From assembly GCA_020630675.1 (NCBI GenBank), contig JAHDIR010000025.1:1-39190 (forward strand): a stretch of 39,190 nucleotides of DNA. Reading direction: 5' to 3'. A program made the position numbers and the translations under genes. Under the pieces are notes generated by a model. The model was not told where the DNA came from. It worked only from the letters and a program-made list of their open reading frames with translations, and did not search any database. Positions 1 to 39,190 of the stretch are shown here, piece after piece; within the stretch, counting starts at the first letter, position 1, and every line of letters begins with the position of its first letter. This stretch comes from Bdellovibrionales bacterium. Its GTDB lineage: Bacteria > Bdellovibrionota > Bdellovibrionia > Bdellovibrionales > UBA1609.

Positions 1-40
1 CGCTATTATTTTTAAAGGGATTCATCATATCAGTCTTAAT

Positions 41-72
41 AAAAAAAAGCGAGTAAACCTTCGCTTTTTTTT
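41..72. terminator. Bidirectional intrinsic terminator after gspG
   Basis: A 12-bp perfect inverted repeat (41-52 and 61-72) encloses an 8-nt loop. The outer arms are A8 and T8, so the hairpin carries a U-tract on either strand. It lies about 20 bp past the gspG stop and closes the type II secretion operon. It could also end a convergent transcript entering from the left. Confidence 0.85.
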
Positions 73-93
73 AATTTAACAAAAGGCTTTTGC

Positions 94-540
94 TTATCCT
101 TCGTCACTATCTTCTTCAGGGTAAACGATGTCTTTGTCAAATTTATCGCCGCCTTCTTCTCCGTCTTCACCAAGTGAAATTATTTTATAACTTCCGCCAG
201 AATTTTCATAGACGAAATCATTTTTCCAAGGGTCTTTAACGTCTTTTGCGTAAGGAACAGGGCCCCAGTTAGAGCAATCAGAAGGAGCCGTCTGTAAGGC
301 AGAAAGTTCTTCAGGGTAGCTACCACAGTCTGCGTAATAAGTATCAAGAGCTTTTGAAAGTTCAGCCATAGTAATTTTGGCTTGGCTAATTTTTGACTTT
401 TTAAACTGAGTCATCACTTTACTTCCTAGGGTGGCCATTAGACCTCCAAGAATAACCATAACAATCATGATCTCAATGAGAGTCATACCTTTTTGATTAT
501 TGAGCTTGGGAATTTTAGTATGTAGTAATTTTTTGAACAT
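94..540 (-). CDS. gspG: Type II secretion major pseudopilin GspG
   Basis: This is the major pseudopilin that polymerises into the periplasmic pseudopilus driving substrates through the GspD secretin. The 148-residue product has a short basic leader, then Gly18-Met19 with the TLIE signature. That is a prepilin peptidase site with the conserved Glu at mature position 5, followed by a hydrophobic helix to about residue 40. Two cysteines (in DCGSYP and SDCSNW) and an acidic, Gly/Asp-rich C-terminus resembling the calcium-binding loop support GspG over the minor pseudopilins. A strong GGAGG ribosome site lies 8 nt before the ATG. It is the last gene of the operon, 51 bp after gspF and just before a terminator. 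Minor pseudopilins GspH-K, GspL, GspM and the prepilin peptidase are not in this cluster. Confidence 0.93.
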   Translation of the reverse strand: MFKKLLHTKIPKLNNQKGMTLIEIMIVMVILGGLMATLGSKVMTQFKKSKISQAKITMAELSKALDTYYADCGSYPEELSALQTAPSDCSNWGPVPYAKDVKDPWKNDFVYENSGGSYKIISLGEDGEEGGDKFDKDIVYPEEDSDEG

Positions 541-591
541 TGTGTTTGCCTCCGTAGATTAAATATTAAGCTAATGTTTTGGGTTTTTGAA

Positions 592-1812
592 CTATGTACC
601 CATATTCATCATGTCGAACAACGGTACCATAATAGCAACAACGATGGACCCTATAACGCCACCCATTATGACTATCATCACGGGCTCCATAAGAGCGGTG
701 AGGCCTTCCACTTCAGTGCTGACCTGAAAGTCATAGGCATCACTCACTTGCGTAAGCATATTTTCGAGTTCCCCTGTTTTTTCTCCAATAGTGATCATAT
801 GTAAAACCATGGGAGGAAATTGATTAGATCGCTTTAGTGGAACGGCAATAGATTCCCCCTCACTGATGTTTTCTCGAGCTTCATCAATGGCCTTTGCTAA
901 AACATTATTGTTCACAACATTTCGAACAATATCCATGGCAGCAAGCATAGGCACGCCTCCATTTAAAAGAGTCGATAGAGTTCTGGCAAAGCGAGAAACA
1001 GCAATAAGGCGCGTGAGCTTTCCTACAACAGGAACTTTTAAAATGAAGTGATCCCAAACGGTCTGGCCGCGCGGAGTGCTTTTCCAGTTTTTAAAAATAA
1101 GAACGCTGACTATAGATCCAATAATGAGTGCATGCCAATACTCTCTAACGATATCACTAATATCAATAATAAGTAGAGTGAACCAAGGCAGGGCCAAGTC
1201 TGGGCTGGCTTCGAAAATTTCCACCATTTTAGGAACAACATAAGTAAAGACAACACCTAATATACCCAAGGTGACCACCACCATAATAATGGGGTACAGC
1301 ATGGCTGATTTAATTTTACTACTTAATTCATTGGCGGCTTCGGTAAACTCAGCTAGGCGAATTAATATGGTATCGAGGGTTCCTGACATTTCGCCAGCTT
1401 CAGTCATTGAAATAAAAATGGTGTCGAAGACTTTAGGGTATTTAGTCATCGATTTATAGAGAGGTTGTCCTTCATTTACCATGTTTTTAATTTCGGCCAT
1501 AGTTTCAGACAGAGCTTCATTTTCGACCTGTTCGCTCACAGCTGTGAGAGAGTCAACTAAGGGAATGTTGGCTTTTAACAAAGTGGCGAGCTGACGGGTC
1601 ATCATGGCCAAGTCTTTAACGCTGGCTTTTCTTGAGTTATGACTTTTTTTGGTTTTTTTACTCGATTTACCTTTGGATTTGTCTTTTAGACTTTGAATAT
1701 AAACGCCTTGTTTTTTTAAGCGCATTTTGGCCGTGCGAATATTGTCAGCATCGATCGTGCCCTTAGTTTTAAGGCCCTTCTTATTAAGGCCTTTGTATTC
1801 AAACATTGGCAT
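592..1812 (-). CDS. gspF: Type II secretion inner-membrane platform protein GspF
   Basis: GspF is the polytopic inner-membrane platform protein that links the GspE ATPase to pseudopilus assembly. The 406-residue product has the usual two repeated cytoplasmic GspF domains, each followed by membrane helices. The helices are seen near residues 170-192, 222-242 and 377-402. The N-terminus MPMFEYKGLNKKG is typical of the family. An unusually Lys/Ser-rich linker at about residues 42-66 separates the N-terminal strand region from the first domain. Start: ATG at 1812 is only 2 bp after the gspE stop, with a second in-frame ATG two codons on; no strong ribosome site is visible, so coupling to gspE is likely. 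Confidence 0.93.
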   Translation of the reverse strand: MPMFEYKGLNKKGLKTKGTIDADNIRTAKMRLKKQGVYIQSLKDKSKGKSSKKTKKSHNSRKASVKDLAMMTRQLATLLKANIPLVDSLTAVSEQVENEALSETMAEIKNMVNEGQPLYKSMTKYPKVFDTIFISMTEAGEMSGTLDTILIRLAEFTEAANELSSKIKSAMLYPIIMVVVTLGILGVVFTYVVPKMVEIFEASPDLALPWFTLLIIDISDIVREYWHALIIGSIVSVLIFKNWKSTPRGQTVWDHFILKVPVVGKLTRLIAVSRFARTLSTLLNGGVPMLAAMDIVRNVVNNNVLAKAIDEARENISEGESIAVPLKRSNQFPPMVLHMITIGEKTGELENMLTQVSDAYDFQVSTEVEGLTALMEPVMIVIMGGVIGSIVVAIMVPLFDMMNMGT

Positions 1813-1814
1813 AT

Positions 1815-3506
1815 TTATTGATCCATTTGAGTGTTAGATAAAATTTCTTCAATAGAGGTCAGTCCACTTAAAATTTTACTGATTCCATGGTCTCGAAAGG
1901 GAATCATCCCTTCTTCCACCGCTAATTTTTTAATGGCGGCTCCATCTTTTCTTTGCATGATTAACGTTCTCATTGGCTCGGTCACCATAAGTAGCTCTTG
2001 AATAATAGTTCGTCCGGCGTATCCTTTTTGATTGCATTTGTCACAGCCCTTGGCGCGGTGAATATTTGTTTCCTTGATTTGCTCACGAGTCAGTTCAAGA
2101 CTAGACAACTCAACATCTGTGGGCTCATGAGGAACTTTGCAGTGTGGGCAGAGGAGTCTTATTAAACGCTGGGCAACAATTCCTAGTAAAGATGTGGCTA
2201 TTAAAAATGGCTCGCACCCCATATCAATTAACCTTGGAAAAACCCCTGCAGAATCATTGGTATGAATTGTGGATAAAACAAGGTGACCCGTAAGAGAAGC
2301 ATTAATAGCAATTTCCGCTGTTTCTAAATCACGAATCTCTCCTAGCATTATTACATTAGGATCTTGACGTAAAATGGCTTTAAGGCCTTTGGCGAAGGTT
2401 AGGCCAATCTTAGCATTGGCTTGTATTTGTCCAATGCCATGAATTCTTTGCTCGACGGGGTCTTCGACGGTGATAATATTTTTATCAATGGTGTTAATTT
2501 TTGCAATGGAAGAATAAAGAGTGGTCGACTTACCGCTACCTGTTGGCCCTGTGACTAAAAAGATACCGTAGGTCTTTGCTAAGATGTCATCAATCAAGGT
2601 CAGGCTTTGCTGGGAAAACCCCAGTTGGTTAAGGTCTAAAATAACATTGGACCTATCCTGCAAACGCATAACGATACGTTCTCCATGAGAGGTGGGGACG
2701 GTACTTAAACGAACATCAATATCTTTACCGGCTAGTTTAAGAGGGATACGTCCATCTTGCGGCAATCGTTTTTCAGCAATGTTAAGGTTGGCCATAACTT
2801 TAATTCTTGAGGTAATAGCATTTTGTAATTTTTTAGGCGGTTTAAAAACATCAAACAAAACACCATCTGTTCTAAAGCGCACGACCATATCTTTTTCGTA
2901 GGGTTCAATATGTATATCAGAGGCCTTTTCTTTGACAGCTCGAAATAAAAGGCGGTTCACCAGTTTAATCACAGGGGCGTCATCATCACCGGCCTCTAAA
3001 AGGTCAATCACTGGGTCATCTAAGTCAATGTCGTCATCTTCGATATCATCAAGGCCTTCTAAGGCGGCCGTACTTCTTTCATAAACCTTATTAATGGTTT
3101 CATGCATTCTTAGGCTGGTTGTGACTAAGCTTTTTATGGGTTTGCCAAACATCACTCGTAAATCATCTAAGGCTTTATGATTAAGGGGATTACTTGTTAA
3201 AACTAATAAGCAGTCTTTCTCTTCTTTATAAGGAAGCACTTCATGATTTTTAGAGTAGTTAATAGGAATATCTCTCACAAGATCAGCTAATATATCATTG
3301 GAAGGAATATCTTGAATAAACTCAACATTCATTAAGCCGCAGAGCTCTTTCAAAGCATCGTCAATAGAGCTAAAACTTTTTTCAAAAAGAATATCTTTGA
3401 AAAGAGTGCCTTTGCGGTTTTTAAGTTCAAGAATAGAGTGCAGTTGCTCTTTGTTGAGCTTCGTGCCCTTAACAATTAAGTTTTCAAATGAATTTTTAGA
3501 TGCCAT
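1815..3506 (-). CDS. gspE: Type II secretion assembly ATPase GspE
   Basis: This is the cytoplasmic hexameric ATPase that powers pseudopilus assembly. The 563-residue product has an N-terminal GspE/PilB domain, an acidic linker (about 151-165), and an ATPase core. The core has Walker A GPTGSGKST at 320-328, an Asp box near 347-353 and Walker B VIMLGEIRD at 385-393. The tetracysteine zinc motif is at Cys453, Cys456, Cys488 and Cys491, as in GspE. No alternative in-frame start fits, so translation begins at 3506. The surroundings are odd: a strong terminator-like hairpin ends about 22 bp upstream, no ribosome site lies at normal spacing, and TATAAT sits 2 bp before the ATG. gspE may therefore be expressed separately from gspCD or from a very short leader. 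Confidence 0.95.
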   Translation of the reverse strand: MASKNSFENLIVKGTKLNKEQLHSILELKNRKGTLFKDILFEKSFSSIDDALKELCGLMNVEFIQDIPSNDILADLVRDIPINYSKNHEVLPYKEEKDCLLVLTSNPLNHKALDDLRVMFGKPIKSLVTTSLRMHETINKVYERSTAALEGLDDIEDDDIDLDDPVIDLLEAGDDDAPVIKLVNRLLFRAVKEKASDIHIEPYEKDMVVRFRTDGVLFDVFKPPKKLQNAITSRIKVMANLNIAEKRLPQDGRIPLKLAGKDIDVRLSTVPTSHGERIVMRLQDRSNVILDLNQLGFSQQSLTLIDDILAKTYGIFLVTGPTGSGKSTTLYSSIAKINTIDKNIITVEDPVEQRIHGIGQIQANAKIGLTFAKGLKAILRQDPNVIMLGEIRDLETAEIAINASLTGHLVLSTIHTNDSAGVFPRLIDMGCEPFLIATSLLGIVAQRLIRLLCPHCKVPHEPTDVELSSLELTREQIKETNIHRAKGCDKCNQKGYAGRTIIQELLMVTEPMRTLIMQRKDGAAIKKLAVEEGMIPFRDHGISKILSGLTSIEEILSNTQMDQ

Positions 3507-3508
3507 GA

Positions 3509-3514
3509 ATTATA
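3509..3514 (-). promoter_or_regulatory. Possible -10 box (TATAAT) abutting the gspE start
   Basis: The minus strand reads TATAAT at 3514-3509, with the gspE ATG beginning at 3506. Seventeen bases upstream there is only a T-run as a possible -35. A transcript from this box would start at or just inside the start codon, giving an almost leaderless message. The hexamer is perfect, but AT-rich DNA gives such matches by chance. Confidence 0.3.
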
Positions 3515-3528
3515 TGTTAAGGGTTCCT

Positions 3529-3560
3529 AAAAAAAAAAGCCACTGATTTTAGTGGCTTTT
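3529..3560 (-). terminator. Strong intrinsic terminator between gspD and gspE
   Basis: On the minus strand a perfect 10-bp stem (arms 3551-3560 and 3535-3544, ending GTGGC in the 3' arm) with a 6-nt loop is followed by a run of ten T, part of it overlapping the stem. It lies about 75 bp past the gspD stop and 22 bp before the gspE start. It has full terminator architecture, yet sits in the middle of what should be one operon. It could set gspD above gspE levels by partial read-through. Confidence 0.8.
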
Positions 3561-3633
3561 GGTGAATTCTTGGTTGGCTAGAAGTTAATTTTTACCCTCG
3601 CCCAAGGTCGAGGGCAAGGGCGAAGGGTTGAAT

Positions 3634-5850
3634 CTAAAAAGACTCAATGGCTGGTTCTTCTTGGTCTGGCTCTAAGCTTTGATCTAAATCATCAAGGGGG
3701 TTAATGGTGCTGTTAGATGTTTTTCTTGGAAGGTTATCAATTTCATAACCATGAGGGTCACGACCATTCATAAAGCTTTGAATAAAATCAATTCTTTCAT
3801 TAATTTTTTGATTCACCACTTCGGCATTGTCGTCAGTATTTCGAATGATCTTTGGGGTAATAAACATCATCAAATTACGTTTGGTTTTTTCTGTTTCTTT
3901 GGCTTTAAATAACCAACCCACAATGGGTATGTCTCCAAGTATTGGAACTTTACTGACACTACTTGTTTCAGAGTCTTGCATTAAGCCACCAATTACGGCA
4001 GTGTCACCACTATCGACGGTTATGGCCGTAACCACATTACGGTTGTTGGTGACGACGGCCGCATTCTTCAGTTCAGAGGCTGCCACCTGTTCTGTTGTGG
4101 CTTGTTTTATTTTTTGGTCAATTTTTAACTGAACTTGGTCGGTGTCAGGGCTAATTCTTGGTGTGATCTTTAAGTTAATGGTGGCATCAACTCGTTCAAT
4201 CGAAGTTTGCGCTGCCCCCGCAGTTCCTACAGCTGTTGTTGTTTGTCCGACAGGAATAGTTTGTCCAACTTCAATATTGGCCTCTTCATTATCCATAATC
4301 ATAATTTGTGGACTAGAAAGAACATTTCCTCCGTTATTTGATTTAAGTAAATTCACAAGGCCTGTAATGGATTTAACTTCAATGGCGTTTTGCCCCGGAG
4401 GAGTAATAGACACGGTTTTACCAAGCCCAAATCCTAAGATGGCGCCGGCTCCACCCAATGGGTTGGTCACGCTGGCTAAAGATTCAGGGTTGCCAACAAA
4501 TCCAACTCGTCCCAGTCCTTGAGTGTCTTCTTTAAAGTTAAAGTAGTTGATGCCCCAGTTATGTTTTTTAGAGGCGTTCATTTCCATGATAATGGCTTTG
4601 ACAAAAACTTGATCTCTTTGAATATCAATTTTAGCTAAAAGGCCTTTCATGACGTCGTAGTCTTGGCGGCTGGCGGTAATAATTAAGCTGTTGGTGGTTT
4701 TATCAGCAGTCACCTTAACATCACCACCAAACAAAGCGTTGCCACCACCACTATTGGCCTGAGAAGAAGGGGTGGTTGTTCTTCTTGGGGTCACTCCGGA
4801 GCCACCGGTTTTAGCGTCATTCGCTTTTTTGGAATCAGTGGCCACGCCGTTTAATACGTTAGCAATTTCTTCGGCTTCACCATGACGAACATAGTAAACA
4901 TAAACTCCGCCACTGTCTTCAGGGTTAAGTGGAAAGTCTAACTTTTTGACAAGAGCTTTAATTCGTTTAATACCGGCCGTGTTTCCCATAACAACAATAG
5001 AGTTTATTCTTTCGTCGGCCACCACCAGGGAGTAACTTTCGGCTCCACTTGTTGTGGTTTTTTTAGCTTTTCTACGAAAACGAGGGACACTTTTTCCGCT
5101 ACTTTCTCCCTTGTTAATAATTTTGTCGATGAGGTCGCGAATTTCTTTGGCTTTGGCATTGTAAATACGAATCACAGCTAACTGCTCTTCAAAGCCAGGG
5201 ACATCAAGCTGTGCTAAAATTCTTGAAATTCTTTCGATGTTAGAGCCAAAGTCAGTAATAATTAAAGAGTTAGTGGCCCCATAAGCCTCAAGTATACCTT
5301 GTCTTGATTTTAGGTATTTAATTTTACTCGCAAGATCTTCAGCACTAATATATTTCAGCTTTACAATTCGCGTGATCACTTGGTCTGTGTTGGGAAAGTA
5401 ATCTGTGTAAGTTTCAATACTGTCATTTTGGGCCGTGGTGACTTGGCGAATTTTAAGAAAGTTACCGCTAGGAACAACAGTAAGATTATTAATAGCTAGG
5501 GCAGAGAGAAAGGCGCGGTAAGCTTCTGCGACGGTAATTTGCGAGGGTGCTAATATTGTGATTTTGCCTCGGCTGGCCGCGGGATCAATAATGAAGTTTT
5601 TTCCGGTTAACTTACTAATGGCTTTAACCACTTGTTCGATTTCTGCATTCGGGTAGTCAAAACTGTCGATAAGCTCCGGAAAGTTGTCATTATTAATATC
5701 TTCTGGTTGAGCTTTGGCAAACCTTTTTTTAGTTTCTTCTGTGATGGGGCTAGAGTTTTTTTCGTTTTTGCTGTCTTGAGCTTTAGCCGTCCCACAGCAC
5801 AATAAAATAGCGAAGGCCCATCCGAAAACGGTTTTCCTTTTAATAGACAT
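3634..5850 (-). CDS. gspD: Type II secretion outer-membrane secretin GspD
   Basis: GspD forms the large gated ring in the outer membrane through which folded proteins leave the periplasm. I chose the ATG at 5850 (738 residues), because AAGGAG lies just upstream and the product then begins with a clean signal peptide (MSIKRK, a hydrophobic stretch, then AKA and QDS). The N0 domain starts near residue 60, followed by the N1-N3 repeats. Two low-complexity insertions are visible: a basic RFRRKAKK segment around residue 260, and a Gly/Ser/Thr-rich linker around 345-385 inside the N3 region, where many GspDs carry one. The secretin core ends with VPILGDIPIVGWLF and MMFITPKII, both family signatures. 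A further in-frame upstream ATG exists at 5880 but lacks a ribosome site. Confidence 0.94.
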   Translation of the reverse strand: MSIKRKTVFGWAFAILLCCGTAKAQDSKNEKNSSPITEETKKRFAKAQPEDINNDNFPELIDSFDYPNAEIEQVVKAISKLTGKNFIIDPAASRGKITILAPSQITVAEAYRAFLSALAINNLTVVPSGNFLKIRQVTTAQNDSIETYTDYFPNTDQVITRIVKLKYISAEDLASKIKYLKSRQGILEAYGATNSLIITDFGSNIERISRILAQLDVPGFEEQLAVIRIYNAKAKEIRDLIDKIINKGESSGKSVPRFRRKAKKTTTSGAESYSLVVADERINSIVVMGNTAGIKRIKALVKKLDFPLNPEDSGGVYVYYVRHGEAEEIANVLNGVATDSKKANDAKTGGSGVTPRRTTTPSSQANSGGGNALFGGDVKVTADKTTNSLIITASRQDYDVMKGLLAKIDIQRDQVFVKAIIMEMNASKKHNWGINYFNFKEDTQGLGRVGFVGNPESLASVTNPLGGAGAILGFGLGKTVSITPPGQNAIEVKSITGLVNLLKSNNGGNVLSSPQIMIMDNEEANIEVGQTIPVGQTTTAVGTAGAAQTSIERVDATINLKITPRISPDTDQVQLKIDQKIKQATTEQVAASELKNAAVVTNNRNVVTAITVDSGDTAVIGGLMQDSETSSVSKVPILGDIPIVGWLFKAKETEKTKRNLMMFITPKIIRNTDDNAEVVNQKINERIDFIQSFMNGRDPHGYEIDNLPRKTSNSTINPLDDLDQSLEPDQEEPAIESF

Positions 5851-5924
5851 TTTATGACTCCTTGTTGTCTTACAAATCAAAAGCTTTTATCTGTCATCGA
5901 TAAGCTTGAGTTTGGGTCTATATT

Positions 5925-6893
5925 TTACTCAATGACATAATTAAACTTGTCATCTTTTCCATTTCTTTGAATGTCGATATCCACTGAACTTGCATCTGAT
6001 TTTAAAATATTAAATAGCTCCATGGCTTTGGCAGGGCTATTTACGGGCTCACCATTGACGCCTTTGATGACATCTCCGGCCTTAAAACCAAGCTTTTCAA
6101 AAATACTGCCCGGTTTTATATTAGAAAATTTATAACCTTGTAGGCTGCCATCTGGACCAATATTTTTGTCCATTCTAGCTTGTGTGAGAAGGGTTCCTAG
6201 GCGTTGTGTTTGGGCTAAAAAGTCCGAGCGTTTAATGACACGGCTTTTTCCTCTAACTTCTACCACATCATTGGACTCAGATTTAGGTGTGCTTTTTTTG
6301 GCTTTAGAACCAAATGAAACTTTAAGATCTTCAGGTATTTCAATAAATTCCTTTTTGTTGGTATTGAGGTTTCTAATGATCACTTTTTTTCGCTCGACAT
6401 TTAAAATTTTGGCGATACCGTCGACCTCTTCGTCCTTTTTCCACGAGCCATTTTTATTTTGACTGGTTAATGAGATGGTCGCAATTGATTTAGCAGGGTT
6501 TCTGTGAACAATTGTTCCTAGAAGCTTTAAAGGCAATCTTGAAAGGGTTGGTGGGCCATCGTCAGAATTTTTCTGTTCTTTGCCACTTTTTTCAGTGGCC
6601 AGGGCAGTGGGGATTTTTCCTTTGGAATTAAAAATATTTCTTTTGGCAATCGCAGAGTAAGCGCCTTTGAACTGAGGTTTTATAAACTTTTTCTTTTTTG
6701 GTTTTTTGGGGGGAGCTTCTTTGGGAAGCATGACCGGGCGAACATATAAAGTGCCAAGGTCTGCCAAAATAAAACCAAGAAGTAAGACCAAAATATAGGG
6801 AAGAGCAAACTCAAAAACAGGCTTTGAGTTGGAATTTGATTTTTGCTTATTTAATATTTTGTCTAAAAAACTCATTAAAGATAATTTTAGCAA
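5925..6893 (-). CDS. gspC: Type II secretion protein GspC with C-terminal PDZ domain
   Basis: GspC is the inner-membrane clamp connecting the platform (GspL/M) to the secretin N0 domain. The product has a short cytoplasmic N-terminus, one membrane helix (about residues 30-50) and a Pro/Lys-rich periplasmic linker. A homology region follows (AIAKRNIFNS to about 190), then a PDZ domain (about 240-322) with the PGSIFEKLGFKAGDVI motif. It is the first gene of the operon, 74 bp before gspD. The start is uncertain. TTG at 6893 has AGGG at a reasonable distance; the in-frame ATG at 6875 has no ribosome site but is a better codon. Either gives a complete GspC. Confidence 0.88.
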   Translation of the reverse strand: MLKLSLMSFLDKILNKQKSNSNSKPVFEFALPYILVLLLGFILADLGTLYVRPVMLPKEAPPKKPKKKKFIKPQFKGAYSAIAKRNIFNSKGKIPTALATEKSGKEQKNSDDGPPTLSRLPLKLLGTIVHRNPAKSIATISLTSQNKNGSWKKDEEVDGIAKILNVERKKVIIRNLNTNKKEFIEIPEDLKVSFGSKAKKSTPKSESNDVVEVRGKSRVIKRSDFLAQTQRLGTLLTQARMDKNIGPDGSLQGYKFSNIKPGSIFEKLGFKAGDVIKGVNGEPVNSPAKAMELFNILKSDASSVDIDIQRNGKDDKFNYVIE

Positions 6894-7030
6894 AAACTAC
6901 CCTGTAATCACTTGAATTCACTATTAAATTAGAAAGCTGGACTAAGGGGGTGCTGGCCATTGAAAAAAAAGTGCAGCCTTGACGTAAATCGAACAATTTT
7001 TTGATAAAAAGAGTTTTTGGAAGATGGGTG

Positions 7031-7075
7031 TCTAGACCAAGGTATTGCTTTTTTAAAGGGAGCTAAACTTTGTTT
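7031..7075 (+). repeat. Imperfect direct repeat, copy 1 (degenerate promoter-like copy)
   Basis: This copy aligns with 7279-7322 over about 45 bp with single-base gaps. Both share TCTAG, then TATTGCTTTT, TAAA, GGG, a TAA and CTT, and GTTT. Its -12-type GC (7047-7048) is kept, but the -24-type element reads GA (7035-7036) instead of GG. It may be a decayed or weaker promoter copy. Confidence 0.6.
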
Positions 7076-7278
7076 TTCTTTTAGCTGTTATTAATTATTT
7101 TTATAGAGGTTGCAGGTGTGTATTCGGTAATTTTGGTTTCGTGTGAAACAAGATTGTTGTGAATAATTTTTTATAAAATTGAATCAATAAAAAAACTACC
7201 GCATGGTTTTGTAAAAACGACAAAGCCTTGTGTTTTTTTAAAATCATTTAAAGTTTATTTGTAACTGAGATCATTTTT

Positions 7279-7322
7279 TCTAGGCACAGATATTGCTTTT
7301 ATAAATGGGGTAAGCTTGTTTC
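7279..7322 (+). repeat. Imperfect direct repeat, copy 2 (contains the intact sigma-54-like site)
   Basis: This is the second copy of the repeat described at 7031-7075, about 248 bp downstream and 45 bp before the FabD-like start codon. It retains GGCAC and TTGCT at the spacing expected of a sigma-54 promoter, unlike copy 1. Confidence 0.6.
7283..7297 (+). promoter_or_regulatory. Sigma-54 (RpoN)-type -24/-12 promoter
   Basis: GGCAC and TTGCT are arranged with exactly 10 nt between GG (7283-7284) and GC (7295-7296). This is the invariant geometry of RpoN promoters (consensus TGGCAC-N5-TTGCW). The base before GG is A instead of T. Transcription would start near 7307, giving a leader of about 60 nt with an AAGGGGGAAG ribosome site before the ATG at 7368. 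Sigma-54 dependence would require an enhancer-binding ATPase acting from upstream. Confidence 0.6.
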
Positions 7323-7367
7323 ATGTGAGACAGTTTGCAGGGGAAAAATTAACAAGGGGGAAGCGTC

Positions 7368-8090
7368 ATGCTTAAGGCAGTAATATTTTCGGATTTACAT
7401 TCATTAGACTTTTCGGACATAAGACATAATGTCATTCGAATTCCAGAAGTCTTAAATAAAGTTAAAGAGGCTCAAGAGATATCAGATAAGCTTGGGGAAG
7501 ACTCAGGTTTTCATGAAGATTTTTATTCAGTTCTAGCTTCGGATAACACTATATATAACAAAAATATTAAATTAAAGTCTGTTTTGTCGACGATTATTCA
7601 ATTAGGTCTTTATGAAAGGTATGTAAACAAAAATGGTCAGCCTGATTTTTTGATGGGTGATATCAATGGGGTTTCTCCGTTGGCTATTTGTAGCGGTGAC
7701 TCTGACTTAGAGTCTTTATTGGCAAAAGATACCTGTGAAAATGTTGTTGGTGTTTTAAGCCTTGTTGGTGATGCCATGAATGAACAGCCTTTGTTATCGG
7801 GCGTGACTATGTCGATGCATCATTCTTTTAAAAAATCTGAAGATGAAGGTTATGAAAAAATAGGTGATCCGGCCAAAGACATGGGTATTTTAATTCAAGA
7901 GCTTATAGAAGGGCAGGGTGTGAAACAGTTGATTGATGTGGGGCCAGGAAGTAGTTGGTTGAGTTCTGGAGATTTTGATCACTCTATGTATGACATTCAA
8001 GTTTTAGAGTCGATTAATATGGACCCTATGTTGAGTTGGTTTTGGCCCTATGTGCGCAATCAAAACCAATCGTTAGATTTAGCAAATTAA
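7368..8090 (+). CDS. FabD/acyltransferase-like protein lacking the catalytic serine
   Basis: The 240-residue product shows a faint acyl-carrier-protein malonyltransferase pattern. KAVIFSDLHS occupies the place of the first beta strand and GQGSQ motif. LGLYERYVNKNGQPDFLMGDINGV (81-102) fits the helix and nucleophile elbow, and LIDVGPGSSW (188-197) resembles the conserved VEVGPG segment. At the elbow, the expected GHSLGE reads GDINGV (97-102), so Ser99 is Ile and the His is Asp; the GQGSQ oxyanion loop is also absent. A normal transferase reaction therefore looks impossible. A scaffold, carrier-protein-binding or regulatory role is speculation. No signal peptide or membrane helix is seen. The gene stands alone behind a sigma-54-like promoter and overlaps the convergent GNAT-like gene by 4 bp. 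The homology is a by-eye call. Confidence 0.5.
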   Translation: MLKAVIFSDLHSLDFSDIRHNVIRIPEVLNKVKEAQEISDKLGEDSGFHEDFYSVLASDNTIYNKNIKLKSVLSTIIQLGLYERYVNKNGQPDFLMGDINGVSPLAICSGDSDLESLLAKDTCENVVGVLSLVGDAMNEQPLLSGVTMSMHHSFKKSEDEGYEKIGDPAKDMGILIQELIEGQGVKQLIDVGPGSSWLSSGDFDHSMYDIQVLESINMDPMLSWFWPYVRNQNQSLDLAN

Positions 8091-9202
8091 AAAAGAAAAG
8101 GGGCCTCAAAATCAGGGGGGTCCTTGTAGGGTGATGGTTTCAAAAAACCAGGCACTGGTTCGTCTGGAGACAACAGGCAATATAAACCAAACTTTGCTTT
8201 TGAGTGTATAAAACCCTTAGGTGGAAGTGAGGGGAGGTGGCCTTTGAAGTGAGGGTACACCAAGATATCTCTTTTAAAGGAACTGTCATAGCAGTGCCTT
8301 AAGAGGCTATAAAAAATGTCAGGGTTATCAGCAAAAAAATGAGTCATAAAGTTCAAAGGTAAAGTTTGACCTACATTAGGAAGAGGGCGAGTCATTCCAA
8401 TCCAGGACAAAAACTTTAAAGACTGTTTTGCCGACATGGCAAGGGCGTTATTATAGCTTTTAATTTTTATCTCTAAAGCTGGATTCACCCATGGCGCTAC
8501 ACAACCCACGATTTGTTTTTTGTGATCAAGGGCTATGACAAAGTCTTGAAGATTAAAGTAAGGAAGAGCCTCTATGTCGCGAAGTATATCTTCTTTGGAA
8601 TCTATAAAGCGTATGGGTTTGTTAATTTTTTGAATGTGCATATATTCAAGAAGCTTATCTTTGTCCTCATACTCGGCTGTGCGAAAGGTCACTCCCGGTA
8701 ATTTTTCATCAGAGAACGGCAATAGGCCATGAATAGAAATTAATTTAAATTTGCGATACAAAAAATACCTGGGCAAGGGGCGGTTCTTTTTACGAGGGCG
8801 TATAAAGGCATTATAGGCTTGTGTTTGTTTATTGGAAACAACGGTAAATATATAGGTGCAATTGTGTTTCTTTTTTTCTTCTTCAAGGGCGGGAAGAAAA
8901 TGTTTAGACCAACTAATTATGGCCGCTCTATTTTTAGAAACCCTTAAGTCTGTTGCAAAGCCAATGACTTGTTTTTTTCCTTGTAGCCAAGCGTCTCTGA
9001 AAAGGAGGGTTGCCATTCCTTGGATTTGCTCTTCTTTGTCGATTAAAAGATAAGTGGTGTGTTGGTCGCTTTGAATTTTATAGTGTTGAAAAAAAATATT
9101 TTTTCTAACGAGCTCAAGTTCCGTTTGCGCGGCATAGCTATATTGTTTGTAAAAATCTATGAGGGCCTTGTTGTGCTCATCCGTGGCTTTGACCAGTTTC
9201 AT
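8087..9202 (-). CDS. GNAT-like (possibly tandem) acyltransferase-family protein
   Basis: This is a soluble 371-residue protein. The N-terminal half (about 1-155) reads like a GNAT fold: MKLVKATDEHNKALIDFY at the start, a strand with IDKEEQIQGMATLLF (about 54-68), then GFATDLRVSKNRAA near the acetyl-CoA-binding position. The C-terminal half (about 170-365) begins again with VTFRTAEYEDKDKLLEYM and contains FVIALDHKKQIVGCVAPW, which suggests a second, degenerate GNAT-like unit. I cannot name a substrate. The start codon overlaps the stop of the adenosyltransferase gene by 4 bp (ATGA), so the two are probably co-transcribed. The 3' end overlaps the convergent FabD-like gene, with no terminator visible between them. 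The GNAT assignment is moderate; the two-domain idea is inference. Confidence 0.6.
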   Translation of the reverse strand: MKLVKATDEHNKALIDFYKQYSYAAQTELELVRKNIFFQHYKIQSDQHTTYLLIDKEEQIQGMATLLFRDAWLQGKKQVIGFATDLRVSKNRAAIISWSKHFLPALEEEKKKHNCTYIFTVVSNKQTQAYNAFIRPRKKNRPLPRYFLYRKFKLISIHGLLPFSDEKLPGVTFRTAEYEDKDKLLEYMHIQKINKPIRFIDSKEDILRDIEALPYFNLQDFVIALDHKKQIVGCVAPWVNPALEIKIKSYNNALAMSAKQSLKFLSWIGMTRPLPNVGQTLPLNFMTHFFADNPDIFYSLLRHCYDSSFKRDILVYPHFKGHLPSLPPKGFIHSKAKFGLYCLLSPDEPVPGFLKPSPYKDPPDFEAPFLF

Positions 9203-9771
9203 GTTTGTGATTTGTCCCAGGTCATATCGCTTAAGTTTTCAGACCAGTTGGCATAGCGAGCTAGGCAAAAAAGATAATCGCTGAGTCGGTTAAGAAAGGG
9301 GATGATTTTTTCCGTTAGGTGAGAGTTGCTTTCTGTTTCGGTGCAGCGTCGTTCGGCCCGTCTGCAGATGCTTCTGGCGCAATGTATTTGGGAGGCGAAT
9401 TGGCTACCTCCAGGGATAATGAAGTCCTTGAGCTCGGGAAGTTCCTCATTCATTTGGTCAATGGCCTTTTCTAGGTTTTCAATGAGTTGAGTGTCTAGGG
9501 AGGGCAGGTGGGTTTCAAATTCTTTTTTATCACAAGCTAAGTAGCTTCCAATATTGAAGAGATAGTGTTGCGATTTTTCTATCCAGGTTAAAAAAAGCTT
9601 AAGATTTTTTGAGTTATTATTAGAAGATTTATAGTTAACAATAAGCCCCAAAAAAGAGTTGAGCTCATCGATGGTTCCGTAGGCCTCTAGGCGTGAGTCG
9701 TGCTTGAAAACTCTTGTTCCGCTGAGTAAAGAGGTTTGGCCTTTGTCTCCCGTTTTTGTGTAGATTTTCAT
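9199..9771 (-). CDS. pduO: PduO-type ATP:cob(I)alamin adenosyltransferase
   Basis: This enzyme transfers the adenosyl group of ATP to cob(I)alamin, making adenosylcobalamin. The 190-residue length is standard. Diagnostic motifs are TKTGDKGQTSL (5-15), the EAYGTIDELNSFLGL segment (about 29-43), and CARSICRRAERR with the following TE, the conserved Arg-rich helix near the C-terminal third. No cobalamin biosynthesis gene, transporter or B12-dependent mutase is nearby, so it probably serves salvage for an enzyme encoded elsewhere. The ribosome site GAGG lies 9 nt before the ATG. The gene is transcribed divergently from the amidohydrolase gene across a 142-bp gap. Confidence 0.92.
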   Translation of the reverse strand: MKIYTKTGDKGQTSLLSGTRVFKHDSRLEAYGTIDELNSFLGLIVNYKSSNNNSKNLKLFLTWIEKSQHYLFNIGSYLACDKKEFETHLPSLDTQLIENLEKAIDQMNEELPELKDFIIPGGSQFASQIHCARSICRRAERRCTETESNSHLTEKIIPFLNRLSDYLFCLARYANWSENLSDMTWDKSQT

Positions 9772-9913
9772 AGATTCAAACCTCTGTCGGCTGCGTTAAT
9801 TTATTTGATTAAATATTAGCCTATAAGAACCTAAAAAAAAAGTCTATGGCCGATCTTTAGATTTGATCGATTTATGACTTTTCGAAGCAAGATAAAATTG
9901 ATAGGTTATTTTT

Positions 9914-10714
9914 ATGAAACCATTTTTTATATCCTCTCCGCATTCAGGAGAAAAAGTTCCTACCGAGGTGAGTTGGTTATCTCATCACCCAGAACCAATA
10001 CTCATGTGTGATGTTGACCGTTTTGTCGATCAGCTCTACGAGCCATTTTCCCTTAAGCATCAAGTGCCTTTTGTTTCAACGCCTTGGCATAGATATGTGG
10101 CAGATCTTAACCGCCTGCCTGACGATGTCGATAAAGACTCTGTGCTTAACCACAAAAATCCATCAGGAACACATACGACCGGTTTACATTGGGTGCAAAC
10201 CACTAAAGGTGACGTTTTAATGGCGCAGCCGATTTCGACAGATCTTCATGCTAGTATTGTTGAGAAGTACCACTCGGGCTTCCATAAAACGGTGTCGAAA
10301 CAATATTCTGATTTTTTTAAAAGTCATAAAAGTGTCTATCACTTAGATGCTCATAGTATGCCCTCTCGAGGAACTTCTGGCGGGGCGCATCGTGATCCTG
10401 GTGAGTTGCGAGCTGAAATTGTTGTGAGCGATCAGGACGGCTTGAGCTGTAGTGCAAAATTTCGTGACTTGGTTGTTCAAGGTTATCGGTCTGCCGGTTT
10501 TGAGGTGAAATTAAATTGGCCTTACAAAGGGGGGCGTGTGACACAAACCTATGGCCTGCCACAAAAAGGACAGCACTGCATTCAGGTAGAGCTCAATCGT
10601 TCTTTGTATATGGATGAGTTGACCAAGCAAAAGAAGCCCGCCTTATTTGCAAGCACTCAGTTAAAAATTGAGCAGGCTTTGTTGGTCATTTACAACGGCA
10701 TAGATCATTTGTAA
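9914..10714 (+). CDS. N-formylglutamate amidohydrolase-family protein
   Basis: This 266-residue protein belongs to the N-formylglutamate deformylase/amidohydrolase family, zinc-dependent enzymes that release formate from N-formylglutamate in one histidine degradation route. Motifs in order are SPHSGEKVP (8-16), DVDRFVDQLY (about 33-42), YVADLNR (about 61-67), HLDAHSMPS with likely metal ligands (about 144-152), EIVVSDQ, NWPYKGG and VELNRSLYMDE near the C-terminus. These are distributed as in the family. No hut genes are close, so the substrate may be another N-formyl amino acid; that is inference. The ATG at 9914 has only a weak AGG ribosome site. No terminator is evident before the cytochrome biogenesis genes, which have their own promoter candidate. 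Confidence 0.85.
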   Translation: MKPFFISSPHSGEKVPTEVSWLSHHPEPILMCDVDRFVDQLYEPFSLKHQVPFVSTPWHRYVADLNRLPDDVDKDSVLNHKNPSGTHTTGLHWVQTTKGDVLMAQPISTDLHASIVEKYHSGFHKTVSKQYSDFFKSHKSVYHLDAHSMPSRGTSGGAHRDPGELRAEIVVSDQDGLSCSAKFRDLVVQGYRSAGFEVKLNWPYKGGRVTQTYGLPQKGQHCIQVELNRSLYMDELTKQKKPALFASTQLKIEQALLVIYNGIDHL

Positions 10715-10821
10715 AAAGCTTTGAATTTGTTCATGCTTTTCTTACACTAAGCTATCTATCTAATTGATTCCTCAAAGTTCTTTTCATTTGTTGGAATAAT
10801 CACTAGAGTTTCTTTTTTTTA

Positions 10822-10850
10822 TTGGAAGCCTGCATGTATCTATATATAAG
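10822..10850 (+). promoter_or_regulatory. Sigma-70-like promoter for resB-ccsA
   Basis: TTGGAA (10822-10827) and TATAAG (10845-10850) are separated by 17 bp. The start would be near 10857, about 47 nt before the GTG start of resB. The -10 matches 5 of 6 consensus bases and the -35 matches 4 of 6. Confidence 0.5.
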
Positions 10851-10903
10851 ATTGTAAGCTATCATTTTTATCAAACAGACTTGAAGTTGATAGGGAGCCC
10901 TTT

Positions 10904-12277
10904 GTGTTTAAAAAAATTATCAAGCCCCTGGCCTCAATAAAACTAGCAGTTTTTGTTATTCTTTTGATTGCCGGAGTTTCTGCTGTAGGTACGTTTTATG
11001 AGTCCATGGTGGGTGAGGCTTATGCCGCTCAAAAAGTGGTTTATAAGTCTGTTTATATGTACTTGGCCATTTTTCTTCTTTGTGTAAATTTAATTGCTGT
11101 TATGATCGATCGCTGGCCTTGGAAAGTCAGGCATACGGGCTTTGTTTGTGCTCATATTGGAATATTAATTACTTTGTTTGGGGCTTGGATCACTCAAGAA
11201 TTTGGGGTTGATGGCTCAGTGGCCATCGAAGTGGGTGACAAAGGAAGTATGGTGGTTTTGCCTGATCGTCAGATCAGTTTGTATGCTTTTGACGAAAATA
11301 TGGTTCCAAAAGTGATTGGGCAAAAGCCAACAGATTTTATTGTTGATTTACCAAGTTCTGATCAGGCCTTGTTTCAAATAGAAGGTAAGCCTTTGCGGGT
11401 AAAGCAATACTTTCATTTTGCTGAGCGAGATGAAAAAATTGTAGCTTCTGAAAATAAGAATGACGGGCCCGCTATTCGTTTTTTACTCAGTAACGATAAT
11501 GTCAGTGTTTCTGAGTGGATGTTTGCTTCAAAATCTAATCAACAGCAAAAACTTGAATTGGGGCCAGCCACTGTGGTTTGGGATTACGGTGAATATAAGT
11601 ATAGTTCCGGTAATGTAATACACTTATTTCCCAAAGAGGGTAAGGTCGCTTACCGGGTTTACTCGAAAAAAAAGAAAGGGCTGAGCTTGGAAGGTCTTAC
11701 CGAGGCGGGGTCTATGGTGGCCACGGGTTGGATGGGTTTAGAGTTGAGGTTGTTAAATTTTTACCCCCATTCACGTCGTCGGGTCACTTATGTTGAAAAA
11801 GAAAGGTTTTCAAAGGCCACGCAATCTGCGGTTCAGTTTGAATATGACGGGGAGGAGTATTGGCTGGGCTTAAACTCAATTGTTAGGTTTTTCTCCAAAT
11901 CGAAAGCTTATGTTTTATCGTACGGTCAGGTTCAGATACCTTTAGGTTTTAATGTTTATCTCAAAAAATTTAATGTTGGACGTTATCAAGGGACAAAAAG
12001 AGCTTCGTCTTATGCTTCTGATGTTTTTGTAAAAGATCTTGGTTTCTCAACAATATCCATGAATAACCCGTTAAAACATAACGGGTTTACTTTGTATCAG
12101 GCTAGTTTTAGTGAGAATGAGTCTGGGCAGCCCACAGCTTCAGTGTTATCTGTAAATAAAGACCCTGGTCGTTGGTGGAAATATTTGGGTTGTTTAATAA
12201 TGGTCTTTGGTATTTGTCATTTGTTTTTCTATAAAAAGTGGATTGGTAAAAGAAAAAAAGGGGTGCGTGCATCATGA
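10904..12277 (+). CDS. resB: Cytochrome c biogenesis protein ResB (Ccs1/CcsB)
   Basis: ResB is one half of the system II cytochrome c synthase. With CcsA it moves haem across the inner membrane and attaches it to CxxCH motifs. The 457-residue product has three N-terminal membrane helices (about 13-31, 50-68 and 78-97). A large periplasmic domain follows, then one C-terminal helix (about 425-445) after the NNPLKHNGFTLYQASF segment, which is characteristic of ResB. His77 and His84 near helix 3 are candidate haem ligands. Translation starts at GTG (10904) with AGGGAG 6 nt upstream. The stop overlaps the ccsA start by 4 bp (ATGA). The pair lies directly upstream of the alternative complex III genes, whose cytochromes need it. 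Confidence 0.9.
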   Translation: MFKKIIKPLASIKLAVFVILLIAGVSAVGTFYESMVGEAYAAQKVVYKSVYMYLAIFLLCVNLIAVMIDRWPWKVRHTGFVCAHIGILITLFGAWITQEFGVDGSVAIEVGDKGSMVVLPDRQISLYAFDENMVPKVIGQKPTDFIVDLPSSDQALFQIEGKPLRVKQYFHFAERDEKIVASENKNDGPAIRFLLSNDNVSVSEWMFASKSNQQQKLELGPATVVWDYGEYKYSSGNVIHLFPKEGKVAYRVYSKKKKGLSLEGLTEAGSMVATGWMGLELRLLNFYPHSRRRVTYVEKERFSKATQSAVQFEYDGEEYWLGLNSIVRFFSKSKAYVLSYGQVQIPLGFNVYLKKFNVGRYQGTKRASSYASDVFVKDLGFSTISMNNPLKHNGFTLYQASFSENESGQPTASVLSVNKDPGRWWKYLGCLIMVFGICHLFFYKKWIGKRKKGVRAS

Positions 12278-13884
12278 AATCACTATTAATTTTAATTTTA
12301 TCTCTTGTTCCTTGTTTTTCTTGGTCTTTAAGTTCTTCAGGTTATGAAGCTTTACGTCTTTTGCCCGTGCAGGATGGTGGACGAATTAAGCCTCTGGATA
12401 CATACGCCACGGAGTCTTTGTTGTTAATTTTTGGTAAGTCCACTTACGAAAATAAAAACCCGGTTGAAATTTTCATGACTTGGGTTTTGGCGCCAGAGGA
12501 ATGGAAAGAGAAAAAAATGTTTTTAGTGAGGCACAATGGTTTGCGTGAAGGCTTGCGGCTCGAAAACCAGCGTTTATTTTTCTCCCTCAATGAGCTTTTA
12601 AATAATGATCGCTTGGGCTTGGCTATCAATAGTTTGCGGGGCAAATTGTCTAAAGAAGAAAAGCTAGACTCTTATTTTCAAGCGGTTCAAAAGCTTGCCA
12701 ATCAAATTCAGCGATTTCATACAATAGCTAATGGTGCAGATGTTCGGGTGGCGCCTCCAAAGTCAGGAGGGAATCAATGGGTAGCTATTAAAGGGTTAGA
12801 CGGGGAGTTGCTTGAAAAGTTCACCGGCCTAGTGTCGGCTTTTGCTTCTGAGCTTAAACTGGGGCCGAAGGATTCGTCGTCCGAGCTGTCCTCGGCGGTT
12901 GCCACTTACATCAATACGGCCAAGGCTATTCGAGGGAGTGATTATGCCCCTTTTTCTCGGCTTAAAGCTGAGCTTCATTACAACAAATTTAAACCTTTTA
13001 AGTGGTCATGGATCTTTTATTTATTGGCGGTTTTTCTTGTTCTTTTAAGTATGGCCTTTTCAGCGAAAGCTTTGGTTTATTTATCTTGGTTGTCAGTGGC
13101 TTTAGGCTTTGTTTTTCACACTTATGGTATTGGGTTAAGGGTATTTATATCTAATCGTCCTCCCGTTTCTAATATGTTTGAAACCGTAGTTTGGGTGCCT
13201 TGGATAGCAATTTTATGTGCTGCCGTAGCTTATCGCAATAAGTTAGTTTTGATGGGAGCCTCGGTTGTGGGCGCTCTTTGTTTGATCTTGTGTCATTTGG
13301 CGCCAACTATTTTAGACGCTTCCTTTTCTCCTCTTGAGCCCGTGTTAAAAGATAACTTTTGGCTTCTTACTCATGTCATTATAATAGTCTCTAGCTATGG
13401 GCCTTATTTCTTGGCCTTTTTGTTGGGGGATGTGGCTTTAGTTTACTTTTTGCTGGGTGAAAAAAAGCATAAGGCTAAAATAAAGGATCTCACCACAATT
13501 ATGTACCGTTGTATTCAAGTGGGGTCTGTTTTACTTTTGGCGGGAACTATATTAGGTGGGGTTTGGGCCGATTATTCATGGGGAAGGTTCTGGGGTTGGG
13601 ACCCAAAAGAAACCTGGGCGTTCATTGCTTTTATGGGGTATGCCGCTGTTCTTCATGCTCGACTCGTGGGATGGGTTCGTGACTTTGGAATGGCTATGTC
13701 TAGTGTGGTTTGTTTTATTTTAGTTATCATGGCTTGGTATGGTGTGAATTTTGTTCTTGGTCAGGGCTTGCACTCTTATGGGAATGGGTCAGGAGGCTTA
13801 AATTATGTTGCCACATTTTGTGGCATTCATGTTTTGTTTTTACTATATGTCGCTCTCATGAGGGCTCTTGGTAAACAAAAGTAA
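12274..13884 (+). CDS. ccsA: Cytochrome c biogenesis protein CcsA (ResC)
   Basis: CcsA is the haem-handling half of the system II synthase. The 536-residue product begins with a signal-like hydrophobic segment (1-18) and a periplasmic region of about 225 residues that opens with LLPVQDGGRIKPLDTYA. A multi-helix membrane domain follows from about 245 to the end. The tryptophan-rich haem-binding motif WGRFWGWDPKETWAF lies at 436-450. Conserved-type histidines occur in the flanking membrane segments (for example in LLTHVIIIVSSYGPY). The protein is longer than minimal CcsA because of its N-terminal region, an arrangement also known in other bacteria. It is coupled to resB by a 4-bp overlap. No clear terminator follows; the next gene is 206 bp away behind its own promoter candidate. 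Confidence 0.92.
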   Translation: MKSLLILILSLVPCFSWSLSSSGYEALRLLPVQDGGRIKPLDTYATESLLLIFGKSTYENKNPVEIFMTWVLAPEEWKEKKMFLVRHNGLREGLRLENQRLFFSLNELLNNDRLGLAINSLRGKLSKEEKLDSYFQAVQKLANQIQRFHTIANGADVRVAPPKSGGNQWVAIKGLDGELLEKFTGLVSAFASELKLGPKDSSSELSSAVATYINTAKAIRGSDYAPFSRLKAELHYNKFKPFKWSWIFYLLAVFLVLLSMAFSAKALVYLSWLSVALGFVFHTYGIGLRVFISNRPPVSNMFETVVWVPWIAILCAAVAYRNKLVLMGASVVGALCLILCHLAPTILDASFSPLEPVLKDNFWLLTHVIIIVSSYGPYFLAFLLGDVALVYFLLGEKKHKAKIKDLTTIMYRCIQVGSVLLLAGTILGGVWADYSWGRFWGWDPKETWAFIAFMGYAAVLHARLVGWVRDFGMAMSSVVCFILVIMAWYGVNFVLGQGLHSYGNGSGGLNYVATFCGIHVLFLLYVALMRALGKQK

Positions 13885-13968
13885 AGCGGGGCCTGCTTGC
13901 GGCCTATGAATCATTCATGACTCAAGGCAGCTAGTGTTAAAAATTTTTTTAGAAATAACAATCTCTTA

Positions 13969-13998
13969 TTGCCATTAAACAACTGTAGTTTTAATAAT
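13969..13998 (+). promoter_or_regulatory. Sigma-70-like promoter for the alternative complex III operon
   Basis: TTGCCA (13969-13974) and AATAAT (13993-13998) are separated by 18 bp; each hexamer matches consensus at 5 of 6 positions. The start would be near 14005, giving a leader of about 85 nt before actA. A 13-bp palindrome at 13906-13918 lies about 50 bp upstream and could be an operator. Confidence 0.45.
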
Positions 13999-14090
13999 GT
14001 AAACATTAATGAAAACAAGATGATAATTATTCTCTGCCGTTCTGCTCAGTTTGAAAGAGAATTTATTTTTGGAAAATACAGGTCCTGTTT

Positions 14091-14642
14091 ATGATAAAAA
14101 AACTTATTGTTCCTCTCGTCGGTCTCTTTGTTTTAGGAGGCCTTGCAGCTTACATTTATGCCTTATCGACAAATAAAATTGTGTTTGGCTACAATCTTGG
14201 CTATCAACCGACTCAACCTTTACCTTTTTCTCATAAAAAACATGTGGGACAATATAAAGTTGACTGTAAGTTCTGTCACACTGGTGTTGACAGTACAAGG
14301 CATGCATCTGTTCCAAGTTTGAATGTTTGTATGAAATGTCACAGTGTCGTGAAAGCCGTGGATGAGCAGGGTAACCCTAGTCCGCATATTGAAAAGCTAA
14401 CTCAAGCTTATTATGACAACAAGCCTATTGAGTGGGAAAAAGTTCATCTTTTACCTGATCATGTTAAATTTAATCACGCCCCTCATGTAATTGCCGGTAA
14501 AAATTGTAACGAATGTCATGGCCCTATTGAAGGGATGGAAGAAGTCTATCAATGGTCAAGTTTATCAATGGGTTTTTGTGTGAACTGCCACAGAAAACCT
14601 GAGAACAATGCACCTGTAAACTGTTCAACTTGTCATTACTAA
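14091..14642 (+). CDS. actA: Alternative complex III pentahaem cytochrome c ActA
   Basis: ActA is the multihaem subunit of alternative complex III, a quinol:electron-acceptor oxidoreductase that replaces cytochrome bc1. The 183-residue product has one N-terminal membrane anchor (about 4-24) and five CxxCH haem motifs, at residues 59-63, 80-84, 139-143, 163-167 and 178-182. Five haems match characterised ActA proteins. Additional histidines (HKKHVG, FNHAPH) are likely distal ligands. It heads the act operon and ends 11 bp before actB. The haems are presumably attached by the ResB-CcsA pair encoded just upstream. Confidence 0.93.
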   Translation: MIKKLIVPLVGLFVLGGLAAYIYALSTNKIVFGYNLGYQPTQPLPFSHKKHVGQYKVDCKFCHTGVDSTRHASVPSLNVCMKCHSVVKAVDEQGNPSPHIEKLTQAYYDNKPIEWEKVHLLPDHVKFNHAPHVIAGKNCNECHGPIEGMEEVYQWSSLSMGFCVNCHRKPENNAPVNCSTCHY

Positions 14643-14653
14643 CGGAGTAATAG

Positions 14654-17600
14654 ATGGAAAATAAAACTGGTTCAAACAAATATTGGCAGAGTTTAGAGCA
14701 ATGGAAAAACGATCCAGAGTTTCAAAAAATGGCAAGCTCTGAGTTTTTGACAAGCCCTTTAGCTGAAGGAGCACAGGTCACTCCTGAAGACGCTCCAGCT
14801 CGCCGTAGTTTTTTAAAGTTAATGGGGGCTAGTATGGCTCTGACCACTTTTGGGTGTGTGCGTAGGCCTGCCCAAAAGATTGTTCCTTATGTGAATAGAC
14901 CTCAAGAAATTCAACCTGGTCTTGCCAACTACTATGCATCTTCTTTCATAGACGGTTACGAAGGTTTCGGTACCGTTGTTACTACGCGAGAAGGGCGCCC
15001 AATTAAAGTTGAAGGAAACCCTGTTTATCCTTTGAACCGTGGTGGAATGTCAGCCCGGGCTCACTCTCATGTTTTAAGTTTGTATGATCCAGACAGAGCC
15101 TCTGGTCCTAAGCAAAATTTACTAAACGAAAAAAGAACTAATAAAGATGTCATTGGTACTTCTTGGAGTAAGGCCGATGCAGATATTGTTAACTCTCTTA
15201 AAAAAGGCAAAGTGGCTTTACTAACCAACAGCTTATCTTCTCCTTCTAAAAAGGCTTTGGTTGGCCAGTTTAAGTCCACTTTTGCTGCTGAGCACTTTCA
15301 GTGGGATCCCATCAGCAATGATATAATTGTTGAAGGCCAAAAATTAAGTTATGGTACGGCCACTCTGCCAAGATTGAGGTTAGATCGCGCAAAATATATA
15401 GTGACTGTCGACGCTGATATTCTTGGCACTCACCTAAGCCCAACAGATCAAACGGTGGATTTCTCTAAGGGTCGTAAATCTTTAGATGAAAATATGAATA
15501 AACTTGTGTGCTTTGAATCTTTACTGAGCTTAACGGGCACAAATGCTGATGAACGTTTTATCATTAAACCTTCTCAGCAAGCTTCTGTTATTCTTGCCCT
15601 AATTCATGAAGTTGTTTACGTGTTAGGCTTTGGCAAAGGCTATGAGGGCCTTAAAAGTATTACGGCACCTCATCATGCTGAAATAGTAAAAGTTCATGGC
15701 TCTGCGATTCAAAGTGTGGCCAAAGATTTGATCTCTTACCGAGGGAAAAGTGTAGTGGTCAGTGGCGGCCCTTCTAGTAAAGGTCAGAATGGATTAGCTC
15801 TTCAAGTAGGCACGAACCTACTGAATAGCATCCTTGAAAATGATGGGCGAACGATTGATTATAAAACACCGTATGTAAACGCTGAAGGTTCAGACTCTCA
15901 AATGAAGTCTTTGATTGATAAAATGAACTTAGGTGAAGTTAAAACTTTAATCATTCAAGGTGTGAACCCAGGTTACAGTTATGGCGACGCTTTTCAAAAA
16001 GCCACTTTGAATGTTGATATGGTTGTTTACGTTGGCGATAGAGATGATGAGACAGGAACTTTTTCTCATTACCTGATGACTGAAACTCACCCTTTGGAGG
16101 CTTGGGGAGATTCTGAGGTTATTAAAGGTGTGTATGCTATTCAGCAGCCGACCATTGAGCCTCTTAACGAAGCTAGATCTTTTATGGACAGTCTGATTTC
16201 ATGGATTGGTAAGTCAAAAAGTGATTTTGCTGTGAAAGACGCTTATTCTTTTATTAAGTCTTATTGGTCAAACAATATTTCGGGATCATCTTGGGACAGA
16301 CTTTTACAAGAGGGTGTTTATGACACCACAAAATCTCAACGGTCAGTCTCTTTTGGTGGACGTACTTTTAATGTGGCGGCACTTTCTGAACTTAAAAAAA
16401 TAAACAAGGGTTTTGATCTAGAACTCAGTCTTTATCAAACCATAGGTTTACGAGATGGAAGTATGGCTAATGTGGCTTGGCTTCAAGAGTTCCCTGATCC
16501 TGTGACAAAAATTTGTTGGGATAACTATGCCACAGTTTCTCCAAGCTTTGCTTCAAAGAATTCTTTGCATGAAGGCGATGTTATAAAACTGACAGTGAAT
16601 AACAAAAGCTTAGAAGTTCCGGTGCATGTTCAACCAGGACAACATTCACAAACGGTGGGACTTGCTCTTGGTTATGGGCGAAGTGCTGCCGGCGGAGTCG
16701 GCAATGGTGTGGGAGTTAGAGCTTTAAATCTTTCCAATGTTAATGCCAAAGGCACTTTACAGTTGGCTGGCTTACCATTGACCTTTTCTAAAACAAAGAA
16801 AAAAATTCCTCTTGCCAATGTTCAAGGGCACCATTCAATGGAAGGCCGACAAATTGTAGTCGAAGCTACTCTTGATCAATTCAGAAAAAACCCTGCCGCG
16901 AATATCCATAAACATAAAATGCTGACCTTGTGGAGCAAGCATGAGTACAAAGGTCATAAATGGGCTCTTTCCGTAGACCTCAATTCATGTACTGGTTGTG
17001 GTTCATGTATCATTGCTTGTCAGTCTGAAAATAATATTCCGACGGTGGGTAAAAAATATGTTCTTAATGGCCGTGAAATGCATTGGATGCGGGTAGACCG
17101 CTACTATGTAGGAGACCCAGAAAGTCCAAGTACTGTTCATATGCCACTAATGTGTATGCATTGTGATAATGCCCCTTGTGAAACTGTTTGCCCTGTTTTA
17201 GCAACAGTTCACAGTGATGAAGGCACCAACGATATGATCTACAACCGGTGCGTGGGTACAAGATACTGTGCTAACAACTGCCCTTATAAAGTCAGACGTT
17301 TCAATTGGTTTAACTACACACAAGTTAAATCACCGTTACACATGGCCATGAACCCAGAGGTGACTGTTCGAAGTCGAGGGGTGATGGAAAAATGTACGTT
17401 CTGCTCTCACCGAATTAAAGAAGTTAAAAATAAAAAGCGTATTGATAAAACACCAATGAAAGACGGCGATATTTTAGTGGCTTGTCAGCAGTCTTGTCCT
17501 TCAGACGCTTTAGTTTTTGGTGATATGAACAACCCAGACTCAAAAGTGAGTAAGGCCTTTGCCGAAAAAAGAACTTACACTCTTCTTGAAGAACTCAACA

Positions 17601-17686
17601 ACGTACCCGCCGTTAGATATAAAACTAAAATTAGAAATGTTGCTAAGCTCAACTCAGACAAACACGGAAGTGGAGGACACCACTAA
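14654..17686 (+). CDS. actB: Alternative complex III iron-sulfur/molybdopterin-like subunit ActB
   Basis: ActB is the large periplasmic subunit. It fuses a molybdopterin-oxidoreductase-like domain, which in this family carries no molybdenum cofactor, to an iron-sulfur domain. The 1010 residues open with [16 protein letters not shown], typical of ActB. A twin-arginine-type segment (RRSFLKLMG, Arg50-Arg51) follows, with a hydrophobic stretch ending at Cys68 that may be lipidated. The C-terminal cluster domain has [11 protein letters not shown] (779-789), [14 protein letters not shown] (about 834-847), [12 protein letters not shown] and CTFCSH with CQQSCP. These are the four cluster motifs expected. 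The stop overlaps the actC start by one base. Confidence 0.95.
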
Positions 17687-19044
17687 TGTTAAAGCGATCA
17701 CCACTTGTAACAGGAAATAAAACTTATAAAGACGTCACTGATGATATTTGTGAGTTAATTGAACGACCACCTGGCATGGCTTTTATGGGCCTTTTCCTAA
17801 GTGTTAAAGGACTTTTTGTTTTTTATCTCGTTGTTCTAGCTTGTATTGTTTACACTGGAATGGGCTTGATGGGTGTAAACCACCCAGTGGGCTGGGGAAC
17901 AGATATCATAACCTTTGTTTTCTGGATTGGTATTGGTCACGCAGGAACTCTTATTTCTGCCGTTCTCTTTTTGTTTCGTCAAAAATGGAGAACCTCCATT
18001 GCTCGAACCGCAGAGGCCATGACCGTTTTTGCAGTGATGACCGCAGGGCTATTTCCAATTTTACATACAGGGCGTCCTTGGTTAGCTTATTGGTTACTTC
18101 CTTATCCCAACCAACGTGGGCCATTGTGGGTGAACTTTAGGTCTCCATTAGTTTGGGACGTTTTTGCAGTATCCACTTATGCGACAGTGTCTATTGTTTT
18201 TTGGTATGTGGGTTTAGTTCCTGACTTTGCCACAGTCAGAGACCGCGCAAAAAATAAAATTAGAAAAAAAATATACGGGGCCTTATCTTTAGGCTGGCGT
18301 GGAACAGCCAGAGACTGGAACCATTATGAAATGGTTTATATGCTACTTGCAGGACTTTCCACTCCATTGGTTTTGTCGGTTCACAGTATCGTATCTTTTG
18401 ACTTTGCTGTGGCTCAACTGCCGGGATGGCACACCACTATATTTCCGCCTTATTTCGTAGCAGGGGCTATCTTTTCCGGCTTTGGAATGGTTGTGACCTT
18501 AATGAGTATCGTTCGTCACCTTGTGCCTAAGTTTAAAGACTATATCACCATTGATCATATGGAAGTCATGTGTAAGATCATTATGGTGACAGGCCTTATG
18601 GTCGGCTACGCTTACGCCTCTGAGTTTTTCATTGCTTGGTACTCTGGCTCTAGTTACGAGCAATATGTTTTTGTGAACAGAGCTTTTGGTCCGTACGGTT
18701 GGTCTTATTGGATTATGGTTTCTTGTAACGTGATTATTCCTCAGCTTTTTTGGTTTAAAAAGTTTAGAACAACTATACCTCTTATGTTTGTGATTTCTAT
18801 TTTCGTTAACATTGGTATGTGGTTTGAGCGTTATGTGATTACTGTTACATCTCTTCACAGAGACTTCTTGCCCACCAACTGGGGTTTATTCAAAATGACA
18901 TTCTTTGACCTTGGCGCACTGTTTGGAAGTTTTGGTATGTTCTTTTTGTTATTTTTACTCTATTTACGTTTAGTTCCGGCGGTTTCTATTGCTGAAGTGA
19001 AGCCGGTGTTATTTGTTGGAAAAGATCGGGAGGGACATCACTAA
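17686..19044 (+). CDS. actC: Alternative complex III membrane subunit ActC (NrfD-like)
   Basis: ActC is one of two homologous NrfD-like quinol-interacting membrane subunits. The 452-residue product is strongly hydrophobic with about ten membrane helices. It starts with an N-terminal cytoplasmic segment ([17 protein letters not shown]), as is usual for ActC. Segments such as [18 protein letters not shown] and [17 protein letters not shown] are characteristic. It starts on the last base of the actB stop and ends on the first base of the actD start, so the three genes are translationally coupled. Confidence 0.94.
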
Positions 19045-19604
19045 TGCCAAAGAACCCTATTGAAACACTAGAAAATTTATTAAGACCAGCTTCTAAACCT
19101 GGTTTAGTAGGAATATGGATGGATGAGCACAAACTAGTTGATGCCGCTCAAAAAGTTCGTGAGTCTGGTGTTAAAAACTTTAATGCCATTAGCCCATTTC
19201 CTTTGCACGGAATAGATGACGCTATGGGAATTCCTCGCTCTTTTATTCCTTGGGTGACTTTTGTTATGGGCCTTACAGGGTGCTCTTTGGGAGTGTTATT
19301 TACCTGGTGGGCTTCTGCTGTAGATTGGCCATTAATCATTGGTGGTAAACCTATGTGGTCTTTGGCTGCTTTTATTCCTGTGATCTTTGAGTTAACCATT
19401 CTTTTTGCGGCGCTAAGTTCTGTGGCGGCATTATTTTTTCTGGCCGGGTTACCTAAAATTGATCCCGTCATTATTGACCCTGACTTAACTAGCCACAAGT
19501 TTGCTCTTTTCGTTCCAGAAGGAGTGGAAGGGTATAACAGGCAAGAATTAGAGCAATTGTTTAAAGAAATGGGTGCCGATGAAGTGCGCTCTGCGGAGTT
19601 TTAA
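19044..19604 (+). CDS. actD: Alternative complex III membrane subunit ActD
   Basis: ActD is a small DUF3341-type subunit with two membrane helices. In the 186-residue product a soluble N-terminal part (to about 65) contains the FNAISPFPLHGIDDAMG motif. Helices follow at about 67-92 and 105-138, then a short acidic tail. It overlaps actC by one base and is followed one base after its stop by the actE ATG, whose ribosome site lies inside the actD 3' end. Confidence 0.92.
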   Translation: MPKNPIETLENLLRPASKPGLVGIWMDEHKLVDAAQKVRESGVKNFNAISPFPLHGIDDAMGIPRSFIPWVTFVMGLTGCSLGVLFTWWASAVDWPLIIGGKPMWSLAAFIPVIFELTILFAALSSVAALFFLAGLPKIDPVIIDPDLTSHKFALFVPEGVEGYNRQELEQLFKEMGADEVRSAEF

Positions 19605-19605
19605 G

Positions 19606-20157
19606 ATGTTAATTAAATTCTTTGTTTCCTTTCTTGGTTTAGCTTTATTAGCTTCATGTAATGCAGGGAAAAATCAAACAAATATTGAATTAGTTCAAAA
19701 CATGATGGATCAAGAGTCTATCAAGGCTCAAGACTGGGACCCTAAGCAACCGGGAAAAGCCATGATGCTCACTCCTCCAAAAGGAACAGTTCCTCAAGGT
19801 TTCAAGCCTTACCCATTTAAAGGTGACCCTATCAAGGCTCAAGAAAATCTTAAGAACCCTCTGGCAGGAAACTTTAGCCCTGAAGTTCTTACTTTGGGAA
19901 AAGAGAACTATCAAATATACTGTTCAGTTTGTCATGGACAGGGAGGTTTAGGAGACGGAACTGTAGCTCCTAAAATGGCCGTTAAGCCGCCATCTTTAAT
20001 GACGGATAAAATTAAGAATTATAACGATGGAAGAATCTTTCATATTATTACTGACGGACAAGGAGTAATGATGAGTTACGCCTCTGAAATAAAGTCAGAT
20101 AAAACAAGATGGGCTATCGTTAATTATGTTAGAACCTTGCAAAAGGGTGCTCAGTAA
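19606..20157 (+). CDS. actE: Alternative complex III monohaem cytochrome c lipoprotein ActE
   Basis: ActE is the single-haem cytochrome of the complex, anchored by lipid. I chose ATG 19606 (183 residues) because GGAG lies 7 nt upstream and the product then has a lipoprotein signal, LLASC with Cys18 as the lipidation site. Longer in-frame starts lie within actD. The haem motif is CSVCH (106-110) followed by GQGGLGDG; Met155/Met156 in GQGVMMSYAS is the likely axial ligand. The order A-B-C-D-E-F matches known act clusters. Confidence 0.93.
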   Translation: MLIKFFVSFLGLALLASCNAGKNQTNIELVQNMMDQESIKAQDWDPKQPGKAMMLTPPKGTVPQGFKPYPFKGDPIKAQENLKNPLAGNFSPEVLTLGKENYQIYCSVCHGQGGLGDGTVAPKMAVKPPSLMTDKIKNYNDGRIFHIITDGQGVMMSYASEIKSDKTRWAIVNYVRTLQKGAQ

Positions 20158-20191
20158 TTTTTTTTGAATTTAGTTTTTTAGGAGTTTGATA

Positions 20192-21397
20192 ATGGAAATT
20201 AAAGTAGAAAAACCAAACCCGTGGACAGCCAGTGTTCGGTTAAAGTCAGTCTTTTCCAGTTTTATGTTTATTGGATTAATTTCCTTAGTTTTTGCGTTGT
20301 TTGACGACAAAACAAGAGCCTGGCACGCCTACCTTATTGGTCTGTTTTACTTTACATCTTTAGCTTTGGGTGGTTTGTTTTTTGCTTCAATTCAGCATTT
20401 AACCAATGCCGGTTGGAGCGTAAATATAAGAAGAATTACGGAGTCTTTAACAGCCTTCTTGCCATGGGCGGCAGGGTTAACGGTTATTTTTGTTCTCGGT
20501 AATTTTAATATGGACTTTCAAGTTTATGATTGGTTCAACAAAGATATCATTGCCAAAGATGGCTTACTTCAGCACAAAGAAGCTTATTTAAATCCAACTT
20601 TTTTTATCATTCGTACTGTAATATTTTTTGGTTTGTGGCTTTTTCTTTGTAAAAAAATTATTGGCAACTCAATTAAACAAGACGAATCTGGAGATGTTTC
20701 TCTTACTCACAAAGCGGTTCCTTTATCTATAGCTTTTTTGGGTGTGTTTGCTCTTTCTTACTCACTTTATAGTGTTGATACTTTAATGAGTCTTGAAGCT
20801 CATTGGTTCAGTACTATTTTTGGAGTTTATTGTTTTGCTGGTCTTTTTCAGTCGACTTTAGCTGTTATTATTTTAATTATTGGTCACTTACTTAAAAAAG
20901 GAATTATCAACAAATATGTGAATGAAAACCATTTACACGATATGGGAAAATTCCTTTTTGCCTTTACTGTTTTTTGGGCTTATATCGCTTTTAGTCAATA
21001 TATGTTGATTTGGTATTCCAACCTTCCTGAGGAAACAATTTTCTTTGAACCACGTCAGAGTGGGACATGGTTATATGTTTCTTTTTCTTTAATTCTTTTT
21101 AAATTCATTGTTCCTTTCTTTGCTCTTTTACCAAAGTGGGCAAAAAGAAATATTTCTCACCTGTCAGCCGTGTGTATACTTCTTTTAGTTATGCAATTTG
21201 TTGATTTATTTTGGTTAGTTTACCCTAATATTAAGAAAAACCATGAGTTTATGTTTGGATTTCAAGAGGTGGGTGTATTTCTTGGGTTCTTAGGTTTGTT
21301 TATGTATTCTGTGGCTAAGTTTTTATCTTCACACCCTGTTGTTCCTTATAGAGACCCACGTATTCATGAGTCTATGGATCATCACGTAGTTTATTAA
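20192..21397 (+). CDS. actF: Alternative complex III membrane subunit ActF (NrfD-like)
   Basis: ActF is the second NrfD-related membrane subunit, with about ten helices over 401 residues. It opens with a short cytoplasmic segment (MEIKVEKPNPW) and includes FYFTSLALGGLFFASIQHLTNAGWSV and FAFTVFWAYIAFSQYMLIWYSNLPEE, both typical of ActF. ATG 20192 has AGGAG 7 nt upstream; an in-frame TTG two codons earlier has no such site. It is the last gene of the operon, followed within about 25 bp by a terminator. No ActG-like subunit or cytochrome oxidase gene follows, although these often adjoin act clusters. Confidence 0.93.
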   Translation: MEIKVEKPNPWTASVRLKSVFSSFMFIGLISLVFALFDDKTRAWHAYLIGLFYFTSLALGGLFFASIQHLTNAGWSVNIRRITESLTAFLPWAAGLTVIFVLGNFNMDFQVYDWFNKDIIAKDGLLQHKEAYLNPTFFIIRTVIFFGLWLFLCKKIIGNSIKQDESGDVSLTHKAVPLSIAFLGVFALSYSLYSVDTLMSLEAHWFSTIFGVYCFAGLFQSTLAVIILIIGHLLKKGIINKYVNENHLHDMGKFLFAFTVFWAYIAFSQYMLIWYSNLPEETIFFEPRQSGTWLYVSFSLILFKFIVPFFALLPKWAKRNISHLSAVCILLLVMQFVDLFWLVYPNIKKNHEFMFGFQEVGVFLGFLGLFMYSVAKFLSSHPVVPYRDPRIHESMDHHVVY

Positions 21398-21420
21398 CTC
21401 ATAGCCATCTATTATTATAA

Positions 21421-21450
21421 AAAAAAGCCATCAAACGATGGCTTTTTTTT
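21421..21450. terminator. Bidirectional terminator closing the act operon
   Basis: A perfect 12-bp stem (21421-21432 and 21437-21448, with GCCATC in the core) around an AAAC loop has A-run and T-run flanks, so it can work on both strands. It lies between actF and the convergent small exported-protein gene. Confidence 0.9.
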
Positions 21451-21486
21451 TAATTTAAATACTCAAAACTTAGAGCAGCAAAAGCA

Positions 21487-22014
21487 CTATTTGTTTTCAA
21501 TCGTTTGTACCTTTACTAAGGTTTGTCTCATTGCTTTTGAAATGGTTGTGTGAGCGGCTTTAGCATAAACGGCAAAAAACTCATCATTAAATTTAATGAG
21601 CTCCCAATCAAAGCTAGTTTTATCAAAAGACATTGAAAATTGAACAGACTTTCCATTTTCGTTCACTTGAATTCTGACCTTCTTTTTAAGTCTTCCATGC
21701 CCAATTGTAACAACGTTTTCAGACAGTTGTTTGTGTAAACGGTTAACATGATCCGAGTGAGGAAGGTCAATTGTGCAAAAATAATCTAAAAACTCTTTGT
21801 GGCGATTTAGGTTAGCTCCACACTTTAGGGTGTCTCTAGACGTAAAACGATATTGCTTGGTGATAAGGCTGAGGCCTTTAAAGAAACCATTTGTGTCTTC
21901 AGCAAAGTATGCTTTTTTCTGTTTTTTTAGAGTTCTCATTTGAGCACTCCAACCTAAGCTTGGGCTTAATAAGCTCAAAGATAGAAGAATGAGTAAAGTT
22001 TTGCTGTTTTTCAT
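21487..22014 (-). CDS. Small exported protein of unknown function
   Basis: I do not recognise this 175-residue protein. It has a clear signal peptide (MKNSKTLLILLSLSLLSPS, then LGWSA), so it should be periplasmic or secreted. The mature part is basic in places (TLKKQKKAY, RLKKKVRI). It has two cysteines (in LKCGAN and YFCTID) that could form a disulfide, and a likely beta-rich middle. AGGAG lies upstream of the ATG. It is monocistronic and convergent with actF across a shared terminator. An 8-bp inverted repeat (22068-22088) lies about 55 bp upstream of its start. Confidence 0.75.
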   Translation of the reverse strand: MKNSKTLLILLSLSLLSPSLGWSAQMRTLKKQKKAYFAEDTNGFFKGLSLITKQYRFTSRDTLKCGANLNRHKEFLDYFCTIDLPHSDHVNRLHKQLSENVVTIGHGRLKKKVRIQVNENGKSVQFSMSFDKTSFDWELIKFNDEFFAVYAKAAHTTISKAMRQTLVKVQTIENK

Positions 22015-22067
22015 AAGCTCTCCTTAAAGAACATAATTTGTCACCTGAGGGCCCAAAATTGCGCCTT

Positions 22068-22088
22068 AAACAGCTCTTTAAGCTGTTT
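22068..22088. repeat. Inverted repeat between the divergent small exported-protein gene and rnc
   Basis: AAACAGCT and AGCTGTTT form a perfect 8-bp inverted repeat around a CTTTA loop, followed on the plus strand by two further T. It could be an operator, or a weak plus-strand terminator shielding rnc from upstream transcription. No evidence separates these. Confidence 0.45.
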
Positions 22089-22219
22089 TTAGCGGACGTA
22101 GCCCTCTTATGACTGTAGTAAATGCAAATTGCATGCACGCAGTTGACACGAAGCGCCGATATTGGTAGCTGGTAGTCTTAACTTATTGTAATTGGGTTTT
22201 AATTTAAAAGGAGCCCTTG

Positions 22220-22897
22220 ATGACCTCACTTCCCGAACTGGGCTATACATTCAGTGCGACTCGTTTACTTGAAGAAGCTCTCACTCATAAAAGTTTTTTT
22301 AACGAAAACCCCAGCACATGTCCCAGCCATAATGAGCGCCTGGAGTTTCTTGGCGATTCAGTTCTTGATCTTGTGATTAGCTCATTACTTATGGAAACTT
22401 ACCCCGCATTAGAAGAAGGGGCCCTTTCAAAAATTAGGGCCAGTTTAGTGAACGAGAGCTCGCTGGCTAAGGTGGCTAAAACTTTAAAGCTTGAATCATT
22501 TATGCGTCTCGGGCGTGGAGAGTTAAAAATGAAAGGAGCCAACAAGCCACGCTTACAAGCCTCTTGTTTTGAAGCCTTAGTGGGAGCTATATTTTTAGAT
22601 GGTGGCTACTCTTCTGCATATCAATGGCTAAAAAATATTTTTGTTCCTAGCTTATCTAAAATTAATTTTGATGATTTTTTTGAAACGGATTACAAAACAT
22701 CATTACAAGAAGTCATTCAGAAAAGTTATAAAGTAACTCCTAAATATGAATTAATTAAGGAAGAAGGCCCTGATCATGAAAAAATATTTTACAGCCAAAT
22801 TTCTGTCGATGGCTTGTTTGAAAAAATGGGCTGTGGAAAAAGTAAAAAAGCATCCGAGCAAGATGCTGCCAAAAAAGTCTTGGAGGCTATGATATGA
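22220..22897 (+). CDS. rnc: Ribonuclease III
   Basis: RNase III cleaves double-stranded RNA and matures ribosomal RNA precursors. ATG 22220 gives 225 residues and has AAAAGGAG 6 nt upstream. The catalytic domain carries the family signature NERLEFLGDSVLDLV (38-52), with acidic metal ligands Glu39, Glu42 and Asp46, plus the second site in FEALVGAIFLDGG. The double-stranded RNA-binding domain covers about 155-225 (DYKTSLQEVIQ to the end). The stop overlaps the era start by 4 bp, the common rnc-era pairing. Confidence 0.95.
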   Translation: MTSLPELGYTFSATRLLEEALTHKSFFNENPSTCPSHNERLEFLGDSVLDLVISSLLMETYPALEEGALSKIRASLVNESSLAKVAKTLKLESFMRLGRGELKMKGANKPRLQASCFEALVGAIFLDGGYSSAYQWLKNIFVPSLSKINFDDFFETDYKTSLQEVIQKSYKVTPKYELIKEEGPDHEKIFYSQISVDGLFEKMGCGKSKKASEQDAAKKVLEAMI

Positions 22898-23808
22898 GTA
22901 CAAATTATAAAGCAGGCTTTGTGGGAGTTGTAGGGCTTCCCAATCGCGGTAAGAGTAGCTTAGTTAACCAGATTGTTGGTGAAAAAGTAGGAATTGTTTC
23001 TGACAAACCACAAACCACCCGAAAAAGTGTTGTGGGAATATACTCCAGTGATGAAATGCAATGCCTGTTTATTGATGCTCCAGGTTTTATTAAAGCCGAC
23101 AAGGGCTTAAATAAATTTTTGCAAGAAGAGGCAAAGAGTGTCAGTCAGTCGGCCGATGTTTTAATGTTATTACTAACTACCGAGTCAGACACTATTGCCA
23201 ACTCAGAAAGGGCTTTAGAAGAAGTAAAAAGTAAAAATAAGCCTTGGTTTGTCGTTATTAATAAAATGGATACGAATCAACCTCATCGAGTTTTGATTTT
23301 AGAAGAGCTTATTAAAAAATATGATGTTCCCTATTTTAAACACAGTACTGTCGATAAGTCTTATGATGCTTCAACAAATATTTTGAATCATTTGCAGGGT
23401 CTTTTGCCTGCGTCCCAACAAGCTTTGTATGACCCTGAAAGTTTCACAACCAGTTTAACTAGAGATTGGGTGTCTGAAATTATTCGCGAAAAATGCTTTG
23501 AGCTTTTGCATGAAGAACTTCCTTTTAACTTAGCCGTTCAGGTTAAAAAATTCGAAGAGTCGACACCTAAAAATTGTGTTCGTATATTCTCTGATATCGT
23601 GGTTTCTAAGAAGAATCATTGCCCTATGATTATTGGTAAAAAAGGGCAAAAAATAAAAGAAATTGGCATGATGGCAAGAAAAGAAATAGAAGACCTCTTG
23701 GGTGAAAAAGTGTATTTGGAACTTTTCACAAAAGTAAAACCTTCTTGGGTGAGTGATAAACGTTTTTTAAAGGAAATGGGATATGTGGTCGATTCAAGAC
23801 AGCAATAG
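22894..23808 (+). CDS. era: Ribosome-assembly GTPase Era
   Basis: Era is a GTPase that binds the 3' end of 16S rRNA and aids 30S assembly. The 304-residue product has G1 GLPNRGKS (14-21), the G2 region with QTTRKSVVGIY (40-50), G3 DAPG (61-64), and G4 NKMD. A C-terminal KH domain contains PMIIGKKGQKIKEIG. G1 differs from the usual GRPNVGKST by Leu and Arg at variable positions, while the essential Gly-Lys-Ser is intact. It overlaps rnc by 4 bp and der by 26 bp. Confidence 0.95.
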   Translation: MSTNYKAGFVGVVGLPNRGKSSLVNQIVGEKVGIVSDKPQTTRKSVVGIYSSDEMQCLFIDAPGFIKADKGLNKFLQEEAKSVSQSADVLMLLLTTESDTIANSERALEEVKSKNKPWFVVINKMDTNQPHRVLILEELIKKYDVPYFKHSTVDKSYDASTNILNHLQGLLPASQQALYDPESFTTSLTRDWVSEIIREKCFELLHEELPFNLAVQVKKFEESTPKNCVRIFSDIVVSKKNHCPMIIGKKGQKIKEIGMMARKEIEDLLGEKVYLELFTKVKPSWVSDKRFLKEMGYVVDSRQQ

Positions 23809-25111
23809 CCCAAAAGTGGCCGTCATTGGGCGGCCGAATGTGGGCAAATCAACATTATTTAATATTTTAACTCGGACTCGAAAGTCAGTTGTTAAAAATG
23901 AACCTGGCGTCACCAGAGATGTTCAAATTGAACCGGCCGAATGGTGGGGGCGAAAATTTGATGTGGTCGACACCGGTGGCTTAACAGAAGCTAAAGATGA
24001 GTTTTCCATTTTAATTAAAGAAAACCTGTTGGGGTTAATTAAAGACTTTGATTTATTATTAGTAGTTATGGATGGTAAGGCCGGGCTAATGCCTGAGGAT
24101 CGTATGTTAGTGCGCGTGGCTCAAGAAAGTGGCCTACCTTATTTGCTGGTCGTAAATAAAGTCGATCAAATGCACACCAGTGATATGATTTTAAGTGAGT
24201 TTTATGAGTTTGGGCGGGAAGTGATAGCCACTTCATTTGAGCGTCGAGACAATGTTGATATTTTGGTGGAGTGGATTCTTAAAAATTTAAAGGAACCAAC
24301 GAATACTCAGCGCAAGGGTTTGAAAATAGCTATTGTGGGTAAACCCAATGTTGGTAAAAGCTCATTGTGTAATTATTTATTAGGTAAAAATCGAATGCTA
24401 GTTTCAGATACGGCTGGAACAACAGTGGATGCCATAGAATCGACCTTTCAGTATAAAGACAATGACTTTATTATTGTCGATACAGCGGGGTTAAGGCGAG
24501 CTTCAAAACGAAAAGATGGTGTTGAGTTTTTGTCGGCTGTGAAGTCTCACAAGGCCATTGACCATGCTGATATCATTTTACTAATGGTAGATGGACGAGA
24601 AGGGCCCAGCATGCAAGATGCTCATGTTGTTGAGTATATTTTAGATAAACACAAACCTGTGATTTTAGTGGCTAACAAAATTGATTTAGCAAAAAAAGAA
24701 ATTCCAGCTTTTAGAAAATGGTTTCGTGCCAAAGCGCAAGAGGAGTTTCACTTTTTCAAGGATATACCTTTAGCTTTTACATGTGCTAATAGTGGGTCAG
24801 GAGTGAATCATTTGTTGGACTTAGTTATTTCAAATTGGGAAAAGCTGAATATTAAAATTCCAACCTCGGCTTTGAATAAGTTTTTCTACAATGTAATTCG
24901 TCAGGCACCGGCCCCTGTCTATGCCACTAAAAATGTAAAATTTTACTATTTAACTCAAACCTCACAAGTGCCTCCAAGCTTTATTGCCTTTGCTAATCAG
25001 CCCGATGGTGTAACTCCTTCTTATCGAAGGTTCCTTACTAATCGTATTAAGAAAGAATGGGGACTAGAAGGTTTACCTCTTCGAATTTTTGTTATGAGGA
25101 GTGGAGGTTGA
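23783..25111 (+). CDS. der: Tandem-domain ribosome-assembly GTPase Der (EngA)
   Basis: Der is the double G-domain GTPase needed for 50S subunit maturation. In the 442-residue product the first domain has GRPNVGKS (16-23), DTGG and NKVD. The second has GKPNVGKSS (near 185), DTAG and NKID. A KH-like C-terminal domain includes RQAPAPVY and ends with KKEWGLEGLPLRIFV. The ATG at 23783 lies inside era, a 26-bp overlap, with AAAGGA upstream. No later in-frame start leaves enough residues before the first P-loop. Adjacent rnc, era and der suggest coordinated ribosome biogenesis. Confidence 0.95.
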   Translation: MWSIQDSNSPKVAVIGRPNVGKSTLFNILTRTRKSVVKNEPGVTRDVQIEPAEWWGRKFDVVDTGGLTEAKDEFSILIKENLLGLIKDFDLLLVVMDGKAGLMPEDRMLVRVAQESGLPYLLVVNKVDQMHTSDMILSEFYEFGREVIATSFERRDNVDILVEWILKNLKEPTNTQRKGLKIAIVGKPNVGKSSLCNYLLGKNRMLVSDTAGTTVDAIESTFQYKDNDFIIVDTAGLRRASKRKDGVEFLSAVKSHKAIDHADIILLMVDGREGPSMQDAHVVEYILDKHKPVILVANKIDLAKKEIPAFRKWFRAKAQEEFHFFKDIPLAFTCANSGSGVNHLLDLVISNWEKLNIKIPTSALNKFFYNVIRQAPAPVYATKNVKFYYLTQTSQVPPSFIAFANQPDGVTPSYRRFLTNRIKKEWGLEGLPLRIFVMRSGG

Positions 25112-26493
25112 AGAGAAACACCTTATGGGGAACCCGCCTAGGTATTTATTTTGCTGCCGTTGGTTCGGCGGTGGGTTTAGGGAATATTTGGCGTTTTCCA
25201 TATATCGTTTCTGAAAATGGTGGTGGAGCCTTTGTTTTGCTTTACGTCTTTTTAGCTTTGATTGTTGGTGTGCCAGTTTTAATTGGCGAGTTTATGTTGG
25301 GCCGTCTGACTCGTAAAGGTATATTGGCCACAACTTCTGATATTTTATCTTCCAGTTCGTCTAAAAACAAACCTCTTTGGATGAAAAGAGTGGTTTCTAT
25401 TGGTAGTTATTTAATGATCATTGTGGCTTTTTTGATGATCGCTTATCTCACAGTGATAAGTTCATGGGTTTTGTTTTTTTTAGTGCAATTTAGTCGTTCT
25501 TTATTTGTTGAGTTGTCTGTTCCTGTTGATCAGTTCATGAGTAGTTTACGCTCAGATTTTTTGTTTCAAATTATCCTTTCTTTATTTCATATGTTTCTTG
25601 TGGTGAGTATTGTATCAAGGGGAATTGAAGATCATTTTGAAAAGTGGGTGAGTTACCTTGTTCCTTTTTTTAGTTTAATACTAATAATTTTAGCCGCAAA
25701 ATCTTTGTCTTTAAACTTATCTTTTGAGGCTTTACAATACTTTTTATATCCCGATTTTTCTAAACTCAACTTGTCTTCCATGAGTTACGCTTTAGGCCAC
25801 ATATTTTTCACTTTAGGTGTAGGCCTAGGTTTAACCATAAGTTTTGGCCGTTATTTAAGTTCAAAAACAAGCATTCCTTTAACAGGGTTTCGAGTCACTA
25901 CCATTGATTCAACAGTTTCTATTTTTGCTGGGTTATTAGTTTTTCCCTTAGTGTTTAGTGGAGTTTATGGAGGCTTAGCGGATAAAGGCCCTGAGTTGTT
26001 GTTTGATACAGTGCCTCAGTTTTTATTTAAAATATACAATGGTAAAATTTTTGGGTTAGGTCTTTTTCTTTGTTTGTATGTCTCTGCCATTGGGGCTTGT
26101 GTGGGGTTACTTGAAACCATTGTTTCAAATATTAAAGAGGTGAAAAGTACTCATCATATCAAAATCAGTTGGTGGGCGGGCAGTGTTGGGTTTGTACTGT
26201 CTTTGTTGGTGTCATTACTTTTTTCTTATTGGCCTGAAGTTAGGTTGGCTGGGAAAAGTTTGTTTCAAGTTTTTGACATGGTATTAGTGAATATATTATT
26301 GCCAATCACCAGTTTGATCGTGTTATTTTTAGTTTATTACTTTATTGATAACCAAACCAGAAAGTTAGAGTTTTTTGGTGAAAAGTCTAACTTAGATCAG
26401 CAGCTTTATGGGCAATGGTTATTTGCTGTTAAGTGGTTAATCCCTATTGTCTATTGTATAACTTTTTCTTTGTTAATTTATGCTCTAGCTTAA
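25108..26493 (+). CDS. Sodium-dependent transporter, NSS (SNF) family
   Basis: This is a neurotransmitter:sodium symporter-family protein, secondary transporters that usually import amino acids with sodium. The signature GSAVGLGNIWRFPYIVSENGGGAF lies in helix 1, with about 12 helices across 461 residues. I chose TTG 25108, which has GAGGAG 6 nt upstream and overlaps the der stop as TTGA. The first in-frame ATG (25057) lies deep inside der and has no ribosome site. The substrate cannot be read from the sequence. It is convergent with and overlaps the beta-barrel gene by 4 bp, with no terminator visible. Coupling of a transporter to ribosome GTPase genes is probably only operon packing. Confidence 0.9.
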   Translation: MKRNTLWGTRLGIYFAAVGSAVGLGNIWRFPYIVSENGGGAFVLLYVFLALIVGVPVLIGEFMLGRLTRKGILATTSDILSSSSSKNKPLWMKRVVSIGSYLMIIVAFLMIAYLTVISSWVLFFLVQFSRSLFVELSVPVDQFMSSLRSDFLFQIILSLFHMFLVVSIVSRGIEDHFEKWVSYLVPFFSLILIILAAKSLSLNLSFEALQYFLYPDFSKLNLSSMSYALGHIFFTLGVGLGLTISFGRYLSSKTSIPLTGFRVTTIDSTVSIFAGLLVFPLVFSGVYGGLADKGPELLFDTVPQFLFKIYNGKIFGLGLFLCLYVSAIGACVGLLETIVSNIKEVKSTHHIKISWWAGSVGFVLSLLVSLLFSYWPEVRLAGKSLFQVFDMVLVNILLPITSLIVLFLVYYFIDNQTRKLEFFGEKSNLDQQLYGQWLFAVKWLIPIVYCITFSLLIYALA

Positions 26494-27209
26494 AAGTTAA
26501 TTCCAAGTGTTCCCATCATGCGAAAAGAATCTCCCGTGGGAAAAATTCCAGTAGATTGACCTGTGCTTCCTGTGATTTCAGAGCCTTCATCTTTAAAACT
26601 CACCAAATTATACACGGCCTCTAACCCCACATAGAATTTTTTGCCGGACAATTGGTACTCAATACCTCCTCCGATATTTGCACCCATGCCTGACGTTTGG
26701 TCAAATAGTTGGCTGCCGGCCACAGCTGTTTCTCGGCTTACATAGCTGAGCCCAATGATAACATAAGGGTTCAGCAGGGCTAAGTCTCGAATAATCTTTT
26801 GAGTATTAACAAAGTATTTAAGGTTGAAGGCTAAATCGTTAAAGCTTGAGGAGGCCTTGAAGTCTTCACTGCCAGCCTTAAATTGTAAGTTATGACTAGA
26901 GATAATGTATTGTAACTGCAGGGCAAAACGTAGGTCAAAAAAGAAGTTTAAAGACAAGCCATAACTGACGGCAGGGTCATAAATCTCACCCAGAGTGCCA
27001 GTAAAACCAGAGTATCCTCCCTTTATGCCGACTGAAAATAAACGACCATTTTTAAAAAAATTTATATCAGCCTCCTCATCCCCATTTTCATCGAATTCGC
27101 TGTAATCAATAAAGGGATCGTAAGCATCATTGGCAAAAGCTTGAAAATGACTAAGTCCAGTCAGTAATATAAGTGAGACTAAAAAAATGAGTTTTATACG
27201 CGAAAACAA
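26490..27209 (-). CDS. Putative outer-membrane beta-barrel protein
   Basis: The product is an unrecognised 239-residue exported protein. I chose TTG 27209, because GGGGAGG lies 6 nt upstream and the product then begins with a signal peptide (FSRIKLIFLVSLILLTGLS, ending AFA). The open frame extends upstream to an ATG at 27386, but that part reads like non-coding sequence. After an acidic segment (DPFIDYSEFDENGDEEAD), alternating aromatic and polar residues and Gly-rich turns recur: FSVGIKGGYSGFTG, YGLSLNFFFDLRFALQLQY, NPYVIIGLSYVS and MGANIGGGIEYQL. The sequence ends in MMGTLGINF, an aromatic C-terminus typical of outer-membrane barrels. An OmpA-like or OmpW-like eight-strand barrel is plausible by size. 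No function can be assigned. Confidence 0.65.
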   Translation of the reverse strand: MFSRIKLIFLVSLILLTGLSHFQAFANDAYDPFIDYSEFDENGDEEADINFFKNGRLFSVGIKGGYSGFTGTLGEIYDPAVSYGLSLNFFFDLRFALQLQYIISSHNLQFKAGSEDFKASSSFNDLAFNLKYFVNTQKIIRDLALLNPYVIIGLSYVSRETAVAGSQLFDQTSGMGANIGGGIEYQLSGKKFYVGLEAVYNLVSFKDEGSEITGSTGQSTGIFPTGDSFRMMGTLGINF

Positions 27210-27507
27210 AATTTTCCTCCCCAAAGAATGCAAGCATGGTGTTTCAAAAAGTATATCAAGAAGATACATATTCAGCCATTGAATCTGACAAAGGTCGAGG
27301 GTAGTGTTCTGTCTTGAGACAAAAAAGGTGTGTAACTGTCCATTTTTTAGTCGCCCGGGTCTTATATTGTCACTTTCTAAATTCATTGGTTTATAAGTTC
27401 CTTAAAGACACATTTATTTAGATTTGACTTGCATGATTATTGAACCTTCTTTTTTGGATTCTATAAAAAGACTTAGTTTTAATACAAAATTGTTTAGGAG
27501 AAAGTGT
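27210..27507. other. 298-bp divergent intergenic region
   Basis: This separates the barrel-protein gene (minus) from the acidic lipoprotein-like gene (plus). A promoter candidate for the plus gene is listed at 27440-27467. I could not find a convincing minus-strand promoter. An open frame crosses much of the region on the minus strand but has no ribosome site. Confidence 0.5.
27440..27467 (+). promoter_or_regulatory. Sigma-70-like promoter for the acidic lipoprotein-like gene
   Basis: TTGAAC (27440-27445) and TATAAA (27462-27467) are separated by 16 bp. A start near 27474 would leave a leader of about 34 nt before the ATG at 27508. The -10 matches 5 of 6 consensus bases and the -35 matches 4 of 6. 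Confidence 0.5.
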
Positions 27508-28692
27508 ATGAAGTTTAGTGTTTTACTATCAACATTAGTGGCTGTTTTGTTAGCTGTGGGAACTATAAGTTGTAACGAAAATAAAGACAAAGGAAAGGGT
27601 TCAAAAACAGGCAAAGAAAGCTCTGTTGTTAAACCGGCTTCTGATGATGCTGAAGCTTCCAGTGCTGTTGATAGTGATGGACTAGAAGATATCATTGCTG
27701 AGGATGGTGTTGCTCAATCTGAAGAGAGCAAACATGATGAAGAAAGCCAGCCAAGCAGTGATGATTTAGTAAATAATCAAAATTTGTCTACAGATCACAC
27801 TTCAGCGGATCATGATAATGTTGGTTCAACGATCAATAAAAACAGAAGAGCTATGATGTTCCATGGGCGCAACAAAACAAACAATAGTAAGTCCAATTCG
27901 CTAGGACCAGACGCCACTGACGAAGAAAAAATCATGGCCACATTTTTTTCTCAAAAGGGAGTTAAAAAGAAATATAAATCACTGGATGCGAAAAATTTAT
28001 TTGTTGGTTTAGACCAAGACAATATGGATGTTATTGTTATGCTTAAATTTAAAGAAGAGGCGATAAAAGCTACAAATTCAAGTTTTAGACAAAACCCATC
28101 TAGAATCTATACGTCTGGGCATGTTAAATTGACTTCTTTTGCTGGCCTTGAAAATTACCGTATCAGTAAGTATGCAGTATTCTTTCCAGGCAAAGACTAC
28201 CAAGCTTTTTTAATTAAAAAAGAAAATTTAGGTTTGGAAGTTCTTGTTTCGGGCCTTGGTGATGTCGTGGTTATCGGATATTTAAACGGAGTGAAAAAGT
28301 TTAATGAGCGCTTGCAACTTGTTCAAATTAAGCCTGAAGATAAAATTTCAGAGAGTGAAGTGAATAAGCTTGAAATAGAAATTAATGAGCAAGAAAATGA
28401 AATCATGAGAAGAGCTTATAGTGAAAAGAATATGATTGAAACAGTTAGCTCTGCTTTTAAGGTGCATGTTTTAGGTCGAGACCAGGAAGTTTTGAGTGCA
28501 AATAAAGAAGCAAAAGAAAATAAAAAACAAGCGCTAAAAGAATTAGCGATCTTTCGCGAGAAAAAACAACCTGTGATTTTAGGTATTATGAACAAAACTT
28601 TATCAGACCTTTACAATACAACAGCTGATGGCTTTTATAGCAGTGAGGTGAAGCTATATACTTATAGCCCGCTCATTTTTGATGTAATGTGA
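27508..28692 (+). CDS. Acidic lipoprotein-like exported protein of unknown function
   Basis: I do not recognise this 394-residue protein. ATG 27508 has TAGGAG 7 nt upstream. The N-terminus is a lipoprotein-type signal ending GTISC (Cys22); Thr at -3 is atypical for a lipobox. Residues 23 to about 140 are low-complexity, rich in Asp, Glu, Ser and Asn, and likely a disordered linker. From about 145 a folded region starts at DATDEEKIMATFFSQKG. It includes a strand-rich part (FVGLDQDNMDVIVMLKF, KYAVFFPGKDYQAFLI, EVLVSGLGDVVVIGY). A charged helical segment (about 285-355) follows, with ESEVNKLEIEINEQENEI as a probable coiled coil. It stands alone, with its own promoter candidate and terminator. 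A surface or periplasmic anchored role is inference. Confidence 0.65.
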   Translation: MKFSVLLSTLVAVLLAVGTISCNENKDKGKGSKTGKESSVVKPASDDAEASSAVDSDGLEDIIAEDGVAQSEESKHDEESQPSSDDLVNNQNLSTDHTSADHDNVGSTINKNRRAMMFHGRNKTNNSKSNSLGPDATDEEKIMATFFSQKGVKKKYKSLDAKNLFVGLDQDNMDVIVMLKFKEEAIKATNSSFRQNPSRIYTSGHVKLTSFAGLENYRISKYAVFFPGKDYQAFLIKKENLGLEVLVSGLGDVVVIGYLNGVKKFNERLQLVQIKPEDKISESEVNKLEIEINEQENEIMRRAYSEKNMIETVSSAFKVHVLGRDQEVLSANKEAKENKKQALKELAIFREKKQPVILGIMNKTLSDLYNTTADGFYSSEVKLYTYSPLIFDVM

Positions 28693-28721
28693 TCGGCTAA
28701 AAACATTGAAATAAGGGCGTG

Positions 28722-28751
28722 AAAGGCTTCTGGAAACAGGAGCCTTTTTTT
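28722..28751 (+). terminator. Intrinsic terminator after the acidic lipoprotein-like gene
   Basis: An 11-bp stem (28722-28732 and 28737-28747, with one G-T wobble) closed by a GAAA tetraloop is followed by a T-run. It lies about 30 bp past the stop codon and separates this gene from the purine operon. Confidence 0.88.
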
Positions 28752-28945
28752 ATAATTGTCTTAGTTTAGGAGAAACCAAGAGTTGAGTGAGTGTCGAGGG
28801 CGAATATATAGCCTCTCATGAAAAGCCCCCTTGAGTAAAGCTCACTTCTTTAGAATTTTTACAGTAAATTCCAGTTGATAGAAGGCTTTTTCACTGGTAG
28901 TTAATGACTAAGCTATATATCTCTTAATACTTCAGGAGCCCTTCG

Positions 28946-29971
28946 ATGGCTGTCGACTATAAAAAATCAGGTGTTGATGTTCAAGCCGGTGACGAGCTCG
29001 TCGATTGGCTCAAAAAAAACCCAGCAAAAACAAATATTAACAACCCCAATCTCGTTTCTGGCATAGGTGGGTTTGCTTCTCTTTTCAAGGCTGATTTTAA
29101 AGACATGGAGTCTCCCTGTTTGGTGTCTTGCACGGACGGGGTGGGCACAAAAATTAAGTTAGCGGTTCACTTCAATCGTTACCAAGAAGTGGCCCAAGAC
29201 TTAGTTGCCATGTGTGTGAATGATATGATTTGTGCTGGAGCCCGTCCCTTATTTTTTCTTGATTATTTTTCTTGTGGACGCTTAGATTTGGCGCAAGCCA
29301 AAGACTTTCTCACTGGAGTAAGAAAAGCCTGTGAGCAGTCTGATTGTGCTCTTATTGGTGGTGAAACGGCAGAAATGCCTGGAGTTTATCAAGGGGGAGA
29401 TTTTGATTGTGCGGGCTTTTCTGTGGGCGTGGTTGACCAACCCAAGGCAAAAGGAAAGCACCTCGTTCAAGACGGAGATGTCCTAGTGGCACTGCCAAGC
29501 TCAGGTTTTCACAGTAATGGCTTTTCTTTATTACGTAAGCTTTTTGCCGAAGATTTAGACCAATGGGAGTCAACTCTTATGGTGCCAACAGCACTATATG
29601 TTAAGCCCATAATGGAGCTTCTCGGTTCGCCTTTGGCCGAAGGTCTTCATTCTTTGGCTCACATCACTGGTGGCGGAATTAATAACTTGGCTCGTGTCGT
29701 TCCCCAGCACAGTGAAGTGAATATTCAACCTTGGTCAATACCTGAGCCTTTTCTAGAAGTTAAGAAAAGAAGTGGCTTGTCTTATAAGGGTTTGCTTGAA
29801 ACTTTAAACTGCGGTTTAGGTTTAGTTTTAATGGTTTCTAAAGATCAGGCTCTTGCCATCACTCAGTTTTTTCAAGACAGAAATTTAAACCCATTCGTTG
29901 TGGGTGATGTTCAGTTTAATAATAAATTAGAAACTCCAAAAATTAATTTACCTGAGGGCTGGTGGGAATGA
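28946..29971 (+). CDS. purM: Phosphoribosylformylglycinamidine cyclo-ligase (AIR synthetase)
   Basis: PurM closes the imidazole ring, turning FGAM and ATP into AIR, the fifth step of purine synthesis. The 341-residue product has the usual N-terminus (VDYKKSGVDVQAGDELV), GGFASLFKAD, SCTDGVGTKIKLA, the VAMCVNDMICAGARPLFFLDYF block, GGETAEMPGVY, and HITGGGINNLARVVP. GGAG lies upstream of the ATG. It heads the purine operon after a roughly 250-bp gap. I found no purine riboswitch-like fold in that gap, but one could be missed by eye. Its stop overlaps the next gene's ATG (ATGA). Confidence 0.95.
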   Translation: MAVDYKKSGVDVQAGDELVDWLKKNPAKTNINNPNLVSGIGGFASLFKADFKDMESPCLVSCTDGVGTKIKLAVHFNRYQEVAQDLVAMCVNDMICAGARPLFFLDYFSCGRLDLAQAKDFLTGVRKACEQSDCALIGGETAEMPGVYQGGDFDCAGFSVGVVDQPKAKGKHLVQDGDVLVALPSSGFHSNGFSLLRKLFAEDLDQWESTLMVPTALYVKPIMELLGSPLAEGLHSLAHITGGGINNLARVVPQHSEVNIQPWSIPEPFLEVKKRSGLSYKGLLETLNCGLGLVLMVSKDQALAITQFFQDRNLNPFVVGDVQFNNKLETPKINLPEGWWE

Positions 29972-31179
29972 GCCTGGTGACTGCCTCTAAAGTCCTAGTG
30001 ATCGCATTATTTGATCGAGGATTTTTCTTGGCCAAAGAACTTCAAGAGCTCGGCTATGAAACCACATTATTAAATTTACCTTTTAAGCAGCAAGAATCAA
30101 CCGAACTTTGGTCAAACCCTTTTGGTCATTTTTATGATCAAAATGCAACTCTTGGCCAAAAAGAGTTTTTATCAGAAATAAATGAATCCATTGTCCCAAG
30201 TGGCCTTTCTGTTTTAACCCCGGAGGGCCCCTTACAATTTAAGTCCCCCTTTATTAATAACGTTTTAAGGCAAAGGGGCCTGTTACCAGAAGCCTCTTCA
30301 TCTCATGTTACTTTGTCTCATAAAGACGGGGCTAAAAAAAATAGCTTACATGGAACAGATTATCTGGCGAGCCAAATATTTACAAACCAAAGTCACTTTT
30401 CACAGCCGAATTTTTCTACACACAAAAAGGCTTACAACCTAATGGTGGATTATTGTTTAACCGAAAGTTCCCGGCGAACCTTAAAGAGTCATAGAGAAAC
30501 ATGTCGTCGTTTAGGTGTGAAGGTGATTGATCAAGACCTTCAACAGCTCGCTAAAAATGAAGACGGAACTTATCACGCCACTTACTCTCAAATTGAAAAT
30601 AAAAATTATTTCGATCAAGTTATTTGTTTAGTCAGCGGTTATGAGGCTTTGCAAATTTCACCGGGAACGTTTAAGGATGTTTACCAAAAAAATATAATTC
30701 ACCCAGATTGGCTTTGGGCCAGCTTGTCTTTTAGTTATCAAAATAAGTACTACTCCGAGGCTCTTCCGGAACAGTTTTTTGTTGTGAATGACTTTCAAGA
30801 CCAATGGTCGTATCAGAATTTTCTTTTACTTAAAAAGCATCCTTCGGTTCAAGAAATTAAAGTTTACTTTCGTTGGCCATATAATGAAATACAAAACCAA
30901 AACTATATATTGAAGGAACACATAGATATTCAAGAAAAAATAGAAGGTCATTGTCCAGGAATAGGTTTAACAAAAATTGATAGCCTGAATGAAACCTCTT
31001 TTTACAATTACTACCTTTTTGATCAGTCAAAGCTTACAGAATATAAGCGTCAGTTAAAAACGAATGCTGGCATAGAAGTATTTGGCCCTGAGTTTTGGCA
31101 GGGGTGGGACTGGACCAGCATATTAACCTCACAGCAAAATTTTATTGATTTAAAGCTTAAACAAAGGGCAATCGCATGA
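29968..31179 (+). CDS. Unknown protein with Rossmann-like N-terminus, within the purine operon
   Basis: I do not recognise this 403-residue protein. The N-terminus (about 9-36) reads KVLVIALFDRGFFLAKELQELGYETTLLNL. That is the strand-helix-strand layout of an FAD/NAD(P)-binding fold, but ALFDRG stands where GxGxxG is expected. A later part (RRLGVKVIDQDLQQLAKNEDG, then FDQVICLVSGYEA) resembles the middle of FAD-dependent amine oxidase/desaturase-type proteins. Cofactor binding is therefore possible but doubtful. No ATP-grasp, formyltransferase or carboxylase motif is visible, so it is not an obvious replacement for PurN, PurK or PurT. It overlaps purM and purB by 4 bp each, so it must be co-expressed with the pathway. 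ATG 29968 was chosen over GTG 29962 because it overlaps the purM stop. Confidence 0.75.
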   Translation: MSLVTASKVLVIALFDRGFFLAKELQELGYETTLLNLPFKQQESTELWSNPFGHFYDQNATLGQKEFLSEINESIVPSGLSVLTPEGPLQFKSPFINNVLRQRGLLPEASSSHVTLSHKDGAKKNSLHGTDYLASQIFTNQSHFSQPNFSTHKKAYNLMVDYCLTESSRRTLKSHRETCRRLGVKVIDQDLQQLAKNEDGTYHATYSQIENKNYFDQVICLVSGYEALQISPGTFKDVYQKNIIHPDWLWASLSFSYQNKYYSEALPEQFFVVNDFQDQWSYQNFLLLKKHPSVQEIKVYFRWPYNEIQNQNYILKEHIDIQEKIEGHCPGIGLTKIDSLNETSFYNYYLFDQSKLTEYKRQLKTNAGIEVFGPEFWQGWDWTSILTSQQNFIDLKLKQRAIA

Positions 31180-32480
31180 TTACAAGATACACTCGTGAAG
31201 ACATGGGTAATATATGGAGTGAACAAAATAAATTTGAATCTATGAAAACAGTTGAGGTGAGCGTGGCCAAAGTGCAGGCCTCTTTAGGGATTATCCCCAA
31301 AAAATCAGCAGTTTTGATTGAAAAAAAAGCAAAATTTAATATTTCCGAAATTGAAGAAATAGAAAAAGTCACCAAGCATGATGTGATTGCTTTTGTGACA
31401 AATATGGCCAGCTATGTTGGGCCGGAAGGTCGTTATATACACTATGGGTTGACCTCCTCGGACGTGATTGACACAGCTCTTAGTGTAAGGATTTCCCAGG
31501 CCGGAAAAATTATTAACAAAAGTCTTTCGGAACTGGAAAAATCTTTAATTCAACAAATTAAAAAACACAAAGATACGCTCTGTGCTGGGCGCACCCATGG
31601 TATGCATGCTGAACCCACTACCTTTGGGTTAAAACTTTGTGGCTTTTTAGTTGAGTTGCAAAGAAATCAAAAACGCTTTCAACAGTCTTTAAAAGCTTGT
31701 GAAATTGTTAAATTGAGTGGAGCTGTTGGAACTTATTCGGCATTAAGCCCGCAAGTAGAAAAAAAAGTGGGAACTTTATTAAAACTTACTCCTGAAACCA
31801 TTGCCACACAAGTGATCCCTAGAGATCGTCATGCTGACTTATTAAACTCCTTGGCTTTAATCGGAGGGGGCCTTGAGCGTTTATCTGTTGAGCTAAGGCA
31901 TTTACAACGCACAGAAGTTTCAGAGGTTGTAGAAGGGTTTTCTAAAGGGCAAAAAGGCTCGAGTGCTATGCCACATAAAAAAAATCCCATCAGTGCTGAA
32001 AACCTTACTGGTGTAGCCAGACTTTTGAGGTCTTATGCCGCTGCTGGTTTAGAGAACATTGCTCTCTGGCATGAAAGAGACATTAGTCACTCATCTGTTG
32101 AGCGCGTGATTTTCCCAGACGCTTTTATTTTAGTCGATTACGCTTTGGCCCGTATTTCTCGTGTCATCAAAAATTTACAGGTCAATAAAGAGCAAATGTT
32201 AAAAAATATTGAACTTTCTGGTGGCCAGCTTTTTAGTTCTCATGTTTTACTTGAGTTAGTAAAGTCAGGACTTTCACGAGAAGAAGCATATAAACTGGTT
32301 CAAGCCAACAGCCATAGCTTGAAAGAAGGGGAGACTTTAAAAAACAAACTGATGTCTGATAAAGAAGTGAGTCGCCGACTCAGTGTAAAGAACCTAAATG
32401 ATATTTTTTCTGGAAAAAGCCATTTAAAATCTATTAATAAGTTAGTGACTAAAACTTTAGGAGCAAAACGTGGAAAATAA
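31176..32480 (+). CDS. purB: Adenylosuccinate lyase
   Basis: PurB removes fumarate from SAICAR and from adenylosuccinate, two steps of AMP synthesis. The 434-residue product has the N-terminal YTREDMGNIWSEQNKF, the catalytic-region motifs TSSDVIDTA and GRTHGMHAEP (138-147), and the fumarase/aspartase signature GSSAMPHKKNP (261-271). The length is typical. It overlaps the unknown gene upstream by 4 bp and purC downstream by 11 bp. Confidence 0.95.
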   Translation: MITRYTREDMGNIWSEQNKFESMKTVEVSVAKVQASLGIIPKKSAVLIEKKAKFNISEIEEIEKVTKHDVIAFVTNMASYVGPEGRYIHYGLTSSDVIDTALSVRISQAGKIINKSLSELEKSLIQQIKKHKDTLCAGRTHGMHAEPTTFGLKLCGFLVELQRNQKRFQQSLKACEIVKLSGAVGTYSALSPQVEKKVGTLLKLTPETIATQVIPRDRHADLLNSLALIGGGLERLSVELRHLQRTEVSEVVEGFSKGQKGSSAMPHKKNPISAENLTGVARLLRSYAAAGLENIALWHERDISHSSVERVIFPDAFILVDYALARISRVIKNLQVNKEQMLKNIELSGGQLFSSHVLLELVKSGLSREEAYKLVQANSHSLKEGETLKNKLMSDKEVSRRLSVKNLNDIFSGKSHLKSINKLVTKTLGAKRGK

Positions 32481-33192
32481 AAAGGGTTCTCTTTTGTATG
32501 AAGGAAAAGCTAAAAAAGTCTTTGCTGTAGAAAATGACGATTCTCTTGTTTGGTTAGAGTTTAAAGATAGCTTAACGGCTTATAATGCTCAGAAAAAAGC
32601 AGAAATGGAAGAAAAAGGAACTATCAATTTAAAGATTGCCACTTTTATTTTTGAATATTTAAAATCAAATGCTGTGGAAAGCCATTGGCTTAAAACCTTT
32701 GGTGAAAGAGATATGGTTTGTAAAAAAGTCGAAATTATCCCTTTAGAAGTTGTGGTAAGAAACACTTTAGCTGGCTCGACGGCAAAAAAGTTTGCTATTG
32801 AAGAAGGCACGCCCTTAAAGGCTCCCTTAGTTGAGTTTTACTATAAAAAAGATGAGCTGAACGATCCTTTTATTAGTGATGACCAAATATTGGCTTTAAA
32901 TATTTGTAAAGAACAACAAACTTTAGATCAACTTAAAAAAGAAGCGTTACGAGTGAATGTGCTTTTAAAAGATTTATTTGCCAAAGCAAAGATAGACCTT
33001 ATTGACTTTAAGCTTGAGTTTGGGCGAACTCCTGAAGGAGATATAATCTTGAGTGATGAAATTTCTCCCGACAGTTGCCGACTTTGGGATGTAAATAGTC
33101 AGGAAAAAATGGACAAAGATCGATTTCGTCGTGATTTGGGTGGTGTGATAGAGGCTTACAAAGAAGTGCTTCGTCGTTTATTAGAAGTTTAA
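32470..33192 (+). CDS. purC: SAICAR synthetase
   Basis: PurC condenses CAIR with aspartate using ATP to give SAICAR. The 240-residue product starts ENKKGSLLYEGKAKKVF, with the typical LxYxGKxK motif, and contains VEIIPLEVVVRNTLAGS and DIILSDEISPDSCRLWD, both family signatures. Translation starts at GTG 32470 within the purB 3' end, with AGGAG about 7 nt upstream. The overlap is 11 bp. Confidence 0.95.
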   Translation: MENKKGSLLYEGKAKKVFAVENDDSLVWLEFKDSLTAYNAQKKAEMEEKGTINLKIATFIFEYLKSNAVESHWLKTFGERDMVCKKVEIIPLEVVVRNTLAGSTAKKFAIEEGTPLKAPLVEFYYKKDELNDPFISDDQILALNICKEQQTLDQLKKEALRVNVLLKDLFAKAKIDLIDFKLEFGRTPEGDIILSDEISPDSCRLWDVNSQEKMDKDRFRRDLGGVIEAYKEVLRRLLEV

Positions 33193-33223
33193 TTATTTTA
33201 ATTTGAAAAAAGAGGTTGATGAT

Positions 33224-33460
33224 ATGAAAGTGGCAGTAAAAATTTTACCAAGAAATGAAGTTTTAGATTCACAAGGGCGTACGGTTGAGAAAACTTTAAA
33301 CTCTCATAATTACCCAGTGTCGAACTGTCGTGTGGGAAAGTATATAGAACTGGAAGTAGAAGCGAGTTCGGCAGAAGAAGCTCAGCAAAAAGTGAAAGCC
33401 ATGGCTGAGTTTATTTTATTTAATCCAATGACCGAAAGTTACCAGTTAGAGGTTTTGTAA
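33224..33460 (+). CDS. purS: FGAM synthase subunit PurS
   Basis: PurS is the small bridging subunit of the three-part FGAM synthase (PurS-PurQ-PurL), thought to carry ammonia between PurQ and PurL. ATG 33224 gives 78 residues, the normal size, beginning MKVAVKILPRNEVLDSQGRTVEKTL. GAGG lies 9 nt upstream; an earlier in-frame TTG at 33203 would add seven residues absent from the family. It is followed one base after its stop by purQ. Confidence 0.93.
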   Translation: MKVAVKILPRNEVLDSQGRTVEKTLNSHNYPVSNCRVGKYIELEVEASSAEEAQQKVKAMAEFILFNPMTESYQLEVL

Positions 33461-33461
33461 T

Positions 33462-34094
33462 ATGAAAAAAATAGGTGTTGTTCGCTTTTTGGGAACCAAC
33501 TGCGACCGCGATATTTGGCAAGCTTGTGAAGCTCGTGGGCATGAGCCCGTTTGGCTTTGGCATGAAGATCAGTTTGATATAAATACGGTGGATGCAGTTA
33601 TTATCCCTGGAGGTTTTAGTTATGGAGATTATTTGCGCTGTGGGGCCATTGCCGCAAAATCTCCTGTGATGAAATCAGTGACAGAATTTGCTAAGGCCGG
33701 TTGCCCCGTACTTGGCATTTGTAACGGCTTTCAAATTTTATGTGAAGTTGGTCTTTTACCAGGTGTTTTGGTGGCTAACGATCATGGCAAGTTCATTGAT
33801 ACATGGGTTGAGCTTAAGCAAGAAAACGCATGCCAACCATGGGCCGGAGAAAAAATGAATTGTCGTTTGCCGGTAGCTCACGGAGAGGGTCGTTATCAAC
33901 TTTCAGAACAAGAATTAGCTTTGGTAAAAGAGCGCGGGCAAGTCTGGTGGTCTTATAAAGAAAACCCTAATGGTTCTGTCGAAAGTATTGCTGGTGTAAT
34001 GAATGAAAATAAAAATGTGGCTGGACTTATGCCTCACCCTGAACGTGCTATGTTTGATTGGATGGGTGGAAATGATGGCTTTTCTTTTTTTTAA
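33462..34094 (+). CDS. purQ: FGAM synthase glutaminase subunit PurQ
   Basis: PurQ hydrolyses glutamine to supply ammonia to PurL. The class I amidotransferase triad is visible as Cys87 in GICNGFQIL, and His192 with Glu194 in MPHPERA. The GGFSYGDYLRCGAIA motif lies at about 50-64. At 210 residues it is slightly shorter than average but complete. It starts 1 bp after the purS stop, and GAGG overlapping the purS 3' end acts as ribosome site. Confidence 0.95.
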   Translation: MKKIGVVRFLGTNCDRDIWQACEARGHEPVWLWHEDQFDINTVDAVIIPGGFSYGDYLRCGAIAAKSPVMKSVTEFAKAGCPVLGICNGFQILCEVGLLPGVLVANDHGKFIDTWVELKQENACQPWAGEKMNCRLPVAHGEGRYQLSEQELALVKERGQVWWSYKENPNGSVESIAGVMNENKNVAGLMPHPERAMFDWMGGNDGFSFF

Positions 34095-34118
34095 AAAATC
34101 ATTGAGGATAAATTGAGT

Positions 34119-36314
34119 ATGAATTTACAAGAAAATTTAAAACGTTATCGTATTTCGCAAAGCGAATATGAACTTATTTGTGAACAGTTAGGTCGCCCTC
34201 CGGAGGGAATTGAATGGGCTTTGTACTCGGCCCTTTGGAGTGAGCACTGCAGTTATAAAAGCTCAAAGGTTCATCTAAAAAAATTATTTTCCAAGTCAGA
34301 GCGGGTGTTGCAAAGCTTTGGTGAAAATGCCGGGGTGATTGACTTAGGCCAAGGTGAACGAGTCGCCTTTAAAATGGAAAGTCATAACCACCCCAGTTTT
34401 TTAGAGCCTTATCAAGGAGCCGCGACAGGAGTTGGTGGGATTTTACGAGATATTTTTACCATGGGAGCTCGGCCCGTGGCTTTAGGCAACTACCTTTGTT
34501 TTGGTGAGCCTCATGCTGATAGAATGCCTGAGTTAGTAAAAGGTGTGGTTTCCGGTATTTCAGGATATGGCAACTGTGTTGGAGTACCTAATATCACTGG
34601 GCAAACAGAATTTCATGAGTCTTACAATGGAAATATTTTAGTGAATGCTTTTGCTCTTGGCCTTTTTCGTCCTGGTGAAAAAGTTTTTACCTCACAGGCT
34701 GAGGGTGAGGGAAATCTTGTTGTTTATGTAGGAGCTAAAACAGGTGGGGATGGTGTTCATGGCGCGAGTATGGCCAGTGAATCTTTTGATGATGACAACG
34801 AGGCCAAAAAACCAAATGTTCAAATTGGCGATCCCTTTTTTGAAAAGTTATTAATTGAAAGTTGTATTGAAGTGATGAATCAAGGCTTGGTGGTTGCCAT
34901 CCAAGACATGGGAGCGGCCGGCTTAACGAGCTCTAGTTTTGAAATGTCTTCTAATGGTGGTGTTGGTTTTGATATTGCCTTAGATAAAGTGCCTTTGCGT
35001 GACAGTCGAATGACCCCTGAAGAAATTTTATTGTCTGAAAGTCAGGAGAGAATGCTTTTAATTTGTAAGCCAGAAAACCTACCGGCTCTCAAAGATGTTT
35101 TTGAGCGCTGGAGCTTAGACGCCACCTCTATTGGACATGTCACTAAAGAAAAAGTCATTCGACTCACTTGGAAAAACGAAGAACTCTGCTCCATAGACCC
35201 AGATAATTTGGTGGAAAATGCTCCTTTATATAATCGCCCTTATAAAAAATGGGTTCCTCAAAATAGAACAGAATCAAAGGACGTATCTGTATTAGTTGAT
35301 GACCTTCAAAATTATCAAGAGCAATTATTAAAATGCTTAAGTGATGTTCGTGGGTGTTCTAGAAATTGGGTGTATGATCAATACGACCAAAGAGTCGGGG
35401 CTCAAACTATTGCAGATTGTCGCCAGGATGTGGGCGTTATTCGTTTACCAGATAGTGAAAGAGCCCTGTCTGTCGCTTTGGGCTGTCGCCCTTATGTTAT
35501 GAGGTTGGACAGTCATGAAGGCGGTAAAGACAGTGTTGCTTTTCCTGCATTGGAATTAGCAAGTAAAGGCTTTGAAGCCATGGCTGTCACCGATTGTTTG
35601 AACTTTGGTAACCCAGAAAAAGAAGAGCTTATGACCGAGTTTGTCGCCAGCGTACAAGGTATGTCTCAAGCTTGTGAGGCTTTGAATGCTCCCATTATAA
35701 GTGGAAATGTCAGCCTTTATAATGAAACCAAAGATGAAAATGTAACATCCACGCCTTCCACTGGTATTGTAGGACTCAGAGACAGTGTTTATGGGCCGGC
35801 CTCAATGGTTGAAAAAAATGATGAAGTTGTTGTCTTGCTGTCTAAGGTGCAGCTTAAAACGGGTGGGCAGTATGCTGAAATGCAAAAGCAACCTCTTCGA
35901 GCTTTTGGAGAACTCTGTCCGCAAAAAACTGCAAACTTTGTCAAAGACGTTAAAAGTTTTATCAACACCTATGAAATTTCATCTTCAAAAGTGGTAGGTA
36001 AGTTTGGTTTGGCTTATAGCTTGGCTCGAATGACTTTAGGCTCAGTTGGAATGAGTGTAAAAACCGATGAAGTTTTGCCAGCAATGAATTTTTCTGAAAA
36101 ATATTTTTCAGAAAATTTATATCAAGTGGTCGTAACCTTAAGCCAAGAAACTTACTCTCAAATTGCTGATCAAAAATTTGATTTTGAATTAGTGAAAATA
36201 GGGCGTACAGGTGGAAATCACTTAAATATTGATAATAAAATTTCTATACCTCTTGAAGAATTAAAGCAGAGTTATTTTACTGGCTGGGGAGATCATTTTG
36301 AAAGCTTGGCATGA
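34119..36314 (+). CDS. purL: FGAM synthase subunit PurL (small type)
   Basis: PurL is the synthetase subunit that converts FGAR, ammonia and ATP to FGAM. The 731-residue length is that of the small PurL, which needs PurS and PurQ. Motifs include SALWSEHCSYKSSK, FKMESHNHPSFLEPYQGAATGVGGI, QDMGAAGLTSSSFEMSS and ISGNVSLYNET. The start is ambiguous. TTG 34113 lies 5 nt after GAGG, while ATG 34119 lies 11 nt after it; I list the ATG. The 3' end overlaps purF by 17 bp. Confidence 0.94.
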   Translation: MNLQENLKRYRISQSEYELICEQLGRPPEGIEWALYSALWSEHCSYKSSKVHLKKLFSKSERVLQSFGENAGVIDLGQGERVAFKMESHNHPSFLEPYQGAATGVGGILRDIFTMGARPVALGNYLCFGEPHADRMPELVKGVVSGISGYGNCVGVPNITGQTEFHESYNGNILVNAFALGLFRPGEKVFTSQAEGEGNLVVYVGAKTGGDGVHGASMASESFDDDNEAKKPNVQIGDPFFEKLLIESCIEVMNQGLVVAIQDMGAAGLTSSSFEMSSNGGVGFDIALDKVPLRDSRMTPEEILLSESQERMLLICKPENLPALKDVFERWSLDATSIGHVTKEKVIRLTWKNEELCSIDPDNLVENAPLYNRPYKKWVPQNRTESKDVSVLVDDLQNYQEQLLKCLSDVRGCSRNWVYDQYDQRVGAQTIADCRQDVGVIRLPDSERALSVALGCRPYVMRLDSHEGGKDSVAFPALELASKGFEAMAVTDCLNFGNPEKEELMTEFVASVQGMSQACEALNAPIISGNVSLYNETKDENVTSTPSTGIVGLRDSVYGPASMVEKNDEVVVLLSKVQLKTGGQYAEMQKQPLRAFGELCPQKTANFVKDVKSFINTYEISSSKVVGKFGLAYSLARMTLGSVGMSVKTDEVLPAMNFSEKYFSENLYQVVVTLSQETYSQIADQKFDFELVKIGRTGGNHLNIDNKISIPLEELKQSYFTGWGDHFESLA

Positions 36315-37704
36315 TGAGTGTGCGGTATTTGGTTGTTGGCAAGATCCAGAGGCCAGTCGAATGGCTTATTTGGGTTTGTATGCTCAACAGCATAGAGGAC
36401 AAGAGTCTGCAGGCATAGTCACTCTTAAAAATGGGCAGCATATATCTCATAAAAGTATGGGGCTTGTCGGTGATGTTTTTCAAGAGGAAGATCTTGTGCG
36501 TTTACAAGGTGACGTGGCTATTGGTCATGTTAGGTACTCGACCACTGGCGAAAGCTTAACCTCAAACGCTCAGCCTTTAACAGCTCGTTTAATGAATGGG
36601 CCTGTGGCTTTAGCGCACAACGGAAATATTGTAAATGCTGGCCGTTTAAAAGATGAGTTGAAGGCTGATGGTGCAATTTTTCAAGGAACTAATGACACTG
36701 AATGTTTATTACATATGGTCGCAAAATCCAAAAGCAACAATATGATTGAATGCTTAAAAAACTGCTTACCTAGAATGGAAGGGGCTTTTTCTTTGGTTTT
36801 GATGACTAAAGATAGTTTGATCGCAGCTCGCGACCCGTATGGTTTTCGTCCTCTTGTTTTGGGTCAAAGAAAAACATCCGAAGGTAAAATATCTTATGTG
36901 GTTGCCTCTGAAACTTGTGCTTTTGATTTAATTGGTGCTAAGTACATCAGAGAAATAGCTCCAGGTGAAATTTTTTGGTGTGATGAAAATGGTCAGCACT
37001 CAGTTCAATACATTGAGCCTAAAAATAAATTAGCTCGTTGTATTTTTGAACATGTTTATTTTGCACGTCCTGATTCGGTTGTTTTTGGGCAAAGTGTTTA
37101 TGAAACTCGAAAAAAAATGGGGCAAATTTTAGCCAAAAAAACTGGGGTGGAGGCAGACCTTGTGATCCCAGTGCCTGACAGTGGGGTTCCTGCCGCGATT
37201 GGTTATAGCCAAGAAAGTGGTTTGCCTTTTGAGTTAGGAATTATTCGTAATCATTATGTAGGGCGTACCTTTATTCAGCCAAGTCAGTCCATTCGAAGTT
37301 TCGGTGTAAAAATTAAACTGAACCCACAGTCTGAAGTCATCAAAGGCAAGCGTATTGTGGTGATTGATGACTCTTTGGTCAGGGGAACCACCAGTCAAAA
37401 AATTATTAATTTAGTACGTCAAGCCGGAGCTAAAGAAGTTCACTTTCGAGTGGCATCTCCGCCAACTTTATCACCGTGCTTTTATGGAGTAGATACCCCT
37501 AAAAAATCGCAACTCATTGCCGGATTTAAAAGTGTAGAAGAAATTAGAGAGTATATAGGGGCTGATAGCTTAAAATATATGAAGCTTGAATCTATGGTGG
37601 AAGCAGCCAGTGGGCAAAGAGTAAGCCCTGGAGAAGCCGGTTTTTGTGCGGCTTGTTTTGGAGATAAATACCCCACAGACTTATATGATGAAACTTTAAA
37701 CTAG
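36298..37704 (+). CDS. purF: Amidophosphoribosyltransferase (iron-sulfur type)
   Basis: PurF commits PRPP and glutamine to purine synthesis, producing phosphoribosylamine. The 468-residue product begins with a short propeptide (MKAWHDE) before the nucleophile Cys8 of CAVFG, which is exposed after processing. The PRPP-binding motif VIDDSLVRGTT is at 355-365. Cys248, Cys394, Cys450 and Cys453 match the four ligands of the 4Fe-4S cluster in the Bacillus subtilis-type enzyme, so this one is probably oxygen-sensitive and proprotein-processed. Translation starts at TTG 36298 inside purL, with GGGGA 7 nt upstream. Three bp after its stop the reading frame of pdxH begins. Confidence 0.95.
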   Translation: MKAWHDECAVFGCWQDPEASRMAYLGLYAQQHRGQESAGIVTLKNGQHISHKSMGLVGDVFQEEDLVRLQGDVAIGHVRYSTTGESLTSNAQPLTARLMNGPVALAHNGNIVNAGRLKDELKADGAIFQGTNDTECLLHMVAKSKSNNMIECLKNCLPRMEGAFSLVLMTKDSLIAARDPYGFRPLVLGQRKTSEGKISYVVASETCAFDLIGAKYIREIAPGEIFWCDENGQHSVQYIEPKNKLARCIFEHVYFARPDSVVFGQSVYETRKKMGQILAKKTGVEADLVIPVPDSGVPAAIGYSQESGLPFELGIIRNHYVGRTFIQPSQSIRSFGVKIKLNPQSEVIKGKRIVVIDDSLVRGTTSQKIINLVRQAGAKEVHFRVASPPTLSPCFYGVDTPKKSQLIAGFKSVEEIREYIGADSLKYMKLESMVEAASGQRVSPGEAGFCAACFGDKYPTDLYDETLN

Positions 37705-37713
37705 AGATTGAAT

Positions 37714-38400
37714 ATGTTTGATGATTTTAAAAAAAACTCTCACCCTCATGCTATTTTTGAACAATGGTATTTAGAGTCACAAGGCAAGGGGTCTTCCTCT
37801 CATATTCTAGATAAAGTAAAGTCTAGGCTAAGATTTTTAGGCAAACAGGCTTTTACACAAATTGTTCCTTCTTTAGATCGGATGAATTATAACGCTGTGG
37901 TTTTAGCCACCGCAAGTTTGTCTGGTATTCCTGCCAGTCGTGTTGTTTTGCTCAAAGGTCATAGTGAAAAAGGCTATGTTTTTTATACGAATTATAACAG
38001 TAGTAAAGCGCAGCACTTGAATGAAAACCCTGTGGCATCTTTAAATTTTTTCTGGGCTTACCCCACACGGCAGGTAAGAATTTTTGGTGAAGTAAAGAAA
38101 GTTTCGCGAAAAACATCACAGGAATATTGGGCATCCCGACCTCGAGGAAGTCAAGAAGGAGCTATGGCCTCTGAGCAAAGTCATGAAATACAAGGTTATG
38201 ACTCCTTAAAAGAACAACTCAAAGAGGTTCAAGAAAAGTACAAAGGAGGGCGTCCCATTCCTTGCCCGCAGAACTGGGGAGGGTATATCGTTAAGCCCAA
38301 GTCCTATGAATTTTGGCAGGCTATGCCCGACAGATTGCATCAGAGAGTTTTATTTGAGCTTATAAATAAAAAATGGGTAAAAAAATATTTAGCTCCTTAA
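37714..38400 (+). CDS. pdxH: Pyridoxamine/pyridoxine 5'-phosphate oxidase
   Basis: PdxH is the FMN-dependent oxidase that makes pyridoxal 5'-phosphate. The 228-residue product has NAVVLATASLSGIPASRVVLLKG, FYTNYNSSKAQHLNENP with its FMN/phosphate-binding residues, and the region RQVRIFGEVKKVS. The C-terminal signature PCPQNWGGYIVKPKSYEFWQ leads to RLHQRVLF and the LAP end. ATG 37714 was taken; no good ribosome site is visible, and an in-frame TTG lies at 37708. It follows purF closely and probably belongs to the same transcript. Confidence 0.94.
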   Translation: MFDDFKKNSHPHAIFEQWYLESQGKGSSSHILDKVKSRLRFLGKQAFTQIVPSLDRMNYNAVVLATASLSGIPASRVVLLKGHSEKGYVFYTNYNSSKAQHLNENPVASLNFFWAYPTRQVRIFGEVKKVSRKTSQEYWASRPRGSQEGAMASEQSHEIQGYDSLKEQLKEVQEKYKGGRPIPCPQNWGGYIVKPKSYEFWQAMPDRLHQRVLFELINKKWVKKYLAP

Positions 38401-38453
38401 TGGTTTCTACCATATCATTAGGGCAATGAATTAAATGACAGGAGAACAGTATA

Positions 38454-39190
38454 ATGAAAATGAGTCAGTGGGTGGTGTTGTTTTTGGTTTTAGCCAACAT
38501 TTCATGTGCCTCTTATTTTAAGCGAAAAGCTTGTGAAAAAACCAACTGGTTTGAGTATGGTAAAAAAGTGGCTTTGAATGGTGAGCGTTTAAGTTCAGAT
38601 CAGTTTTATGGTCAATGTTTAAGTGTTAATGCCGAGTTTAATCAGGGTGTTGCTGATCAGGGCTTTAAAGAAGGTATGGAAAAGTATTGTGAGATCAACA
38701 CAGCCTTTGAGTATGGAGCTGAAGGAAAGTTTTATAAGTTTACTTTTTGTGACAGTCCCCATGAAGGTAAAATGAGGTCGTTACATGCCAAAGGTGTTAA
38801 AGAATATTGCCGCCCAAGTAATAGTTTTTCACAAGGAAAAAAAGGAACTCCTTATAATAATATTTGTCCCAAAGATTTAGAGGCTCGCTTTCTTGTGGGC
38901 TTTAATAAAGGCCGTATTCGTTTTTTACAAGCCGAGATCAGTGCCAATGAAGGAAAAATTACAAATCTAAATAAAAAAGCCTCACAGGCAAGATCAAGAA
39001 TTCGTAGTTTGCAAAGAAGTATACGTTGGCTGCCTAAAACAAAAATCACCACTTATGAAAAAGATGAAACTGGAACCTTACAAAAAGTTGTAAAAGAGCC
39101 AGATAGTGTCGCCCGCAAGCGACAGCACTTGAATAACTCTATTGACAATGCTGAAAATGAATTACACAGTGCAGAGAGGCAAGTTGAAAC
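38454..39190 (+). CDS. DUF2799-like cysteine-rich exported protein (3' end outside window)
   Basis: An open frame begins at ATG 38454, with ACAGGAG upstream, and runs off the window after about 245 codons without a stop. The N-terminus is a lipoprotein-type signal ending ANISC (Cys18; Asn at -3 is unusual). The next part fits the DUF2799 pattern of regularly spaced Cys, Gly and aromatic residues: CEKTNWFEYGKKVALNG, GFKEGMEKYC, then INTAFEYGAEGKFYKFTFC. The last unit recurs as YCRPSNSFSQGKKGTPYNNIC followed by GFNKGRIRF, indicating a tandem module. From about 160 the chain becomes a probable coiled coil (ISANEGKITNLNKKASQARS and onward). The function of DUF2799 proteins is unknown. Confidence 0.65.
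   Translation, partial: MKMSQWVVLFLVLANISCASYFKRKACEKTNWFEYGKKVALNGERLSSDQFYGQCLSVNAEFNQGVADQGFKEGMEKYCEINTAFEYGAEGKFYKFTFCDSPHEGKMRSLHAKGVKEYCRPSNSFSQGKKGTPYNNICPKDLEARFLVGFNKGRIRFLQAEISANEGKITNLNKKASQARSRIRSLQRSIRWLPKTKITTYEKDETGTLQKVVKEPDSVARKRQHLNNSIDNAENELHSAERQVE

Follow-up and report, generated by a model that had tools for sequence, protein, structure and literature searches.

Does the short motif preceding a solitary gene in the genome of a Bdellovibrionales bacterium act as a sigma-54 (RpoN) promoter, and which kind of protein would be produced under its control? The question arises from a stretch of 39,190 nucleotides (assembly GCA_020630675.1, contig JAHDIR010000025.1), hereafter the window, in which an earlier note recognized a sigma-54-type promoter upstream of a lone, catalytically impaired FabD-like gene, here called X. 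Sigma-54 promoters follow the consensus TGGCACR-N4-TTGCW, and the GG-N10-GC geometry with GGCAC and TTGCT that had been pointed out is borne out by the sequence: GGCACAGATATTGCT spans 7283-7297, at 70 nt 5' of the ATG at 7368, the start codon which opens the 240-aa ORF of X, and the box is oriented toward X. The gene is indeed a lone one, a single-gene unit divergent from gspC and convergent with the next ORF. No papers on gene X were found in the literature searched. The features of the locus are collected in Table 1.

Table 1. Coordinates of the features discussed, in positions of the window
Feature	Position	Strand	Remarks
gspC	5925-6893	-	Divergent neighbour of X; first listed type II secretion gene here
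Palindrome copy CTMGACYWWRGTCKAG	7032-7047	.	Order-wide, in the interval separating gspC from X; more probably a gspC element
Inverted repeat GGTTTTGTAAAAACGACAAAGCC	7205-7227	+	Includes TGTAAAAA, identical in the three sequences of the genus; weak candidate for an activator site
Sigma-54-type promoter box AGGCACAGATATTGCT	7282-7297	+	-24 AGGCAC, -12 TTGCT; GG 7283-7284, GC 7295-7296; kept in 38/48 loci
Predicted transcription start	7307-7309	+	About 12 nt past GC, as placed from general sigma-54 geometry
G-rich leader	7307-7367	+	G-tracts 7307-7310, 7340-7343 and 7356-7360 (the last at the ribosome-binding site)
X, predicted FabD/acyltransferase-fold protein, 240 aa	7368-8090	+	No conserved catalytic serine; Ile99 in the window

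Within the window alone, the box is not statistically special and constitutes weak evidence. Allowing up to 3 mismatches, TGGCACNNNNNTTGCW yields 155 matches as compared to a shuffle mean of 169, and GGCAYNNNNNTTGCW with at most 1 mismatch yields 8 matches versus 9.2 in shuffled sequences, the site at 7283-7297 being the sole exact one. That shuffled sequences match such a relaxed pattern at least as often leaves room for the reading that the box arose by chance and that X is driven by a sigma-70 or a FliA promoter, and one sigma-70-like site (9/12) does occur on the plus strand at 7217-7244. However, sigma-70-like sites are at shuffle level (5 found, 4.3 expected), no FliA-type site with 3 mismatches or fewer occurs in 6236-7386, GGCAYNNNNNTTGCT gives 34 matches genome-wide versus a single one for the reversed pattern, and the box is kept in 38 of 48 loci versus 0-2 in controls. 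The chance-match reading of the box was rejected on the grounds of this conservation across relatives, and an origin of the X transcript at a sigma-70 or FliA promoter is considered highly improbable. Among the 34 own-genome boxes, 30 were examined, of which 18 occur outside long ORFs and 12 inside one. Ten products encoded downstream of such boxes were scanned; four matched no family and six matched known ones, namely an SLT transglycosylase, a subtilase, PLD, TPR, a flagellar rod/hook protein and FtsK. The segment 7279-7308 is also 80% identical to 7031-7060, a copy overlapping a different, palindromic motif; it was rejected as a second promoter because GG is replaced there by GA.

The conservation was established on 75 family loci (30 + 45), reduced to 49 by the removal of 26 duplicates, and to 48 non-redundant Bdellovibrionales loci by dropping L093 (96% identical to L091), which is still counted within the 49 used for the strict pattern and for the residue counts. 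One locus without any family ORF (L125) enters no count, and neither does the second, tandem ORF of L106. Homologs of X occur in 36 of the 47 genomes of its own family, and among the 46 named loci retrieved with the family profile 45 bear Bdellovibrionales-type names, the remaining one being titled only "bacterium"; the wider figure of 111/140 genomes with family matches includes FabD-like paralogs and does not serve here as a tally of X. The strict pattern GGYAY-N5-TTGC is found within 350 nt upstream of X in 30/49 loci, as opposed to 0/49 on the reverse strand, 0/49 on either strand of the initial 350 nt of coding sequence, and a mean of 0.19 with a maximum of 2 in 200 shuffles. When sites are weighted and a score of 15 or more is required, the box is recovered within 350 nt upstream in 38/48 loci (24/30 in the own family and 14/18 outside); the three strand/CDS controls reach 1, 2 and 0 of 48, and 60 shuffles a mean of 0.7 with a maximum of 3. 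The site logo is biased because only loci scoring at least 15 were used, a bias from which the strict-pattern counts are free. Depending on the locus, the distance from GC to the start codon ranges from 34 to 272 nt in the 38 loci with a box. The neighbouring genes of the same loci possess a box in only 3/113 cases, distributed as 1/25 for gspC and 2/15 for the GNAT-like gene, with 0/7 for gspD, 0/10 for gspE, 0/24 for Cob, 0/21 for FGase and 0/11 for ResB.

At closer range, one locus of the same genus (L080) shows X in the reverse orientation, still flanked by gspC and the GNAT-like gene, and the box has moved along with it. The earlier note regarded a loss of the GG/GC pair in close relatives retaining the gene as evidence to the contrary; both same-genus genomes in which X is detectable, among three, keep the box, and X was not found in the third, which is 64% complete. 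A three-way alignment within the genus shows AGGCAC and TTGCT to be identical, together with one other block, TGTAAAAA, located about 65 nt upstream. The box is missing (score below 15) in 10/48 loci, six of them from the own family, and from all nine loci of family f3, which possess a short ortholog of X (scores 7-12). The own-family (f1) genomes without a box do carry rpoN. Sigma-54 control is not essential to X everywhere, because these 10/48 loci and 9/9 f3 loci do without the box; judged from such conservation, RpoN control of X would be the prevailing state rather than a universal one.

At sigma-54 promoters, RpoN polymerase remains in a closed complex and depends for its opening on ATP hydrolysis by an enhancer-binding protein bound upstream. 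The 3.1-Mb host genome contains one intact rpoN ORF of 486 codons with the RpoN box ARRTVAKYR, and 18 matches to PF00158, 12 of which are strong and 10 of these 12 contain the G[AS]FTGA motif. Within the family, rpoN occurs in 41/47 genomes. None of three rpoN domain models matched in G022, G027 and G038, which nevertheless harbour box loci (L017, L118 and L097, respectively), and G026 (box locus L087) possesses an rpoN fragment only. The completeness of the three rpoN-less drafts amounts to 96%, 94% and 78%, respectively, and the missing rpoN in all four genomes is likely to result from draft gaps (60-410 contigs, 78-96% complete). Taken together, the order-wide conservation of the box and the presence of rpoN and enhancer-binding proteins in the genome uphold the sigma-54 assignment, and the segment at 7282-7297, considered alone, is very probably a genuine promoter of this type. 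Since RpoN polymerase waits for an ATP-hydrolysing activator, by analogy with known sigma-54 biology X is probably produced only in response to a specific signal, which might correspond to a dedicated condition or life-cycle stage as the earlier note suggested.

The site from which such an activator would act has been sought upstream of the box, and no secure activator site emerged for X from the inverted repeat, the palindrome and the GAC-N4-GTC motif that were weighed. The inverted repeat at 7205-7227 could equally be a hairpin or a chance occurrence. The palindrome CTMGACYWWRGTCKAG is a pronounced motif, with a log-likelihood of 134 versus 46 for shuffled sequences (54 upstream regions). 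Its position was measurable in 53/61 sequences, seven others lacking a gspC match and one having gspC and X in the same orientation, in a set that contains near-duplicates such as L103/L172 and L091/L171. Forty sequences scored at least 12, and in 26 of these 40 the palindrome is located 28-105 nt from the gspC N-terminus; its distance to gspC is less scattered (sd 73) than its distance to X (sd 207). Genome counts are 8 versus 3 for the control in the host genome and 8 versus 16 in G065. Being nearer to gspC and also present where X has no box, this order-wide palindrome was not adopted as the activator site of X. It resembles an operator of type II secretion genes. As to the bare GAC-N4-GTC motif, it occurs in 13/38 loci versus a shuffle mean of 1.1, and yet in 5/38 of the CDS starts as well.

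The leader located between the predicted transcription start and X exhibits a peculiar composition. In the last 20 nt before X, a run of at least 5 G occurs in 25/48 loci and one of at least 4 G in 40/48, the latter being present in 34/38 loci with a box and in 6/10 without. A run of at least 5 G precedes the start of neighbouring genes in 2/113 cases, X alone among the 32 ORF starts of the window has a run of 5 G, and among 20 own-genome ORFs downstream of boxes such a run is restricted to X and to an ORF at L045. The latter ORF (691-1464), located downstream of a sigma-54 box, shows a signal-peptide-like start and belongs to no Pfam family. The poly-G ribosome-binding site and the G-tract leader of X were unexpected, and are kept in most relatives (L080-L124). 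At least two G4 runs occur in 30/38 X leaders, as compared to a shuffle mean of 4.7 and a maximum of 11, and among the G-runs outside the ribosome site 8/76 occupy the loop of a hairpin (p ≤ 0.01), versus about 0.8 expected. Both enrichments, together with the occurrence of csrA in 42/47 family genomes including the host genome, would suit the idea that, in addition to the control by RpoN, translation of X is governed by a CsrA-type RNA-binding protein recognizing GGGGA sites both at and upstream of the ribosome-binding site. CsrA, however, recognizes GGA rather than runs of four or more G, most G-runs have no hairpin, and the G-run may be just a strong Shine-Dalgarno sequence. Such a second layer of control appears unlikely, and a CsrA link to the X leader is a guess. 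In the window, GGGG at 7340-7343 forms no hairpin (p = 1.0), and the segment 6850-7450 has no Rfam match at E ≤ 1. A GGGG hairpin was rejected as an order-wide RNA element, being enriched in a subset only, absent from the window and devoid of an Rfam match.

The protein encoded by X (P0001) has no Pfam or NCBIfam match, and no Pfam family is reached at E ≤ 1. Its AlphaFold model, built with 30 homologs, shows a mean pLDDT of 85.8. Foldseek searches with this model gave no match at E ≤ 0.001; their top rows consist of malonyl transacylases and AT domains, with a probability of up to 1.00, and VIA gave Z values of 11-13 over 174-209 residues among the matches listed (50 rows). Sequence profiles against the PDB found nothing significant, with an unrelated chain at E 0.2 and human FAS at E 0.33; in the latter match, GxxNGD of X aligns under GHSLGE of human FAS. 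The link with FabD comes from FabD-like paralogs of 304-320 aa, of which 2/3 pass the PF00698 cut-off and 3/3 possess both Ser97 and His201: hhalign aligns X to these paralogs with an E value of 3.6e-28, in the N-terminal half only. As judged from these profiles X descends from FabD, and the predicted model points to an acyltransferase fold. One canonical PF00698 gene occurs elsewhere in the genome (contig C50). In locus L106, a second family member of 303 aa (2746-3654, = L165), without a Pfam acyltransferase match, is located directly downstream of X.

The active site has fared differently from the rest of the protein. Five residues are invariant in 49 X homologs (R24, P26, R84, D219 and L222), and the RIPEV and DPxLxWFW motifs are nearly invariant. 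The nucleophile column of the same homologs contains S in 15, I in 11, V in 7, T in 5, A in 4 and other residues in the rest. The short X located beside gspC in family f3 (L156, L157, L159, L161, L162, L163, L167, L168 and L175) comprises only 158-189 aa, and the nucleophile elbow segment is absent in 9/9 of these loci. It might be argued that X is still an acyltransferase or a hydrolase with an altered active site, taking into account its acyltransferase fold (Foldseek, VIA) and the serine found in 15/49 homologs, often within GNSNGDS. Against this, X of the window has Ile99 and most homologs have I, V, T, A or other residues instead of serine, the segment is missing from all nine positional orthologs of f3, and no conserved His column occurs in the X homolog alignment A1, whereas Ser97 and His201 are shared by all three FabD-like paralogs. 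An enzymatic X is thus distinctly unlikely, even if some members could still be enzymes because serine is kept in 15/49. With serine in only 15/49 homologs and short orthologs devoid of the segment, a non-catalytic role is the most likely one for X, in keeping with the impaired FabD-like product that had been proposed.

The genes gspC, gspD and gspE occupy the minus strand, and X sits between these and a convergent ORF whose family is uncertain. The latter, a minus-strand ORF at 8087-9202, shares four bases with the end of X and displays weak sub-cut-off Pfam matches (TssC, GNAT); it is syntenic in 18/46 sequences. A gspC-like ORF in the flanks of 39/46 sequences, and gspC beside X in 9/9 f3 loci, could suggest a part for X in type II secretion. 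Synteny extends to other neighbours, however (Cob in 27, FGase in 23, the GNAT-like gene in 18 and ResB in 16 of 46, with incomplete flanks), so that the adjacency may be simple synteny, and gspC itself rarely shares the box (1/25 loci). With the whole neighbourhood being syntenic, a role of X in type II secretion is unproven and rather doubtful.

The preferred reading combines both results: 7282-7297 is probably a genuine sigma-54 promoter transcribing X (7368-8090), and X a non-catalytic protein. RpoN polymerase would sit at 7282-7297 in a closed complex, which an enhancer-binding protein bound upstream would open on a signal by hydrolysing ATP. A leader of about 60 nt would be transcribed, and X translated from the poly-G site. 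X would keep the FabD-like core, with RIPEV and DPxLxWFW, as a binding scaffold from which acyl transfer has presumably been lost, and would most likely act as a regulator or adaptor by binding acyl carrier protein, acyl-CoA or some other protein partner. One may speculate further, at long odds, that X represents a new FabD-derived class of non-catalytic signalling proteins of Bdellovibrionales, gated in transcription by RpoN with its activator and in translation by the poly-G leader, which reads the acyl-ACP/acyl-CoA state and controls the adjacent type II secretion or a predatory-phase switch. Retained by most of the order, a promoter preceding a gene whose product has lost the conserved active-site serine offers a clean, testable entry to the RpoN regulon. 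In addition, the FabD-like series, from 304-320 aa (Ser and His) through about 240 aa (no conserved Ser) to 158-189 aa (no segment), illustrates how a housekeeping enzyme can be stripped down and yet retained, presumably for a new job.

With respect to known systems, the FliA-controlled attack-phase regulon of Bdellovibrio bacteriovorus (PMC3627812) provides a case, in a related predator, of surface and secreted proteins placed under an alternative sigma factor; no match to its consensus TTAAG-N16-CCGATA with 3 mismatches or fewer occurs upstream of X, and the material available from that study names no RpoN targets. An RpoN-like gene, bd0843, exists in B. bacteriovorus, and the parts of the literature searched (including PMC3464611, PMC11209729, PMC3162934 and PMC3627812) turned up no RpoN target in this species. 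Compared to sigma-54 promoters in general, the box of the window likewise possesses GG-N10-GC, GGCAC and TTGCT in a genome with rpoN and enhancer-binding proteins, but differs by an A instead of a T before GG and by a target gene without a known role. Finally, X differs from FabD, the malonyl-CoA:ACP transacylase (Pfam PF00698, Acyl_transf_1) of about 310 aa, by its length of 240 aa, its lack of a Pfam match and the non-conservation of the nucleophile serine and apparently of the catalytic histidine, whereas it appears to share with FabD the core fold and, via the FabD-like paralogs, a homologous N-terminal half.
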